The notes under the pieces: model-generated
Database searches by the model: none
Seen by the model: the letters and a program-made list of their open reading frames with translations, nothing else
Told to the model about the DNA's origin: nothing
Part shown: piece after piece, positions 1 to 64,000 of the stretch
How positions within the stretch are numbered: position 1 is the stretch's first letter
Layout of the letters: every line of letters starts with the position of its first letter
NCBI RefSeq assembly: GCF_000024205.1
Contig: NC_013216.1
Location: 3,410,001 to 3,474,000 of the forward strand
Length of the DNA: 64,000 nucleotides
Direction of reading: 5' to 3'
DNA from: Desulfofarcimen acetoxidans DSM 771
GTDB taxonomy: Bacteria; Bacillota; Desulfotomaculia; Desulfotomaculales; Desulfofarciminaceae
Position numbers and translations under genes: made by a program

Positions 1-1204
<1,204 letters not shown>

Positions 1205-1282
1205 TTACCTCCAGTCTTTTAAAGCTTTTATTCTACAAGCAGTCAACAAATTCCTTTTAAGTTTAATTATTTTTTACAAAAA

Positions 1283-1933
1283 CTATTTCTGACTAAACTT
1301 TGCTACCTCAGCGGCGAAATCATCTTCTTTTTTCTGAATCCCTTCGCCCAGTTCATATCTGGTAAAACGGCGAATGCTGATGTTCTCACCTATTTTAGAT
1401 ATTTTCTCATTTAGCAGCTGCTTTACTGTCATATCAGGATTTTTAATAAAAGCCTGTTCTAACAAGCAAACATCCTTAAAGAATTTTTGCACGCGGCCTT
1501 CCACCATTTTGTCAACGATCTTTTCCGGCTTGCCCTCATTCAGTGCCTGGTTTCTCAGGATTTCCTTTTCCTTCTCAATTACCTCGGGTGAAATCTCTTC
1601 CGAAGCCACATATTCAGGACGCGCAGCAGCAATCTGCATAGCAATGTCTTTGGCAAACTCCTTAAACTCATCAGTTTTAGCCACAAAATCAGTCTCACAA
1701 TTTATTTCTACCAGCACGCCGATACGACCGCCACCGTGAATATAAGACTCCACCACACCTTCAGCAGTAATACGGCCGGATTTCTTAGCTGCAGCAGCCA
1801 AACCTTTTTCACGCAGGTAAACGATCGCTTTTTCCATATCCCCGTCTGATTCCGTAAGCGCTTTTTTACAATCCATCATACCAGCGCCTGTTTTTTCACG
1901 TAATTCCTTAACCATCCCGGCAGAAATTGCCAT
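1283..1933 (-). CDS. tsf: Elongation factor Ts, short form
   Basis: EF-Ts is the guanine-nucleotide exchange factor for EF-Tu. The 216-residue product starts [20 protein letters not shown], with the UBA-like N-terminal domain and the conserved DCKKAL motif, followed by CETDFVAKT near residue 80. It is much shorter than the E. coli or Bacillus proteins (about 283-293) and has the single-core-domain length seen in several clostridial and thermophilic lineages. The ATG follows GAGGAGGGCTGACC. It lies between rpsB and pyrH; a terminator-like hairpin upstream suggests part of the rpsB transcript stops before tsf. Confidence 0.96.
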
Positions 1934-2060
1934 GGTCAGCCCTCCTCAAAAATCCATGTTTTTCTAGAAGCCTTTATGTTATTATAACCAAAACAACCAT
2001 ACAACAAACAAACTAAAAAGCAATCAGTTTTATTTCTGAAATATTCTATGGCGACAGATA

Positions 2061-2103
2061 TAAAAAGGTGGGGCAACCCATTTCAGAAAATAAGCCCCCA
2101 CCC
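2061..2103 (-). terminator. Hairpin with U-run between rpsB and tsf
   Basis: On the minus strand, GGTGGGGGC pairs with GCCCCACC across an approximately 19-base loop and is followed directly by TTTTTATAT. This is a good intrinsic terminator placed 8 bases after the rpsB stop. Because tsf follows on the same strand, it probably acts as a partial terminator or attenuator that lowers tsf relative to rpsB. Confidence 0.75.
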
Positions 2104-2111
2104 ATGTCTAT

Positions 2112-2810
2112 CTACTCGGAAATTTGTTCTCCTTGCTTACCTTCTAAAACAGCTTCCGCCATTTTACTGGTTAAAAGACGAACTGCCCGAATGGCATCAT
2201 CATTACCAGGAATAATATAGTCGATTTCATCCGGATCACAGTTTGTATCAACAATTGCTACAATAGGAATGCCCAGCTTGCGGGCCTCGGCTACGGCAAT
2301 GCGTTCTTTACGCGGATCTACGACAAACAGTGCCGCAGGCAAACGCTTCATTTCCTTAATACCGCCTAAAAACTTCTGCAGCCTCTCTTTTTCATGCATC
2401 AGTTCAGCCACTTCTTTTTTAGGCAATAAGCTAAAAGTACCGTCGGCTTCCATTCTGTCCAGCTCGTGCAAACGGTCAATACGCTTACGGATGGTTTGGA
2501 AATTTGTCAGCATGCCGCCTAACCAACGCTGGTTAACGTAAAACATCCCGCATTTTTCTGCTTCTTCTTTTACTGATTCCTGAGCCTGCTTTTTGGTTCC
2601 CACAAATAAAAGTGTTTCCCCGCTAAGAGCCAGGTCTTTGATAAAATTATATGCAACATCAACCATTTTCACGGTCTTCTGTAAATCTATAATATAGATC
2701 CCGTTGCGGTCAGTAAAAATATAAGGGGCCATCTTGGGGTTCCAACGCCGGGTTTGGTGTCCGAAATGCACACCTGATTCCAAAAGCTGCTTCATTGATA
2801 TAACTCCCAC
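2112..2810 (-). CDS. rpsB: 30S ribosomal protein S2
   Basis: S2 is a 30S subunit protein that helps recruit S1-type functions and binds 16S rRNA. The product contains the family hallmarks [19 protein letters not shown] near the N terminus, [18 protein letters not shown] and the late VDTNCDPD segment. I chose the GTG at 2810-2808 because a GGGAGGTG ribosome binding site sits 5 bases before it. An in-frame upstream ATG at 2858 would put that site inside the gene and add 16 residues unlike the family. This gives 232 residues, normal for S2. It is the first gene of the translation operon and has its own promoter at 2931-2959. Confidence 0.96.
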
Positions 2811-2930
2811 TATTACACCTCCCCCCTGAACGGTTTTATCATCCTCCGTCATCTTCATCTACAGACAGAACCTTAAATAAGGCCAACCCTGCCCAATATC
2901 AGACAACGTGTGTATTTCACACCAGTGATA

Positions 2931-2959
2931 ATTTTAGCATAAACCGAGACCGGATGCAA
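2931..2959 (-). promoter_or_regulatory. Sigma-A promoter for rpsB
   Basis: Minus-strand TTGCAT (2959-2954), a 17-base spacer and TAAAAT (2936-2931) with an extended -10 TGC. The leader to the rpsB GTG is about 115 bases, long enough for autogenous control by S2, though I see no specific known leader motif. Confidence 0.8.
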
Positions 2960-3027
2960 GAAAATTAACCTCAAATTATCCTGTCAGGAGCAAAAATAAC
3001 AAACTTAGACAGAGGGCCAATTCTAAA

Positions 3028-3159
3028 TTAAACTTTGAACTTACCAACCAGAGAATCCAATCTGGCAGCCATTTGCGAAAGGCCTTCCGAAGACGCGGAC
3101 ACTTCTTCCATAGTAGCCGTTTGCTCTTCAGTAGCACCGGCTACATTTTGTATGCCAAA
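3028..3159 (-). pseudogene. 3' remnant of a methyl-accepting chemotaxis protein
   Basis: About 43 codons ending in TAA at 3030-3028 read as the extreme C terminus of a chemoreceptor. The order is NVAGATEEQTATMEEVSASS, then LSQMAARLDSLVGKFKV, a standard MCP ending. Upstream of about 3159 the frame no longer resembles the conserved hairpin domain, so the rest of the gene is gone. It lies in the roughly 710-base gap between rpsB and rpsU. Apart from the rpsB promoter, this remnant and the rpsU terminator, I see nothing else in that gap. Confidence 0.8.
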
Positions 3160-3412
3160 ACCGTTTTTATATATCCTTAGCAGCCGATAATCTGCCGCCG
3201 GCGTATACTCTTTTAGCTATATTAATATTTAACTGCATTTTAAGCGTTGTTTAATCCGTTTACAGAGTATACTTACCGCATTCCATAAATATGAAGTTGA
3301 AAATGAAATAAATTCATTATATCAGAAGTGGCTGAGAAAACCCTGAGATAAATCTGAGAATTTGCTTAAATTATTGCTGATTTTGCCGCTTTCGTGATGT
3401 TTGCCAGCACAT

Positions 3413-3448
3413 AAAAACACCCTAACCTGAAAGGTTAGGGTGTTTTTT
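3413..3448 (-). terminator. Intrinsic terminator after rpsU
   Basis: A perfect 14-base stem (AAACACCCTAACCT with its complement) around a 3-base loop lies downstream of rpsU, with a T-run on each side, so it can stop transcripts from either strand. Its natural client is rpsU on the minus strand. Confidence 0.85.
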
Positions 3449-3523
3449 TATGTTATACTATTTTTGCTTATAATATTTCCAAATCTGCCTGAGCAGCATT
3501 ACGACCTGCAATGTGTTTGGTAT

Positions 3524-3721
3524 TTAGTTAAACTTGCGCTTCCTTGCCCTGGCCGCCAGTTTTCTAGCTGCTTCGGATTTCTTTTTACGCTTGACACTGG
3601 GTTTTTCATAGTGCTCGTGCTTTCTAGCCTCTGCCAACACGCCTGCCTTCTGACAAGTTCTTTTAAAGCGCCGGAGGGCACTATCCAGTGTTTCATTTTT
3701 ACCCACCTTGATTTCTGCCAT
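3524..3721 (-). CDS. rpsU: 30S ribosomal protein S21
   Basis: S21 is a small basic 30S protein needed for translation initiation. From the ATG at 3721 the product is 65 residues, beginning [20 protein letters not shown] and ending in a lysine/arginine-rich tail ([16 protein letters not shown]). This matches Firmicute S21 proteins, which are usually 57-65 residues. An in-frame start 30 bases upstream would bury the GGAGGGGAAAGATCA ribosome binding site, so it is rejected. It is transcribed alone from a strong promoter at 3800-3828 and ends at the terminator at 3413-3448. Confidence 0.96.
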
Positions 3722-3799
3722 TGATCTTTCCCCTCCCTCCGCCAAAACCATAAGACAAAACCAGCCACTTATATGCTGTATTTTCTAAACGTAACTTAG

Positions 3800-3828
3800 A
3801 TTATACAACAAGGGGAGAAATCAGTCAA
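3800..3828 (-). promoter_or_regulatory. Strong sigma-A promoter for rpsU
   Basis: Minus-strand TTGACT (3828-3823), a 17-base spacer and a consensus TATAAT (3805-3800). The -35 box abuts the stop codon of the HIT gene (3829). Confidence 0.88.
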
Positions 3829-4173
3829 CTACCCTGGAGGCCATTGGAAGGGTCTACCGGCAAGAAAATGATAATGAATATGATAAACCAGTTGACCTGC
3901 ATCACGTTTACAGTTTGTGACTAATCGATAACCCCTGTCCTCAAGGTTATAATCCCTGGCCAGTTTAGCAGCCACAAGCTGAATTTTTCCAACCAGCACG
4001 GCATCCTCTTCCTGCAAATCCATGACAGTCGGAATGTGTTTCTTAGGAATAAACAAGAGGTGGATAGGAGCAACCGGCTTAACATCTACAAAAACCATAA
4101 TGTCATTATCCTCATAAATAATTTCAGCCGGAATTTCCTTTTTGACTATCTTACAAAAAACGCAGTCCTGCAT
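3829..4173 (-). CDS. HIT-family nucleotide hydrolase (HinT-like)
   Basis: HIT proteins of this branch hydrolyse purine nucleoside phosphoramidates and AMP-lysine adducts. The 114-residue product opens with MQDCVFCKIV, including the paired cysteines seen in HinT orthologues. It carries the histidine triad as HIHYHFL near the C terminus, followed by AGRPFQWPPG. The catalytic middle histidine of HxHxHxx is intact. I place the start at the ATG at 4173, eight bases after GGGAGGTG; the GTG at 4182 overlaps that site. It lies between mtaB and rpsU on the same strand, a common clostridial arrangement. Confidence 0.93.
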   Translation of the reverse strand: MQDCVFCKIVKKEIPAEIIYEDNDIMVFVDVKPVAPIHLLFIPKKHIPTVMDLQEEDAVLVGKIQLVAAKLARDYNLEDRGYRLVTNCKRDAGQLVYHIHYHFLAGRPFQWPPG

Positions 4174-4206
4174 ATTTCCCACCTCCCCCCGGTTATTTTA
4201 TACTCT

Positions 4207-4319
4207 GGGAAATCATGCCTATAAATGACTTGTGGATAAGTTAAGGTTAGCACTGCATAATTTCCATTGAGCACGAGTGCCTCTGGCTGCTCGAAAATCG
4301 CCTAAAGCGACTTTCTTGA
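4207..4319. repeat. Dispersed 3'-UTR repeat, copy 1
   Basis: This segment lies just downstream of mtaB. It matches the reverse complement of 47674-47787 over almost its full length (shared blocks include TGTGGATAAGTTA, TGAGCACGA and AAAGCGACTTTCTTG), and its hairpin-proximal half also matches 9211-9276. The end nearest the upstream gene folds into an imperfect hairpin, AAAGTCGC...GCGATTTT on the minus strand. Confidence 0.8.
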
Positions 4320-4383
4320 CCTGCAAAGATAAATACCATTAATTATTCTATTCAACAAGACCTGGCTAAATCCTTCCTGGCAC

Positions 4384-5691
4384 CTAAATAATTATACCTG
4401 TCTGATATTGTATGCCCGTTTTTTCAATTTTTATATCTATTATCTCGCCGCTTAAGTTCTCCAGGCAGGCAAAAACCACCCTCAGGTAATTAGGGGTTAA
4501 ACCCTCCCAGCAGCCGCCCCGGCCGGAAAAAGGCTGCTCTGCCAGAACAGGCAGAGTCAGGCCTGCAAATTTAGACGCGTAATTCTCTGTCAACTGCTCC
4601 CCTAAAGCTATCAGCCTTCGGCTGCGCTGTTCTTTAACCCGCGCATCCACCTGTTGGGGAAAGCCGGCGGCCGGAGTACCCCGGCGGGGAGAATATTTAA
4701 ACACGTGCATGCCGGAAAAGGCCATGTCTTTGATAAAACCCAGGGCCTGCTCAAAATCCTCCTCAGTCTCACCGGGAAAACCGGCCATAATATCGGTGGT
4801 CACTGCCAGGTTCGGCATTTTCTCGCGCAGGTTATTTAATATTTTTGCATAGCCCTCAGTCGTATAGCGGCGCCTCATCAGCTTTAAAACCCTGTCCGAA
4901 CCGCTCTGCAGGGGTATATGCAGGTGGGGGCAAAATATTTTCGAATGAAGAATAAGCTCAATTAACTCAGGGGACAAATCGTTAGGCTCTATGGAACTCA
5001 GGCGCAGCCTGCTTAACCCTGAGATCCGCAGCAGCTTTTCCACGATAGCCGCCAGGCTGGTCTTGGCAGGCAGATCCACCCCGTAGGCACCGGTTTGAAT
5101 GCCTGTCAGCACGATTTCCTTAAAGCCGGCGGCCAACAGTGATTCCGCTTCATTTAAAACGGCCTCCGGCTGCCGGCTGCGCAAGGGGCCGCGGGCATAG
5201 GGAATAATGCAATAGCTGCAAAAATTGCGGCAGCCCTCCTGAATTTTTAAATATGCCCGTACACGGCCCTGCCCTGCCGGCGCCGGCAGTTCTTCATAAA
5301 AACAGGCTTTTTCTATGTCCGCAACGGCATTGATCTTTTCAGCTTTGCTGCTGGCTTCCACCAGATCTACTATTTTATCACGGTCAGAGGTACCTACCAC
5401 CAAATCCACTTCCGGCAGAGACATCAGCTCACCGGGAGAAGTCTGGGCATAGCAGCCTGTTACCGCTATCACCGCTTCGGGATTGGTTCTCACGGCCCGT
5501 CTAATTAACTGGCGGGATTTGCGGTCGCTCAGGTGGGTTACGGTACAGGTGTTAATAACATAAACACCGGCGGGTTCAGTGAAATCGACCTCGCTGTAGC
5601 CTTTGCTGCGAAACAGGGAGACTATGGCTGCTGCTTCATACTGGTTTACTTTGCAGCCCAGAGTGGCTACCGCTACTGTTTTACTCTTCAT
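4384..5691 (-). CDS. mtaB: tRNA t6A37 methylthiotransferase MtaB
   Basis: MtaB is a radical-SAM enzyme that converts t6A to ms2t6A at position 37 of ANN-decoding tRNAs. The 435-residue product has the three-domain layout. The N-terminal UPF0004 domain starts with ATLGCKVNQYE (the GCKVNQ form separates MtaB from MiaB's GCQMN). The radical-SAM core has CRNFCSYCIIPYARG with the CxxxCxxC cluster motif. A C-terminal TRAM-like region follows. The ATG at 5691 lies 8 bases after AAGGTAG; the GTG three codons earlier overlaps that site. It sits downstream of rsmE behind a 251-bp palindromic element, so it may have its own promoter. Confidence 0.95.
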   Translation of the reverse strand: MKSKTVAVATLGCKVNQYEAAAIVSLFRSKGYSEVDFTEPAGVYVINTCTVTHLSDRKSRQLIRRAVRTNPEAVIAVTGCYAQTSPGELMSLPEVDLVVGTSDRDKIVDLVEASSKAEKINAVADIEKACFYEELPAPAGQGRVRAYLKIQEGCRNFCSYCIIPYARGPLRSRQPEAVLNEAESLLAAGFKEIVLTGIQTGAYGVDLPAKTSLAAIVEKLLRISGLSRLRLSSIEPNDLSPELIELILHSKIFCPHLHIPLQSGSDRVLKLMRRRYTTEGYAKILNNLREKMPNLAVTTDIMAGFPGETEEDFEQALGFIKDMAFSGMHVFKYSPRRGTPAAGFPQQVDARVKEQRSRRLIALGEQLTENYASKFAGLTLPVLAEQPFSGRGGCWEGLTPNYLRVVFACLENLSGEIIDIKIEKTGIQYQTGIII

Positions 5692-5786
5692 TATAAACAC
5701 TACCTTAGGTTAAGCTGCGATGGGTCTCATTACTCTCTCTATTCAAAAGCCTGGCTTTCGATTTGCTTCGGCTATTAGAACGGGTT

Positions 5787-6037
5787 CGCTATGTTTATCC
5801 CCTCTCCGTTCAGGGCTGCGCGCAGGACGTCTCTAAGAAATCCTTTGGACCGAACTAAGAGCCCCTCGATGTGCGCATGGGTTCTCAAATCTTTGCTGCA
5901 TGGTCTTACACCAGAGATTTTTACCTTTTAGTGACTTATTGTATGCACTGCCGGGGCTCTAAGTTCGGATACCCAAAGGATTTCTAAGAGCCGTTAGCCT
6001 GCGCTTCGCCAGTCACTCCAACGGGATAAACATAGCG
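5787..6037. repeat. 251-bp palindromic (MITE-like) element
   Basis: The rsmE-mtaB gap (5692-6125) has no gene. Instead, left arm 5787-5865 is an imperfect inverted repeat of right arm 5953-6037. Both read CGCTATGTTTATCCC at the outside, TAAGAAATCCTTTGG in the middle and AGAGCCCC at the inside. The unpaired centre is about 87 bases. The arms differ by several indels, so this is an old element. The RNA could fold into one very long hairpin. Confidence 0.8.
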
Positions 6038-6125
6038 CCCCCTGATAGTCGGGTTTATTCAAAATTTTATTTGTACTTACAAAGTTCAATTTGCGAGATA
6101 AAAAATCTATTTTTAAAACATTCTC

Positions 6126-6899
6126 CTAACTTTTATAGTCAGCCGGGGTTCCGCCTAAATCGCCGAACTCGTACATGATTATGCTTAAGACAGCTATGCC
6201 GGCGGTTTCTGTGCGCAGTATGCGGGGACCCAGGGAGACGGGGATTACTCCGTACTGCCGCGCCTGTGCTGCTTCCGACCTGGTGAAGCCACCCTCGGGG
6301 CCTATGAAGATATAGATTTCGAAAGGGGGGACTTTAGCTTCCAGATTATCGCGCAGGCTTTTCAGGCCTCTGGCTGTTTCCTCTTCCCAGGGCAGCAGGC
6401 ACAGCGCTTTCTCGGGCAGGGACTCCAAGACTTCTTGCCAGCTCATGGCTCTCTCTACCGACGGGTGCTTGCCCCTTTTGCACTGTTTGGCCGCTTCCAT
6501 GGCAATTCTCTGCCAGCGTTCCTGGCGCTGAGCGGCTTTTTTTTCGTCCAGGCGGACTATCGCCCGCTCACACTGCAGGGGTATGAGTGTGGACAGGCCC
6601 AGCTCGGTGCCTTTCTGTACGATTAAGTCCATTTTGTCGGACTTGGGCAGTCCCTGAACCAGGGTTATTTTGACCGGGGGCTCGTTATCGGGCAGGCCCT
6701 CAGCGGTTATTTCGCAGAAGACTTTTTCTTTATTTTTCCCGGTAATACGGGCTGAAAATACACCGCCCTCACCGTCGATTATGGTCACTTCATCTCCGGC
6801 TGCCAGGCGCAAAACGCGGTTGACGTGCTCCATTTCCGTCCCCGTAATGCAAGCCTGCCTACCCTTTATGCGGGTAGGCGGTACATACACCCTGGTCAT
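6126..6899 (-). CDS. rsmE: 16S rRNA m3U1498 methyltransferase
   Basis: RsmE methylates N3 of U1498 in 16S rRNA using SAM. The 257-residue product has the SPOUT/trefoil-knot SAM site in the C-terminal half: YIFIGPEGGFTRSEAAQA and LGPRILRTETAG. It also has the N-terminal PUA-like domain and the internal GLPKSDKMDLIVQKGTELG segment typical of the family. The length is normal. The start is the ATG at 6899 following GGGAGGATGTCCA. It is downstream of prmA by 98 bases on the same strand; dnaJ-prmA-rsmE-mtaB is the usual Firmicute order. Confidence 0.96.
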   Translation of the reverse strand: MTRVYVPPTRIKGRQACITGTEMEHVNRVLRLAAGDEVTIIDGEGGVFSARITGKNKEKVFCEITAEGLPDNEPPVKITLVQGLPKSDKMDLIVQKGTELGLSTLIPLQCERAIVRLDEKKAAQRQERWQRIAMEAAKQCKRGKHPSVERAMSWQEVLESLPEKALCLLPWEEETARGLKSLRDNLEAKVPPFEIYIFIGPEGGFTRSEAAQARQYGVIPVSLGPRILRTETAGIAVLSIIMYEFGDLGGTPADYKS

Positions 6900-6997
6900 T
6901 GGACATCCTCCCTTTAAAAGAGAATCTCACTGCTTTTTACATCGTAGAGCATGCCGTCGTGCTTTGACTGCTCTCTTAGAAAAAATCTCTCTGATTT

Positions 6998-7930
6998 TCA
7001 AGCCTCTCTTACACTCAACACTGCCACCCACTCACCGTCCCGTTTGATTTCCCGGACGGTAAAGCCTGCCTTATTGATTGCTGTTCTGACATCCTTGTCT
7101 CTGTCTTTGATAATTCCGGAGGCAATGAATCTTCCGCCGGGAACCAGAAAACGGGCTGCATCCGCCGCCAGCTTGATGATTACGTCAGCAATGATGTTGG
7201 CCGCCAGCAGGTCCGCCGGAGCGGCGCCTTGAGCCAGCATGGCCAGCAGATCACTTTCGAGAACCTCCACTTTATCCGTTACGCCGTTTAACTCGGCATT
7301 TTCCAGGGCTACACGAACGGCCACCGGATCGTTGTCCACGGCTCTTACCGAACCGGCACCCAATTTGGCCGCAGTTACGGCCAGTATGCCGGAACCGGTA
7401 CCCACATCTATAACTCTGTCGCCCGGCCGCAGGTATTCCTCCAGCAGTTCCATGCACATCACGGTGGTGGCGTGCGTGCCGCTGCCAAAGGCCATGCCGG
7501 GATCAAGCTCTATAATCAACCTCTCGCCGGATCCTTGGTAGTCTTCCCAGCTTGGCTTGACTACCAGCTTCCGGCCCACCTCGACCGGCTTGTAGTAGGC
7601 CTGCCAGGCGGTTGCCCAGTCGGTTTCCGGCAGCTCACGGGTGCTCAGCTCAGGCTTTTCCCGGAGCGGCAGATCTGCCAGTGCCTGCCGCAGTCTCTGC
7701 AGGCGCTCTTCCAGGCGATCGTCAACGGGCAGGTAGGCCTTAACTTGCGGCCAGGCCTGTGGCTCTGTGGAAAAATCGAGCGCCTGCGTGTCAGCGGGCG
7801 CGTCTCTGTAGCTGTCCGAAAGAGCCGGGTCTTCTATAACTGTGCCGCCTGTTCCCAAATCATCGAAAATACTGCCTACCGGTTCAACACCTTCCGGCAG
7901 AACCCTTACTGCCACTTCCATCCAATTCAC
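6998..7930 (-). CDS. prmA: Ribosomal protein L11 methyltransferase
   Basis: PrmA trimethylates ribosomal protein L11 with SAM. The 310-residue product has an N-terminal substrate-binding domain beginning NWMEVAV. The C-terminal Rossmann methyltransferase domain shows VIDVGTGSGILAVTAAKLG (SAM-binding motif I), VRAVDNDPVAV (motif II) and the ANIIADVI catalytic-region motif. The family typically begins with a short hydrophobic strand of the form (K/N)WxE, so I keep the GTG start at 7930, three codons before the first ATG. The dnaJ stop is 25 bases upstream, so it is part of the heat-shock transcript. Confidence 0.95.
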   Translation of the reverse strand: MNWMEVAVRVLPEGVEPVGSIFDDLGTGGTVIEDPALSDSYRDAPADTQALDFSTEPQAWPQVKAYLPVDDRLEERLQRLRQALADLPLREKPELSTRELPETDWATAWQAYYKPVEVGRKLVVKPSWEDYQGSGERLIIELDPGMAFGSGTHATTVMCMELLEEYLRPGDRVIDVGTGSGILAVTAAKLGAGSVRAVDNDPVAVRVALENAELNGVTDKVEVLESDLLAMLAQGAAPADLLAANIIADVIIKLAADAARFLVPGGRFIASGIIKDRDKDVRTAINKAGFTVREIKRDGEWVAVLSVREA

Positions 7931-7955
7931 CGGCTCGGGGCCCCTTTCATTAAGT

Positions 7956-9080
7956 TTAACCCATAATCACGTCTTTTACTTTTTCAAAAAAACCCTTATC
8001 CGTGCTGGAGACATTTTTTCCACCCAGCCGGGCAAATTCCCGCAGCAGTTCTTTTTGCTTGTCGTTTAGTTTGGTGGGGGTAACCACCTTGATTACCACA
8101 TGGTGATCGCCCCTGCCATGACCGTTCAGTTGCTTGACACCTTTGCCCCGCAAGCGGATAACCGTCCCGTTTTGCGTACCCTCCGGAACTTTCAGCTTAT
8201 GTTTGCCATCCAGTGTATCCACATCCAGCTCATCGCCCAGGGAAGCCTGAACAAAGGTGATGGGAACTTCGCTGATAATGTCATAATTCTCACGCCGGAA
8301 AATTTCATGGGACGCTACCCTGATAAATACGTACAGATCACCGTGCGGGCCGCCAAGTGTTCCCGCCTCACCCTCACCGGAAAGACGCAGGCGGGAGCCG
8401 GTATCTACTCCGGCCGGAACCTTGACATGAATATTTTTAGTCCTCCGCACCTGTGTGGAACCATGACAGGTCGGGCAGGGCTTATCGATAATTTTACCCC
8501 GTCCGCGGCATTTTTCGCAGGTACGGGTCTGGACTATCCGGCCAAAGGCAGTATTTTGAGCATATTGCACCTGACCGCTGCCACCGCAGCCGTCGCAGGT
8601 TTTCGAGGAAGTCCCCGGAGCTGCCCCGCTGCCGCCACAGGTAGTACAGTTTTCCGTGCGAGGAATCTTAATATCTCTTTCCACACCAAAGGCAGCCTCG
8701 GTAAAGGATATTTCAATCTCCAGACGTAAGTCGGCGCCTCTCTCCGGGCCGCGCCTGCGTCCACCGCCGCCGCCACCAAAAAACATATCGAATATATCGC
8801 CCAGACCGCCAAAATCACTGAAATCAAAACCGCCACCGCCAAAACCGCCCTGCTGCTCAAAAGCGGCGTGGCCGTAATGGTCATATGCAGCTTTCTTCTG
8901 GGGATCCTGCAAAACATCATAAGCCTCGGCTATCTCCTTAAACTTAGCCTCGGCATTAGCGTCACCGGTGTTAACATCCGGGTGATATTTACGGGCCAGC
9001 TTGCGAAAGGCCTTTTTTATCTCCTCAACCGAAGCGTCTTTTGACACGCCCAAAGCCTCGTAATAATCTCGCTTTGCCAT
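7956..9080 (-). CDS. dnaJ: Co-chaperone DnaJ (Hsp40)
   Basis: DnaJ delivers unfolded clients to DnaK and stimulates its ATPase. The 374-residue protein is a full type I Hsp40. It has a J domain at 1-70 with HPD at residues 33-35, a Gly/Phe-rich region at about 74-110, and four CxxCxGxG zinc-finger repeats at about 140-215 ([32 protein letters not shown]). Two C-terminal substrate-binding domains follow. It lies 195 bases downstream of dnaK. The gap holds a hairpin, a copy of the dispersed repeat and a possible internal promoter, so dnaJ may be expressed partly apart from dnaK. Confidence 0.97.
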
Positions 9081-9124
9081 GAGTACACCACCTTGCTTGC
9101 TACTCTCTTTTATATACCTTAAAC

Positions 9125-9155
9125 ATTATACATTAAATGACCCTGGAAAGTGTAA
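9125..9155 (-). promoter_or_regulatory. Possible internal promoter for dnaJ
   Basis: A consensus -10 TATAAT (9130-9125) is preceded at 19 bases by TTACAC (9155-9150). The -10 is perfect, but the spacing and the -35 are poor, so this is a moderate candidate only. Confidence 0.4.
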
Positions 9156-9179
9156 TAAAAATAATATTTTAACGCAGTA

Positions 9180-9204
9180 CAGGGGAAACCTCACGGTTCC
9201 CCTG
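9180..9204 (-). other. Stable hairpin in the dnaK-dnaJ gap
   Basis: CAGGGGAA pairs with TTCCCCTG around a 9-base loop. There is no adjacent U-run on the minus strand, so it is more likely an mRNA stabiliser or processing site between dnaK and dnaJ than a strong terminator. Confidence 0.45.
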
Positions 9205-9210
9205 CTCTGC

Positions 9211-9276
9211 TGCATAACTCCCAACGAGTATAAGTACCTATGGCTGCTTGAAAATCGTTTAAAGCGACTTTCTTGT
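9211..9276. repeat. Dispersed 3'-UTR repeat, copy 2 (short)
   Basis: This copy matches the hairpin-proximal half of the element at 4207-4319: CTGCATAA, TGGCTGCTTGAAAATCG and AAAGCGACTTTCTTG. It lies immediately downstream of dnaK in the same orientation relative to its gene as the other two copies. The hairpin GAAAGTCGC/GCGATTTTC-like arms abut the dnaK stop. Confidence 0.75.
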
Positions 9277-11117
9277 TACTTCTTATCCTCATCTTTTACT
9301 TCAAACTCTGCGTCAACTGTATCATCCGGAGCGGCACCTCCGCAACCCCCGGAGCCACAGCCGCCGCCCTGCTGCGCGGCTTCCTGCTGGTACATGGCAG
9401 AGGTCAGCTCGTAGAGAGGCTTGGTTAATTCCTCGATTTTGGTCTTGAGAACTTCCAGATCAGCGCTGTCATTGCCCAGCATTTCTTTGAGCTCGTTGGT
9501 TTTCTGCTCCAGTTCCGCAACCTTGGCCGGATCCAGCTTATCTTTATTCTCTTTAACCAGTTTTTCCGACTGATAAACCACGCTGTCGGCCTGGTTTCTC
9601 ACTTCTACCTTCTCTTTAAACTTCTTATCCTCTTCAGCATGTTTTTCGGATTCCTGAACCATTTTTTCGATTTCCGAATCGGACAGGCCGCTGGAAGCGG
9701 TAATAACCATGCTCTGTTCTTTTCCGGTGCCTACATCCTTGGCTGAAACACTGACTATGCCGTTGGCGTCTATATCAAATTTAACCTCAATCTGAGGCAC
9801 TCCGCGCGGCGCCGGAGGAATACCGGTCAACTGAAAGCGTCCCAGTGTCCTGTTCTGAGCCGCCATGGAGCGCTCACCCTGCAGCACGTGAATATCCACT
9901 GTGGTCTGGCCATCGGCTGCGGTAGAAAAAATCTGGCTCTTGGAAGTAGGAATAGTCGTGTTGCGCTCGATCAACCTGGTGAACACGCTGCCCAGGGTTT
10001 CAATACCCAGGGAAAGCGGTGTTACATCCAGCAGCACCACATCTTTGACTTCACCGGACATGACACCTGCTTGAATAGCCGCGCCCAGAGCCACACACTC
10101 GTCCGGGTTGATACCCTTGTGCGGCTCTTTGCCCAGGTACTTGCGGATAGCATCCTGCACGGCGGGAATTCTGGTAGAACCGCCCACCAGCAGCACTTTA
10201 TCAATATTCTTAGGCTCCATACCGGCATCCTGCATAGCCTGCCTGGTCGGGCCCATGGTTTTTTCCACTAAATCAGCGGTCAGCTCGTCAAATTTGGCTC
10301 TGGTCAAATTCATATCCAGGTGCATGGGGCCTTCCGCACCGGCGGTAATAAAAGGCAGGTTGATATTGGTGGACATCACGCCGGACAGCTCGGTTTTGCC
10401 TTTTTCGGCGGCTTCCTTTAAACGCTGCAGGGCCATGCGGTCTTTGCGCAGGTCAATGCCATTCTGCTTTTTAAATTCTTCCGCCATATAATCAATGACT
10501 CTCTGGTCAAAATCATCACCGCCCAGACGGTTGTTGCCGCTGGTAGCCTTAACTTCAAAAACACCGTCACCCAGTTCCAGGATGGACACGTCAAAGGTAC
10601 CGCCACCCAGGTCATAAACTAGAATAGTCTGATCTTCTTCTTTATCCAAACCGTAAGCCAGTGAAGCCGCGGTCGGCTCGTTGATAATGCGCAGCACATC
10701 CAAACCGGCGATTTTTCCGGCATCCTTGGTAGCCTGGCGCTGGGCATCAGTAAAATAAGCGGGTACGGTAATAACCGCCTGGGTTACCGTACCGCCCAGA
10801 TATGCTTCCGCGTCAGCCTTTAATTTCTGCAGAATCATAGCTGAAATTTCCTGCGGGGTATAGTTTTTATCGTCAATCTTAACCTTGTAATCGGAACCCA
10901 TATGGCGCTTAATAGAAGTCACCGTACGGTCAGGATTGGTTACTGCCTGGCGCTTGGCCACCTGTCCTACCAGACGCTCATCTGTTTTGGAAAAACCGAC
11001 TACCGACGGGGTAGTGCGGGCGCCTTCCGCGTTGGCTATAACTACAGCTTCGCCGCCTTCCATAACAGCCACGCAGGAGTTAGTGGTTCCTAAATCTATA
11101 CCTATAACTTTAGACAT
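9276..11117 (-). CDS. dnaK: Chaperone DnaK (Hsp70)
   Basis: DnaK is the ATP-dependent Hsp70. The 613-residue protein has the actin-like ATPase domain ([14 protein letters not shown] at the N terminus; [23 protein letters not shown]), then the substrate-binding domain and helical lid. The length is typical of Firmicutes. The linker before the acidic tail holds two cysteines, about Cys587 and Cys592, in a glycine-rich [11 protein letters not shown] stretch; DnaK tails are usually cysteine-free. The ATG at 11117 follows GGAGGTTTTCATC. GrpE is 38 bases upstream on the same strand and dnaJ downstream. Expression should follow HrcA/CIRCE control from the hrcA promoter. Confidence 0.98.
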
Positions 11118-11155
11118 GATGAAAACCTCCTATAAACATTCTCTATATTTAATAA

Positions 11156-11770
11156 TTAGACTGACTTAGCCACCTTAACCATCGCCGGTCTGATTACCTT
11201 ATCCTTGAGCATATAGCCTCGCCGCAGTTCCGCTGCAACTGTATTATCGGGAAACTCAGACGTCTCTTCCTGCATTACTGCTTCGTGCTTGTTCGGGTCA
11301 AACTGCTCTCCGACCGCTTTAATGGGACAAAGGCCTTCTTTCCCCAGAACTTCGTTAAACTGCCTGTAAACCATTTTCATGCCCTCCATAAAAGACTCCT
11401 GAAAGGCTTCTTGATTGCCTTCCTTGACCTGAATACAGAGCGCCCGTTCAAAATTGTCCACTACCTGCAGTAGGTTAAGCAGCAGATGCTCTGTCACATA
11501 CCTGGCCAAATCTTCTTTTTCCTGCTTGCTGCGGCGGCGGAAATTCTCGAAATCAGCCTGCATTCTGAGCAGTTTATCGTAATAATCCTGTGCCCTTACA
11601 GTCTGCTCCCGCAGCCTATCCTGCAAAACCTTGGGATCTGCCGAAGCTTGTTCATCCGGCTCGAGCACTTCCACTTCCGGCTCCACAGATTCCTGCTCCT
11701 CTTCATTTCCTTCCGCCAGGGTTTCCACAACCTGCTCCTCTTCCCTTGCTTCCTTGTCTTTAGTCACCAT
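11156..11770 (-). CDS. grpE: Nucleotide exchange factor GrpE
   Basis: GrpE releases ADP from DnaK. From the ATG at 11770 the product is 204 residues: an acidic, disordered N terminus rich in Glu, a long coiled-coil helix (QADFENFRRRSKQEKEDL), then the compact beta domain with FDPNKHEAVM and RRGYMLKDKVIRPAMVKV. These last motifs are diagnostic. The preceding GTG at 11776 is part of the GGTGAGGTG ribosome binding site, so I do not use it. Its start lies only 2 bases after the chaperonin stop, so translation is probably coupled. Confidence 0.96.
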   Translation of the reverse strand: MVTKDKEAREEEQVVETLAEGNEEEQESVEPEVEVLEPDEQASADPKVLQDRLREQTVRAQDYYDKLLRMQADFENFRRRSKQEKEDLARYVTEHLLLNLLQVVDNFERALCIQVKEGNQEAFQESFMEGMKMVYRQFNEVLGKEGLCPIKAVGEQFDPNKHEAVMQEETSEFPDNTVAAELRRGYMLKDKVIRPAMVKVAKSV

Positions 11771-11772
11771 GC

Positions 11773-13350
11773 TCACCTCACCGTCATATCTGAAACACTG
11801 TTTAAATCTGGACTTTTATACTCTTTCATTTTAATAATGGTATCTATCCTCAAAATAGCCTCGGCAATTTCCCCCGCGGCTTTTAAAGCATAAGTTTTAA
11901 CAGGCGCCGGATCTACCACTCCTAAAGCAAGCATATCAACCACCTGCCCGCTGTCGCAATGAACGGCCAGTGAAGTGCTGCCGCCGGCAGACTGGGCAGC
12001 CATAACATCCCCCAGCTTTTCCAAGGGGTTAAAGCCGGCATTGGCCACAATCTGGGCCAGCGGGCGCTGCAGTGCCTCTACTACGCAATCAATGCCATAA
12101 ACAGCCATGCCGCTGACCTCGCCTCGCATTTTCTCCACCATGCGGGCGGCGGCCAGTTCCAGCGAGCCTCCCCCGGGAAGAATACCCCCCTTAACGGCTG
12201 CCTGCACGGCAGAAGCGGCATCTTTAGCAATACGCTCCCGCTCGCCCACCACTTCAGCGGTAGCCGCGCCAACCAGCACGGTGGCCAGCGGCTTGCCCTT
12301 GCCTTCCAAGATCCAGACCTGCTCCAGCAGCTCATCCTCCTGTACCCGCTCGGCTTCTCCCAGAAGTTTGACCAGCTGCTGCGGGTCTTTTTTCAGGCCG
12401 GTTCTTTTAATCATAACCGCTCCCGTGTGCTCGGCCACCTTGCGCAGCTCACTGTGAGCCACCCGCTGCACCACCATAACCCCGGTATCAGTCAACATTT
12501 CCTCAGCTATATCAGCTACTCCCCTGTCTGTAAGCACCAGCCCCACACCTAAAGAGATAATCTTTTGCAAATTGTTCTGAAATTCAGCCTGCAGTTCCAG
12601 GTAGTGCCGAAAACCCGCCTCTGTGGTCAGCGCTTCCTCTTCGATAGATTCCGCTTCCAGCGCGTCATCCAGCACCAATACCCGAACAGAACTTAAAACT
12701 CTGGGCATCTGCCGGTTCATAGCTTCCTTATTAATAATTACGCCCATAAAAACCTGGTTCAAAGCACCTTCTTCAGCCACCACGGCCTCTGACAGTTTAA
12801 AGGATTGCTTGAGCAGTTTTTCCCGGCCGATCAAACCGGCTGCCTCCACTACAAGTTCGGCAATATCCTCATGCTCACGCCCGGCTACCAAGGCAACCTG
12901 ACGCAAAACCGGGTCAGTGAGGCTCTCCACCGCCCTGGTTTGCCCCTGCATGAAACTGAGAGCCCGCTTGATGCCGGCACGCAATCCCTCAATGACTCTG
13001 GCTGCCGGAACACCCTTGACTACCTGCTCAACACCTTTGCCCACCAAAGCACCGGCCAGCACGGCGGCAGTCGTGGTACCGTCTCCCACTTCCTCCTGCT
13101 GGGCCCTGGCTATATTGATCAGCATGCGGGCCGCCGGATGGTTGACTTCCATCATGGTCAGAATAGTAACACCGTCATTGGTAATCACTACATTACCGAA
13201 TTTGTCGACCAGCATAGTATCCAGACCCCTGGGGCCCAGCGTGCTCTCCACTGACGAAGCTACCGCCCTGATAGCATCGGCATTGGTAATTAAGGCCGAC
13301 AGTTTTTCATCAACTTCCGCTCCGGCACTGGCCTGCTGTTTGAGACTCAA
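11773..13350 (-). CDS. Group III (archaeal-like) chaperonin
   Basis: This 525-residue protein is a thermosome/CCT-type chaperonin, not GroEL. It has ITNDGVTIL and EVGDGTTTAAVLAG in the equatorial ATPase domain, GGILPGGGSLE in the late equatorial segment, and an N-terminal STLGPRGLDTMLVDKFG. These are group II spellings; GroEL uses NDGVTIAK/GDGTTTATVLA and needs GroES. Bacterial group III chaperonins embedded in dnaK operons are known from Carboxydothermus and several Desulfotomaculum/Pelotomaculum-type genomes. They close with a built-in lid and need no GroES. The TTG start at 13350 sits 7 bases after GGGGGG. It lies between hrcA (21-base gap) and grpE (2-base gap), so it is heat-shock co-regulated. 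Confidence 0.93.
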   Translation of the reverse strand: MSLKQQASAGAEVDEKLSALITNADAIRAVASSVESTLGPRGLDTMLVDKFGNVVITNDGVTILTMMEVNHPAARMLINIARAQQEEVGDGTTTAAVLAGALVGKGVEQVVKGVPAARVIEGLRAGIKRALSFMQGQTRAVESLTDPVLRQVALVAGREHEDIAELVVEAAGLIGREKLLKQSFKLSEAVVAEEGALNQVFMGVIINKEAMNRQMPRVLSSVRVLVLDDALEAESIEEEALTTEAGFRHYLELQAEFQNNLQKIISLGVGLVLTDRGVADIAEEMLTDTGVMVVQRVAHSELRKVAEHTGAVMIKRTGLKKDPQQLVKLLGEAERVQEDELLEQVWILEGKGKPLATVLVGAATAEVVGERERIAKDAASAVQAAVKGGILPGGGSLELAAARMVEKMRGEVSGMAVYGIDCVVEALQRPLAQIVANAGFNPLEKLGDVMAAQSAGGSTSLAVHCDSGQVVDMLALGVVDPAPVKTYALKAAGEIAEAILRIDTIIKMKEYKSPDLNSVSDMTVR

Positions 13351-13371
13351 AGCTGTTCCCCCCTGTGTTAA

Positions 13372-14409
13372 TTAACCTCCGCGCAGCATTCTCTCCAGAG
13401 CATCGGATAAGCTTCTGGTTAAAAACTCCACCACGCTGACTGTCCTGGCATATTCCATCCTGGTAGGACCTATGATGCCGATACGTCCCATCATCTTACC
13501 GCCCATCTGGTAACCTGAAGTAACCATACTGCAGCCTTTAATTTCATCCTTATTGATTTCCCCACCGATGCGAACTGTCACTCCTTCATTAGACACATCA
13601 GACATCAAATCACATAAAAGCTGCTCTTGTTCCAAAAGGCTCAAAAGCGTTTTGACCTTATCAATATTTTGAAATTCAGGTTGATCTAAGATATTAAATA
13701 CCCCGCCGAGGTAAATTTTATCCTTTTTTTCCACTGTCAAACTCTGTTCCATCAGTTCCATAGCCAGGTTCAGAACCTGCTTATGTACGGACAGTTCCAT
13801 ATAGATATCTCTGATCAGGCTAAGTTTGATACTCTCCATATTTTTGCCCTGTAATTTGGCATTTAAAACCTTTGAAATAATATCCAGATCACTTTGTTTG
13901 ATATTTTCCGCCACTTCAATCATGCGGTGGTTAACTGTACCTGTATCCAACACCACCAGCACCATAGCCTGGGTGGGACTCATTAAGACCAGTTGTATAT
14001 ACTTAAAGGAGCTGACGCTTACACTGGGTATCAATACCAGGGATGTGTAATTGGTTAATTGAGTCAAAAGCTGTCCGGTGCGCTGTATAACCTGGCCGAC
14101 ATCTTTGACCTTCTTATCGTACTCGTCCAGAACAAGCTGCTCTGCTTCCTCACTCATTTTCTCGTTCTCCATCAGGTAATCTACATAATACCTGTAACCA
14201 AGATCAGAAGGTATTCGGCCGGATGAGGTATGAGGCTGTTCAATCAGGCCCATATCCTCCAAATCAGTCATTTCGTTGCGTATGGTAGCAGGGCTTACAC
14301 CTAATTTGTACTTGCGGGCTATGGTTCGGGAACCCACCGGTTCGGCAGTCAATATATAATCTCTTATAATGGCCATGAGGATCCGTTGCTTTCTCTCATC
14401 CATCTTCAT
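13372..14409 (-). CDS. hrcA: Heat-inducible transcription repressor HrcA
   Basis: HrcA binds CIRCE and represses class I heat-shock operons; its folding is usually chaperonin-assisted. From the ATG at 14409 the product is 345 residues, the normal length. It has an N-terminal winged helix (RQRIL-like start, EPVGSRTIARKYKLGVSPATIRNEM), then EQPHTSSGRIPSDLGYRYYVD, and a C-terminal GAF-like dimer domain with late IGIIGPTRMEYARTVSVVEF. The GGGGGTGAACCGG ribosome binding site supports this start. Farther in-frame starts (to 14517) would run through CIRCE and the promoter. It is first in the operon and so autoregulated. The group III chaperonin next to it may replace GroEL as its folding partner; that is inference. 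Confidence 0.97.
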   Translation of the reverse strand: MKMDERKQRILMAIIRDYILTAEPVGSRTIARKYKLGVSPATIRNEMTDLEDMGLIEQPHTSSGRIPSDLGYRYYVDYLMENEKMSEEAEQLVLDEYDKKVKDVGQVIQRTGQLLTQLTNYTSLVLIPSVSVSSFKYIQLVLMSPTQAMVLVVLDTGTVNHRMIEVAENIKQSDLDIISKVLNAKLQGKNMESIKLSLIRDIYMELSVHKQVLNLAMELMEQSLTVEKKDKIYLGGVFNILDQPEFQNIDKVKTLLSLLEQEQLLCDLMSDVSNEGVTVRIGGEINKDEIKGCSMVTSGYQMGGKMMGRIGIIGPTRMEYARTVSVVEFLTRSLSDALERMLRGG

Positions 14410-14426
14410 CCGGTTCACCCCCTTTG

Positions 14427-14453
14427 TTAGCACTCTATGCTGCTGAGTGCCAA
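14427..14453 (-). promoter_or_regulatory. CIRCE operator
   Basis: On the minus strand, TTGGCACTC, a 9-base spacer and GAGTGCTAA match the consensus TTAGCACTC-N9-GAGTGCTAA with one mismatch in the left arm. It sits just downstream of the -10 box, 18 bases before the hrcA ATG, the classic HrcA binding position. Confidence 0.97.
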
Positions 14454-14464
14454 CCTTAATATAA

Positions 14465-14493
14465 AAAATAGCACTTGTAAAATTATTTGTCAA
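14465..14493 (-). promoter_or_regulatory. Sigma-A promoter of the heat-shock operon
   Basis: Minus-strand consensus TTGACA (14493-14488), a 17-base spacer and TATTTT (14470-14465). Predicted initiation falls next to CIRCE, as expected for HrcA repression. Confidence 0.85.
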
Positions 14494-14530
14494 GAGTTTA
14501 GAATAAGTTAGTTTCATTTAGTTTATTCTC

Positions 14531-15829
14531 TTAGACAAACTCTCTGAAAACTATATTGGCCAAGGGGAGTCCCTCCTCTGTCAGCCGCAGGAAACCGTTT
14601 ACTGTTTCTATTAAGCCAAGGCCGGTTAGTTTTCGGATCTGGCGGCTGTACAAGTCTTCCACTCTGACAGCAAAGCAGCGGGCAAAGGCTTCCAGGTCCA
14701 GACCATTTAACATTCTGAGTGCCAGGAAAATTGTTTCGGATATTTCTGTTTCCAGACTGATCACTTCACTGCTCTCCAATGGAAGTTGGCCGGCTGCCAG
14801 TTTTTCGGCGTAGGTTTTCAGATCACCGCTGTTGCTGCAGCGGATCTTATTTAAGTAGGAATGGGCTCCCGGCCCTATGCCCAAGTACTCACCGTGCTGC
14901 CAGTATAATATGTTATGGCGGCAGTATTTGTTCGAACGGGCAAAGTTGGATATTTCGTATTGCTCAAAGCCTGCTTCTTTAAGAAAGGTTCCGGCATACC
15001 GGTACATGGCCAGCTCGGCTTCCTCTGTGCAGGGTTCGATATGGCCAAGAGTTACCGATTTCTCCAGGGGAGTTCCCTCTTCCAACTGAAGTCCATATAG
15101 CGAAAGGTGCTGCGGATTCAGGTCAATTATTTGTTCCAAGCAGGTCTGCCAGCCCTGCATTGTCTGACCGGGAATGCCGAAAATCAAGTCCAGGTTGATA
15201 TTGTCAAAACCCTGGCGGCGGGCCAGCTTTACAGCCTGCAGAGCCTCCTGAAAAGTGTGGATACGGCCCAACGTCTTTAACAACTGCGGTTGACATGCCT
15301 GTACACCCAGGCTCAAGCGGTTAACCCCGAATTCCCTAAAAAGCGCCAGGTTTTCTCCATTTACGGTTCCGGGGTTGGCTTCTGCCGTGAATTCGGCACC
15401 GGGAGCCAGGGGCAGGGAATGTCTGAGCGTTTTTAATATTACGCTTAACAGTGAAGCAGGCAAACAGGTAGGTGTTCCGCCTCCCAGAAAAACAGAGGTA
15501 AACACAGGAGCAGCAAATTCATCATAAGCATAATTTCCTAGAGCATCAAAAAATTTCTTACGGTTTTCCGTCTGGGAACTGCTCCGGAAAAGCTCCGCAT
15601 ACAAGTTTATTTCTCTTTGCAGGGCTGCCGAGTAGATTTCTGCGGCGGCATTTTCATAGGGATAGGAAATAAAATCACAGTAAAGGCATTTCCTTATGCA
15701 AAATGGGACATGTATATACAGTCCCATTCCAATTTCTTCATTATATTGCGCAAGCGGTGCTGTTTTATTCGCCGCGCTTGTTGTTTTTGTTATACTTGTC
15801 ATTAAAATGTTTTCCGTATGATATTTCAT
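14531..15829 (-). CDS. hemW: HemW-type radical SAM heme chaperone
   Basis: HemW resembles oxygen-independent coproporphyrinogen oxidase but acts as a heme-handling protein. The product has LYIHVPFCIRKCLYCDF with CxxxCxxC at residues 44, 48 and 51. The residue after the last Cys is D then F, not the extra Cys of true HemN, so HemW is preferred. GGGTPT and GIPGQT motifs follow. From the ATG at 15829 it has 432 residues, about 35 before the usual MGLYIH start. An ATG at 15727 would give that form but lacks a good ribosome binding site. An approximately 28-residue insertion at about 82-109 is absent from typical homologues. Gene order lepA-hemW-hrcA is standard. Confidence 0.9.
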   Translation of the reverse strand: MKYHTENILMTSITKTTSAANKTAPLAQYNEEIGMGLYIHVPFCIRKCLYCDFISYPYENAAAEIYSAALQREINLYAELFRSSSQTENRKKFFDALGNYAYDEFAAPVFTSVFLGGGTPTCLPASLLSVILKTLRHSLPLAPGAEFTAEANPGTVNGENLALFREFGVNRLSLGVQACQPQLLKTLGRIHTFQEALQAVKLARRQGFDNINLDLIFGIPGQTMQGWQTCLEQIIDLNPQHLSLYGLQLEEGTPLEKSVTLGHIEPCTEEAELAMYRYAGTFLKEAGFEQYEISNFARSNKYCRHNILYWQHGEYLGIGPGAHSYLNKIRCSNSGDLKTYAEKLAAGQLPLESSEVISLETEISETIFLALRMLNGLDLEAFARCFAVRVEDLYSRQIRKLTGLGLIETVNGFLRLTEEGLPLANIVFREFV

Positions 15830-15944
15830 AATTTGTTGTTCCTCTTGCCGAACCGGATATTTTCAGCACAAACAAAATCAATCTTACCTTCCAGATCACT
15901 CTTGCCTGTCATCACCTAACTTGAGCTGTGCTTACTATAAGGTT

Positions 15945-17753
15945 TTACTTATCATTGATACTCAGCACAGCCATAAAGGCTTCCTGCGGAATTTCCACAT
16001 TACCAACCTGCTTCATACGCTTTTTGCCTTCTTTTTGCTTTTCCAACAGTTTGCGCTTTCTGGTTATATCGCCGCCATAGCACTTGGCCAGCACATCCTT
16101 GCGCATGGCCTTAATATTTTCACGGGCAATTACTTTATTGCCTATACTGGCTTGAACCGGTATTTCAAACATCTGGCGAGGGATCAGTTTACGCAGACGC
16201 TCCACCAGAGCTCTGCCCCGATAATAGGCTTTATCCTTGTGCACAATCATGGACAGGGCATCCATTACTTCCCCGCCGATCAGTATATCCAGCTTAACCA
16301 GGTCAGTCTCTTTGTAGCCGGCCAGGTCGTAATCCAGCGAGGCATAGCCCTTGGTGCGGGATTTCAACTGGTCATAATAGTCAAAGATAATTTCACTTAA
16401 GGGCATTTCGTAAATCAACATTACCCGTTCGGGGCTAAGGTATTCCATATTTTTAAACTCGCCGCGCTTTTCCTGGCATAGTTCCATAACCCCGCCGACA
16501 AAATCCTTAGGCACCATGATAGTGGCTTTGATAAAAGGTTCCTCAATTTTAACCAGTAAATCCTGCGGGGGCAGGTTGTGGGGGTTCTCCACCCGGAACA
16601 CATCCCCGGAGGTAGTGGTCACCTGGTAAACTACATTGGGCGCGGTGGTAATCAACAGCAGATTGTATTCCCGCTCCAATCTTTCCTGTACGATTTCCAT
16701 ATGCAGCAGGCCTAAAAAGCCGCAGCGAAAACCAAAGCCCAGCGCCGCTGAGGTTTCCGGCTCATAAACCAGGGCGGCATCGTTTAGCTTGAGCTTCTCC
16801 AGAGCATCTCTTAAATCTTCATAATTGACCGTTTCCACCGGGTAAAGACCGCAAAAGACCATGGAGACAGCTTTGCGGTAACCGGGCAGCGGCTGGGCGG
16901 CGGGCCTCTCCGTGCCGGTAACCGTGTCACCTACCTGTATATCCTTGACATTTTTAATGCTGGCAGCGAAATAACCTACCTCACCCGCATTAAGCACACC
17001 TGTATCAGTCATGGCAGGCTGAAACATGCCCACCTCATTAACCTCCATTTCCTTGCAGGTAGACATCAAGCGGATATTCATGCCTTTCTTAATTATACCG
17101 TTCACTACACGCACATAAGCGATAACACCCTTATAAGGGTCATAGTGGGAATCAAAAATAAGCGCGCTGAGCGGAGCGTCGGTTTCCCCTTTGGGCGGGG
17201 GGATTTTCTCCACAATCTGCTCCAGAATCTCCTCCACACCCAAACCGGTTTTGGCCGAAGCATATACAGCGTCACCGGTATCCAAACCGATCACTTCTTC
17301 AATTTCCTTTTTAACCCTTTCAGGCTCTGCACTGGGCAAATCCACCTTGTTGATTACAGGAATAATCTCCAGATCATGCTCCAGAGCCAGGTAGACATTG
17401 GCCAACGTCTGGGCCTCTATACCCTGTGCCGCATCCACCACCAGCAAAGCCCCCTCGCAGGCAGCCAGGCTGCGGGATACTTCATAGCTGAAATCAACAT
17501 GTCCCGGCGTATCAATTAAATTGAGCAGATACTGTTGCCCGTCTTTAGCCTTATAGCTAAGGCGCACAGCCTGGAGCTTAATAGTTATACCCCGCTCTCG
17601 CTCCAAGTCCATTTGATCGAGAACCTGCTCATCCATCTCCCGCTCTGTCAGTGTTCCGGTATATTCCAAAAGCCTGTCGGCCAGAGTTGACTTACCGTGA
17701 TCAATATGAGCAATAATACAAAAATTTCTTATCCGGTCGCGACTATACTGCAT
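15945..17753 (-). CDS. lepA: Elongation factor 4 (LepA)
   Basis: LepA is a translational GTPase that remobilises stalled ribosomes and assists 30S assembly. The 602-residue product is full length. It has G1 [16 protein letters not shown]3 DTPGHVDF and G4 NKVDLP, then EF-G-like domains II, III and V, and the LepA-specific C-terminal domain ending with [20 protein letters not shown] and [17 protein letters not shown]. The ATG at 17753 follows ATAGGAGGAAAATTC. It is 115 bases upstream of hemW and 50 bases downstream of the anchored protein gene. Confidence 0.98.
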
Positions 17754-17803
17754 GAATTTTCCTCCTATCCAGAACGACCATAAAAACCCTTTATATTATA
17801 TCA

Positions 17804-18316
17804 TTATCTTATGATGTCCTCAATAGAAGGGATATAATTAGAAATCGGCACACGTGACGAAACAAATTCCTGATATCTTTTTAAAAATGTTGTGCAGACA
17901 ACATCCACCCTCCAGGTAACCTGACAAACCAATTGCTGATACTTGTACAATAATTTTTGCATCATCTCCATTATACTTAAGCTCTTCTCTTTTAGCTCAG
18001 CCACAAAGGCATGATATTCTTCACCTGGCTTCAGACCAGTAATCTTACCGGTATAACCGTTAAGCAGCGAAACCTGTCGCAGGCACTCTCCGGCCAGCCC
18101 GTTAACCTCTTCTTTATCCGGAAGCTTTATATACACCCCTTCGCCCAGTATCTTTATACGGTAATGCCCCTCACCCAGCTTCTCTGCATAAAGGGCATGC
18201 ACATTCTGCCCTGCAGGCAGCATATCATTTAGATGAAACAAGACCAGCTGCACACCCCAAAATAATCCCCCGAAAAAGAGCAGCAGGCTGGCTTTGACAG
18301 CCATTCTTCTACCCAT
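17804..18316 (-). CDS. Membrane-anchored protein of unknown function
   Basis: I do not recognise this family. From the ATG at 18316 the product is 170 residues: one N-terminal hydrophobic segment (ASLLLFFGGLFWGVQLVLF) after a short basic start (MGRRMAVK), so a signal anchor. A soluble region with a short beta-rich stretch (HYRIKILGEGVYIKLP) and a long amphipathic helix follow. The layout suggests a single-pass protein exposed outside the membrane. A TTG at 18331 would add five residues; GGGGG upstream of 18316 fits the shorter form. It sits between spoIIP and lepA, so a sporulation or envelope role is possible but not shown. Confidence 0.6.
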   Translation of the reverse strand: MGRRMAVKASLLLFFGGLFWGVQLVLFHLNDMLPAGQNVHALYAEKLGEGHYRIKILGEGVYIKLPDKEEVNGLAGECLRQVSLLNGYTGKITGLKPGEEYHAFVAELKEKSLSIMEMMQKLLYKYQQLVCQVTWRVDVVCTTFLKRYQEFVSSRVPISNYIPSIEDIIR

Positions 18317-18481
18317 GCATAAGGCCCCCAAGATTTTTTACTTCTATACTGCTCAACTTGAGAAAAATTATACATTTAATTTAAAAACTACTTTCACTAA
18401 TAATAATCACCATATCATTCTAAAATTTATCTGCAAAGGTAGGAATAAGTTAATTCAGGTCGAATTCTAACATATAGTTAA

Positions 18482-18994
18482 AACAAAAATTGGCGCAATT
18501 ATATAAATAGCAACAACCCGGCAGCAGCAGCCTTAATGACCAGGATGAATTATAGAAAAAAAGAAGCTATAAAAGTTAAAGCAGCTATAGCCAGAATGAT
18601 TGCTCGTATGCAATTGGATCAAGCTAAATCAGCATTAATAACCATTTTCTCAGATACATATATACCTCTGAATGAGGATGAAAGACTGGAGTTTCATAAT
18701 ATATTGTATAAGGAGATGAATCAGTTGGAGGTGGAGAAGTATATGGAATATACCACTTACTATCATACACAAGGCTGGATAAAAGGTAGAGATGAAGGTA
18801 GGGCTGAAGGTAGGGCTGAAATGCTTGTAAATTCCTTCAAAAAAAAGTTTGGTACCGAACCTCAAGGCTTAAGGGATAATCTTCTAAAACTTTCCCCTGA
18901 AATACTGGATGATTTAATCTATACGCTTTTTACCAGCAATGATGCACAGCACTTCTTGCAAATGGTTGAAAAAGAACTGACAAAGAATCAATAA
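18482..18994 (+). pseudogene. Remnant of an Rpn-family (PDDEXK) nuclease/transposase
   Basis: The open frame resembles the C-terminal half of Rpn-family recombination-promoting nucleases. It has NSNNPAAAALMTRMNY just before the first ATG (18536), then an acidic PLNEDERLEF helix, EKYMEYTTYYHTQGW, and a short GRDEGRAEGRAE repeat. The in-frame match continues upstream of the ATG to a stop at 18479, and the N-terminal nuclease domain is absent. So this is a truncated, probably dead gene. It is the only plus-strand coding trace between the lepA and spoIIP blocks. The rest of 18317-18481 shows nothing. Confidence 0.65.
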
Positions 18995-19077
18995 AGTTAA
19001 TGAGTTTTGCATATTAGCTATGTTATATATCAACTGAGACATAAAATAATAAGTGTAACTTATCTTATTACAGAACC

Positions 19078-19113
19078 GATAAAAGCGTGGACAAATTTGT
19101 CCACGCTTTTATC
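19078..19113 (-). terminator. Bidirectional terminator after spoIIP
   Basis: A perfect 36-base palindrome (arms GATAAAAGCGTGGACAAA and complement) has A/T-rich ends that serve as U-runs in both directions. It stops spoIIP on the minus strand and could also stop the plus-strand remnant. A related, decayed segment occurs at 30855-30916. Confidence 0.8.
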
Positions 19114-19117
19114 CTCA

Positions 19118-20161
19118 CTAATCATTTTTATTTATCATACCGGCCAGCACATCCGCCACGAGTCCGGCCGAATAAAGGGCTTCATCCGTAGTATTGTCAA
19201 CACTGCCGATTTCCAGCAGTATGGAATTTGAGTGCAGGTGCTGGTTGTAGCGGCCTTCCTTAACTCTGACACCCAGAGACAGGCCCGGATAAAGCTCATT
19301 CATCCTGTCTGCCACCCTTTGGGCAAAATCACGATTTTCCTCCCAACCCGGAAAAGGAGACCTGGCGTCGGAACCCACCACGATCATCACTCTTGCCGCC
19401 TTTTCACCTTTTATCTCTACCATAGTCTGTTCCCGGCTTTTCGCCGAATCACGGTGAATATCCAGCACAAGCTGCAATTTAGGGTTGCGTGCGATCAAAT
19501 CACGGGCTACCTTTTCTGATTCCAGGTAAGCATTATTGTACACCTCATCATTGATACGATCCGAGATAGCCGTTCTTATGCCGTACTTTTCCTCCAGCAC
19601 CTTTTTTAAAGTAACCGCTGCTTTTGTTACACCTCCCCTTTGACCTTCCAGGCGGTCCACCCCGTCAGTCAGTGCATAGGTCTCACCTGTATGAGTGTTG
19701 TAAATTGCCACCAGACAGTCCTTGCTCAATTGAACAGTTTTCTCCTCATCGGCAACAACGGGCAAAGTAACATCAGGTTCATTTTCAGGCGCCTGCACTT
19801 TACTCAGCAAAGGCAAGCCCAGGCTCATAATATACTGGGGGCCGCGCAAATCCACTCCCGGCAGATAAACAGCAAAAACATTCTTTTTTCCGGACTCGTC
19901 CACACTCACCTGACCAACACCGGAAAGCACCGGCATTGCTATACTCATCAGGCTAAGCGGGTTGCGTGTCAACCAGACCGAAAACCTATTCATACCGCCT
20001 AGCATATACGGGCAGCAAAACCGGACTGTAAAACCAAACCCGGCACTAAGCATCATAAAAAGCAGCATATATGCAATCAGCCTGGAACCTTTCCCATTTT
20101 TAAAACGGCGGCGGCTCCGGCAGCCTAAAGAAGACGGATAAATAAAAATCACCCCTCCCAT
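19118..20161 (-). CDS. spoIIP: Stage II sporulation protein P
   Basis: SpoIIP is the amidase/endopeptidase of the DMP engulfment machine that thins septal peptidoglycan in the mother cell. The 347-residue product has an N-terminal basic region and a transmembrane anchor (residues about 29-50). It then has a C-terminal amidase domain with IYNTHTGETY, the LVLDIHRDS motif and LLEIGSVDN, which hold the expected zinc-binding His and Glu residues. The ATG at 20161 has no ideal ribosome binding site; GGGAGGGGTGA lies just inside the frame, so the start is uncertain. In Bacillus it lies in the gpr-spoIIP-lepA neighbourhood, as here without gpr. It should be sigma-E dependent, though I do not see a clear box. 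Confidence 0.94.
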   Translation of the reverse strand: MGGVIFIYPSSLGCRSRRRFKNGKGSRLIAYMLLFMMLSAGFGFTVRFCCPYMLGGMNRFSVWLTRNPLSLMSIAMPVLSGVGQVSVDESGKKNVFAVYLPGVDLRGPQYIMSLGLPLLSKVQAPENEPDVTLPVVADEEKTVQLSKDCLVAIYNTHTGETYALTDGVDRLEGQRGGVTKAAVTLKKVLEEKYGIRTAISDRINDEVYNNAYLESEKVARDLIARNPKLQLVLDIHRDSAKSREQTMVEIKGEKAARVMIVVGSDARSPFPGWEENRDFAQRVADRMNELYPGLSLGVRVKEGRYNQHLHSNSILLEIGSVDNTTDEALYSAGLVADVLAGMINKND

Positions 20162-20350
20162 TATATGCCATAATATATGTCGGGATCTAAAACAGTATGA
20201 GAAAATTTTTCCGGTCTTTAATGTGAATTAAGGAATGGGAAAATATAAGCACTATAGAAAACGTAAAGGAATTATCCCAATAACGTAGAATACTAACCTA
20301 TATAAAAGATATTTTACGTCAAAGGATAATTTAAGCCGAAGGAGAAAAGA

Positions 20351-21250
20351 ATGCGAAAGATTAATCTAATATCAGTTTTTGTGATTCTTTCCATATGTTT
20401 TTTCTGTTCAAATGCCAGGGCCGGCGAGATAAAAATAATTGTCAACGGACAAGAACTGATTCCTGACACATCGCCTGTCATCTATGGCGGCAGCACCCTG
20501 GTGCCGGTAAGATTCGTAGCCGGGTTATGCGATGCCGGTGTAGACTGGAATGAATCAATCGGGGTGGCTGAGATCACCAGAGATGATCTGAAGCTGGAAA
20601 TGTATACAGACGGAACTGTATTAAAAAACGGCCAACCTGTCTCGCCTGGCGTACCCATAGCAATTGTTGATAATCGCTTAATGGCACCCTTAAGATTTAT
20701 AGCGGAAACCTTCGGCCTGACCGTTAACTGGGACAGTGAAAACAGCGCAGTGCATATTGACTTCCCTCTGGGCTCAAAATATAGCCCGGTGCCGGCTAAC
20801 CAAACATTCCGCACTCCGGAGGGTTTCGAAATTACTGTAACAGGTTTTATTTATGGTGATACGGCCTGGAACATAATTAGAAAAACCAGTCCGAGGTTAA
20901 ATGATAACATACACAAAAAACCGGACAATGATAATAATTATGTACTCATAACTTTAAAAATCAAAAACAAAGCCAGTGCCGAGGCGCGCCCTCTGCTGGA
21001 TTACGCAAAGTTTAAGCTTATGGGCTCCTCCAAAACAATTTATTATCCCAGTGACAAAGAAGTTTTCTTATTTAACTATCATCCCAATGAAACCCCTTAT
21101 ATAGTGCTGAACAGCTATCTTACAAGGGATAAGGAGATTAGCAGGAGTGTTACCTGGTATGTACCCAGAACAGAAGACAATTTTATGTTAATCTGGGATG
21201 CGGATCCCGGTTCCGGTTATGATAAAAAAACTTATTTTAAAACTCAGTAA
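20351..21250 (+). CDS. Exported stalk-domain (CuAO-N) protein
   Basis: The 299-residue product has a Sec signal peptide (MRKINL, a hydrophobic core, cleavage near ARA-G). It then has a copper-amine-oxidase N-terminal-like stalk domain with the duplicated pattern GGSTLVPVRFVAGLCDAGVDW and APLRFIAETFGLTVNWD. Clostridia use this domain in many exported envelope proteins; it is not evidence of oxidase activity. The second half (about residues 155-299) looks like a beta-sandwich resembling DUF4352-type immunoglobulin-like domains, with FVLITLKIKN-like strands. The start follows AAGGAGAAAAGA. It is transcribed alone. Function is unknown; probably cell-wall associated. Confidence 0.75.
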   Translation: MRKINLISVFVILSICFFCSNARAGEIKIIVNGQELIPDTSPVIYGGSTLVPVRFVAGLCDAGVDWNESIGVAEITRDDLKLEMYTDGTVLKNGQPVSPGVPIAIVDNRLMAPLRFIAETFGLTVNWDSENSAVHIDFPLGSKYSPVPANQTFRTPEGFEITVTGFIYGDTAWNIIRKTSPRLNDNIHKKPDNDNNYVLITLKIKNKASAEARPLLDYAKFKLMGSSKTIYYPSDKEVFLFNYHPNETPYIVLNSYLTRDKEISRSVTWYVPRTEDNFMLIWDADPGSGYDKKTYFKTQ

Positions 21251-21302
21251 AAAAATAGTACAGCAGAAAAAGATGCAAATAAACATGCCTTTAGAATCAG
21301 TT

Positions 21303-22403
21303 TTAATATTTATCAGCGAACTTTCTAAACGAGGGCAGTATAGTTATATTACGATGCTCTAAGAGTGAGATTTCTATCTGTTCATCTACCGGTTCCAAAT
21401 TATCTGTAAAAAGAATCCTTACTTTAGGATACTGCGTGTATCCCGGTAACGTTTCAATTACAATAGCAATTTCACCCGTACTCAGCTTAACAACAGTTCC
21501 CGCCGGGTAGGCAGCTATGTTTTTGAGAAATTGATTGATAATTTCCTGCTTAAACAGGCAATCACCCGAACCCAGGATCATCTCATAAACCTCTTGAGGC
21601 GGAACACCTTTCCGGTAAATTCTATCAGCCGTGAGAGCATCATACATATCAACCATCCCGACAATTTGCGAAAATAAATGTATCGCCTCTCCCTCTAATC
21701 CTCCGGGATAACCTTCACCGTTATAACGCTCGTGATGCTGTTGGGCAATCAAAGCCGAATTTCTGCTGATGTTAGTGTCATTACTAAGAATATTGAAACC
21801 GTTACCAGGGTGCAGCTTTATTTCTTCAAACTCCTGAGGTGTTAATTTTGCCGGTTTGTTTAATATAGAAAGGGGAACAAGCATTTTACCAATATCATGG
21901 AAAAGCGCACCAATAGCCAGTTGAACCAATTGACTGCGGACCATGCCCATACTTATACCAGTCAATACTGACAGAACACATACATTGACAGAATGTGCAT
22001 AAGTGTAATCATCCATAGTTCTGATATCAATCAAATTCACAATTAAATTATTATTATCCAATAATTGATCAATAATATCATATACCAGAGATAACGTTTT
22101 CTTGCTCGCTAAAATGGAAGCACCACAACGTTTTGATTGGCCTTCATTATGGGTTGTCATTATGTCCTTAACATGCTTTATAGTGTCAATCCGGGTTTTA
22201 TCAGAAATGATATCATTCACTTCAATATCAGGTAACAAACCGTCATCAATATAAAGTGATACAATGCCTAAACGATAAAGTTTATCAATATAATTTCGTG
22301 TTAAGATTACACCTCTATTTAAAAGCACCTGTCCACTACCGTTAATAACCGGTTTTCCTACCTTTTGTCCCGGTTGTAGCGCATATATTGGCACCCTGCG
22401 CAA
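21303..22403 (-). CDS. HD-GYP domain protein, probable c-di-GMP phosphodiesterase
   Basis: HD-GYP enzymes hydrolyse c-di-GMP. The 366-residue product has an approximately 110-residue N-terminal domain, then the HD-GYP domain. That domain carries HSVNV near residue 137, ALFHDIGKM (the HD pair), HPGNGF, HHERYNGEGYPGGL (the HHExxxGxGYP signature) and DMYDALTADRIYR. All metal ligands expected for an active enzyme are visible. It has no membrane segment. The start is TTG at 22403 after AGGAAAGAGTG; a GTG three codons later is an alternative. It is transcribed alone. A link to the pilus region, whose PilB carries a MshEN domain, is plausible inference. Confidence 0.9.
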   Translation of the reverse strand: MRRVPIYALQPGQKVGKPVINGSGQVLLNRGVILTRNYIDKLYRLGIVSLYIDDGLLPDIEVNDIISDKTRIDTIKHVKDIMTTHNEGQSKRCGASILASKKTLSLVYDIIDQLLDNNNLIVNLIDIRTMDDYTYAHSVNVCVLSVLTGISMGMVRSQLVQLAIGALFHDIGKMLVPLSILNKPAKLTPQEFEEIKLHPGNGFNILSNDTNISRNSALIAQQHHERYNGEGYPGGLEGEAIHLFSQIVGMVDMYDALTADRIYRKGVPPQEVYEMILGSGDCLFKQEIINQFLKNIAAYPAGTVVKLSTGEIAIVIETLPGYTQYPKVRILFTDNLEPVDEQIEISLLEHRNITILPSFRKFADKY

Positions 22404-22720
22404 ATTGAATCACTCTTTCCTAGTTGTTAAATTTTGAAACTATTACATATTTCTTTTCGATATGTCACTAAAATATCCTTCCCAAGCTACAAATAATTTA
22501 CGGCTATGAAAAAAGCCAATCACCTTTCTATGATTTGAGATGAATCAAGCGGAAATCCAGCCAATGTTCTTTAATCCGAATTTTGATATTTATAGCAGGT
22601 TAACTGAATAATTACCGCCATTTATAGGGATAAGGTGGCAATATGTCGTATTCTGTGTTATCATACATTTAGAAAATTAAAACATCTTCAGCTTACGATA
22701 TATCATTAAGGAGGGCTTTG
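22404..22720. other. Intergenic gap between HD-GYP and membrane-protein genes
   Basis: This divergent 317-base gap must hold both promoters. I looked for a c-di-GMP (GEMM) riboswitch and saw no convincing one. Nothing else is supported. Confidence 0.4.
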
Positions 22721-23785
22721 ATGTGGGTTTATTGGCTTACCCTGGCTGTTGTTGCAACATTGCTTTATTTTACCTGTAATAAATTCTTTTCTCGAAACAT
22801 TACCGGGCTATCTATAGCTGTCACGATTATTTTAGGGGCATTATATCCTTTATTAATAAATAAGTTCTTCCTCTGGCAGGTTGCAGTTATATTTATTTAC
22901 TTCCTGGCTTTTATGGCAGTGTTGATAGTAAAAAGAACCGATTATTTTTTTCGGGAGCATAATTGCACTGAAGCTTCAACCCAGCATAAAATATCCCAAT
23001 CAGCAGATATAACAGACACAAATAAAGAACTAGAACCAAGCATAATTAAACCTCTGGTTGAGGAGAATACCCCGGCGGAGTTAACAGTTGCTTTTGAAAT
23101 CGAAAACTCATCAATTGATTACAATGATAAAATTGTAGAAATATTAGAGCCAGAAACTACGCAAGAAGATAACCGGATAAATGAACTACTTGTAAATTCA
23201 GTAAAAAACAGCTTAACTGAAGAATTGCCGGGCAGTCTTAACCATGAACATACCAATGACCTATGGGATAAAATAGAAGAAAAATTTATTGATTTATTTG
23301 ATAATTATATTCTTGATGATCTCTACCGGGAAATAAAGCTTTCTATAGGAAACATCATTAACCCTGGACAAGCAGAATCTCATGATGATGGCACTGTTGA
23401 ATCTAAAGATGAAATTTCAGACACTACCGATTTGCTTATTGAAGGGATGCGCCTGGTCAAACTTAAATTTTATCCTGAAGCCATACGAAATTTTCACAAG
23501 GTTATAAACTCCGATTCCAGTCCGGATCAATTTTATCTTGCCGTAGCCGAGTTGAGCACGGTTTATCAAAACTTAGGATTATATAAGCCGGCATCAGATA
23601 TCATATCCATATTGATTGAACACCCTAAACTTCAAAATCACCCTGGTAAAGCTATTCTGGAGCAAAAATTAAAATTCATTTTAAGCTTACTAAGCCTTTT
23701 AGAAACAAATAATCTTGGGTATATCTCCTACGAACAAGTTCCTGATAAAATACGCAGCAAGGCCTATGCTAATTCACTTTTATAA
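22721..23785 (+). CDS. Membrane protein with TPR-like C-terminal domain
   Basis: I do not recognise the family. From the ATG at 22721 (12 bases after the AAGGAGG site) the product is 354 residues. Three hydrophobic segments lie within the first 70 (about 4-20, 27-46 and 49-68). A long acidic, low-complexity linker spans about 75-225. A C-terminal helical region has TPR-like spacing: LIEGMRLVKLKFYPEAIRNF, then LAELSTVYQNLGLYKPA. The TTG three bases earlier is too close to the ribosome binding site. It heads a three-gene unit with the PRC-barrel gene (30-base gap) and the VanW gene, suggesting an envelope complex or membrane-linked scaffold. Confidence 0.65.
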   Translation: MWVYWLTLAVVATLLYFTCNKFFSRNITGLSIAVTIILGALYPLLINKFFLWQVAVIFIYFLAFMAVLIVKRTDYFFREHNCTEASTQHKISQSADITDTNKELEPSIIKPLVEENTPAELTVAFEIENSSIDYNDKIVEILEPETTQEDNRINELLVNSVKNSLTEELPGSLNHEHTNDLWDKIEEKFIDLFDNYILDDLYREIKLSIGNIINPGQAESHDDGTVESKDEISDTTDLLIEGMRLVKLKFYPEAIRNFHKVINSDSSPDQFYLAVAELSTVYQNLGLYKPASDIISILIEHPKLQNHPGKAILEQKLKFILSLLSLLETNNLGYISYEQVPDKIRSKAYANSLL

Positions 23786-23815
23786 TGTAATTTTTAAAAT
23801 GGAAGGGGAATTTAG

Positions 23816-24568
23816 GTGAAACTAAAGAATCAAATTGTTGGCTTGCCTGTTTTAAGTATCACAGAAGTCACAACCCTGGGAAAGATTGAGAATCTACTAA
23901 TTAATCCAAACAGTGGCTCCGTTGATTATTTGATTATTGAACCGAAGCAGTGGTATATGGAGCGTCGTTTAATCTCCTTTAAGGATGTTGTCTCTATCGG
24001 CCAGGACGCTCTAACCACTGAAACCGGGTCTAACCTCACAAATGTCACCTCTGTACCGGCAGCCATAGATTTATTGAATAAGTCTGTTGAGGTAGTCGGT
24101 TCCAAAGTTATCACCCAAAAGGGGCGTATCAGCGGTTCCATTGATGAAATAAGCATTGATGAAGAAACAGGTAAAATTGTTGCCTGTAGCTGGATACCGG
24201 GCAATAATAAGAAAAAACCGGGCCTTTTCCCGGCCAGTCTTGTAATTACTTTCGGTAAAGGCATGCTGGTAGTTGAAGAAGACTTCGAGGCTGCTGTGGT
24301 CGAAAATATTGAAGAGACTGAGAGCGAAACTAATAAAGCTGATTCTGCTGAAGACATGGATGAAGCTTTGTCTGGCAACAAAGATCCTCTGAATTTATTT
24401 GAGGAGAAGCAAAAACAATATTTGATTGGCCGCACCGTTACTGCAAATATACTATCCGATGATGGTGAGATTATAGCCGAACAAGATCAAAAAATAACCA
24501 AAGAAATCCTGGACAAGGCTGTTGAAGCTGATAAATTTGTTGAGCTAACCCTGAACAACCGTGAATAA
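23816..24568 (+). CDS. PRC-barrel domain protein
   Basis: PRC-barrels are small beta domains found in photosynthetic reaction centres, RimM and the YlmC/YmxH sporulation family. The 250-residue product has two: one at about 3-75 (VGLPVLSITEVTTLGKIENL) and one at about 85-160 (VVGSKVITQKGRISGSIDEI). An acidic linker of about 170-200 is followed by a short third region (LIGRTVTANILSDDGEIIAE). The GTG start follows AAGGGGAATTTAG. It overlaps the VanW gene by 8 bases. Function is unknown; pairing with VanW suggests a cell-envelope or sporulation role. Confidence 0.8.
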   Translation: MKLKNQIVGLPVLSITEVTTLGKIENLLINPNSGSVDYLIIEPKQWYMERRLISFKDVVSIGQDALTTETGSNLTNVTSVPAAIDLLNKSVEVVGSKVITQKGRISGSIDEISIDEETGKIVACSWIPGNNKKKPGLFPASLVITFGKGMLVVEEDFEAAVVENIEETESETNKADSAEDMDEALSGNKDPLNLFEEKQKQYLIGRTVTANILSDDGEIIAEQDQKITKEILDKAVEADKFVELTLNNRE

Positions 24569-25928
24569 AACCAGGCTAACCTCCAAGGTTATCCTTATTA
24601 CGGTTTTTCAATTAATAGTATGTATCAGTCTGTCCAGCTTTGCACTAAAGTTTTATTACAGCAAGGTGGTTTTACCGGGCATTACTGTACAAGGCGTCAA
24701 TATCGGAAGCCTAACATATAGTCAAGCAGTAGAAAAATTGAAACAGGATCTGCCATATCCCTCCCCAAAAATGATATTGCAAGTTGGTCTCATTAAATAC
24801 GGTGAGATTCAATATACAACTGATTACGAAGCTACTGTAAGAGAAGCTATAAAATACAGTCAGAAACTCTCTTCACGACAAATTATAAAACTAATGTTTA
24901 GCAACACCAAAACCCATGACTTTGTGCTCACAAAAACATATAACGATAAAATTCTGAATGAAATACTGGACAAAGCAGCCTCTCAGTATTACGAAGCCGT
25001 TCAAAATGCTTATATATCTTTTGATGAAAAAACTGCCACAGTATTTCAGGATACTTATGGTAGAAAATTAGATAAAGAGGCTTCGATACAAAAATTTATC
25101 AGCAGTCCTTACGGTAATACTTATTTGGCATTATCTTTTCAGATTACTGAGCCTACCAGGAAAACACCCGATTACGATGGAATAAATTCGCGGCTTTCCC
25201 TATTTGTAAGCGACTTTGATGTTAATGAAACTGACCGAACCAGGAATATTGAATTAGCCAGTGAGTCAATTAATAACGTTATTATAAGACCGGGAGAGGT
25301 CTTTTCCTTAAATAAAACTTTGGGTAAGCGTACTTCGGAGGCAGGATATCGTAAAACACTAGAAAATACTTATGACGTTGATTTAATAGCCAGCCATGAG
25401 GCAGGCATCTGTCAGGTTGCCGGCACCCTGTATAATGCGGTTTGCCGGGCAGGATTAACAGTAGTTGAAAAAAGAATTAATCCCGTACCGGTCCCATACA
25501 TACCTGAGAACATGGAGTCTGTCATTGCAGATGAAAATAATGATTTTAAATTTGCCAATAACACTTCAAAAAACATTTTAATAGCCAGTCAGATTCACCA
25601 GGGAGAATTGAAGATATGCATTATGGGGCACAAAGGGTCTACCCCGGTCAGACAAATAAAAACAGAAAAAGAAAGATATGTGACAAGTCCGCCCAAACAA
25701 TATGTGCTGGATCCCACACTTCCCCCCGGTCTGGTGATAATTCGCAATCCTGGCAGCAACGGCTACGCAATGAAAATATATGAGGTTATTTTGAAAAATG
25801 AGCGGGAAATTGACAGGATATTAACCGCTGCCATTGAAATTGAACCGGAACCGGAGTTGTTAGCCATTAGTCCCATGCGTTCTACAATAGCGAACCTGTT
25901 TAGAAAAGAACCTCTTAAGTTCAAATAA
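24561..25928 (+). CDS. VanW-family exported protein
   Basis: The 455-residue product has an N-terminal signal anchor (about residues 9-29). A peptidoglycan-binding-like region (PG_binding_4, about 40-180) follows, with GITVQGVNIGSLTYSQAVEKL. The VanW domain (about 225-350) has IIRPGEVFSLNKTLGKRTSEAGY and EAGICQVAGTLYNAV. A C-terminal G5-like strand segment ends the protein. VanW proteins occur near vancomycin-resistance genes but most, as here, are chromosomal with unknown activity on the wall. The start is GTG at 24561, overlapping the PRC-barrel stop, so it is probably translationally coupled. It is the last gene of the unit, ended by a terminator at 25961-25992. Confidence 0.85.
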   Translation: MNKTRLTSKVILITVFQLIVCISLSSFALKFYYSKVVLPGITVQGVNIGSLTYSQAVEKLKQDLPYPSPKMILQVGLIKYGEIQYTTDYEATVREAIKYSQKLSSRQIIKLMFSNTKTHDFVLTKTYNDKILNEILDKAASQYYEAVQNAYISFDEKTATVFQDTYGRKLDKEASIQKFISSPYGNTYLALSFQITEPTRKTPDYDGINSRLSLFVSDFDVNETDRTRNIELASESINNVIIRPGEVFSLNKTLGKRTSEAGYRKTLENTYDVDLIASHEAGICQVAGTLYNAVCRAGLTVVEKRINPVPVPYIPENMESVIADENNDFKFANNTSKNILIASQIHQGELKICIMGHKGSTPVRQIKTEKERYVTSPPKQYVLDPTLPPGLVIIRNPGSNGYAMKIYEVILKNEREIDRILTAAIEIEPEPELLAISPMRSTIANLFRKEPLKFK

Positions 25929-25960
25929 TTTATTATTCAAAAATACAATTTAACCAAAAT

Positions 25961-25992
25961 AAAAAGGGGTATTTTAAATACTCCTTTTTTTC
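25961..25992 (+). terminator. Terminator after the VanW gene
   Basis: AAAAAGGGGTATTT pairs imperfectly with AAATACTCCTTTTTTT, ending in a seven-T run, 33 bases after the VanW stop. Confidence 0.75.
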
Positions 25993-25995
25993 TCA

Positions 25996-26067
25996 ATAAA
26001 AAAATCTGATGAAGCTTGTTTTCTCTGATCAGGTTGCACACCGCCGCTGTGGCCCCCGCTAGTTCCA
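25996..26067 (-). pseudogene. Stray 72-bp fragment of pilT
   Basis: This stretch matches codons near the end of the pilT genes at 29.8 and 31.3 kb almost base for base through AATCTGATGAAGCTTGTTTT and CTCTGATCAGGTTGC. The match then decays over GTGGCC...TTCCA. It has no reading frame of its own. It lies in the 334-base gap before the Spo0E-like gene, which otherwise shows only AT-rich sequence. Confidence 0.8.
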
Positions 26068-26262
26068 GCATAACACGAATGTCCTCTAACTGTATCCCAT
26101 TACGGATGCATCTAAAAGTTGCTTTTCTTTGCCTAAAATCGCTTGCCCATCACTAAAAAGTTATTAAAAACAGCCATTTTCCATATATTACTAGAGGAAA
26201 TGGCGATTCAATGTAGAAAAACTGTTTCTTGTGTGTAAATAAATTATAAAGGATACATTATT

Positions 26263-26523
26263 ATGAACCTAGCCAAAATAATTATAAAAATCGAAAAAAC
26301 CAGAAGAAAACTCAATAATGTAGGTCGCAATAATCCTGAGAAGTTACTAAAAGTAAGTCAAGAGCTTGATATTCTAATGAATCAATATTTCAAGCTAAAA
26401 GAAGATAAAACAACTTCCCAAGAAAATTATTGTCAAGAGATTAACTATGTTCCCCATAAAGAGAACGAAGTCTCTTATATTTATTGCGATCAATCTTCCA
26501 CTAAATTAAATAAATTAGCCTAA
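26263..26523 (+). CDS. Spo0E-family aspartyl-phosphate phosphatase
   Basis: Spo0E-like proteins are small two-helix phosphatases that remove phosphate from Spo0A-P and delay sporulation. The 86-residue product fits. Helix 1 is IIIKIEKTRRKLNNV, then a loop, then helix 2 is VSQELDILMNQYFKL with the family motif SQELD, whose Asp is catalytic. The C-terminal 40 residues are polar and not conserved. The start follows AAAGGATACATT. Target and effect are inferred from the family only. Confidence 0.85.
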   Translation: MNLAKIIIKIEKTRRKLNNVGRNNPEKLLKVSQELDILMNQYFKLKEDKTTSQENYCQEINYVPHKENEVSYIYCDQSSTKLNKLA

Positions 26524-26568
26524 AAAAACTAGCAAACAACTTTTGTTTAAGTAACGGGTATTTTATCG

Positions 26569-26784
26569 TTATTTATCTTGCCATTTATACTTCAGTAATG
26601 ATGCAATATGGTTATTTACTGTTTTTCTGGTCATACTTAGGGTATTGGCTATCTTCTCCTGCGATAGATACGCCTTCCCCGTCTTGTTCATATGAGAGGC
26701 AGAATAGCCCAACGCATAGCATCTAAATCCGTACGAGTTTAGATGTAAATATTCTCCAATACGCCTTGAGATATACTTTATTTT
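26569..26784 (-). pseudogene. Winged-helix/HTH gene remnant
   Basis: An open frame of about 71 codons ending in TAA at 26571-26569 reads as a DNA-binding fragment. A helical segment (NSYGFRCYALGYSAS) precedes AYLSQEKIANTLSMTRKTVN, a clear helix-turn-helix of the type in plasmid and phage replication organisers. A TAG bounds it upstream at 26787. The only ATG (26691) leaves 40 residues and cuts the first helix, and I see no ribosome binding site. It is probably the tail of a lost larger gene. Confidence 0.55.
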
Positions 26785-27105
26785 CTATATTTTAATATTA
26801 TTTTTAGATAAACTCTCCCGTGAGGGTTTTACTTAGGTAATAGGTAGCAAGTTTTAGAGTGTGAAATGGTTTATGTATGGAATATCTGTTTGCAACATTT
26901 CCTTTTAAAATGGTAATGATTTACAAATAAGATATATAAACTACACGACTCTGATCACAAAAGTATGGTTTTTTATAATACTGTACAAAACTTTACTGTT
27001 TATAATATAAAAATTTAATTTAATTTAATTTATTACTAATAATGGTTTAAGAAGACCAACAATAATGATAAAATAAATATAAATTAGTAATAAGGGGCTG
27101 TTTTT
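26785..27105. other. AT-rich intergenic gap
   Basis: About 320 bases upstream of the antiporter genes. I checked for a ydaO-type c-di-AMP riboswitch, which would make sense for K+ transport, and saw none. No terminator or convincing promoter stands out. Confidence 0.35.
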
Positions 27106-27600
27106 ATGTCTTTGATAAAAGAAACTGATCTTCCGGGTATTGGTAGAAAATTTCAAATTAATAGTCGCAGTGGTGACAAGTTAGTAATCGTTGTTCACGA
27201 CGATGGTCGACGCGAAATTCATCATTTCGATAACGACGATCCCGAAGAAAGCATCTCGATGGTTACATTGGATGACACCGAAGCACGTCGTGTGGGTGGT
27301 ATACTTGGTGGAATGGCCTATATACCAAAGGCATTAGAATCAGTAGATGTGGCATTTGATGATATGGTATTTGAGTGGTATAAAGTTGAACATGGTTCTA
27401 AGTCCATTGGTAAAACAATTGGGGAACTGCATGTTCGCAAAAAAACAGGAGCTATGGTTATTGCAATAATAAAAAAAGACCAAAAGATTATTAACCCCGG
27501 TCCCGAAAATGCCATTCCTGAAGGAGCGGTTCTGGTTGTGATCGGTCTTAGGCGACAAGTAAAAGCATGTAAAGAACTAATTTTGCACGGGAGTCTTTAA
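27106..27600 (+). CDS. khtT: KhtT-like regulatory subunit of a K+/H+ antiporter
   Basis: KhtT is the soluble RCK_C (TrkA-C) subunit that gates the KhtU antiporter; in Bacillus it responds to c-di-AMP and pH. The 164-residue product has an N-terminal domain starting LIKETDLPGIGRKFQI. A C-terminal RCK_C domain (about 80-160) holds GKTIGELHVRKKTGAMVIAI and IPEGAVLVVIGLRRQV. The length matches KhtT (about 165). The start follows AAGGGGCTGTTTTT. The antiporter gene begins 2 bases after the stop, so the two are co-translated. Confidence 0.9.
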   Translation: MSLIKETDLPGIGRKFQINSRSGDKLVIVVHDDGRREIHHFDNDDPEESISMVTLDDTEARRVGGILGGMAYIPKALESVDVAFDDMVFEWYKVEHGSKSIGKTIGELHVRKKTGAMVIAIIKKDQKIINPGPENAIPEGAVLVVIGLRRQVKACKELILHGSL

Positions 27601-27602
27601 TT

Positions 27603-28820
27603 ATGCATAGCAATATCCTGTTTGAAATTGGTCTTGCTCTATGTATTGTAGCTGTTGCAGGACTCATGGCAGCGCGATTGCGATTCTCCATAGTACCATT
27701 GCTTATTTTAGCCGGAATGGCTGTTGGCCCTCACGCACCAGTCATCGGCATACTTGACTTTCGTTTTGTTGAAAGTGCACCGTTAATACAATTCATGGGA
27801 CGTTTGGGTGTTCTTTTTTTACTGTTCTATCTTGGTCTTGAGTTTTCCGTTGGCCGCTTATTAAAAGCAGGCAAATCTATATTTTTTGGCGGAACAATCT
27901 ATATGCTTATTAATTTTTCTCTGGGAATGGCTCTTCCTTTTTTGTGGGGTTGGTCAATTCGTGAAATCTTAGTAGTTGCCGGTATAATTTCAATTTCTTC
28001 AAGTGCTATTGTTGCCAAGCTCTTGGTTGATTTAAAAAGGACTGTTAGGGCTGAAACAGAGATGATACTGGGACTAATGTTATACCAGGATGTATTTGTA
28101 GCAGTTTATCTCTCCGTCGTTTCCGGTCTGGTTCTAACCGGTTCGACCTCACCCAAAGGTGTCTTGATATCTGCAAGCATAGCTCTGGGATTTATGCTAG
28201 GCTTTATATTAATAGGACGTAAACTAGCCCCCCAAATTAATAAATTACTAAACGTACCTTCAAACGAAATTTTTATGCTTATCGTATTTGCATTGCTTAC
28301 TCTGGTTGCTGGTATTTCTGAAACTATTCATGTTGCAGAGGCCATAGGAGCTTTGCTGGTGGGATTAGTTCTGGCGGAAACAGATCATTTTGAGCGTATA
28401 GAGCATATTGTGGTTCCTTTTCGAGATTTTTTTGGTGCCCTCTTTTTCTTCAGTTTTGGTTTGAGCATAGATCCTCTTTCACTAAGCGGTGCTATATGGC
28501 CATCTCTGGCGGCAGCTATAGTAACAATAATTGGCAACTTTATTAGTGGATTAATAGTTGGCAGAAAGGCCGGTTATTCACATCGTGGCTCTACAAATAT
28601 AGGATTAACCATTACATCAAGAGGTGAGTTTTCAATCATACTTGCCAACCTTGCAAAGGCCGGTGGATTGTTACCGATTTTACAGCCCTTTGCCGCACTC
28701 TATGTTCTTATACTTGCCATTTTAGGCCCATTATTAACAAAGGAATCTAAATGGATATACACTAAGTTAGCCAAAGTTTTCGGATGGCCAGCTCTTAGAG
28801 AAAAGAAAAGTAATTTCTAA
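27603..28820 (+). CDS. khtU: KhtU-like K+/H+ antiporter (CPA2 family)
   Basis: This integral membrane antiporter exports K+ in exchange for H+. The 405-residue product has about 12 hydrophobic segments. CPA2 features include an N-terminal GLALCIVAVAGLMAARLRF, ILAGMAVGP, LFLLFYLGLEFS near residue 80, and SISSSAIVAKLLVDL near residue 135. There is no cytosolic RCK domain attached; that role is filled by the adjacent KhtT-like protein. The ATG at 27603 lies 2 bases after the khtT-like stop. Substrate is inferred from the pairing. Confidence 0.9.
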   Translation: MHSNILFEIGLALCIVAVAGLMAARLRFSIVPLLILAGMAVGPHAPVIGILDFRFVESAPLIQFMGRLGVLFLLFYLGLEFSVGRLLKAGKSIFFGGTIYMLINFSLGMALPFLWGWSIREILVVAGIISISSSAIVAKLLVDLKRTVRAETEMILGLMLYQDVFVAVYLSVVSGLVLTGSTSPKGVLISASIALGFMLGFILIGRKLAPQINKLLNVPSNEIFMLIVFALLTLVAGISETIHVAEAIGALLVGLVLAETDHFERIEHIVVPFRDFFGALFFFSFGLSIDPLSLSGAIWPSLAAAIVTIIGNFISGLIVGRKAGYSHRGSTNIGLTITSRGEFSIILANLAKAGGLLPILQPFAALYVLILAILGPLLTKESKWIYTKLAKVFGWPALREKKSNF

Positions 28821-29021
28821 AAAACACCATTTACATAGAATCACATTGTTAAACTCAGCTCTCAATATGTTTTCACTATAACCCGGCAAATTCATCATAT
28901 TAACGTGAGCAGTATTAGAATCCGGTGTGCCGCCCAGGTTTTCCCCGGAATAGCTAAAACTAATACGGTTGAAGGTTTTTGTGCCAGTTGATCTAACCAG
29001 TCTCACGTTAAAACCGACTTT
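28821..29021 (-). pseudogene. Unidentified coding remnant
   Basis: On the minus strand an open stretch of 67 codons begins after a TAA at 29024-29022 with VGFNVRLVRSTGTKTFNRIS and continues as soluble, Ser/Asn-rich sequence into the antisense of khtU. GFNVRLVR resembles the C-terminal strand of FGE-sulfatase-type or similar repeat proteins, but that is weak. There is no start codon or ribosome binding site, so I treat it as debris in the 440-base gap before the antitoxin gene. Confidence 0.3.
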
Positions 29022-29091
29022 TTAAGCAGGTTACTAAAAAATAATAATAGAAGCCCGGACGATGAATAAACTAAGCCTATTTTTAACTCAC

Positions 29092-29247
29092 CTAAACTGA
29101 AATTTTTCTACCAATCCCCATACTAATTAAGTGCGATACGAACTGGTTTGCACTAACACCTTCCTTTTTAACCGTTTCAACAACCATCCTATACAGGCTT
29201 TTAGGAATTCTCAGAGTAATACGACCATTATATTCATAACCAAGAAA
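29092..29247 (-). pseudogene. HicB-like antitoxin C-terminal remnant
   Basis: The last 51 codons of a minus-strand frame read as a ribbon-helix-helix domain: YNGRITLRIPKSLYRMVVET then KKEGVSANQFVSHLISMGI. This is the C-terminal DNA-binding part of HicB-type antitoxins. The N-terminal RNase-H-like half and the HicA toxin are missing. Upstream of 29247 the frame is only the antisense of the next gene. Confidence 0.65.
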
Positions 29248-29260
29248 GAGGTTTCTTAAT

Positions 29261-29512
29261 ATGTTCGGTGTGAGCGAAGAAGTTAAAGTAGGTACGAAAA
29301 GCCAAGTGGTGATACCGGCTAAAATTCGTAACAGTGCCAAAATCGGCCCGGGGGATATTTTAATTATTTCCAGTGATCGCAATAACCGCATTTCCCTTAT
29401 GAAGAAACCGGATAATTGGTCTCAAGCAGCCTTTGGCTGTTGCAAGGGAGTTTGGGGAGATAAGTCACTTGAATACCTAGAGAAAGAGCGTACTGAATCA
29501 TGGGAGGAATAG
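29261..29512 (+). CDS. AbrB/MazE-family antitoxin (VapB type)
   Basis: The 83-residue product has the AbrB swapped-hairpin DNA-binding fold: VKVGTKSQVVIPAKIRNSAK followed by IGPGDILIISSDRNNRISLM. An acidic tail (LEYLEKERTESWEE) would wrap the toxin. It overlaps the downstream PIN-domain gene by 13 bases, as in vapBC operons. The toxin is truncated, so the antitoxin may be an orphan that still binds its own promoter. The start ATG at 29261 follows AAGAAAGAGGTTTCTTAAT. Confidence 0.8.
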   Translation: MFGVSEEVKVGTKSQVVIPAKIRNSAKIGPGDILIISSDRNNRISLMKKPDNWSQAAFGCCKGVWGDKSLEYLEKERTESWEE

Positions 29513-29757
29513 AAAATTTTCTTGGGCATTATAGGAAAATAGCTTTTGATACAAATGTGTTTATCTCTGTGTTTGCTATGGAGTCGCTTGGTACTAAAGT
29601 AGTGCCAATAATTGATGCAGTGGCTGATAAAGGAATAAATCAAATCATTACTTCTGTCCTAGTTTTTTCTGAATGTGCAGTTAAACCATATAGGAAGGCT
29701 AATTGGGCCCCCCTTGACCAGATAAAGCTTATGTTTCAAATGCCTGGTTTGCAGGTG
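29500..29757 (+). pseudogene. Truncated VapC-like PIN-domain toxin
   Basis: PIN toxins are Mg-dependent RNases. The first about 86 codons read IAFDTNVFISVFAM (first catalytic Asp) and VLVFSECAVKPYRKAN (catalytic Glu), and end at MPGLQV. At about 29752 the sequence switches to an exact antisense copy of pilT, so the second half, with the remaining acidic residues, is lost. The frame continues to 29937 only by chance through pilT antisense. The start overlaps the antitoxin gene. The toxin should be inactive. Confidence 0.85.
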
Positions 29758-30725
29758 GCTATCCATTGTCTGCATGCCAAATTTGGAACCCGCCTGCAAA
29801 TAAGAAAAAATCTGATGGAGCTTGTTTTCTCTGATCAGGTTGCGTACCGCCGGTGTGGCCACCAGTATTTCCATGGCTGCCAGCCATCCCCTGCCGTCAA
29901 TGCGAGGCAGCAGTCTCTGAGAGATGATGCCTACTAAAGAATTGGACAGCTGCATACGGATTTGCTTCTGCTGAACCGAATCAAAAGCATCAATAATCCG
30001 GCTGACAGTTTGGGGCGCATTCATGGTGTGCAAAGTGGCCAGGATCAGATGACCGGTCTCTGCCGCGGTGACTGCAATAGAGATAGTTTCCAAATCCCTC
30101 ATTTCTCCCACCAGAATAACATCAGGATCCTGCCTGAGCGCTGCCCGCAAAGCGCTGAGAAAGGTCCTGCTGTCCTTGCCTATTTCTCTCTGCTCAATGA
30201 TACTTTTTTTATTATTTTTTTATTAATATGCAGGTATTCAATAGGGTCCTCCAAGGTCAGGATATGACAGCTTTTTTCCTTATTAATTAAATCAACCATG
30301 GCGGCCATGGTAGTCGACTTACCGCTGCCTGTCGGGCCTGTGATTAGAATCAGCCCGCCTGATCGGCGAGCCAAGGTTTTTACGATATCAGGAAGACCGA
30401 GAGCATCTATAGTCGGAATCTTTGTATCTAAAACCCTGACAGCAATACTCACCGCGCCTCTCTGGTAATATACATTTATTCGGAAATTACCTACACCGGA
30501 ATAATTATATGAGGAGTCTACTTCACCGTTTTTCTCTAGCAGCTCCAGTTTGTTTTGATCCAGCAACTGACGGGCCATTTCCATGGTTTTTTCCGGGGAA
30601 AGCGGCGGTAAATCAAGCATGGTCAAATTTCCGTGCAATCTAAGAACAGGGGCAGAATTTGCGGTTATGTGCAAATCGGATGCCTCTTGCTTAGAAGAAT
30701 GTTGAAGGAGTTGAAGGATATCCAT
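29752..30725 (-). pseudogene. Broken duplicate of the second pilT
   Basis: This copy is nearly identical by eye to the intact gene at 31166-32236, starting from the same MDILQLLQ ATG (30725). Two lesions kill it. An 11-base duplication in a T-rich tract near 30210-30225 (ATTATTTTTTT inserted) shifts the frame after the LHINKK segment. The 3' end stops at about 29752, losing the last approximately 35 codons and fusing to the vapC-like gene. Walker A GPTGSGKST is still readable in the first part. Upstream homology with the other copy also extends into the leader, to about 30783. Confidence 0.9.
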
Positions 30726-30801
30726 TTTTTTTACCAACTTTCGAAGTTAGATTACCCAGATTTTATCGAAAGGAATATTTTTACTGGGGACAGACACAGG
30801 T

Positions 30802-30841
30802 AAAAATATGGAAAGAACAGTTTTCTCTTTCCATATTTTTG
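30802..30841. terminator. Bidirectional hairpin upstream of the broken pilT
   Basis: ATATGGAAAG and CTTTCCATAT flank an 11-base loop and are bordered by A5 on one side and T5 on the other, so it can terminate either strand. A related segment, GTTTTCCCTTTCCATATTTT, occurs near 36880. Confidence 0.65.
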
Positions 30842-31165
30842 CGAGCATAACGATAAGTTATCTTATTACAAATGGATAAAAGCCTGTACAAAATTATCCA
30901 CACTTTTAAATTCACTGTAAATTAAAACTGAAATGAGTCAATCTGGGTGGCTGATATCTTTTTGAGGGGATGTATTTAACATCCCTTCTTTTTATGAACC
31001 GCAATGATTTCTGTGGTTGTGGTATCAATAGCAGCAGCACTGCCAATAGAAACCAGGTCACCGCCGGAAGTAGTAATATCGCTTAGATTTTGGGCAAGAG
31101 GATTGGTTTAAAATTCAGCAGCAAAAGCAGAGGCTAAGAATTGTTCACATTATAGATGTTAGTCT
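30842..31165. other. Gap between the two pilT copies
   Basis: It holds three things. First, 30855-30916 resembles the spoIIP terminator region (19058-19120) at roughly 80% by eye. Second, a GGGATG/CATCCC hairpin at about 30967-30985 is followed on the plus strand by a T-rich run. Third, a minus-strand stretch at 30976-31105 reads LAQNLSDITTSGGDLVSIGS and ends HKKKGC before a stop, perhaps the tail of a lost exported or pilus protein. None of these forms a gene. Confidence 0.45.
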
Positions 31166-32236
31166 TTAGAAGGTATCCTCAGATATACCCAAATAACGCA
31201 GCATAGCCTCCCGGTCCGCCGCATTTTCTAAAACTATTCGGGAATTGACCAGTTTATTATTATACAAACTTTGCAGGTGGCTATCCATTGTCTGCATGCC
31301 AAATTTGGAACCCGCCTGCAAGTAAGAAAAAATCTGATGAAGCTTGTTTTCTCTGATCAGGTTGCGCACCGCCGGTGTGGCCACCAGTATTTCCATGGCT
31401 GCCAGCCGTCCCCTTCCGTCAATGCGAGGCAAAAGTCTCTGAGAGATGATGCCTACTAAAGAATTGGACAGCTGCATACGAATTTGCTTCTGCTGAACCG
31501 AATCAAAAGCATCAATAATCCGGCTGACAGTTTGGGGCGCATTCATAGTGTGCAAAGTGGCCAGAATCAGATGACCGGTTTCTGCCGCGGTGACGGCAAT
31601 AGATATAGTTTCCAAATCCCTCATTTCTCCTACCAGAATAACATCAGGATCCTGCCTGAGCGCTGCCCGCAAAGCGCTGGGAAAGGTCCTGCTGTCCTTG
31701 CCTATTTCTCTCTGCTCAATGATACTTTTTTTATTAATATGCAGGTATTCAATAGGGTCCTCCAAGGTCAGGATATGACAGCTTTTTTCCTTATTAATTA
31801 AATCAACCATGGCGGCCATGGTAGTCGACTTACCGCTGCCTGTCGGGCCTGTGATTAGAATCAGCCCGCCTGATCGGCGAGCCAAGGTTTTTACGATATC
31901 AGGAAGACCGAGAGCATCTATAGTCGGAATCTTTGTATCTAAAACCCTGACAGCAATACTCACCGCGCCTCTCTGGTAATATACATTTATTCGAAAATTA
32001 CCTACACCGGAATAATTATATGAGGAGTCTACTTCACCGTTTTTCTCTAGTAGCTCAAGTTTGTTTTGATCCAGCAACTGACGGGCCATTTCCAATGTTT
32101 TTTCCGGTAAAAGCGGCGGTAAATCAAGCACGGTCAAATTTCCGTGCAATCTTAGCACTGGGGCAGAATTTGCGGTTACATGCAAATCGGATGCCTCCTG
32201 CTTAACAGCATACTGAAGGAGTTGAAGGATATCCAT
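31166..32236 (-). CDS. pilT: PilT-like retraction ATPase, second copy
   Basis: PilT hexamers power pilus retraction. The 356-residue product has the N-terminal PAS-like domain (SDLHVTANSAPVLRLHGNL) and then the RecA-like ATPase. The ATPase has GPTGSGKSTTMAAM (Walker A), the Asp box LTLEDPIEYLH, VGEMRDLETI (Walker B region) and the His box HLILATLHT. The AIRNLIRE-like AVRNLIRENKLHQ motif needed for retraction is present. It is clearly distinct from the pilT at 43.9 kb (QREQLEKEW region differs). It ends the minor-pilin gene group. The ribosome binding site is weak (GGTAACAAAG). Two pilT paralogues suggest different retraction modes (PilT and PilU roles), but that is inference. Confidence 0.93.
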   Translation of the reverse strand: MDILQLLQYAVKQEASDLHVTANSAPVLRLHGNLTVLDLPPLLPEKTLEMARQLLDQNKLELLEKNGEVDSSYNYSGVGNFRINVYYQRGAVSIAVRVLDTKIPTIDALGLPDIVKTLARRSGGLILITGPTGSGKSTTMAAMVDLINKEKSCHILTLEDPIEYLHINKKSIIEQREIGKDSRTFPSALRAALRQDPDVILVGEMRDLETISIAVTAAETGHLILATLHTMNAPQTVSRIIDAFDSVQQKQIRMQLSNSLVGIISQRLLPRIDGRGRLAAMEILVATPAVRNLIRENKLHQIFSYLQAGSKFGMQTMDSHLQSLYNNKLVNSRIVLENAADREAMLRYLGISEDTF

Positions 32237-32312
32237 CTTTGTTACCAGCTTTCGAAATTAGATTACCCAGGTTTTATCAAAAGGAATATTTTTACGTACA
32301 TAGACTTAGAAA

Positions 32313-33926
32313 TCAATTCACAGCCTCACCTATCAATTGATAACTTCCATTGTGTATTATATTAGCTCCCTCAATGTAGATCTTATCATATGCTTGGATT
32401 TTTAAAAGACTACCTCCGTTAGTAGTTGCTATTTTTGCATTCCTGACATTAACGCTGTTTCCTGTTGATGTTATTGTTAAACAACTTCCTTGGGACTGAA
32501 TTAAGGTATTATTTCCTGAAACATCAATTAAACCTTTTGCTTCCAGTTTAAGAAAACTTCCTCCATTAATAGTTTGGATTTTCGCGTTTGTAGCATTTAT
32601 ATTACCTGTTGCTGATTTTATCGTTAAACTACTAGTTTTTATTGTTACATTGACTCCTTGAGCAAAAGTAATATCCCCTTCGTTACTAACCATGCTAGCA
32701 CTGAAATTTTGAGTATTTTCAATATCTACTCCAACATATATTCCTTTATCCGCCTCCCAATCCAAGAATCTATTTGACCAATTATTCATTTCTATTTTTC
32801 CCACATCTGCTGGAATAAATAGTTTTCCATTAGTTTTATAAGAACCCTTTCGTAATTGATCGACTGTAAGTTTTAGATCTCCAGATCCCTGATTGTAAAA
32901 GCCATCACCGTTAATATCAACCCAGGGGAAATTCAATTTTATTGTAAAATACGCCTTTGCGGTTTTATTTGCATCCATGGTTACCGTATGATTAGGGTTT
33001 GTATAATCCACCCCATCTATTACCCATTTTACAAATTCCCAACCAGAAACAGGTGTAGCACTCAAGGAAACTAGTGTACCATCATCATAGGCATGATTTC
33101 CATTAGACGGTTCTATAATTCCTTGACCTTCTGAAGACACCACCAATGAATACTGCTTAGTAACTGGTGGCTGGGTTATTTCCGCAAAATAAACCTTAGC
33201 TGTGATATTTTTGTTCATGTTTATCGTAGGTTTAGGATTGGTAACATCTGCATCGTTAATGACCCATTTTACAAACTCCCAGCCAGAAGCAGGTGTAACT
33301 TCTAATAAAATCTCGGTATCATCATAATAATAATGGTCTCCTGAAGATGGATTAGTACTACCTTGCCCTTCTATATCTATTGTTAAAGCATACTGAACTG
33401 AAGTTGCAGGTTGGATCATGTCTTTTTTATAATACAAAGCAAAATCTTTTAAGCTACGATAGTTATTGTAACTACTATCAAAAACAGAAATTAAAACATT
33501 GTTGAGTAATATTTGGTTATTAAATTCATACTCCTGTGCACCATTCTTACACAAAATTTTATACAATAATATAGGTTTTCCTGATTCTTTATTTATTTTA
33601 AACTGAACATCAGAAATACTATTATCAGTAATAGCTTTATCATTACTTAAAAAAGTATTGTTTTCTAATTTGAGAGTTCCATCATATCCTGTTTTATTCT
33701 CACTAGATATTTCTAATTCTCCAGCATTACGAAGCCACTTCTCCAATTCCTCATCGACTAAGCGAGCATTTTGTTGCAAATTAGCTTGTGAAGTCCCTAT
33801 ATTAAAGCTGTTAAAACTATAAAAATATAATGTATATGACAATACTATTACAAGACTTATTAGTGCAAGTGCAATTAATAGTTCTACAAGAGTAAAACCT
33901 TTATCATTTAAGGATAATTTAACCAT
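32313..33926 (-). CDS. Chimeric minor pilin with bacterial-repeat and beta-rich adhesin regions
   Basis: The 537-residue protein starts as a PilW-like prepilin. A short basic leader precedes KGFTLVELLIALALISLVI (peptidase site after Gly10, conserved Glu at +5), then a pilin-type globular part to about residue 170. Two homologous repeats follow at about 179-247 and 259-327 (both with SGWEFVKWVI), resembling the InlB-B/Flg_new-type bacterial repeats of wall adhesins. A calcium-loop-like DINGDGFYN sits at about 337-345. The last 150 residues form regular Ser/Thr/Asn-rich strands (SLTIKSATGNINATNAKI), suggesting a parallel beta fold. It is far longer than a minor pilin (about 150-250), so it may be a tip adhesin. 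It starts 1 base after the PilV-like stop. Confidence 0.82.
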   Translation of the reverse strand: MVKLSLNDKGFTLVELLIALALISLVIVLSYTLYFYSFNSFNIGTSQANLQQNARLVDEELEKWLRNAGELEISSENKTGYDGTLKLENNTFLSNDKAITDNSISDVQFKINKESGKPILLYKILCKNGAQEYEFNNQILLNNVLISVFDSSYNNYRSLKDFALYYKKDMIQPATSVQYALTIDIEGQGSTNPSSGDHYYYDDTEILLEVTPASGWEFVKWVINDADVTNPKPTINMNKNITAKVYFAEITQPPVTKQYSLVVSSEGQGIIEPSNGNHAYDDGTLVSLSATPVSGWEFVKWVIDGVDYTNPNHTVTMDANKTAKAYFTIKLNFPWVDINGDGFYNQGSGDLKLTVDQLRKGSYKTNGKLFIPADVGKIEMNNWSNRFLDWEADKGIYVGVDIENTQNFSASMVSNEGDITFAQGVNVTIKTSSLTIKSATGNINATNAKIQTINGGSFLKLEAKGLIDVSGNNTLIQSQGSCLTITSTGNSVNVRNAKIATTNGGSLLKIQAYDKIYIEGANIIHNGSYQLIGEAVN

Positions 33927-33927
33927 G

Positions 33928-34365
33928 TTAGCTTCTCCCTCTTATAAAAGAAGTGAGAGTAACATAACGCTCTCCGCCTTTATAATAAACAACAATTGTT
34001 ACTCTATATCCGTTGTTAGTACCAGCAGTTAATAAGTTAACAGGTTCAATACGAAATCTCATTAAATTACTATTTGCCTCAGCATATAAATCTGCTTCAG
34101 TACTTTTTTCTTGAACACTCATTTCATCATTATCTAATAATTTTGCTCTTATAGTTTCTATATTTGTTGGCCCTAAAGCAAGTAGTGCCTCCATTTTATC
34201 TGAAGCCAATGACATTGCGGCATTTCGATTTCCTGTAGAAAAAGTATTTACAAAGCTTGAGCTAAACAACGCAATAAATGCTGCTGATACAATTGATATA
34301 ATTGCCATAGATACCAATATTTCAACCAAAGTAAAACCGAATTGTTTTTTTAATTTTTCATGCAT
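33928..34365 (-). CDS. PilV-like minor prepilin
   Basis: The 145-residue product has a type III-like prepilin signal: a basic leader (MHEKLKKQF), then GFTLVEILVSMAIISIVSAA, with Glu at +5. The remainder is a small polar globular domain with RVTIVVYYKGGERYVTLTSF near the end, typical of PilV/GspI-type minor pilins that seed the pilus tip. I use the ATG at 34365; the preceding GTG at 34374 is part of the AGAAGGTG ribosome binding site. It sits between the PilX-like and PilW-like genes (38 and 1 bases), so the three form one unit. Processing would need a prepilin peptidase, not seen in this window. Confidence 0.85.
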   Translation of the reverse strand: MHEKLKKQFGFTLVEILVSMAIISIVSAAFIALFSSSFVNTFSTGNRNAAMSLASDKMEALLALGPTNIETIRAKLLDNDEMSVQEKSTEADLYAEANSNLMRFRIEPVNLLTAGTNNGYRVTIVVYYKGGERYVTLTSFIRGRS

Positions 34366-34403
34366 TTTGTGCACCTTCTAACTCCTGCTAATGTGTATTT
34401 TTA

Positions 34404-35945
34404 TCATTGCCATCTATAGGATGTTATACTTGTTCCTCCTCCACTTGTTCCTCCTCCACTTGTTCCTCCTCCACTTGTTCCTCCTCCGCTATCTCCGCCT
34501 TGAAATATTTCAACAGGAAATGTTCCCATGTTGGGCTGTTCGTAATAAATGAGTGCATTTCCAATACCAGATAACCTATTTACTATAATAGAACCTTTAA
34601 CTTTTCCACTACCGTCAACGTATAAATGTGCATGGGGAGCATAAAGCACACGTGTATAAGCAGAAGCATCACCAGAAACTATTACTGAACTTCCACCGGT
34701 TATAAGATGACCTATAATCCCACTACTTCCTGAAATAGTAATATTAGCTGTCTCGGCAAAAAAACTCCCGACGTAACGAACATCACCACCAAAACTGGGT
34801 TCGGCAGCACCTTTATAATACATCATTACCCTACTAATATCACCACCATTATTGATGGTACTGCCATGAAGAAGTGAAAAAGAATTTTCCACATATAAAA
34901 CTAATTTTCCATCTACTCCTGTATTTATTAAACTGACAAATCCCTGTTGAATAGACAAATTCCTAACACGGAGAACCTTAGTTCCTCCCCCACCTAAGTC
35001 TATTGTCAATGAAGTACCATCAGAAATCGATATGGTATCTTGATAATAGCCATCTGCTCCTAGATTTATAGTTACTGCATGATCGCCACCTAGTTGCGGG
35101 ATAACCCCTATACCTTCTTCGCAAAGACCTTTGCTATCTGTTATTGTTCTAAATATGCTGGTTGATAAGTCAATAGGAAATGGTGGAAACTGCGGCTCCG
35201 GAAAAGATTTGTTTTGCGGAAGTGCCTCTATTCCATCAGGTACGTTTTCCCACGGTGCCTCCACCTGATCCCAGGGTTTTAAATTAGGATCTGGATTTGG
35301 GGAGTTACTATTTTCCGTTTTTGTCTTCGTACTTATAACATTATCAACAACGCCTCCGGAGCCAATATAAAGTTTACCGTCAATAATTCCCGTGTCCTCA
35401 TAATCAAACTGTACGGAGCTTTCTCCAATAGCATTTGTACCTGTTAGACCATAAATTTTTGAACTACCTGTAAGCTTTATAGCAGGCTCATCCATAGATC
35501 CTTGCCCTAAAGCAGCAAACAAAGCCATATCAAAGGTTGGTATAACAATATTTTGTGTTCCACTAAGCCCAATTATTAAATCAACATTTTTTGTTAAACC
35601 TTGATACGTGCCATTGGAATTAATCTCAATTTGGGACGTTCCTGTTTTAGATACAGATACTTTAATGGGATAATTATCAGTTGGCTCAGTACTAGCAACC
35701 TGAAGTCCCTCTAAACTCCCGTAAAGATAGGTTGTTTCATTAAAGGTGTCTGGATTAAGCCAATTTAATGCCACTTCCACACCTGACCTGGCATAATAAT
35801 ATGCCTGAACATTATTGTCATAGTTTACTCCCAAGTTCCCTTCTGTAGACATTGAATAATAAAAAGAAGTGCTTAGTATTACTAATATAATCGTAAGCAT
35901 AAGTACACTAACCAAAACATACCCCTTATCATTCTTAATATACAT
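34404..35945 (-). CDS. PilX-like minor pilin with long beta-rich ectodomain
   Basis: The 513-residue product starts MYIKNDKGYVLVSVLML, a PilX-type N terminus: a hydrophobic helix after Gly, without the canonical GFTLVE. It then has the PilX signature AYYYARSGVEVALNWL near residue 55. The rest (about 150-490) is Gly/Ser/Asn-rich beta sequence with repeated strands such as GSGGVVDNVIS and SSVIVSGDAS, like DUF7305-type adhesin regions. The C terminus has four GGGTS repeats, then SYRWQ. The start at 35945 follows GGGGGTGAGTTC. It heads the minor-pilin group. Such an ectodomain suggests surface or partner binding. Confidence 0.8.
   Translation of the reverse strand: MYIKNDKGYVLVSVLMLTIILVILSTSFYYSMSTEGNLGVNYDNNVQAYYYARSGVEVALNWLNPDTFNETTYLYGSLEGLQVASTEPTDNYPIKVSVSKTGTSQIEINSNGTYQGLTKNVDLIIGLSGTQNIVIPTFDMALFAALGQGSMDEPAIKLTGSSKIYGLTGTNAIGESSVQFDYEDTGIIDGKLYIGSGGVVDNVISTKTKTENSNSPNPDPNLKPWDQVEAPWENVPDGIEALPQNKSFPEPQFPPFPIDLSTSIFRTITDSKGLCEEGIGVIPQLGGDHAVTINLGADGYYQDTISISDGTSLTIDLGGGGTKVLRVRNLSIQQGFVSLINTGVDGKLVLYVENSFSLLHGSTINNGGDISRVMMYYKGAAEPSFGGDVRYVGSFFAETANITISGSSGIIGHLITGGSSVIVSGDASAYTRVLYAPHAHLYVDGSGKVKGSIIVNRLSGIGNALIYYEQPNMGTFPVEIFQGGDSGGGTSGGGTSGGGTSGGGTSITSYRWQ
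34429..34488. repeat. 15-bp tandem repeat (four units)
   Basis: CTTGTTCCTCCTCCA repeats four times inside the 3' end of the PilX-like gene and encodes GGGTS four times. In-frame 15-mers can expand or contract without breaking the frame, a likely length-variable linker. Confidence 0.9.
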
Positions 35946-37034
35946 GAACTCACCCCCTATTTTCAAACTCATGAGTATAATGATGTACTTTAGGATCAAG
36001 TCTATGTTTGTTCTACATCTTTGTATATGACTCTATTAATACGCATAGGATTCTTAATATTTTGCTAACAAAATATTAAGTCAAGTAAAAAATAACGATA
36101 TATATGAACTAATGAACCATAAAAATCAGTAACAACATCTATAGTATTAATGAATAATATATTTTTTTAAATATATTATTCATTTGGAATTAGTATGGAT
36201 ATTAGTATTCAGTCTAAATACTTAATTTACTAAATTATATCATTAATACTTTAGTATTAAAAGAAAATAACTTCATTCTGTTATTGCTGTTGTTGATTCA
36301 GAATTATGTTAGCAAATCAGGATATTAGGAATATTAAATAGTAAATGAATGAACTTGTTGATCTCAATCTACCATTGTAGTATAAACCATTTGTTCGATT
36401 TTTTTTAAAACATAAAAAATCTGCCCAGATTAGGCAAAGAATATCCATATCATTTACATAACTCCGGCTCTTCGTTATGCCCCACCATGTCCACTTAATG
36501 ATTGACAATGGTAAACCGTATTCTAACATCCTTATTTAAAGCCTGCCAATGTGTGATGCAACATTTTTAACAACTTTAAGGATATACGTCTGCATTTAAG
36601 AACACTCGCAATGGAGAACTGAAACTTGACAACTACACTGCACCTGCCCTCACCCACAGCCAGATGTTTCTCCACAAGGGTGGATCTAGATACACTGTTA
36701 TATTTCTTCATTAATATTCACCGAATTTAATTCATTATTAAAACTAATTATCCAGGTTTTGTTAACCGGAACATTTTTATTATGGCCAGACTCTGGTTAA
36801 AGTCTGAAAGAAATTCTTTCATGACGTTTTGTACCTTGAGCGAAGCAAAAGGAATGGATATAAATTATGAAAAAACGGTTTTCCCTTTCCATATTTTAAA
36901 GAGCATTTACTTAATTTTTCCCATCTTACTTTATTATCTTAAATTTTATTTGTTATTTTGACAAAAAAACATATGTTACCAGATCACCAATAACATAGCA
37001 TAATATGTTCAAAATTTCATAATTTCCTGGACAA
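35946..37034. other. Gene-poor AT-rich stretch upstream of the minor pilins
   Basis: About 1.1 kb with no supportable gene. It holds the 36149-36184 palindrome. A coding-like plus-strand stretch at 36610-36714 reads NGELKLDNYTAPALTHSQMF with no start. A segment at about 36745-36910 is similar to the sequence upstream of both pilT copies (ATTATCCAGGTTTTGTTAAC and GTTTTCCCTTTCCATATTTT). It must contain the minor-pilin promoter, but I cannot name it. Confidence 0.4.
36149..36184. repeat. Perfect 16-bp-arm palindrome
   Basis: AATGAATAATATATTT, a TTTT spacer and the exact complement. It lies about 200 bases upstream of the PilX-like start. Entirely A/T rich apart from one pair per arm, so it is a poor terminator; a regulator or replication-stress site is possible. 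Confidence 0.7.
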
Positions 37035-37067
37035 GAGAAAAAACCACCCAATTTTCATGGGCGGTTT
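37035..37067 (-). terminator. Terminator after the major pilin
   Basis: Minus-strand AAACCGCCCA pairs with TGGGTGGTTT (one G-T) around a 7-base loop, then TTTTTTCTC. It lies 57 bases beyond the pilin stop and separates pilin transcription from the minor-pilin unit. Confidence 0.85.
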
Positions 37068-37124
37068 GTAACGGCAAATCGTGGATAGTTAATAAGTTTA
37101 GTACCTACACTAATTTTCCTTATT

Positions 37125-37523
37125 TTACTCAGCTACTACATTGCCATTTGCGGCTTTTATATATTTCCCAGAGCCATCTGGTTGTATAGGTATTTCTTTT
37201 AGATAATTTGGAACCAAATTGGTAGGTACTGTCTCACCTTCAGCAGGAGTTCTTAGTGTAACACCAGTAATAGCTCCTGCGTTACTCATTACAACCTCAC
37301 TAAAGGTCCCAGAGACAACATTATCAGCCATATATGCTTGAATAGCACCTTCAATTATTCTAATATTTGCAGCATTAGCCTTTTGTTTTGCAGTAGTAGT
37401 AGTTGAAGTGTACACAGGTACCGCAATCGCTGCCAAAATACCTATAATTACTACAACCACCATCAATTCAACCAGAGTGAAGCCTTTTCTGTTCTTAAAT
37501 CTACCACTTATCACATTAAACAA
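37125..37523 (-). CDS. pilA: Type IV major pilin
   Basis: The 132-residue prepilin has the full type IVa signal. A basic leader (SGRFKNRK) precedes the cleavage after Gly14: GFTLVELMVVVVIIGILAAI with Glu at +5 and a helix typical of self-assembling subunits. The globular part is small (about 100 residues) and lacks the Cys pair of the D-region, common in Clostridia. The start is TTG at 37523, 7 bases after GGGAGGCG. It has its own terminator and a likely promoter (37546-37573). Its single-gene unit downstream of the assembly genes suggests high expression of the main subunit. Confidence 0.93.
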   Translation of the reverse strand: MFNVISGRFKNRKGFTLVELMVVVVIIGILAAIAVPVYTSTTTTAKQKANAANIRIIEGAIQAYMADNVVSGTFSEVVMSNAGAITGVTLRTPAEGETVPTNLVPNYLKEIPIQPDGSGKYIKAANGNVVAE

Positions 37524-37545
37524 TATATTCGCCTCCCTTCTTCTT

Positions 37546-37573
37546 ATTTTACTATTGTTATACCATCAATCAA
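37546..37573 (-). promoter_or_regulatory. Possible sigma-A promoter for pilA
   Basis: Minus-strand TTGATT (37573-37568), a 16-base spacer, TAAAAT (37551-37546). If used, pilA would not need the pilus-operon sigma factor. Moderate match only. Confidence 0.5.
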
Positions 37574-37630
37574 TTAGATTTAGACAATCCCATCCTGAAC
37601 TTCATATTTCAATCAAATATTTTTCACTAC

Positions 37631-38950
37631 TTATTCAGTACCGCTACTCTCACTCTCCTCATTCTTCTTAATCTCATCCAGCATATCTCTTATTTGCTTT
37701 ATTTTATTAGGCGCTTCCTCCACCCAGAGCACATATTCCGGATTATCAGTAGTACCTATATTCTTCGAAACATGCATTTTATACTGAGAAATACCTGTCA
37801 ATTCACTCAACAAGGATTTTTTGGCATTCAATACAGTATTCCCATGCTCTCCCTTATAAGTTAACACCGGCACCTTCACCGACTTCTTCGGCTGGTCAAG
37901 CTGCACCAAAGCATCCCGCACCTGTTTGACAAGAGCGGGGGGACAAATAACTGTAATCTGCTGGTTAAATCTATCATAATTATTTGGCGCTACAACCTTA
38001 ATCTCACCGGCAAAGTCAAACTGCTGCAACCACTGTGCCGCATCACCGACAACAACATTGCTTAGCTGGTGAACATATACATTTTGGCTCTCCGCACCTT
38101 TGAAGTCAAAGTCCTTAATTAAATTCTCCACAAGATCCCAGCGTTTGAAAAGATTTTGGTCAAAAACCACCAGAATGTTTTGCAGCTTCACATAGCGCTT
38201 AATTTTCATATCGTCAGGAAGACCGGCGTTAAGTATTTCCAAGGCTCTGCCGGAGGAGATATTCTCAGTTTTTATCTCCCGGTAATTAAGGGCCTCGGGC
38301 TTTTCCGTATTCTCCGCGTTTTCCTCTATATCCACAGCGTAGACAAGTTCCCGCACCTTTTGCAGGGACTTGGCTGTTCCCTGCACCCAAATGGCATGGG
38401 GGTTTGTGTCGACGGTCAGTACCTTTACATCAGGAATACTTAGTTGTTCGATTAAGCCCTTCAGTTTTGCCGCTGCGATATAATAAGTTTCGAACCTGGT
38501 CAGGATAGTTTGCTCAAACACATCCTTGGGCAGCATGTCCTGTGTACCGACAATGACAATATTTCCTTCCTTCACATAGCTAAGTCCCTTGCTCCTGATA
38601 ATGAGATCCAGTGCCTTGCCGCAGGGAATGTTCTTTGCCTGAAAGGTCACCGGCTGGGCTTTGGAATCCATCATTACAATATTTATATCCATTTTGATGG
38701 CCAGCGCGGACAGGACATCCCTTAAGTCGGCACTTTTTACATCAATCGATATTTGCGGCCCGATTGATCCCATTAAAGCTTCATCTGTTCCGTCGTCGGC
38801 TGATTGGTTGGCTTCCGCGGCCAGAGCAACCGGAAGCCAGAAAGCGGAATACAAATCAGAAGTTATAAAACCGGCAATCAAGAACACAATTACAACCAGC
38901 ACGGTTATAACCGGCTTTACAGGATCGGCATAAATAAATTTACTTAACAT
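37631..38950 (-). CDS. Secretin N-domain-like pilus protein without a beta-barrel
   Basis: From the ATG at 38950 the product is 439 residues: a basic start, one transmembrane segment (about 14-35), then repeated small alpha/beta domains of the secretin N-terminal family. The first is STN-like (ISIDVKSADLRDVLSALAIK, VTFQAKNIPCGKALDLIIRS). The following ones are N1-like (AIWVQGTAKSLQKVRELV and VTVICPPALVKQVRDALVQL). In PilQ/GspD the pore domain follows; here the protein ends without it. This fits a single-membrane cell, where these domains may form a periplasm-like collar through the wall. It overlaps the PilP-like gene by 11 bases. The upstream in-frame start at 39076 is rejected because GAGGGTGG precedes 38950. 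Confidence 0.8.
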   Translation of the reverse strand: MLSKFIYADPVKPVITVLVVIVFLIAGFITSDLYSAFWLPVALAAEANQSADDGTDEALMGSIGPQISIDVKSADLRDVLSALAIKMDINIVMMDSKAQPVTFQAKNIPCGKALDLIIRSKGLSYVKEGNIVIVGTQDMLPKDVFEQTILTRFETYYIAAAKLKGLIEQLSIPDVKVLTVDTNPHAIWVQGTAKSLQKVRELVYAVDIEENAENTEKPEALNYREIKTENISSGRALEILNAGLPDDMKIKRYVKLQNILVVFDQNLFKRWDLVENLIKDFDFKGAESQNVYVHQLSNVVVGDAAQWLQQFDFAGEIKVVAPNNYDRFNQQITVICPPALVKQVRDALVQLDQPKKSVKVPVLTYKGEHGNTVLNAKKSLLSELTGISQYKMHVSKNIGTTDNPEYVLWVEEAPNKIKQIRDMLDEIKKNEESESSGTE

Positions 38951-39542
38951 TGCTGCCACCCTCTTCAGCTGAATTTGTGTTCTGCTTATCACTCGTACCG
39001 GAGCCGGCCTGGCTTGCATTCTCACCTGTTGTTTTCTGTGCGGAGCTTTCTTGAGGCACCATAACTCTGCTGCCAAATTTTAGGCGAATTGTCTTACCCC
39101 CGCCTGACAGGGTTACCGTACTTTTATTTATCTCCCGCACCTGCCATACATCCGCCACACTCATACCTTTAGATACAATGTAGACAGCTCCCCCTGACTG
39201 AATAATGGCCAGGTCACCGCCCTCTCCGCCGGAAATGATACCCTGCAGTGTCATACCGCCGCTAAAAGGATCTTCACCCTGGGACTGTTCTTTTATTGTT
39301 CTTTTAGATGCCGGCAGGTAGTTGTACATTTTATCCAGAGAAACATCTTTAGGGTTAATACCGGTAACTGGCGTGTTCTGAGACGGCTCACCGTAAAACT
39401 TAACTTTTACGAAAATCAGGGCAAAGATAAGGACAACAACAATCCCCACACCGGTCAGCAGCTTCTTCTTATTTTCTGTCACATACTTGAGCAAAATTTC
39501 TTTATCTATTTCTTTTTTCAAAAACTTCACAGTATGCATCAT
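38940..39542 (-). CDS. PilP/GspC-like pilus alignment protein
   Basis: The 200-residue product has an N-terminal cytosolic basic part, one transmembrane helix (about 30-48), and a periplasmic-type homology region at about 90-165: DPFSGGMTLQGIISGGEGGD, AVYIVSKGMSVADVWQV, and KTIRLKFGSRVMV. This is the PilP/GspC HR fold that binds secretin N-domains, matching the secretin-like neighbour. The last 35 residues are low complexity. The gene starts 17 bases after pilO. There is no lipoprotein Cys, unlike Gram-negative PilP; an integral anchor is used instead. Confidence 0.72.
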   Translation of the reverse strand: MMHTVKFLKKEIDKEILLKYVTENKKKLLTGVGIVVVLIFALIFVKVKFYGEPSQNTPVTGINPKDVSLDKMYNYLPASKRTIKEQSQGEDPFSGGMTLQGIISGGEGGDLAIIQSGGAVYIVSKGMSVADVWQVREINKSTVTLSGGGKTIRLKFGSRVMVPQESSAQKTTGENASQAGSGTSDKQNTNSAEEGGSNVK

Positions 39543-39559
39543 CCCTTTTAGTGAGGTTT

Positions 39560-40093
39560 CTAACGTGGGGAATAAAAAGCACTGGCTGTAAGATCAGCCT
39601 TTAACCCGAGTAACTCTTGCCCGTCTTTAGTCAGCTTGATTTCGTCTATGCGCATAACCCGGGGACCGTTTTCCAGGCGGTCTACCAGGTTAAGCAATTC
39701 CTGATATCTGCCGGTAAAAGTTAACTTCAAAGGCATTTCCACATAACCGCTCTTGTTGACCCTGTTGTCAAAATTAATCTGGTTAAAATCAGCACCGGCT
39801 TCATCAGCCGCTCTCTCCAAGTCAGCGAGCAGGACATTTTCCTCAGGCTGAGCCGGCACCAGCCTGTCAAAGCGGTTGAGCAGTTCCCGCAGCCCTTCAT
39901 ACTGCTGCTTGGCTGCCAGTCGATCCTGCAGAACAGACTGAACATGGGCCAGAGATGACTGTTCGGCAGAAACATCCTGCCAGGCGGATCGCAGCACCCC
40001 GATTTGCAAATATAATAAAAAGACTAAAAAAACAAAAACAACAATCCCAACGATCAGCACGGGAAGTTCTGGCAGCCGATCCTTAATTTCCAT
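39560..40093 (-). CDS. pilO: Type IV pilus alignment protein PilO
   Basis: PilO forms the inner-membrane PilN-PilO pair that links the ATPase platform to the pilus. The 177-residue product has one transmembrane helix (about 10-30), a coiled coil (VSAEQSSLAHVQSVLQDRLA), and a C-terminal ferredoxin-like domain with MPLKLTFTGRYQELLNLVDR and GPRVMRIDEIKL, diagnostic of PilO. It overlaps pilN by 11 bases, so translation is coupled. The length is close to the family's (about 180-210). Confidence 0.92.
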   Translation of the reverse strand: MEIKDRLPELPVLIVGIVVFVFLVFLLYLQIGVLRSAWQDVSAEQSSLAHVQSVLQDRLAAKQQYEGLRELLNRFDRLVPAQPEENVLLADLERAADEAGADFNQINFDNRVNKSGYVEMPLKLTFTGRYQELLNLVDRLENGPRVMRIDEIKLTKDGQELLGLKADLTASAFYSPR

Positions 40094-40805
40094 TAACTCC
40101 GCCTGCCTTTCCGGTTTGGGAACCGGCTGGATTTAACGCAGCCTTGATTTCAAAACGCACCATTTTCTGCCCTTCCTGATCTTCTTCAGAGGAAAACTGG
40201 CAGCGGACATCACTAAGATAAGACAGTTTATTCATCCCCTCCAGCCATTCTCCCACAGTAGAGTGATCGGGAGACAGGCCTTGCAGGTCAAGCCCGCCCA
40301 CGGCAGTTGAAGCATTTGGGGCAACAGGTGCGGAAGAATTAGGTGTTGTTGCGGTGACAGAGGTCACCGGTTTTTGACCCTGAACAGATTGTCCCAACTG
40401 GGCAACCGGATTGTTGCCTGCAGCCACTGAAGTGTTATTATTGATGACTGAAAAACCCGTTAGCCGGATGCCGGCAGGCATACAATTGTTTATCTCCGTC
40501 ATGATTTTTGTCCAATCCGCGTTCGTTCCCAGAGCAGTTCCTATAAGCTTATCCGCCTGAGCCACCTTGTCCTGCAAAACCGCGTAGCTTTCATTGGCAT
40601 TAACCTGCGCTTCCAGTGCCATGCGGTTTTTTTTCAGCGCTGCGGCCTCAGATTCAATCTGCCAGGTAAAGATAAACAGTACCGCGTAAACCAGCAAGAA
40701 CACTCCCAGCACAATGCCCCCGATAAAAACCTGTTCCCGCCGCTTTTGCTTTTTCCGCTGCTGGCCCAACAGCTCAGGAGGCAACAAATTAATTCTGATA
40801 TCCAT
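40083..40805 (-). CDS. pilN: Type IV pilus alignment protein PilN
   Basis: PilN binds PilM through its cytosolic N terminus. The 240-residue product begins MDIRINLLPPELLGQQRKKQ, containing the INLLPxE motif that docks in PilM. A transmembrane helix follows (about 28-48), then a coiled coil and a ferredoxin-like domain. An Asn/Ser/Pro/Val-rich insertion of about 50 residues (near 120-175) is unusual for the family. It starts 1 base after the pilM stop and overlaps pilO. Confidence 0.93.
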   Translation of the reverse strand: MDIRINLLPPELLGQQRKKQKRREQVFIGGIVLGVFLLVYAVLFIFTWQIESEAAALKKNRMALEAQVNANESYAVLQDKVAQADKLIGTALGTNADWTKIMTEINNCMPAGIRLTGFSVINNNTSVAAGNNPVAQLGQSVQGQKPVTSVTATTPNSSAPVAPNASTAVGGLDLQGLSPDHSTVGEWLEGMNKLSYLSDVRCQFSSEEDQEGQKMVRFEIKAALNPAGSQTGKAGGVNGN

Positions 40806-40806
40806 A

Positions 40807-41859
40807 CTACGATGCCTGAAGTCCGCGCAAGGCCAAACCGATACTTACGGAAAAATCCAAACCGTCGGGGCCCAGATTCTTATTTCTAAACGCGGCTATC
40901 TTTATATTTTCCAGAGGTTTAATTGTCTCCACCGGTAAATCCAGTTCTTCTTGCAAAAACTCCGCCAGGCCGTCCATGCGCGCCCCTCTCCCGCTCAAGG
41001 CTATATGATCAATTACGGCGGAGGTGTTCTGAACCAGATAATAATTAATCAGTGAGCGAATCTCATTGGCCAGAACAAATACCCACTCACTGAAAACACC
41101 CGGCATACCGGCGGGATAGCTCCGGGCTTCTTCTTCTGCGGCGGCGGCCGCCTGCTGAATATTTTCCAGAACTGAGCCCAGAGGCAAATCCAGCTCTCTG
41201 GCAAAAAACTGCAATGAATGCGGCAGTGACCTGGCTAACATGGGCACACCGCCCGAAACCAGAAACAGGGTAGTTAACCCATTGGCAATATCTATGACCA
41301 GCACGGTGCCGGCAAGCCGGGTTCGGGGAACAGTTCTTGCCAGGGCCAGGGGAGACGCGTCAATGACTAACGGCCGCAACCCGGCAGCCGTTAGTACATG
41401 CAGGCTTTTTTCCAATATTTCACGCTGCACGGCTACCAGCAGCACATCCAGGGCAGGCCCGTTCTCTCCTTCTAACTCGCCCACCACCGCAAAATCCAAT
41501 ACCAGTTCGGAAACAGGTACGGGAAAATAGTCATCCGACTGGTAGCGTACCACTTGAGCCAGCTTCTTTTGCTCAAGTTTGGGAAATACAGCCCTTCTAA
41601 ACAACACACCCTGGTTAAATATGCCTAAAGTTACTTCCCGGCTGCCCACCTGTGATTTATTCCATAGCTCCTCCAGAGCACCGGCGACAGCGGGCACATC
41701 CTCAACAATACCCTCTGCAACGGCATTGTCAGGTATCTCAATCTGCCCGGCCCCCACCAGAGTAAACGGCGGTGCGGAACCTTTTAATTTGACAAAACGT
41801 ATAACCCCCGTATCAAATTCCAGTCCTACAGCATCCGTTGATTTCAAAAAAAATCCCAT
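40807..41859 (-). CDS. pilM: Actin-like pilus assembly protein PilM
   Basis: PilM is a cytosolic FtsA-like actin-fold ATPase that ties PilN to PilB/PilC. The 350-residue product has FTA-type motifs: GLEFDTGVIRFVKL at the start, LVIDIANGLTTLFLV (phosphate 2 region), ALSGRGARMDGLAEFL (adenosine-binding region). The length is typical. I choose ATG at 41859; a TTG at 41871 abuts GGGAG and is too close. The sigma-factor stop lies 19 bases upstream. It is in the standard pilM-N-O order. Confidence 0.92.
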   Translation of the reverse strand: MGFFLKSTDAVGLEFDTGVIRFVKLKGSAPPFTLVGAGQIEIPDNAVAEGIVEDVPAVAGALEELWNKSQVGSREVTLGIFNQGVLFRRAVFPKLEQKKLAQVVRYQSDDYFPVPVSELVLDFAVVGELEGENGPALDVLLVAVQREILEKSLHVLTAAGLRPLVIDASPLALARTVPRTRLAGTVLVIDIANGLTTLFLVSGGVPMLARSLPHSLQFFARELDLPLGSVLENIQQAAAAAEEEARSYPAGMPGVFSEWVFVLANEIRSLINYYLVQNTSAVIDHIALSGRGARMDGLAEFLQEELDLPVETIKPLENIKIAAFRNKNLGPDGLDFSVSIGLALRGLQAS

Positions 41860-41878
41860 GCCTAAAGTCAACTCCCGC

Positions 41879-42598
41879 TTAAGATAAAATCCTGGACAAA
41901 AGATTTAAACTCTTGCGTAAAATTCTCGACACGCTGCGCTGGCTGATGCCTAACTGGCTAGCCGCCTCGGTCTGGGTCATGTCTTTGTAAAATAAAAGAT
42001 GAATGACTCTTTGCTGCAGTTCTGTCAGTTTATACAATGCCTGCTCCAGAACAATACGATCCTCAATAGGCAGACAAAAGCTTTCATATTTGAGACTTTG
42101 AATTTTATGCAACTCGATTTCGTCCAGGGAAACAAAACCGGCCCGCATGGCCTGAACCACACCCTCCTCACAAACATTGACAAACTCTGCAATTTGACTG
42201 AGGGAGGGAATTTGCCCGTTTTCCTTCATGTAATCATCAACAAAACGGTTAATACGAGCCTGCAGTTCGGCCACAGCAGCGGGACAAGCGTAAGAAGCTT
42301 CTTTGCGGATATGATGCCTTATTTCACCCATGATGCAGTGGGCGGCATAGGTGCTGAAAAGAACCCCCCGGCTAGAATCAAAACGGCCAAGAGCCTTCAG
42401 CAAGCCCTCATAACCTGACTGCATAAGATCTTCTGTCTGGCGGCCGGAAGCATAGAGCTTGGCAAAATGGCGCACCAGCCTGCTGCCGGACATCATCACC
42501 TGCCGCAAGCGCTCTTCATCTTTTACAACCAGGTATTCTTGAAAAGCTTGATTTAAATCAACTGCACCGCCCGGCTGCCCCGGTACGAAATCACCCAC
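41879..42598 (-). CDS. Sigma-70 family factor embedded in the pilus operon
   Basis: The 239-residue protein has the main parts of a sigma factor. Region 2 (about 50-100) is EDLMQSGYEGLLKALGRFD and FSTYAAHCIMGEIRHHIRKE. A short region 3 (about 110-165) follows. Region 4 (about 185-235) is LTELQQRVIHLLFYKDMTQT and ASQLGISQRSVSRILRKS. It resembles the SigF/SigG/SigB branch but matches none that I know. The GTG start follows GGGAGGTAAAACCT. It sits between pilC (5-base gap) and pilM (19 bases), so it is made with the pilus. It may direct late pilus genes or a wider regulon. No anti-sigma factor is visible next to it. Confidence 0.88.
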   Translation of the reverse strand: MGDFVPGQPGGAVDLNQAFQEYLVVKDEERLRQVMMSGSRLVRHFAKLYASGRQTEDLMQSGYEGLLKALGRFDSSRGVLFSTYAAHCIMGEIRHHIRKEASYACPAAVAELQARINRFVDDYMKENGQIPSLSQIAEFVNVCEEGVVQAMRAGFVSLDEIELHKIQSLKYESFCLPIEDRIVLEQALYKLTELQQRVIHLLFYKDMTQTEAASQLGISQRSVSRILRKSLNLLSRILS

Positions 42599-42603
42599 AG
42601 GTT

Positions 42604-43815
42604 TTACCTCCCAATAGAAGATGAAACAGCAGAAAAAATTGGCAGGTAAAGAGCTATTACAATGGCACCGATAATCCCGCCAACTACAATTAGAACAACC
42701 GGTTCCAGCATAGATGTGAGGCCTTTGGTTATAGTAGAGACTTCTTCCTCATAAAAATCAGCTACCCTGGTCAATAGATTAGTCAATTCCCCCGTTTCCT
42801 CTCCCACAGCTATCATATTGGTCAGCATGGGTGGGAAAAAACCGCTTTTGCCTATAGGGATAGCCATGCTCTGACCCTGCTGTATCCCCTCTTCCACCTC
42901 TTTGACAATTTCCACCACCCTTTTGCTGCCGGAAGCCGGCCCGGCTGCCTCCAGGGCCTGCATCACCGAGACACCCCCGGACATCAAAGTAGATAAAGTG
43001 CGGGAAAACCGTGCCACAGTAACTTTTTTAAACAAATCCCCGAAAACAGGCAGACGATACTTAAAACGGTCAAAGAAATCCTTACCCGCTTCACTCCTGA
43101 CGTAGGCGCGTATACCGATAAAAAGAACTATTATTCCCAGCATATACAACAGGCTGTAACTGCGCAGGGAGTGACTGAAACCAAAAATAATCCTGGTAGG
43201 CAAGGGAGGTGCTACTCCCTGCGGGATAAAACCCTCAAATATAGGTACGATAAAAAACATCATGCACAAAATAACCAAACCGGCAAACATTATAATTATG
43301 ATCGGATAAAAAGTGGCTGACTTTATATTGTCACGCAAAATTTTTTCTCTTTCCAGCTGCATTGACAACCTGTTCAGCATCTCTTCCATCATACCGCCGA
43401 CTTCACCGGCCTTAATCATATCCACATACATTTTAGAAAATATATCCTGATGCGCGCTCATGGCGGCGGAAAAACTCATGCCGCCCTCCACGGCGTGAGC
43501 CATTTCCCCGGCTGCCCGCGCCAGCACGGGATTCTCCGACTGCTCGCTCAGTGTGTACAAACCCCGGGTCAGCGGAATACCGGCCGTGAGCATGGCTGAC
43601 AGCTGCCTGCTGAAAAAACTTAACTGGCCGATTTTAACCTTGCCTCTCTTTTGCAGAGCATTTCTCAAAAAAGATTCCTTTATCTCTTTAACCTCAAGCA
43701 CGACATAACCCATTTTTTTCAGGCGGGATACCACTGCAAAATCGTGCTCACCCTCCATTTTGCCGGTCAGCTCGCTACCCGTCTTATCCAGAGCCTGGTA
43801 TGCGTATAAAGGCAT
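42604..43815 (-). CDS. pilC: Type IV pilus platform protein PilC
   Basis: PilC/GspF is the inner-membrane platform that works with PilB and PilT. The 403-residue product begins MPLYAYQALDKTG and has two GspF repeats. The first has FFSRQLSAMLTAGIPLTRGL and the second FSRTLSTLMSGGVSVMQAL. Three transmembrane helices lie near about 168, 218 and 375, the last followed by LYLPIFS. I place the start at the ATG at 43815, after GGGAGAGAATCAAA; in-frame upstream starts to 43905 add unlike sequence. pilT is 40 bases upstream; the sigma factor follows after 5 bases. Confidence 0.95.
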   Translation of the reverse strand: MPLYAYQALDKTGSELTGKMEGEHDFAVVSRLKKMGYVVLEVKEIKESFLRNALQKRGKVKIGQLSFFSRQLSAMLTAGIPLTRGLYTLSEQSENPVLARAAGEMAHAVEGGMSFSAAMSAHQDIFSKMYVDMIKAGEVGGMMEEMLNRLSMQLEREKILRDNIKSATFYPIIIIMFAGLVILCMMFFIVPIFEGFIPQGVAPPLPTRIIFGFSHSLRSYSLLYMLGIIVLFIGIRAYVRSEAGKDFFDRFKYRLPVFGDLFKKVTVARFSRTLSTLMSGGVSVMQALEAAGPASGSKRVVEIVKEVEEGIQQGQSMAIPIGKSGFFPPMLTNMIAVGEETGELTNLLTRVADFYEEEVSTITKGLTSMLEPVVLIVVGGIIGAIVIALYLPIFSAVSSSIGR

Positions 43816-43855
43816 TTTGATTCTCTCCCTTGCAGGGTTATCTACAAATACACGC

Positions 43856-44938
43856 TCAATACTGGCCCCGCCGCAGCACACGCTCCAGCTCAACCCGGTC
43901 AACACAGTGCTCCAGGGCCATATCCCGCGTAATTTTTCCGCTTAAGAAAAGTTCAGCCAGAGCCTGATCCATGGTCTGCATGCCTGTGTTGCGTGAAGTC
44001 TGCATAACCGTATAAAGCTGGTGCTCTTTGCCCTCTCTGATCAGGTTTCTCACAGCCGGCGTGCTCAGCAATAACTCTACCGCAACCACCCTTCCCTTGC
44101 CGTCGGCCCGGTGGATTAACTGCTGGGCCAAAACAGCCTGCAGAGAATCGGCCAGCTGCTGACGAATCTGATTGCGGGCGCTGTCGGGAAAAACATCAAT
44201 AATACGGTGCAGGGCCAAAGGGGCCGTCTGCGTATGCAGGGTGGAATATACCAGGTGCCCTGTCTCGGCGGCGGTAAGGGCAATGGATATACTCTCCATA
44301 TCTCTCATCTCTCCCACCAGTATCACATCCGGATCATGCCGCAGTACATGCCTCAGAGCACTGGCAAAGGAAAAAGTGTCTGTCCCCACTTCTCTCTGCT
44401 TGATAATAGATTTTTTGTGGCTGTGCAAAAATTCTATGGGATTTTCGATAGTAACAATATTTAAGGACTGCTCTTCGTTAATCAGTTTAATAATGGAAGC
44501 CAGGGTTGTTGACTTGCCGCTTCCCGTAGGCCCGGTAACCAGCACCAGTCCTCTGGGCAGCTGGGATAAACCCCTGACTGCCGGAGGCAGGTTCAGGTCC
44601 TTCATATCAGGAATATTTATGGCTACCGCCCGGAAATTAACCGCCAGGGAACCTCTCTGCCACATAATATTTCCCCGAAAACGGCTGACACCCGGCACCG
44701 AATAAGAGAAATCCAATTCCCATTCTTTTTCCAGCTGTTCCCTTTGACCGGGCAGCAAAACCGGATAAACCAGATCCTCTATATCCCTTGGCATCAGCTT
44801 GGGATAATCCATACGCAAAAGCTCACCGTAGACCCGCACCACCGGAGGCATACCGGCTGTCAGGTGCAGGTCTGAACCGTCCATTTGCACCATTTTTTTT
44901 AATATCTCATTCACATCAACCGCTTTTTGCTCATCCAT
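43856..44938 (-). CDS. pilT: Pilus retraction ATPase PilT
   Basis: The 360-residue protein has the PilT pattern. N-terminal SDLHLTAGMPPVVRVYGELL leads into Walker A GPTGSGKSTTLASI, the Asp box IVTIENPIEFLH, Walker B-region LVGEMRDMESI, the His box HLVYSTLHTQ, and the retraction motif TPAVRNLIREGKEHQ. This is the copy embedded in the pil operon. It shares its single overlapping base (TAATG) with the pilB stop. It is divergent from the 31.2-kb copy and so not its recent duplicate. Confidence 0.95.
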   Translation of the reverse strand: MDEQKAVDVNEILKKMVQMDGSDLHLTAGMPPVVRVYGELLRMDYPKLMPRDIEDLVYPVLLPGQREQLEKEWELDFSYSVPGVSRFRGNIMWQRGSLAVNFRAVAINIPDMKDLNLPPAVRGLSQLPRGLVLVTGPTGSGKSTTLASIIKLINEEQSLNIVTIENPIEFLHSHKKSIIKQREVGTDTFSFASALRHVLRHDPDVILVGEMRDMESISIALTAAETGHLVYSTLHTQTAPLALHRIIDVFPDSARNQIRQQLADSLQAVLAQQLIHRADGKGRVVAVELLLSTPAVRNLIREGKEHQLYTVMQTSRNTGMQTMDQALAELFLSGKITRDMALEHCVDRVELERVLRRGQY

Positions 44939-46623
44939 TATATAACCACCCTCATTACTTCTTCCAGGGAAGTTATTCCCTGCTTCACCTTTTGCAAACC
45001 GTCCCGGCGCAGTGAAGTCATTCCTTCGGACAGAGCCACCTCTCTTATTTCCCTGGTCGATCTTTTTTCCAGGGTCAGCTGCTGGATTTTTTCCGTTGCA
45101 AAAAGCACTTCAAAAATACCCACACGCCCCCGGTAACCGGTATTGCTGCAGCGTATACAGCCTCGCGGCCTGTAAAGAGAGATCTCTTCTTCCTGCTCTG
45201 ACAAAGGAAAATCTTCTATATTCATTAATTCCTTGCGGGATAATTTATAAGATTCCTTGCAATGGGAACACAAAACCCTTGCCAGCCGCTGTGCCAGTAC
45301 ACAGGTCAGCGAGGATACTATTAAGAAAGGCTCTATTCCCATTTCAATCAATCTGCTGATTGCACCGGGAGCATCGTTTGTATGCAGTGTGGAGAGAACA
45401 AGGTGACCTGTCAAGGCCGATTCGGTAGCTATACGGGCCGTTTGCTTATCCCGGATTTCACCCACCATGATAATGTCCGGGTCGTTGCGTAAAATGGAGC
45501 GTAGTCCCGTCTCAAAAGTAAGTCCGACTTTGGTGTTAATCGGTATTTGACTTACCCCTTCAATACGATACTCCACAGGATCCTCTACTGTAATGACATT
45601 TTTTGCTGTCGTATCTATAGTAGCTAAACTGGCATACAGGGAAGTGGTTTTGCCGCTGCCGGTGGGTCCTGTTACCAGAATCAAGCCATAGGGATATTTA
45701 ACCGTGGCCAAATATTTTTCCAGCACGCTCTCTCTTATACCAAGCTGTTCCAGAGTTATCATCGTCCCCGAGCGCTCCAGAAGACGCAGTGTCAAACGTT
45801 CCCCATAAGCGGTAGGCAGGGTGGCCACCCGTAAATCCACTGACCGTCCTTCAATTTTCAGAGATATCCGCCCATCCTGAGGAACACGCCGGTCGGCAAT
45901 ATCCATATTAGCCATCACTTTAATCCGTGAAGTCAATGTGGCATGCATCTTACGGGGCACCTGCATGATGTCGTGCAGCACACCGTCTATGCGAAAACGC
46001 ACCCGGGAGTTTTTCTCGTAAGGCTCTATATGTATATCACTTGCTCTGGCACTCAGAGCCTGGGATAAGATCATATTGGCAAGCTGAATAGCAGGCCTAT
46101 CCGCATCATCCACTGATTCATTTGCCAGATCGTTGTAGGCATCAACATCATCATCTTCTTGCTCAACATCCAGGCTTTCCCGGCTGTACTTCTCTATGGT
46201 TGCCTCCAGTTCAGTGTCGGAAGTCATTACAGGTTTAATATCATAGCCGGTTAACATGCGCAGGTCATCAATACTCATAATGTCATTGGGGTGGTTCATA
46301 GCCACCACCAGTTTATCGTCAGCAAAGGACACAGGCAAAGCTTTGTAACGGTTAATATTATCTATTGACAAAACAGTTACCGCCGCCGGATCTATCTGGT
46401 ATGTTTCCAAAGAAATATATGGTATACCGCTGCGCTCGGCTATTACCCTGGCAATATCATCCTCCGTGCAGTAACCCAATCGCACCAAAGTTTTGCCAAT
46501 CAGACCTTTCTTACCCTTCATTTCGCTTTGGTTTTTTAACGCGTCTTCCAGTTGTTCCTGAGTAATAATTCCTTTCTGAACCAGAATCGTACCCAGGAAA
46601 TTATGCATGTGTTTTGACTTCAA
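44938..46623 (-). CDS. pilB: Pilus extension ATPase PilB (MshEN domain)
   Basis: PilB powers pilus extension. The 561-residue product starts with a MshEN-type domain (about 8-160) with two LG...G-type repeats (LGTILVQKGIITQEQLEDAL and LIGKTLVRLGYCTEDDIARV), the kind that binds c-di-GMP in MshE. The GspE ATPase follows: GPTGSGKTTSLYASL (Walker A), VEDPVEYRIEGVSQI (Asp box), MVGEIRDKQTA, LSTLHTNDAP. A tetracysteine zinc site lies at about 455-500 (CSHC, then CIRC). The TTG start at 46623 follows GAGGTGCCGTAA. It is first in the pil operon. Confidence 0.95.
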   Translation of the reverse strand: MKSKHMHNFLGTILVQKGIITQEQLEDALKNQSEMKGKKGLIGKTLVRLGYCTEDDIARVIAERSGIPYISLETYQIDPAAVTVLSIDNINRYKALPVSFADDKLVVAMNHPNDIMSIDDLRMLTGYDIKPVMTSDTELEATIEKYSRESLDVEQEDDDVDAYNDLANESVDDADRPAIQLANMILSQALSARASDIHIEPYEKNSRVRFRIDGVLHDIMQVPRKMHATLTSRIKVMANMDIADRRVPQDGRISLKIEGRSVDLRVATLPTAYGERLTLRLLERSGTMITLEQLGIRESVLEKYLATVKYPYGLILVTGPTGSGKTTSLYASLATIDTTAKNVITVEDPVEYRIEGVSQIPINTKVGLTFETGLRSILRNDPDIIMVGEIRDKQTARIATESALTGHLVLSTLHTNDAPGAISRLIEMGIEPFLIVSSLTCVLAQRLARVLCSHCKESYKLSRKELMNIEDFPLSEQEEEISLYRPRGCIRCSNTGYRGRVGIFEVLFATEKIQQLTLEKRSTREIREVALSEGMTSLRRDGLQKVKQGITSLEEVMRVVI

Positions 46624-46728
46624 TTACGGCACCTCGGTATTATTACTGTTAAGAAACACAAATTCATTTTATCATATTAAAAGGATCATAGAAAGAGAGT
46701 AATTTCATTTATAAAAGAGCTTTTAGGA

Positions 46729-46774
46729 TATAAAATATGAAATTATTATGATATATCATATTCCATATTTTATA
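46729..46774. repeat. Nested palindromes upstream of pilB
   Basis: TATAAAATATG at 46729-46739 and its exact complement at 46764-46774 enclose a second palindrome, ATGATATATCAT (46749-46760). The site lies about 105 bases upstream of the pilB start in a 312-base gap (46624-46935) that is otherwise plain AT-rich sequence. It is a candidate operator. Confidence 0.6.
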
Positions 46775-46897
46775 AATCGATAATTTTATTGGGAAAATTA
46801 TTTTATTTTTAAATATAGATATACTTTTAAACGAGAATAAATTTATAAAGAAGATTATTCTGTAAAAATAATAGGTAGAGCAGGAAGCAGCACATAC

Positions 46898-46926
46898 AAA
46901 ACCCTGTCAATATTGACAGGGTTTTT
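46898..46926 (-). terminator. Bidirectional terminator after the small membrane protein
   Basis: AAAACCCTGTCAATATTGACAGGGTTTT is a perfect palindrome with A/T flanks. It ends the 46936-47274 gene on the minus strand and can stop plus-strand read-through. Confidence 0.85.
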
Positions 46927-46935
46927 AGCTTTTGG

Positions 46936-47274
46936 CTATCGCAGCATTGTAGGAACAAAGGCATCTATTAAACCTATTATAAACGCTGAAATTATTGCAC
47001 CCAGTAGAGTTACGCTTAAAAGTGACGGAATAATGAATTGGGCTAAATAAATTATTACAACCGCGGTAACAAAACCAACCAATCCCCTGCTCTGGGGAGA
47101 AACTTTATCACCCAATAAAGTTTCAGCTACATAACCTAACACTGCTATTACAGCAGCAGCAATCAAAGCGCCGACGATACCTCCTTTGACTACAAAACCG
47201 GGAGAGAGCCAGCTAACTATCATTAATACAAGTGCAGAAACAACAAATCTTATAATGACTCCAGCCCACTGCAT
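46936..47274 (-). CDS. Small membrane protein, phage-holin-like family
   Basis: The 112-residue product is almost entirely hydrophobic: four segments at about 5-25, 28-50, 62-80 and 85-108, separated by short polar turns (GDKVSPQSRG). The pattern resembles the holin-like/YvlD-type membrane proteins common in Firmicutes, which are not phage genes. The start follows GGAGGTGATTAT. It is transcribed alone, divergent from rpsT. Function is unknown. Confidence 0.75.
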   Translation of the reverse strand: MQWAGVIIRFVVSALVLMIVSWLSPGFVVKGGIVGALIAAAVIAVLGYVAETLLGDKVSPQSRGLVGFVTAVVIIYLAQFIIPSLLSVTLLGAIISAFIIGLIDAFVPTMLR

Positions 47275-47348
47275 ATAATCACCTCCTAACTTTTTAATGT
47301 GCGTTAATATCTTTGACCAAAATTATAAATGATATACAAACAGGATGC

Positions 47349-47377
47349 TTGCAATTTCCTTTTTTACGTGGTAAAAT
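47349..47377 (+). promoter_or_regulatory. Sigma-A promoter for rpsT
   Basis: TTGCAA (47349-47354), a 17-base spacer and TAAAAT (47372-47377), about 25 bases before the rpsT start. Confidence 0.85.
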
Positions 47378-47401
47378 ATTGCCTATTGGGAGGTGAAGAA
47401 T

Positions 47402-47668
47402 ATGCCAAACATCAAATCGGCAGCAAAAAGAGTAAAGACTATTCGTGCGCGTACTTTACGCAATAACATCGTAAAATCTCAGATTAAGACTGCTATCAGA
47501 AGATTTGAAGATGCCCTGGCCAAATCCACTCCGGAAGAGGTTCAGACTGTTTTAAGGAGAGCGCTTGTTTTGCTCGATAAAGCAGCCAGCAAGGGTGTTC
47601 TACATAAAAATAAGGCCGCTCGCAAGAAATCACGTCTGACCAAGCAGTTTAATCGCATGGCCGGTTAA
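47402..47668 (+). CDS. rpsT: 30S ribosomal protein S20
   Basis: S20 binds 16S rRNA early in 30S assembly. From the ATG at 47402 the product is 88 residues: MPNIKSAAKRVKTIRARTLR at the start, lysine-rich helices, and a late KGVLHKNKAARKKSRLTKQ, diagnostic of bS20. The ribosome binding site is GGGAGGTGAAGAA; the in-frame GTG at 47393 overlaps it. In Bacillus and Clostridia rpsT lies near holA and spoIIP/lepA; here it is in the same region but on the opposite strand. Confidence 0.97.
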   Translation: MPNIKSAAKRVKTIRARTLRNNIVKSQIKTAIRRFEDALAKSTPEEVQTVLRRALVLLDKAASKGVLHKNKAARKKSRLTKQFNRMAG

Positions 47669-47673
47669 TCCGG

Positions 47674-47787
47674 CAAGAAGGTCGCGCTTTAAGCGACTTT
47701 CTTGCAGCCAAAGGCATCGTGCTCATTGGAAACTATGAAGTACCGACTCTAACTTATCCACAGATCCGTAATAAGCATAATTTCCTA
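47674..47787. repeat. Dispersed 3'-UTR repeat, copy 3
   Basis: This is the reverse complement of the element at 4207-4319. It starts 5 bases after the rpsT stop with AAGAAGGTCGC/GCGACTTTCTT, its hairpin end next to the gene. It runs through GTGCTCATTGG and TAACTTATCCACA to ATAAGCATAATTTCC. The last 20 bases (to 47790) are also found inside hemW at 15524-15543. Confidence 0.8.
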
Positions 47788-47800
47788 GAGTAAATTTAAC

Positions 47801-47830
47801 AACCACCCAGAGGGTGGTTTTATATTTTGC
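47801..47830 (+). terminator. Terminator of rpsT
   Basis: AACCACCC pairs with GGGTGGTT around AGA/CAGA, followed by TTATATTTT. Its right arm is the start of the 45-bp direct repeat. Confidence 0.8.
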
Positions 47831-47852
47831 AAATACACTTTTGCCAGCGAAA
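47808..47852 (+). repeat. 45-bp direct repeat, left copy
   Basis: It matches 50862-50906 with about four differences (both begin CAGAGGGTGGTTTTATATTT and end GCGAAA). The two copies bracket the group II intron remnant and the Fic/HTH/HIRAN genes. It overlaps the rpsT terminator. Confidence 0.85.
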
Positions 47853-47927
47853 TGGTGGCAGATTGGTGGCAAACTCATACAAAGAGGGTCGAGTCAAGCA
47901 GGGGAGTCTCACTCCCACCTGCTCACG

Positions 47928-47961
47928 GAACCGGACGTGAGAGTCTCCCCTCATCCGGCTC
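47928..47961 (-). ncRNA. Group II intron domain V remnant
   Basis: On the minus strand the 34 bases begin GAGCCGGATGAGGGG, turn through a GAGA-type tetraloop, and end CTCTCACGTCCGGTTC. This is the pattern of bacterial group II intron domain V (GAGCCG stem with two-base bulge). A domain VI-like hairpin follows (GTGGGAGT/ACTCCC region to about 47895). The rest of the ribozyme is not present. Confidence 0.8.
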
Positions 47962-47967
47962 TTGTTA

Positions 47968-48290
47968 TCATACCGTAGGCCTGATGCCCATTTCCCAGTG
48001 AACAAATAAATTAGGTCTTGTCTTAGCACAAGTACCCAGCCAGTCAAGTGCCCTTGCTGGCTTGCGTTTTAAACTCTTGCGCGTTCTCATTGCCCACCTG
48101 ACTAGTGTGAGATTTAAACTCGAAAGTTCATTTTTCATCATGCTGGGACAAAAGTTGCCAAAATAATTCGTGGTCAATGTTGTCAAACAGTTTTCGAATA
48201 TCGAACTCTATAACCCAATCGTAATCCCAGCATCTTTTCCTTGTCATCCGGGCAAGATGCGGCAATGTCTTACCTTATCCCACCTTTGAA
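47968..48290 (-). pseudogene. Group II intron reverse transcriptase/maturase remnant
   Basis: Two pieces of an intron-encoded protein are fused by a deletion. The upstream piece (48290 to 48128) reads CWDYDWVIEFDIRKLFDNID, the RT domain 2a/3 motif, then HELFWQLLSQHDEK and a stop. The downstream piece, in another frame (about 48115 to 47968), reads LVRWAMRTRKSLKRKPARA and NLFVHWEMGIRPTV, the usual end of the maturase. All catalytic parts (YADD) are missing. This agrees with the domain V remnant right after it. Confidence 0.85.
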
Positions 48291-48314
48291 TGAATACTTT
48301 CCATCAAGTAAAAC

Positions 48315-49823
48315 TTAATAAACCTCATTAGCTACACGAGCTAATGTTATTGTAATAGTATCCTCTAGAAATAATTTTATGTTTGCTTCTAAATCTGCAA
48401 TCTCAATTTCAGCCGAAATAGTTAACGGTTTAATCTCAAGTGGTAGAGCAGTAATAATTTTATTGTTACTGCTTTTTCTTACAGATCCCTTATTTCCCTT
48501 CTTACTTGGTTTCGATTCAATAAATTCTAAGATTGCTCCAATAGCTATGGTAGAATCATCATAACCATAATGATGAATAGTAATAACTAATTGATAACTT
48601 CTACTTTCAGAAAGAATAAATAATATTTTAAACCATCCTCTTGGGAAGGATCTATTAAAATAATAGTCATGTTGTTTAGCATATTCAATAATTTGATGCG
48701 TAAAATAGTAATCTTTATAATCCCCTGGATAACTTTTTTGCAAGGATATATTTATTAATTTATTCACTTGTCTTTGAAGATCTAACGAAATGCTATTGAG
48801 TACATTTTCAGTATAAACAAAAATATTATTACGGTTTTTATCAATTAATGATTGCCTATTTTCTCTAGATTGAAGTTTCCAATCTAATATTTTTTGAGAA
48901 AAATGTTTAACTATTTCATTATAAGATGAATTTTCATAACTGGTTTTCCAGTTTAAGGAAAACTGTATATTTCTGATTTGAATATCGCAGAATAAATCAA
49001 CTAATGGCTGGTACTCACCTGTATCTGCTAATTCGAGACTTTCGATATATATCTTTTTTTCTTTGCGATTTACTATTAAAGGAAATAAATTATGCTTAAT
49101 TAATATTAAACTAGCCAAGAGTCGAGCCATTCTTCCGTTCCCATCTTGAAATGGATGTATTTGTACAAAAGAATGATGGAACCAAGCAGCTAGGATAACT
49201 GGATGTGTATTGTTTTTATTTTCCATTTCATTATAAATACTTAAAAGTTTGTCAATCTCGGACTCTACCTGAATAGGAGGACAATACAAATAGACTGAAC
49301 CGTCACTTCTCCTTGGATTATTATCATGTTTTTTAAATACACCCTTTAATAATTTTACTGAAATGATATTACCTAAGGTGTCAATTGCCTCAATATAATC
49401 TTGGTGTGTTGTTATTAATTGATGTAATTCTAATATGAAGCTTTTAGTGATCATTCTATTGTTTTTTACTACATCAAATACAAAATCTATTGCTTCAAAA
49501 TTATCATGTAAATAATCCATTAACTTTCTTTGTGGTATATTTGTATCTCCATGTTGAAGATATATTTCTTTAAATCCTTCCTTGATGAAAGTCTCAGTTA
49601 TACCTTCTTTTAAATCATACAACCTTTCAATTATTCCAGTTTCTATAGCGTGTTGTCTTTTAAGGCGGTTAAGAAATTTTTGATATTCTTGAGTATCTTT
49701 TTTTAATTGTTCTCGTTTACCTTCCCATGATGGCAAAATATTTAATAGTTTAGAGATAGAGCATTTAAGCCATTTTTCATTAAAGTTAATTGGTCTCCAA
49801 ACTGTTACTATGCTTTCCTCCAT
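48315..49823 (-). CDS. Fic-domain protein (putative AMP transferase)
   Basis: Fic enzymes transfer AMP or other nucleotide groups to target proteins. The 502-residue product carries the intact motif HPFQDGNGRMAR at 223-234 (catalytic His, then DGNGR). An N-terminal TGIIE segment (62-66) fits the class II inhibitory helix [ST]xxxE, though it is followed by Arg rather than Gly or Asn. The C-terminal 200 residues are not recognised; LVITIHHYGYDDSTIAIG suggests a second folded domain. The start at 49823 follows GGGGGCAATAAA. It lies 43 bases after a small HTH gene on the same strand, which may regulate or neutralise it. It looks AT-richer than flanking genes, suggesting transfer. Confidence 0.85.
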   Translation of the reverse strand: MEESIVTVWRPINFNEKWLKCSISKLLNILPSWEGKREQLKKDTQEYQKFLNRLKRQHAIETGIIERLYDLKEGITETFIKEGFKEIYLQHGDTNIPQRKLMDYLHDNFEAIDFVFDVVKNNRMITKSFILELHQLITTHQDYIEAIDTLGNIISVKLLKGVFKKHDNNPRRSDGSVYLYCPPIQVESEIDKLLSIYNEMENKNNTHPVILAAWFHHSFVQIHPFQDGNGRMARLLASLILIKHNLFPLIVNRKEKKIYIESLELADTGEYQPLVDLFCDIQIRNIQFSLNWKTSYENSSYNEIVKHFSQKILDWKLQSRENRQSLIDKNRNNIFVYTENVLNSISLDLQRQVNKLINISLQKSYPGDYKDYYFTHQIIEYAKQHDYYFNRSFPRGWFKILFILSESRSYQLVITIHHYGYDDSTIAIGAILEFIESKPSKKGNKGSVRKSSNNKIITALPLEIKPLTISAEIEIADLEANIKLFLEDTITITLARVANEVY

Positions 49824-49866
49824 TTTATTGCCCCCTAAATATCGGTTAAAAAGTGTATATTGGTTA

Positions 49867-50079
49867 TTAGTTCCCTTCATCCTGCACATATTCAAACAAA
49901 TCTCCCGGTTGGCAGTTAAAATAACTGCACATTCTATGTAACACCTCTAATGATACATATTCCCCTTTACTCATCTTTGCCATTGTTGATGGTGATAAAC
50001 CCAAATTACTACGTAATTCTTCCCTTGTCATTCCTTTATCAATAAGCAATTTCCAGAGCGGGTTAAATGAAAAAGCCAC
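49867..50079 (-). CDS. Small XRE-type HTH regulator
   Basis: From the GTG at 50079 (after GGGGGGATACTATC) the product is 70 residues. It is a single Cro/C1 domain: LWKLLIDKGMTREELRSNLG, LSPSTMAKMSKGEYVSL, and CSYFNCQPGDLFEYV. This is the short HTH_26-like regulator type found beside toxins and restriction systems. It precedes the Fic gene by 43 bases, so a regulator plus effector pair is likely. Divergent promoters with a GATATT/AATATC palindrome lie upstream, a good operator candidate. Confidence 0.85.
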   Translation of the reverse strand: MAFSFNPLWKLLIDKGMTREELRSNLGLSPSTMAKMSKGEYVSLEVLHRMCSYFNCQPGDLFEYVQDEGN

Positions 50080-50104
50080 GATAGTATCCCCCCTATTCCT
50101 ATAT

Positions 50105-50133
50105 AGTATAAAATAATTTCTACAACAAGTCAA
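50105..50133 (-). promoter_or_regulatory. Sigma-A promoter for the HTH-Fic pair
   Basis: Minus-strand TTGACT (50133-50128), a 17-base spacer, TATACT (50110-50105), about 25 bases from the HTH start. Confidence 0.8.
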
Positions 50134-50153
50134 AGAAATATTACAACAATCTA

Positions 50154-50185
50154 TTGACGCCATATATGTGATATTGCATAATATC
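50154..50185 (+). promoter_or_regulatory. Divergent promoter and palindrome for the HIRAN gene
   Basis: TTGACG (50154-50159), a 17-base spacer, CATAAT (50177-50182). A GATATT-GCAT-AATATC palindrome (50170-50185) overlaps the -10 box, and could be the operator of the neighbouring HTH protein. Confidence 0.6.
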
Positions 50186-50223
50186 TACAATATCTTGAAT
50201 ATAATGTCTATGAGGGCGATAAC

Positions 50224-50658
50224 ATGAAAACAACTGTAATGACCATAGCAAACCGCTTACACTACACCCAGGGCATGAGCCGCAGCCAAGCATTAAAAAC
50301 AGACTGGCAAATGGTTAAACAGGGCAAATTCTACACAAAGGTAAGAGGCGTAACCTTCGGCAACCGGCAAAAGGCACTGGCCCGGTTAAGAAACTACAGT
50401 CCGGATGAAATCACAATAAACCTGGTGGGGGATTTAAACAACGAGGCAGATCTTAATGCAGTAGCAATTGTTGTTGAAGTGATAGGTAAAGGCAGTTATC
50501 AGTTGGGTTATCTGAAAAAGGAGCATGCTCAGGTTATAGCTCCGCTGCCGGACAAGGGCGTGAAGGTTACTGCCAGACTGGAAAGCATCACTGGCGGGAC
50601 CGGAAAGAACCGGTTTAGAAATTTTGGAGCAAATATAAGTTTTGCACTGGTAGCGTAA
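50224..50658 (+). CDS. HIRAN-domain protein
   Basis: HIRAN domains bind DNA ends and occur in HLTF/Rad5 helicases and, alone, in bacterial mobile or DNA-processing contexts. The 144-residue product has a basic N-terminal segment (about 1-40) and then the HIRAN core. The core has GVTFGNRQKALARLR, the conserved N/D-rich LVGDLNNEADLNAVAIVVEV, LGYLKKEHAQVIAPLPD, and a final beta strand. It is a stand-alone form with no attached helicase or nuclease. The start follows GAGGGCGATAAC. It is divergent from the HTH-Fic pair and inside the 45-bp repeats. Confidence 0.85.
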   Translation: MKTTVMTIANRLHYTQGMSRSQALKTDWQMVKQGKFYTKVRGVTFGNRQKALARLRNYSPDEITINLVGDLNNEADLNAVAIVVEVIGKGSYQLGYLKKEHAQVIAPLPDKGVKVTARLESITGGTGKNRFRNFGANISFALVA

Positions 50659-51249
50659 TTAAAGAGGGTTAACCAAATGCTCCCCAGTTCCCGGTTAACC
50701 CTCCCCATACCCCAGTCTTTTAAAAGACTATTGCAATTATAAGTCATGAAAGTTGGTTATGTAAATGCCTGTTCCTAAAGTTTGGGAAAAACCCCCTATA
50801 ACCCAGGCAGGACAGGCCATATCAATCTTACGCTAACTATACCAAACTCGCGTATACACTCCAGAGGGTGGTTTTATATTTTGCAAATGCAATTTTGCCG
50901 GCGAAAAGCGGTTTGAAAAACTCAGTAATATCAAGACTTAAACGGTTCGCCAATAAAAGTATTAATATAAGCACTCTCTACGATAATAGAAATACCGGCA
51001 AACTCATGCAAAAAGGCACTGACTACAAGTCATATAACCCGGATTCCCGGTAACACATAACAAGTCCTTCAACGACTTAATATTTGCTAAAAGCCTTATA
51101 AATGAACCGGTTAAACGATTCCTCGTTATGTAGTTACTTGAAAATTAAGAATGTCCCCCTCTTTTTACTGGGGGACACCATACCTATTAGACCTTTATTT
51201 ACACTGCCTTGGGATTATAAAAATTGGTTGCAAGCTTAACTTTCTGCTT
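50659..51249. other. Gap between the HIRAN gene and the chemoreceptor
   Basis: It contains an 11-bp inverted repeat just after the HIRAN stop (GAGGGTTAACC at 50664-50674 and its complement at 50693-50703, no T-run), the right 45-bp direct repeat (50862-50906), and a GTCCCCC/GGGGGAC hairpin at about 51152-51178. No gene is supported. Confidence 0.5.
50862..50906 (+). repeat. 45-bp direct repeat, right copy
   Basis: This is the partner of 47808-47852. Here the left half of the terminator stem is absent, so only the left copy still forms the rpsT terminator. Confidence 0.85.
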
Positions 51250-51285
51250 AAAAAATATAAAATGCATACTGTTGCATTTTATATT
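51250..51285 (-). terminator. Terminator of the chemoreceptor gene
   Basis: Minus-strand ATATAAAATGCA and TGCATTTTATAT form a 12-base stem with a 6-base loop, followed by TTTTT, directly after the stop. Confidence 0.8.
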
Positions 51286-52872
51286 CTACAATTTGTATAC
51301 AGCCGTCATCTCTCTTAATCTTTCAGCCATTTCAGTTAAGTGCTGCGCCGAGGCGGATACCTGCTCAATATTAGCATTTGTTTCCTGGCTGGCTGAAGCC
51401 AGATTCTGTGTCATATCCGAATTATTCTCCGCAGCCTGGGATATTTCTCCTACCATTACCGTGACACGTTCAATTTCTCCAATTATTTTGGACAATATGC
51501 TACTGGTTTCAGCTGACACTTTTACCCCGTCCTCCACCACACCCGTGACCTGATCCATGGAATCAACGGCCAGCCTGGTTTGACCTTTTATTTCTTTGAC
51601 TATACTGGCTATATCCTTTGTGGCGCCTGCCGATTGTTCCGCCAGCTTGCGCACTTCCTCAGCCACCACGGCAAAACCTCTGCCTGCTTCACCGGCCCTG
51701 GCTGCTTCAATGGCAGCATTTAAGGCCAGCAGGTTGGTCTGGTCGGCAATATTGGTTATCACCTCTAATATCTGCCCTATCTCATGAGAACGCTTATCCA
51801 AGTCGCTGATAACTGTTGTGCTTTCCACAACCTTGCCGTTTATCAGATTCATTTTCTGCAGCGTATTTTCCACCGCCTGGCTGCCCTGTTTGGCCATTTC
51901 CGACATTCCTAAAGCCAGTTGGTTAACCTGACTGGTGTTGACACTCTGACTGTCTGTTGTCATAGCTAACTGATTAATGGTAGCAACGACTTCCTGAACG
52001 GCAGAAGTCACCTGCTCCGAGCTGGCAGACAACTGCTCGCTTTGAGCAGCCAGGGTGGTGGAAGAATCCTTTATCTCTGTGATCATCCTTCTTCTATTCA
52101 CAAGCATATGATTAAAGGTTCTTCTTAAGCTGCCTATTTCATCCTGAACACCTTCCACAAGATATCTTTCTCTTAAATCATGCTCTTCACCCATTTTATA
52201 CATTTCCTCAATAACTTCTTTTATCGGCTTAGTGATGGAAATAATCAGGAGATATCCGATAATTACAGACAAAACAGAAGCTATAACCAGTAAAACCAGT
52301 ATGAGATTTCTGGCCTGCCTGCTGTCAGCCAGAGTATCATCCACCACCTTATTAATATCTCCGTCTTTACCGGCGGTATATTCCGCCAGCAGTCTCTGTA
52401 TCTCCTGGTAATCATTTATTACAGTATTGCCGGCCTGTACTGCCCCTTCTATATTACCGGCTCTGACCAGGGGTATAATCTGCTCTGTACATATTGCTGT
52501 ATACCTGTCCTGGTGTGACATTATAGCGGATAAGATATCTTTATTTTTTTGCTGACGGCTGAGCTCATAAACCTCTTTCTCCAGAACAGAAGATTGTTTG
52601 CTAATGTCCTGAAACTGGCTGGCAAATTTCTCATCCCGGTAAAGCATGTAAGCCCTTATATTCATGACTTGCTCATTTAGCATAGTAGCAAGCTTCATGG
52701 AATTATAGTACCTGGGCAGTTCATTTTTTTGCAAACCAATTGCATCATTGGAAATCTTATTAAATTCTGCTATAGATATAATAGCGAAGGAGCATAATAT
52801 TAATAAAGCCAATCCAAAAGACAGGTAAATCTTTGTGGTGATCTTTATATTTGCCAGTATTTTGTTTAACAC
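51286..52872 (-). CDS. Methyl-accepting chemotaxis protein
   Basis: The 528-residue receptor has an N-terminal transmembrane helix (about 14-34), a 4HB_MCP-type helical ligand-binding domain outside (about 40-185), a second transmembrane helix (about 188-210), HAMP (about 212-265), and the signalling hairpin. The hairpin shows the invariant tip [20 protein letters not shown]. It ends without an NWETF pentapeptide. The GTG start follows AAGGAGATGGTTATTT. It is transcribed alone. Another chemoreceptor has decayed at 3.1 kb. Ligand unknown; a role in twitching is possible but not shown. Confidence 0.93.
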
Positions 52873-52902
52873 AAATAACCATCTCCTTCATCCGATTATT
52901 TT

Positions 52903-54039
52903 TTAAAGCGGCAACTTCTCACTGCACACTTTGATTAACATCATTTCTATAGCCGGGCAGAACTCTGCCTGCCCGCTTTTCGTGGCTGCGTCAATTTCTG
53001 ACAGGTCATACATGGCCTTGTATAACTCTTCAATACTGAAGTTCTTGGCCTGTCTAGCAATTTTTCCCGCAACATAGGGATGGAGTTTCATTTTAGCCTG
53101 TATTTCTGACTGGGAGTCACCCTCCTCCTGCAAAGCTTTATACTGAAATAACAGGCGAAACTGTCTGTAAATCATAACCAGTATTTTTTGCGGCGGTTCA
53201 CGATAAAGAAGCAGATCTCTGATTCCCCGCAGAGCATCCGAACAGCGCTTTTCACCGATAGCATCGGCAACGGCAAAAATACTTAAATCTATCTGGGAAA
53301 TCACTACTTGCTCTATGTCTTCCTTGGTTATGATCGCCCTGTCGTCAGTGTAGTTGAACAGCTTTTTAACCTCAGCAGAGATACGATAAAGATCATTTTT
53401 AACACCGGTCAGAAATAGCTCCAGAGCTTCCGGTTGAAATGTTTTACCTGCTTTCTTAGCCTGCTGCAGCAGCCATTTGCGCAAGTCCTGCTTTTTCAGC
53501 AGAACAAAGTCAATAACTTCTCCTGTCTTATTGATAGCCTGCACCAGTTTTTTACGTTTATCCACACTGCCGGAAAAGGTAAACAGCAAACAGGTGTCGG
53601 AAGACGGTTTTTCTATGTATTGCAATAAAGCTTTATACCTTGACGCATCGTCTGCAGTCGATTTTGATTTAGCCCGCTTTCCCTTACCGTCAACAGAAAT
53701 ATTCTCCTTCTCCCCGGCGGCTTGCTCCTCTTCACCTGCTGCTTCCTGCTCAGGCGCCTTATTTTTAGGCGCGTTAAAAGCAGGAAAGTCCTTAACCACC
53801 ACCAGGCGCTTTTCAGCCATAAAGGGCAAATTTTGCGCCAGGCTGACTATATCTTCGGGAGTTGTTTCTTCACCGTTTATCAGGTCAAAATTGAAATCAC
53901 CGGTCTCCTCATTTAACACAATTTTTTTAAAATTTTTTATTGCCTCGTTAAGCAGATAAACTTCTTGCCCGTACAAAAGATATACCGGCTTTATTTCCCC
54001 ATTCTTCAAGCCATGCAAAAGCTTTTTAAAATACTCCAT
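52903..54039 (-). CDS. holA: DNA polymerase III delta subunit
   Basis: HolA opens and loads the sliding clamp. The 378-residue product has PVYLLYGQEVYLLNEAIKN at the start (AAA+-like domain I), LPFMAEKRLVVVKDFP near residue 70, KKAGKTFQPEALELFLTGV, and C-terminal AVADAIGEKRCSDALRGIRD and PQKILVMIYRQFRLL, as in the HolA/YqeN family. Residues about 90-131 form a Glu/Ala/Lys-rich insert (EEEQAAGEKENISV) that Bacillus YqeN lacks. The ATG overlaps the upstream gene's stop by one base (TAATG). It is the last gene in this unit before the chemoreceptor. Confidence 0.93.
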   Translation of the reverse strand: MEYFKKLLHGLKNGEIKPVYLLYGQEVYLLNEAIKNFKKIVLNEETGDFNFDLINGEETTPEDIVSLAQNLPFMAEKRLVVVKDFPAFNAPKNKAPEQEAAGEEEQAAGEKENISVDGKGKRAKSKSTADDASRYKALLQYIEKPSSDTCLLFTFSGSVDKRKKLVQAINKTGEVIDFVLLKKQDLRKWLLQQAKKAGKTFQPEALELFLTGVKNDLYRISAEVKKLFNYTDDRAIITKEDIEQVVISQIDLSIFAVADAIGEKRCSDALRGIRDLLLYREPPQKILVMIYRQFRLLFQYKALQEEGDSQSEIQAKMKLHPYVAGKIARQAKNFSIEELYKAMYDLSEIDAATKSGQAEFCPAIEMMLIKVCSEKLPL

Positions 54040-54365
54040 TATTTGCTGCTGTCGATCAAGTCAAGTTTGTTTTTCACTGAAGCCATTTTTCCCTGCATGG
54101 TCAGGGCTTGATCACGCCTGTCATCAATACGGATACTGGTTACCACTCGCTCCACACCTGAATTAAACGGCTCTTCATGCATACGGCGCACTACGGACAA
54201 AACCGCGTCCAGTTCTCCTTCGATAATAGTGCCCATAGGGGTCAGCTGATAAACTACCTCCTTTTCCCCACACAGCACTTCCAGACACCTGGCTACATAA
54301 GCGCTTACACCGGGAGAACCGGTTCCCAGAGGTACAATACTAACTTCTACAACAGCCAATTTCAT
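54039..54365 (-). CDS. MTH1187-family thiamine-binding protein
   Basis: This 108-residue protein has the small MTH1187/YkoF-like ferredoxin-fold domain: VVEVSIVPLGTGSPGVSAYV, VVYQLTPMGTIIEGELDAVL, and ERVVTSIRIDDRRD. Family members bind thiamine or its pyrimidine precursor. ATG at 54365 lies very close to GGGGTGA; a TTG two codons later is better spaced and would give MAVVEV, so the start is uncertain by two codons. It is the first gene of a holA-containing unit and has an approximately 230-base structured leader (54370-54600). Confidence 0.88.
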   Translation of the reverse strand: MKLAVVEVSIVPLGTGSPGVSAYVARCLEVLCGEKEVVYQLTPMGTIIEGELDAVLSVVRRMHEEPFNSGVERVVTSIRIDDRRDQALTMQGKMASVKNKLDLIDSSK

Positions 54366-54506
54366 TCACCCCTAACAAATTTTCTTTTATTATATATACA
54401 GCAGGATAAATAGGCAATAACAGAAACAGGACAAGTTAACGTTGAGATACTAAACTCTAAAAAGCAAAATATATGTATTGATTTATACCCTAATATTAAT
54501 ATTTTG

Positions 54507-54600
54507 GGATAAGCCTCTAAGAAAATCTATCCTTATGATAAGAGGTTTCAGGCAGGGGCCTTTACAGGCGGAGACCATACGCATACTATAATTGTCATAA
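54507..54600 (-). other. Structured leader upstream of the thiamine-binding protein gene
   Basis: On the minus strand two hairpins lie in tandem: GGTCTC.../GAAACC (54577-54544) enclosing AGGCCCCTGCC-like pairs, and CCTCT...AGAGG (54545-54514) with inner AAGG/CTTA. A TATAGT box precedes them. I do not recognise a TPP, FMN or other riboswitch. The 322-base gap (54366-54687) holds only this and the SLH terminator. Confidence 0.4.
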
Positions 54601-54649
54601 CAAAATGGCTTGCAAATTCTCATACTTCCCAGAACTACCCCATCGGCAT

Positions 54650-54671
54650 AAAAAAACACCACACATGGTGG
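54650..54671 (-). terminator. Terminator after the SLH gene
   Basis: Minus-strand CACCATGTGTGGTG followed by TTTTTTT. Confidence 0.8.
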
Positions 54672-54687
54672 AGAAATTAATGGGTAT

Positions 54688-55323
54688 CTAAGGTACCCGA
54701 ATATATACTATTCTGTCTGATGCGTCTTCTTTACTGACAGAAGTGGCAACTGGTATCTTAGTATATAATTTCGAAAACCTGAAGGTAGAAATAATTACAC
54801 AAGCCTCGGCTCTCGTTACGACAGCATCAGTGCTATTCTTAAATATCTCTTTAGGAATCTTTTCCTTAGGGATTATTTTATAAATATCGCTTTGATTTAA
54901 CAGTTCCATAGGACGTATAGTATTATCTGGATAAGCATATAAAAAATTATAGTCTATCGCTTTTTGAAGCCCGATCCTTGCCCATACGGGAATATCGTCA
55001 TAATCATTGAATTTATTTAATGGAACCTGATTTTCTTTTTTTTCAATGTTATTAATGATCTTACTAAGCATAACCGCAAAAACCGCTCGAGTAACTGGTT
55101 CATCAGGCTTGAAACTACCGTCCGGATATCCATTAACAACACCCATTACCATTGCTTCCTCAATATATTTCTCAGCCCAGTGTCCATAGTAATCATAGTT
55201 ATGTTCGTTAGTTTTTGTCTTATTCTTGCCAATAGCAACCATAGAGCCGTGCGTTGCAATTACAATACCAATTATTATACCAATACAAGCTATAGAAAAA
55301 TATAGTTGAAGCATTTTTTTCAT
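54688..55323 (-). CDS. SLH-domain surface protein
   Basis: SLH domains bind pyruvylated wall polymers. From the ATG at 55323 (after GAGGAGTGTTGATA) the product is 211 residues. A signal anchor lies at about 6-27. One clear SLH unit follows (YYGHWAEKYIEEAMVMGVVN, GYPDGSFKPDEPVTRAVFAV), then a second weaker one (VWARIGLQKAIDYNFLYAYP, DNTIRPMELLNQ), and perhaps a third (TDAVVTRAEACVII). No other domain is present, so it may act by itself as a wall-associated factor. It lies upstream of, but apart from, the holA unit. Confidence 0.85.
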   Translation of the reverse strand: MKKMLQLYFSIACIGIIIGIVIATHGSMVAIGKNKTKTNEHNYDYYGHWAEKYIEEAMVMGVVNGYPDGSFKPDEPVTRAVFAVMLSKIINNIEKKENQVPLNKFNDYDDIPVWARIGLQKAIDYNFLYAYPDNTIRPMELLNQSDIYKIIPKEKIPKEIFKNSTDAVVTRAEACVIISTFRFSKLYTKIPVATSVSKEDASDRIVYIRVP

Positions 55324-55436
55324 TATCAACACTCCTCAGACATTAACCGATATATCAAAGCAGCAACACTTTCCCACACTGTACACTAGCCACAATCAGC
55401 TATTTTATTATAATCCTTTGACATATTGCAGTTCTC

Positions 55437-56102
55437 TTAGCCATAATTATAGTAACGGTAATCTTCCCCCGGATCATCAGTCATGTTCAAAACAGTTGCA
55501 ATAATTCGGGCATTTACATTAAGAAGTAATTCCTTAGACTTTTGAACCATCGCAATTTTAGACTTACTCTGAGCCACTACCAAAAGGACCCCATCCATAT
55601 TAGATGCCATTAAAGCAGCATCAGTTAATGGAGCCACCGGTGGTGTATCAATCAATACTATATCGAACATTTCAGCCAAATCAGAAATAAATTCCTTTGT
55701 TCTATTAGAACTTATCAGTTCAACCGGATTAGGAGGAACAGATCCAGTGGTGATTAGCTTTAATCCATCTATTCCCACATTTTTCAATCCAAGATCCAAT
55801 GGGAGTCTCCCTAAAATGATATCTACTAATCCCTTGTTATTGGATTGACCAAATACCGTATGCAGACCGGGCTTTCGAAAATCACAATCTAATAATACAG
55901 CTTTTTCTCCAGCTTGAGCAAAGGCTACGCCAAGATTAGCTACAGTAAGAGTTTTTCCTTCACCGCACCCGGCACTTGTTATTAATAGAGTCTTAAGAGG
56001 CTTATTTAACACAGAAAAATGAATATTTGTACGCAATATTCGGTAAGCTTCAGCTATTGGTGATTTAGGATTATTGATTGTTATCAGTTTATTGCTAAAC
56101 AT
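55437..56102 (-). CDS. CpsD/CapB-type tyrosine autokinase
   Basis: BY-kinases control polysaccharide export. The 221-residue product has ITSAGCGEGKTLTVANLGV (Walker A; the usual order is PxxGKT), LLDCDFRKPGLHTVFG (A' motif), FDIVLIDTPP (Walker B), and a Tyr-rich tail (YRYYNYG) for autophosphorylation. The N-terminal AEAYRILRTNI motif is standard. The start at 56102 follows AAAGGAGTTATTTC; an upstream in-frame start adds an unlike 12 residues. It follows the Wzz-like gene by 92 bases. Glycosyltransferases are not in this window, so this pair may serve a locus elsewhere or be a remnant. Confidence 0.9.
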   Translation of the reverse strand: MFSNKLITINNPKSPIAEAYRILRTNIHFSVLNKPLKTLLITSAGCGEGKTLTVANLGVAFAQAGEKAVLLDCDFRKPGLHTVFGQSNNKGLVDIILGRLPLDLGLKNVGIDGLKLITTGSVPPNPVELISSNRTKEFISDLAEMFDIVLIDTPPVAPLTDAALMASNMDGVLLVVAQSKSKIAMVQKSKELLLNVNARIIATVLNMTDDPGEDYRYYNYG

Positions 56103-56194
56103 GAAATAACTCCTTTCATTCAACAATATTATTCGCATAAAGCAGCTAATACTTAAGGATAGATAGATTTAGATAAAACTCTTCTTTTGCTAAA

Positions 56195-56866
56195 TTATTT
56201 GATTTTCGGTATATTACCATAAACCGGCAAACCAAAGTATCTTTCTATGTCTTCATTTGATTTGACGGTTTGATCTATAAACTCACGCAATAAGAGAATA
56301 CCAATCGCAATCATCAAGCTTAATAAACCTGCAATTAATATATTAAGTTTTTCATTTGGCTTAATGGGCGAATTTGATGGTATTGCTATATCTATTACTT
56401 TTGCACCATTAGTATTAAGTTCCATGATATCAACAATTATTTCCACAAAAACCCTACTAGTAATATTAGCCAAATGAGCGGCTGTATTGGGATTTGGATC
56501 TACAACAGTTATATTTATTAACTGGCTCTCCTTAACAGGCTGAACACTAACTTTGCCAATAAATTGATCCGGGGTTATATCTAGTTTTTCAACTTGGAGT
56601 ACTTTTTCAGCCACAGTTCTGCTAACAGCAATCTTACTATATGTCTTTGCCAATTCAGTAGACAGCATAATGTCTTGATAATCGAGTCCACCCATAATCC
56701 TTTGACTTTTGTTGTTAACCAATATTGTCGCTGTCGCACTATATACCGGCGTTAAGAAATAATAACTTATAATACCGCTGGTAAGCACCGCGATAAAGGG
56801 CAGTATTAACAATAATAGTTTCCCCTTTTTCAATATCCTAATAATATCCTTTATTTCTAGTTCCAC
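56195..56866 (-). CDS. Wzz/CapA-like chain-length and kinase-activator protein
   Basis: The 223-residue product has two transmembrane helices (about 18-38 and 175-193) around an extracytosolic Wzz domain (VYSATATILVNNKSQRIMG, LAKTYSKIAVSRTVAEKVL, ITVVDPNPNTAAHLANITS). This is the CapA/YveK half of the split Gram-positive BY-kinase system, and would activate the CpsD-like protein downstream. GTG at 56866 follows AGGAGGTTTTTGT. The end (FGLPVYGNIPKI) is the typical cytosolic tail. The 290-base upstream gap shows a weak CACCT/AGGTG hairpin near 57110-57135, perhaps ending the ABC transporter transcript. Confidence 0.9.
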   Translation of the reverse strand: MELEIKDIIRILKKGKLLLLILPFIAVLTSGIISYYFLTPVYSATATILVNNKSQRIMGGLDYQDIMLSTELAKTYSKIAVSRTVAEKVLQVEKLDITPDQFIGKVSVQPVKESQLINITVVDPNPNTAAHLANITSRVFVEIIVDIMELNTNGAKVIDIAIPSNSPIKPNEKLNILIAGLLSLMIAIGILLLREFIDQTVKSNEDIERYFGLPVYGNIPKIK

Positions 56867-57156
56867 ACAAAAACCTCCTGTTAGCTTGCCGTTTATGACT
56901 GTACAAACTTAATTTTTCAGATGCTATTTCATAAAATCAACTTCATATAATATTAGACCCCCCAATATCATTTTAGTAGTTGAATAATAACATATATAAT
57001 TTTTAACATCATCCTGCATAGGAATGATACTATAGTATGAAATTCGCACCATATGATTAGTCTTTTAATCAAAATGTATGACGAATTTGCTGATAACTAA
57101 ATAAATTAACCCACCTTCATGTGCATTAGGTGAGCTATCATACATTTTGATAACAA

Positions 57157-58941
57157 TTAAATTTGATTTGTACACGCCAAAGAATAAAAACGGCTCTCCT
57201 TGTTTTCCATCAATAATCTATAATTTCCTTGTTCTATGACTCGCCCCTGCTCCAATACAAATATCCGGTCAACATTTTTAATAGTGGAAATACGATGAGC
57301 GATAACCACAATAGTCATCTTACCCTGTAAACCATCAATAGCTTCTTGAATACGTTTTTCATTTTCTAAATCCAGAGAACTGGTGGCTTCATCTAAGATT
57401 AAAACTGTCGGCTTTCGTAATAGAGCTCTCGCCAAAACAATACGCTGCCGCTCACCACCAGACAGTCGAATACCTCTGTCTCCTACTAAAGTATCAAGGC
57501 CATCCTGCAAACCGTTGACAAAGAAATCGACAGAGGCTAACCGTAAAGCATTCCAAATTTCATTCTCGGAAGCATCCGGACAAAAACACAACATATTGTC
57601 CCTAATACTGGTATTAAATAAAAAAGCATCCTGGGGTACATATCCAATAGAATTTCTCCATTGGAGCAAATTCTCCAGCAATGGCTTACCGTCAATTAAA
57701 ATATTTCCCTCTTTCGGTTTCAGTAATCCTATCAACAAATCCACCACAGTACTTTTACCTGCACCTGAAACACCAACGAAAGCAATAGTCCTACCAGCAG
57801 GAAGAAAAAGATTTAACTCATTTAAAGAGTAGTTTATAGAGGAGGAATCATAGTAAAAGGAAACATTACGAAATTGCACCCCGTGATACAAATCGATCTT
57901 CTTTGATGCCTCATTTTCTGGTAGCCTTTCCCCGGCGGCAAGACATTGATTTTCCAATTCCCTTGCGGCTCGAAAAGCAGGAAGTGTATTGTTGATATTC
58001 TGCAGTCCCATCTGAAAGGAAGAAAGTCTGGGCCAGAGGCGGGCAGAAATTACTGAAATCACAATAAACTCCTGTGGGTTGAGCTTAAATATCTCAATGG
58101 CACTGAACAGGAATAAACTAATAAATACCGCTGAACCAACTTTGTACAACATATCAGTCCGAGTCTGAATTTGACTAAATTCACTAAGGTTTTGCTTCAT
58201 CATATCACGAATCTTGATAAAGTTATTTATTTGGACCAACTCAATACCATGGCTTTTAATTTCTTTTAAGCCGTTTAGGTTTTCTGTAAGGTCAAATAAT
58301 AAATTTCTGTTTAAGTCAGATATATTTTGACCCATCTTTCGGGATTCTTTAACGAAGTTCTGAAAGAATATAAATAAAACTATAGCACCGGCCAGCACAA
58401 AACAAGTTAGAACTGGGGCTATCAAAACACAAATAACAACCTGTATTAAAGTGGTTAGAACCGTAGTTGTTATCTGTAAAAAATAGTTTAGCCCAACATA
58501 AACACGCATTAGTTCTGAAATTATTATATTGGTAATATCCGATTTTGTCCTGGATATTATAAGCTGCCAATCAGCATAAACCACAGCACGATACAGCCTG
58601 GCAGATAATAATACTCCAAATGATTGCTGGAGATCAAAATTAACTAAGGATTGATAACGCTTCAGCCAGCTTTGCACCCAAATAACACTTAGATACAACA
58701 ACAATACAACCGGAAGGCTTAATGTCACACACATGTTTTGACAAATACCTCTTATCACAGAAGTCATTCCACTGGTTGCTTCTATACCGGGAATGATGCC
58801 GGACACAACTAATAACGGTATAATCATTAATACTCCTATACCTTCCAGCATCCCCAGCGCAATCATTAGCAGCACATTTACAACAAACCTAATTCTCGAT
58901 AAATTATATAAATCCTTGATATATAACAAAAGCATATCCAT
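57157..58941 (-). CDS. Lasso-peptide ABC exporter (LasD-type)
   Basis: The 594-residue half-transporter has six transmembrane helices (about 1-320) and an ATPase domain: Walker A GVSGAGKSTVVDLL, Q-loop VPQDAFLFNTS, signature RLSGGERQR, Walker B VLILDEATSSLD, and H-loop VIAHRIS. There is no C39 peptidase domain, as expected for lasso exporters, which receive an already trimmed peptide. It starts 4 bases after the nucleotidyltransferase stop. It closes the operon and likely also gives self-immunity. The substrate is inferred from context. Confidence 0.88.
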   Translation of the reverse strand: MDMLLLYIKDLYNLSRIRFVVNVLLMIALGMLEGIGVLMIIPLLVVSGIIPGIEATSGMTSVIRGICQNMCVTLSLPVVLLLYLSVIWVQSWLKRYQSLVNFDLQQSFGVLLSARLYRAVVYADWQLIISRTKSDITNIIISELMRVYVGLNYFLQITTTVLTTLIQVVICVLIAPVLTCFVLAGAIVLFIFFQNFVKESRKMGQNISDLNRNLLFDLTENLNGLKEIKSHGIELVQINNFIKIRDMMKQNLSEFSQIQTRTDMLYKVGSAVFISLFLFSAIEIFKLNPQEFIVISVISARLWPRLSSFQMGLQNINNTLPAFRAARELENQCLAAGERLPENEASKKIDLYHGVQFRNVSFYYDSSSINYSLNELNLFLPAGRTIAFVGVSGAGKSTVVDLLIGLLKPKEGNILIDGKPLLENLLQWRNSIGYVPQDAFLFNTSIRDNMLCFCPDASENEIWNALRLASVDFFVNGLQDGLDTLVGDRGIRLSGGERQRIVLARALLRKPTVLILDEATSSLDLENEKRIQEAIDGLQGKMTIVVIAHRISTIKNVDRIFVLEQGRVIEQGNYRLLMENKESRFYSLACTNQI

Positions 58942-58945
58942 AGTG

Positions 58946-60133
58946 CTAATTCCTTGTTCTCAACTTTTGCAAACGACGACTTAAAAATGTAAAAGGGCGT
59001 ATGATATAGTACAATACATACAGTTTATCAGGTAAAGCTATAAGCTTGATATCTCTTATATTAGGCCCAATTAACCGCATTAAAAATTTATACCTGCTTT
59101 TCCAACTATTATGAATTTGAAAATCGTAAAGAAGTTGCCTGTTGGTATAACTATTAGTTTTACTAATTTCATTATCAACTGCTATCAGACACAAGTTCAT
59201 CGCATTACAGGCCATCTTCCATGCATATCGATCCTTAGCTACAGTTGTTAATAAAATGGGCGGCACAGGCAGATCCATAAGGAGGTTAGCCATTATTAAC
59301 GACTGGTGAAATGTAGTCTGCATATTTGTTTTTCTCACCAAATCCATAATATTATTCCAATCAATCTTTTCTTGCTGCAAAAACTTTACAATATCATTAA
59401 GCCAACGTAAACGAAACCAGGCATGCTTAGCCCCATGCAGTATTAGATACAATAACCACTCCTCGTCTAAAAGCACTGGCAAAGGGTTACCAGCTATCCC
59501 AATTCTATTAACGTTGCCCTCAATCGGCAGAGATAGTACATATCCGCGATCAATAGGCTTTATGTGAAGCTCCAAATTAATCTCCTTACTGCTGTGCCAG
59601 TAACTAAAATGAAAAGAGTTGGGTGAAGCTTTTGAATATATCTCAAGCTGACGGGTTGTCAAATTCTTCGTATCTATTCTGTAGTAGCCTTCATTCTCTA
59701 ATATTGCTTGAGCTTTTTCCAATAGATCTGGATGGACCAGTATATCGATATCCTTAGACGGTCTAAGATATATGTCACCATACAAACGCAAAGCCAGGGG
59801 CACGCCCTTTAATACAAGACAAGGTATGCCGTGATTTTCTAAACACTTTACAATTCTAACCGTTTCCCCGGTCATGCTCAGTGCCTTAATAGTATTCTCC
59901 CGGCATTTCTGCCTCAAAAGACAGAGAACATTTCCAGGTACAACCGGGTTATTTAATTGGCTGAGTGTTTTATAGACTATGGGGTATACACGATGGTGAA
60001 CTGCCAGATGGGCAAAGAATTGCCAGTCAGTTGGTTTATTCAATAGCATTTCAGTTTTGGTTGTATCACTACTGATACTTGCAAGCATCAATGAAAGCTC
60101 ATGGGGAATTTTCTTAAAAGGATTGTCTAACAT
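58946..60133 (-). CDS. Nucleotidyltransferase-family protein of the lasso operon
   Basis: The 395-residue product belongs to the NTP_transf_5 type (PF14907). It has VLKGVPLALRLYGDIYLRPS, then SKDIDILVHPD with the paired Asp (DxD) metal ligands, and LELHIKPIDRGYVL. This family recurs in lasso clusters of Firmicutes with HprK-like kinases; its role there is unsettled. The start ATG at 60133 sits after GGGGTGATACT, which lies in the cyclase gene's 3' end; a farther start to 60160 is rejected. It overlaps nothing (4-base gap) and is tightly coupled with the cyclase and exporter genes. Confidence 0.85.
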   Translation of the reverse strand: MLDNPFKKIPHELSLMLASISSDTTKTEMLLNKPTDWQFFAHLAVHHRVYPIVYKTLSQLNNPVVPGNVLCLLRQKCRENTIKALSMTGETVRIVKCLENHGIPCLVLKGVPLALRLYGDIYLRPSKDIDILVHPDLLEKAQAILENEGYYRIDTKNLTTRQLEIYSKASPNSFHFSYWHSSKEINLELHIKPIDRGYVLSLPIEGNVNRIGIAGNPLPVLLDEEWLLYLILHGAKHAWFRLRWLNDIVKFLQQEKIDWNNIMDLVRKTNMQTTFHQSLIMANLLMDLPVPPILLTTVAKDRYAWKMACNAMNLCLIAVDNEISKTNSYTNRQLLYDFQIHNSWKSRYKFLMRLIGPNIRDIKLIALPDKLYVLYYIIRPFTFLSRRLQKLRTRN

Positions 60134-60137
60134 AGTA

Positions 60138-62102
60138 TCACCCCATCGTACTTTCTTCATATTTTAGAAACCGGCTAAAAATTAAACTTCGGAGAAGCAT
60201 ACGCAAGCTGGTGTTATCCGGTGACTCATCACTTAAGGTAGTAAATTTAGTTAGTTCTTCACGAATTTTTAAAATATCCAGATATATACGTTCAGATTCC
60301 CGGTCCCCAATTTTTTTTATCTCAGCGATCAGCTGAGGCCAACAAGGTTGCAGACGCTGAGTCAAGTCGGCGCTCTGTTTTCCTCTTACTGTTCTGTTCA
60401 GCCTAACTTTGTCGGGTAAAATTCCCTCCATCGCACGACGCAATAAAAACCGGCTTTTATCCCCCCGTGCAAACTGGTTATCCGGCACACTGAGACAGAA
60501 CTCGATAACTCGCTTGTCCATAGTTGGATCACGCCAGGCTACTCCATATTTTAACGACAGTTTAGTGGAGATAACACCCATGTGACTAAAAACTTCCGGA
60601 CTTAAAAATTTTCTGCGCAATTCGTATGAGTCCGATTTGTTTATATTTAACTTAACCTTCTCAATCCGTTCTAACCGCTCTTGTACAGCGGTACGGTAAG
60701 CAAAATCCCGGTTAATAGGTGATAATAAATATTGCCAATTAATAAATTGAGAGCGGTTTTTAAGCTGATCATATTTTTTTTGTATTTTATAAGGCATCAG
60801 TGCTTTATACAATCCTAACAAAGCCCTTAGCGGATTCCGCTGGCATCTGGCATAGGCCCAACTTTCACGGAATAAACAGCACCACTGCCCTGCCCGAAAC
60901 AGGGATTGTAAATAGGGTTGAATGTAGCCCCAAGAAATAGTAACGTTACCGGCAGAACCATGTAAAACTACACCTATATTTCGTTCTTTTGCGGCAGCTA
61001 AGATACCGTCAATCCAAAATAAATTCTCTAAAATTTTATAGGGTTGTTCCAACATTGCAAATGCCTGTTTCGTATCACTTAATGAATGTTTATCATCAAA
61101 ACGACAGTAATTTGCATCAATATTTTCGAAATGTTCTTTTATAGCTTCAATATAAGGTGTTTCGTCAGCCAGCCATGAAGCAGGCAGCCAGTCGCGGTAA
61201 TCTTTTATTGGAACCGAAGTAAATGCCTGAATTCGATGTCCGGTTTCGTTAAGCTTCCGGGCAGCCATACAAGCCACCGAGGTAGAATCCAGCCCCCCGC
61301 TCATCATCACCCCTACAGGACGAGCACAGCGTAAACGACATTGAACCGCTTCTCCGAGAACTTGCCGGAAAGCCTCTTCATATTCACCATCTGACTTCAA
61401 TTTTAGTTCAGGCTGCCGTTCAGCCTCCCAGTAAGTCCGCTTCATTACCCCGTCAGGCCATATCCTAAGCGTATGCCCGGCAGGCAAGAGAAAAACGTTC
61501 TTATATAAAGTCAGTTCTGGATCCAGTTGATGTTTTACTGATGGGTCAGCCAGAAAATCGGCAATCCAGATCTCATTACGCTCTCTTGTAACCTCAGGCA
61601 AAACAAACAGCGGCTTAAGTAGTGTGGAAAAAACAAATAGCTCCGCCGACTGATAATAATAAAATGCCCTTGTCCCGGTAGGGTCCACAACACAGAACAA
61701 TTCCCGCCGGTTTTCGTCCCATATGGCAAAAGCAAAATCGCCTAAAAGGTATTTCGGACAATCCACCCCCCATTTCCGATAGGCCAGTAAAATTAACGTA
61801 CTGTCCGGCATACCCTCCCGGTGGGAATAGTTGATACCTAACTTATCAAATAAGTCGGTTCGGTTATCAATGATAGCATCCGCAGTAATAGTTAAACCAC
61901 TCAGTCCATCATGATATGGTAATATTTCCCGGTGCGACTCGAGAGTGATACACTGTATATGGCATCCCAAAAATACCTGTCCATCTTGCCAGGTACCTAC
62001 AGCGTCTGCATGATTAATACCTAATTTACGCATCATTGCCGCTCCAGTTTCAGGTGAAATCCGTCTGTCATCATAATAGTAAATGCCGCATATAGCGCTC
62101 AT
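60138..62102 (-). CDS. Lasso-peptide cyclase (asparagine synthetase-like, C protein)
   Basis: Lasso cyclases adenylate an Asp/Glu side chain of the core and close a macrolactam with the N-terminal amine. The 654-residue product has an N-terminal Ntn-like glutaminase domain (MSAICGIYYYDDRR; Cys at residue 5, not 2, so glutaminase activity is doubtful). The synthetase domain has the pyrophosphate loop GVMMSGGLDSTSVACMAARK. LSPEVFSHMG and DKSRFLLRRAMEGILPD are as in other C proteins. The length (about 600-650) is right. It follows the precursor gene by 82 bases. AsnB itself is possible by homology but not in this setting. Confidence 0.92.
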   Translation of the reverse strand: MSAICGIYYYDDRRISPETGAAMMRKLGINHADAVGTWQDGQVFLGCHIQCITLESHREILPYHDGLSGLTITADAIIDNRTDLFDKLGINYSHREGMPDSTLILLAYRKWGVDCPKYLLGDFAFAIWDENRRELFCVVDPTGTRAFYYYQSAELFVFSTLLKPLFVLPEVTRERNEIWIADFLADPSVKHQLDPELTLYKNVFLLPAGHTLRIWPDGVMKRTYWEAERQPELKLKSDGEYEEAFRQVLGEAVQCRLRCARPVGVMMSGGLDSTSVACMAARKLNETGHRIQAFTSVPIKDYRDWLPASWLADETPYIEAIKEHFENIDANYCRFDDKHSLSDTKQAFAMLEQPYKILENLFWIDGILAAAKERNIGVVLHGSAGNVTISWGYIQPYLQSLFRAGQWCCLFRESWAYARCQRNPLRALLGLYKALMPYKIQKKYDQLKNRSQFINWQYLLSPINRDFAYRTAVQERLERIEKVKLNINKSDSYELRRKFLSPEVFSHMGVISTKLSLKYGVAWRDPTMDKRVIEFCLSVPDNQFARGDKSRFLLRRAMEGILPDKVRLNRTVRGKQSADLTQRLQPCWPQLIAEIKKIGDRESERIYLDILKIREELTKFTTLSDESPDNTSLRMLLRSLIFSRFLKYEESTMG

Positions 62103-62184
62103 AGCTTTTTACCGCCATTTTTAATTATAAATAACACAACTAATAATACAAATAATTAGCATTTTAGTTGGTATTTCCCTCAAT

Positions 62185-62337
62185 TTATGAGACATGATCA
62201 GTATGTTCGGTGTCATACATACAATCACTACCGCCATTAACTTTATACACTATATGATCTTCCGTGTTTTTAACATTAATCTCGGTAACTTGAGGCTCAG
62301 ACCATGGCTGTTTTTTACTTTGTATCAATTTTTCCAT
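62185..62337 (-). CDS. Probable lasso precursor peptide (A)
   Basis: A 50-codon gene from ATG 62337 (after AAAGGGGGTTTTATA) to TAA 62185. Residues 8-15 read KKQPWSEP, so W12-x-x-P15 fits the B1-recognised [YW]xxP leader motif. Thr25 is 10 residues after that Pro, the usual -2 Thr position, which would start the core at Asp27. That register has no Asp/Glu at positions 7-9 (Val33, Asn34, Gly35). Cutting before Gly35 instead gives G-G-S-D-C-M-Y-D at 35-42, an 8-residue ring via Asp42; before Gly36, a 9-residue ring via Glu44. It ends in Ser50, the residue modified by HprK-like kinases in paeninodin-type clusters. It lies between B2 and the cyclase. Confidence 0.75.
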   Translation of the reverse strand: MEKLIQSKKQPWSEPQVTEINVKNTEDHIVYKVNGGSDCMYDTEHTDHVS

Positions 62338-62359
62338 TATAAAACCCCCTTTGAGTCAT

Positions 62360-62821
62360 CTAAATTTTTATATAATCAGCAAATTTACCTACTACAACAA
62401 ACCGTTCCCTACCATATCCACCGGTTACTATCGTCTCACCACATCTTAACCAGGCATGAGCCACTAAACTATTTCCTTCATCCCTACGTACTCCGAGGTA
62501 AAGCGTATTAGCTATGCCTTGCTGTCGAAGTATTATTTTACCTACTACCGCCTGAACCAGACACTTGCTTTCCCAAGGAGTAAAGAAACTCACCGTTTCA
62601 ACTAACCAACCAACTCTTCTGGCTGCTTCGAGCATAATAACATCTTCCTCAACTGGCGATTCTCCCATATGTTTCCCGAGAACAGGAGAAAACCATCTAA
62701 AAGGCAACAGCAAGATAAACAATCGCACAACACCTGTCAGTAAAAAAGCTTCTATAAACAAAAACTGTTCCTTATATGGCAAAGCCAAGAATTTATTTAA
62801 CCGTTTGAGCAATATCAACAA
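62360..62821 (-). CDS. Lasso leader peptidase (B2, transglutaminase-like)
   Basis: B2 is the Cys protease that removes the leader. The 153-residue product has an N-terminal hydrophobic/helical half and a C-terminal catalytic part: WESKCLVQAVV with Cys87, LVAHAWLRC with His122, and a distant acidic partner. These fit the transglutaminase-like Cys-His-Asp set. The start is one of two TTG codons (62821 or 62818) after AAAGGAC, inside the B1 gene; overlap is about 29 bases. It is followed after 22 bases by the precursor gene. Confidence 0.9.
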   Translation of the reverse strand: MLILLKRLNKFLALPYKEQFLFIEAFLLTGVVRLFILLLPFRWFSPVLGKHMGESPVEEDVIMLEAARRVGWLVETVSFFTPWESKCLVQAVVGKIILRQQGIANTLYLGVRRDEGNSLVAHAWLRCGETIVTGGYGRERFVVVGKFADYIKI

Positions 62822-63089
62822 GTCCTTTATTATAGAGTCTACTTACAAAAGACAATACATCACGCTGACAATTTCCTTCATCCACATCGTATTCTTTTAT
62901 CAGCGCTGTCACTAACTCTTGCACTGTATTGGGCTGCTCCAGCAAAAGCCATATACTGCTGCCGATACTATTTAGTCCATATATCTCTCCTTTTTCAATA
63001 TTTAGCATATATTTTTCCCCGTTCATACCTGCGACTACCAATCCTTTAGCCTTAGCTATAGTACTACCCAGTCCGATTTGCAACCCCAT
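62793..63089 (-). CDS. Lasso leader-binding protein (B1, PqqD-like RRE)
   Basis: B1 is a RiPP recognition element that binds the leader and hands it to B2. The 98-residue product has the PqqD-like fold: GEKYMLNIEKGEIYGLNSIG (beta hairpin), SSIWLLLEQPNTVQELVTAL, and EGNCQRDVLSFVSRLYNKGL. The length matches the family (about 80-100). It overlaps B2 by about 29 bases, and lies 29 bases after the kinase stop. The ATG at 63089 follows AGAAAGAGGTTTGTGAG. Confidence 0.9.
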   Translation of the reverse strand: MGLQIGLGSTIAKAKGLVVAGMNGEKYMLNIEKGEIYGLNSIGSSIWLLLEQPNTVQELVTALIKEYDVDEGNCQRDVLSFVSRLYNKGLVDIAQTVK

Positions 63090-63118
63090 ATCTCACAAAC
63101 CTCTTTCTGTTTTTAGTA

Positions 63119-64000
63119 TTATAAATGCGCTGCAAGCGAGCAATCAGCTATGTCCTGATTTATTAAACGTACCTGTTCCTCCAGAGAAAACAGCCCTTCA
63201 GGTCTGGTCAGACGGGAAACACTTACCTGTCTTGCTACAGCTATACATAGTTTAAAATAAACCTCCATTAACCCTAGCCCTTTAATTAGCCAGCAACGGT
63301 AAGTGTGTTTCAATAACACTGCCAGTTTATCCATACCCCAAAGTGGCTTAAGTGTCACATCACGGCAACTTTCCGCTCTAAGTTCGTATACAGCAACCAG
63401 TGAAACAGGCGATTGGATGAAGCCATTATGTACAGGAATACTATATTTTTTCTTCTCAATCCCATTATAAACCGGTGCCAGTTGTGCAGTATCAAGCCCT
63501 ATTTCTTCTGCACTGTCCCGCCACAGTTTCTGCTGTGGGTAGGCGGATTGCACCAATGCAGCACCATCGGATTTTAGTGTCACCGCCGCCACGTCATCTG
63601 TTAAAAAAGAATAACCACGTTGTCTGAAGGCAGCTAATAGTGTAGATTTACCTGCACCTGATGCCCCTGTAAAAATTACACCGCATCCATTGATAACTAC
63701 AGCACTACCATGTATAGGCAAAATTCCTCTCTGCAGAAGCAAAGCTCCAAAAGAAGTGCCTAATAGAAAGAGGCGTACAATATGCTCTTCAGTCCGCTTA
63801 GCAGGATTAACAACGATACGGTTTCCATTTGTAACGTAATAACGGCCTATACCCTGAACTTGAAAAAGAAATTGGTTTTTTGCAACTTGATAGGTGTCAG
63901 TTTTCTCAACAGGGTTTAAAATATTGATAGGAACTTTACCATAACTAATACAAATATCAGGTGTACAAATAGAAGCAGGTAAAAGCTCTGGCAATAAAAA
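63119..64000 (-). CDS. HprK-like kinase of the lasso operon (5' end beyond window)
   Basis: The open frame runs to the right edge; the codons before the first possible start (TTG 63994) read F-L in frame, so the N terminus lies outside. It has an N-terminal domain, then the P-loop VIFTGASGAGKSTLLAA after LPIHGSAVV, and FLTDDVAAV, as in the HprK-like kinases of paeninodin-type clusters, which phosphorylate the C-terminal Ser of the core. The precursor here ends in Ser. It is the first visible gene of the operon; the promoter lies beyond the window. Confidence 0.88.
   Translation of the reverse strand, partial: FLLPELLPASICTPDICISYGKVPINILNPVEKTDTYQVAKNQFLFQVQGIGRYYVTNGNRIVVNPAKRTEEHIVRLFLLGTSFGALLLQRGILPIHGSAVVINGCGVIFTGASGAGKSTLLAAFRQRGYSFLTDDVAAVTLKSDGAALVQSAYPQQKLWRDSAEEIGLDTAQLAPVYNGIEKKKYSIPVHNGFIQSPVSLVAVYELRAESCRDVTLKPLWGMDKLAVLLKHTYRCWLIKGLGLMEVYFKLCIAVARQVSVSRLTRPEGLFSLEEQVRLINQDIADCSLAAHL

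Follow-up and report, generated by a model that had tools for sequence, protein, structure and literature searches.

The precursor operon

The window analysed here, a stretch of 64,000 nucleotides from the Desulfofarcimen acetoxidans DSM 771 genome (NC_013216.1, positions 3,410,001 to 3,474,000), carries a minus-strand operon with the gene order HprK-like kinase, B1, B2, A, C, nucleotidyltransferase and ABC exporter. The peptide kinase (63119..64000, minus strand; PF07475) starts past the window edge at about 64096, and its full reading frame is found at 8120-9097 of locus L008. It is followed on the same strand by the PqqD-type recognition protein B1 (62793..63089; NF033536 above cutoff), the leader peptidase B2 with a transglutaminase fold (62360..62821; NF033537, PF13471), the 50-residue precursor A (62185..62337), the lasso-cyclase homologue C with an Asn-synthase fold and SGGLDS at residue 268 (60138..62102), a nucleotidyltransferase-like tailoring enzyme of the PsmN type (58946..60160; PF14907), and the ABC exporter (57157..58941; PF00005). 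Among solved structures, B1 is closest to PbaB1 (PDB 9x90, E 3e-18), which reads the WxxP motif in a paeninodin-type cluster. Split B1 and B2, C, the HprK-like kinase and the nucleotidyltransferase all occur together, forming a complete paeninodin-type set in which the 50-codon gene is the sole precursor. Genes for an S-layer-homology protein, a CpsD-like ATPase and a Wzz chain-length protein adjoin the operon (54688-56866), matching the reported polysaccharide-locus setting of paeninodin clusters. A DUF1360 small membrane protein recurs beside related clusters (L010:12875-13207, L011:6650-6961, L021 near 14690) and was not seen beside the window operon.

The precursor reads MEKLIQSKKQPWSEPQVTEINVKNTEDHIVYKVNGGSDCMYDTEHTDHVS, and the minus strand 5' of its ATG contains a good ribosome-binding site, AAAGGGGG. 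It gave no HMM match to the NCBIfam and Pfam models. Since it is located between B2 and C in a recognised lasso-type operon and its leader aligns with those of relatives, the frame is not a chance one. Its leader contains the paeninodin-type WxxP motif W12-S-E-P15 (62293..62304, minus strand), which from its sequence and the kinship of B1 to PbaB1 is the putative B1-bound element; a role of WxxP in B1 recognition has been reported (PMC13381572). T25-E26 (62260..62265, minus strand), at P+10 and P+11, are the presumed final two leader residues. In a blind alignment with 15 relatives, W12, P15, E19, T25 and D38 are invariant and K32 is almost so, and the gaps fall between T25 and K32. Lys32 (62242..62244) and Asp38 (62224..62226), both on the minus strand, are the proposed ring amine donor and ring acid, and the C-terminal Ser50 (62188..62190, minus strand) is the predicted kinase target, for which PadeK is the precedent (PMC9266682).

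Re-reading the DNA confirmed the gene, frame and residues given in a preliminary description of this locus, including the 50 codons, the W-x-x-P leader and Thr25 ten residues after Pro15. Thr at position -2 is a recognition element for leader cleavage, with the cut expected at T+2 (PMC10368454), and known lasso rings contain 7-9 residues only (PMC13352647). With Thr25 at -2, the core is DHIVYKVNGGSDCMYDTEHTDHVS, which begins with D27-H28 in place of a small first residue (G/A/S/C/N) and, as had been stated, has no Asp or Glu at positions 7-9; the nearest acids stand at core 12 (D38) and core 16 (D42). The same description had named a canonical A gene beside the kinase, past the right edge, as the case that would overturn it. 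We looked for a second precursor there and found none; LuxR-type regulators and a transposase lie beyond the kinase. A precursor profile search of the host genome returned only the window gene and one paralogue about 0.96 Mb away, and a degenerate DNA pattern for extra precursors in the genome gave no match. The paralogue is a canonical lasso A gene with its own adjoining C, in a second paeninodin-type cluster (L009:7538-12758) whose core after TE is NGGGIGIDIASQGVDMSS. The host may produce one plain lasso plus one odd product.

A cyclase clade with a Lys-x5-Asp block

Related loci were collected by B2 and C searches covering the host's order and phylum, the class to which Sporomusa belongs and two other classes, and precursors were read from them by script. 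A tree of C proteins placed the window cyclase in a clade of 17 sequences, here termed clade X (support 100/97, and 100/99 with more outgroups), with which 18 non-redundant precursors are paired. Its sister group consists of the paralogue of the host itself (L009), L022 and L106, whose precursors are Lys-free, glycine-rich and canonical (cores NGGGIGID, LGGGFGGFD, HGGGYDGFD and NGGGYGWFD). The comparison set comprised 29 other C-linked precursors, from outside clade X, and 10 precursors whose loci have no C next to them. A plasmid search for close C genes reached 29-38% identity at best. The Desulforamulus aquiferis draft genome (L021:10430-10620) has no start codon in its first precursor frame and frame breaks in both C genes, for which sequencing errors are the probable cause.

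Compared with other lasso C genes, the window cyclase keeps SGGLDS and 69 of the 72 invariant columns. Its best match is the lasso cyclase model NF033535 at 424 bits, which is below the curated 525-bit cutoff. E542, a Glu kept by most lasso cyclases, is replaced by N, D, S or G in all 15 clade X cyclases with coverage, and was considered as a diagnostic of the clade; the idea was dropped, as the residue is lost in some others too (L084, L025 and L051 also vary). Asn8-Gly9, common to the window precursor and L085, was likewise dropped as a candidate cyclisation site because L085 has no adjoining cyclase.

Fifteen of the 18 clade X precursors contain Lys-x5-Asp, represented in the window by Lys32-Asp38 (KVNGGSD), and the other three contain Lys-x6-Asp. 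The blocks elsewhere in the clade are KLGDKPD, KVGDNTD, KISTGND, KIGCQHD, KKSGSGD, KLGGGGD, KKGGSGD, KVGFDPD, KSGYSTD, KGYTGND, KSGSGSD, KTGDHSD, KKGGGSD and KKFGISD. In 2000 shufflings of the cores, the motif occurred 2.6 times on average and seven times at most, against the 15 observed. It was spotted on the first seven or eight precursors and then tested on loci from the cyclase search, so that about half of the cases, fetched after the motif had been noticed, are independent of its discovery. Outside clade X, Lys-x5-Asp is present in 4 of the 29 other C-linked precursors (Fisher p 3e-6), and a Lys-Asp block in one of the 10 C-less precursors. All 29 of the other C-linked precursors carry an acid at core positions 7-10, versus 13/18 in clade X, and T+2 or T+3 is occupied by a small residue in 27/29 versus 8/18. 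A C-terminal Ser ends every clade X precursor (18/18) and every C-less one (10/10). The spacing also occurs at L154:6586-6720 (KGGTGND, Asp at T+9), in a precursor paired with a cyclase from outside clade X.

Within clade X the leader Thr is constant at P+10, usually as Thr-Glu, and it is the Lys-Asp block that shifts relative to it. The Asp lies at T+10 in eight precursors, at T+11, T+12 and T+13 in three each, and at T+21 in one. Such shifts occur even among precursors sharing one cyclase: L113 pairs KTGDHSD at T+10 with KKGGGSD at T+12, L125 has registers T+10 and T+11 with equal Lys-Asp spacing, and L112 has Lys-x6-Asp at T+10 and T+13. Between the orthologues L103 (TDFNKVGFDPD) and L125 (TRDFNKVGFNDD), one residue is inserted after Thr. 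If Thr fixed the cut, N-terminal rings would have to span 9 to 20 residues, versus the 7-9 known, while a cut following the block would leave H, M, K, A, E, G or N at -2, the position where Thr is the recognition element. A ring between the Lys side chain and Asp would keep a constant size across all clade X registers with Lys-x5-Asp. The preliminary description had proposed that either the cleavage site is non-canonical, the ring is of unusual size, or the product is not a simple lasso, and this proposal held up. Of the 18 clade X precursors, 8 conflict with the rule of Thr at -2 and a ring of 7-9.

Proposed product and known systems

Since Lys and Asp lie at a fixed distance across the group, the ring appears to be tied between these two side chains and not at the front end of the peptide. 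We hypothesize, with a probability of roughly 0.47, that B2 cuts after Glu26, that the cyclase joins the Lys32 side chain to Asp38, and that Ser50 is phosphorylated. On this reading the operon is a paeninodin-type RiPP locus, and its cyclase, as a member of a separate clade, would follow a substrate rule of its own. B1 would bind the WxxP motif of the leader and the kinase would phosphorylate Ser50, followed by B2 cleavage two residues past Thr25; C would then activate Asp38 with ATP and couple it to the Lys32 side-chain amine. In the predicted product, which the ABC protein would export, KVNGGSD forms a ring of 7 residues between a short N-terminal tail and a C-terminal tail that is phosphorylated and perhaps glycosylated as well. 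Still more tentatively, the whole clade of lasso-cyclase homologues may have switched nucleophile from the N-terminus to a Lys side chain, so that lasso-cluster genes would make phosphorylated peptides with Lys(i)-Asp(i+6) lactams, which are not classical lassos.

Several points weigh against a Lys-Asp lactam. Asp at T+10 in 8/18 clade X precursors is compatible with a normal 9-residue ring, mostly with Lys at position 3, so Lys could be merely a conserved ring residue. Some canonical-looking cores also have Lys at D-6 (L079, L084 with AGKG...ID, L026 and L154), and the clade X cyclase shows no diagnostic active-site change. Lasso cyclases are not known to act on a Lys side chain. The B2 register also appears not to be rigid, given that Thr is seemingly at -3 in several clostridial clusters. 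In the clostridial and related loci L025, L038, L040, L041, L051 and L076, Asp is at T+11, usually with Gly at T+3; these precursors would then form rings of 10 residues, unless their Thr is at -3.

The locus shares with the paeninodin type (paeninodin, pseudomycoidin and P. alginolyticus pba) the C, kinase, B1, B2, nucleotidyltransferase and ABC genes, the WxxP leader, Thr at P+10, an acidic tail, a C-terminal Ser and polysaccharide genes nearby. It differs in that its core has neither a small first residue nor an acid at 7-9, and in that its group carries the Lys-x5-Asp block at a varying distance from Thr. LPPs (PMC13381572) likewise have an HprK-like kinase, an RRE, a nucleotidyltransferase and an ABC exporter, but combine a YxxP leader with a SipW-like peptidase and have no cyclase, whereas the window combines WxxP with B2 and a C gene. 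Lariocidin B, a class V lasso, resembles the proposed product in having an isopeptide bond that involves a Lys side chain, but this bond links Lys2 with the C-terminal Arg17, depends on a clostripain-like peptidase and exists besides a normal N-terminal ring (PMC11451635). Graspetides resemble the proposed product in their side-chain to side-chain lactams, which are made by ATP-grasp ligases, in contrast to the asparagine-synthetase homologue proposed for the window. No description of Lys-x5-Asp lasso-type precursors was found in PMC full texts, a search whose scope excludes bioRxiv and most subscription journals. The window locus is a fresh variant of the paeninodin type, and its ring chemistry may itself be new. 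If the proposal is correct, side-chain lactams and N-terminal lasso rings would come from a single enzyme family, and lasso mining by Thr at -2 and an acid at 7-9 would overlook or mispredict a clade found in Desulfotomaculales, Sporomusa and their relatives.

Alternative explanations

An ordinary lasso with a sliding cut would also use the conserved Asp38: B2 would cut one or two residues before Lys32, and the N-terminus of Val30 or Tyr31 would be linked to Asp38 in a ring of 9 or 8 residues, with Lys as a conserved ring residue. Most of the eight T+10 members of clade X fit a 9-residue ring with Lys3 in the normal register, canonical AGKGxxxID cores carry Lys3 as well, and non-small first residues exist, such as Asn1 in metanodin (PMC12670498). 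We nevertheless think it unlikely, given that the cut must fall at varying distances from Thr, up to 13 residues beyond it, with no common residue at -1 or -2, while Thr and usually Glu stay conserved at P+10 and P+11; the cores would start with V, S, W, Y, N, Q or F, and the constant presence of Lys is left unexplained. Even with a sliding cut, two registers per cyclase offer a natural direct test of site selection by B2 and C. The rings put forward in the preliminary description, from a cut before Gly35 (8 residues, closed on Asp42) or Gly36 (9 residues, closed on Glu44), have in their favour the residue chemistry and spacing of one peptide. We consider them very improbable: Gly35, Gly36, Asp42 and Glu44 are not conserved, the cut would fall inside the conserved block, and the acid aligned across all relatives is Asp38, which together with Lys32 had been overlooked as a conserved core residue. 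Nor does the acidic, His-containing tail mark the peptide as rare for a lasso, as had been thought, since acidic Ser-ending tails are usual in the paeninodin-type cores collected here (for example, AGPGIKTPDAVQPDQDEMVHYS in L037).

It is also conceivable, though rather improbable, that the core is cleaved and phosphorylated and stays uncyclised, like the LPPs, which are linear (PMC13381572), or the C-less clusters. The universal C-terminal Ser agrees with this, as do C-less genomes (G501, G503) that retain A, B1, B2 and the kinase. Against it, the adjacent window C is full length and retains SGGLDS and 69 of the 72 invariant columns, and the Lys-Asp block, rare in C-less precursors, is kept in the C-linked ones of clade X. 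Precursors in loci L030, L024, L085, L147 and L023, mostly with adjoining B1, B2 and kinase, have no adjoining C, and no C homologue was found at E<=1e-30 in the whole genomes of S. ovata, Niameybacter and Desulfosporosinus I2. The ten C-less precursors, most of which lack a ring acid, are possibly linear phosphopeptides cut by B2 and distinct from LPPs. Two Niameybacter precursors (L024:4245-4484 and 5778-6005) have long cores with weak C2H2 zinc-finger-like matches.
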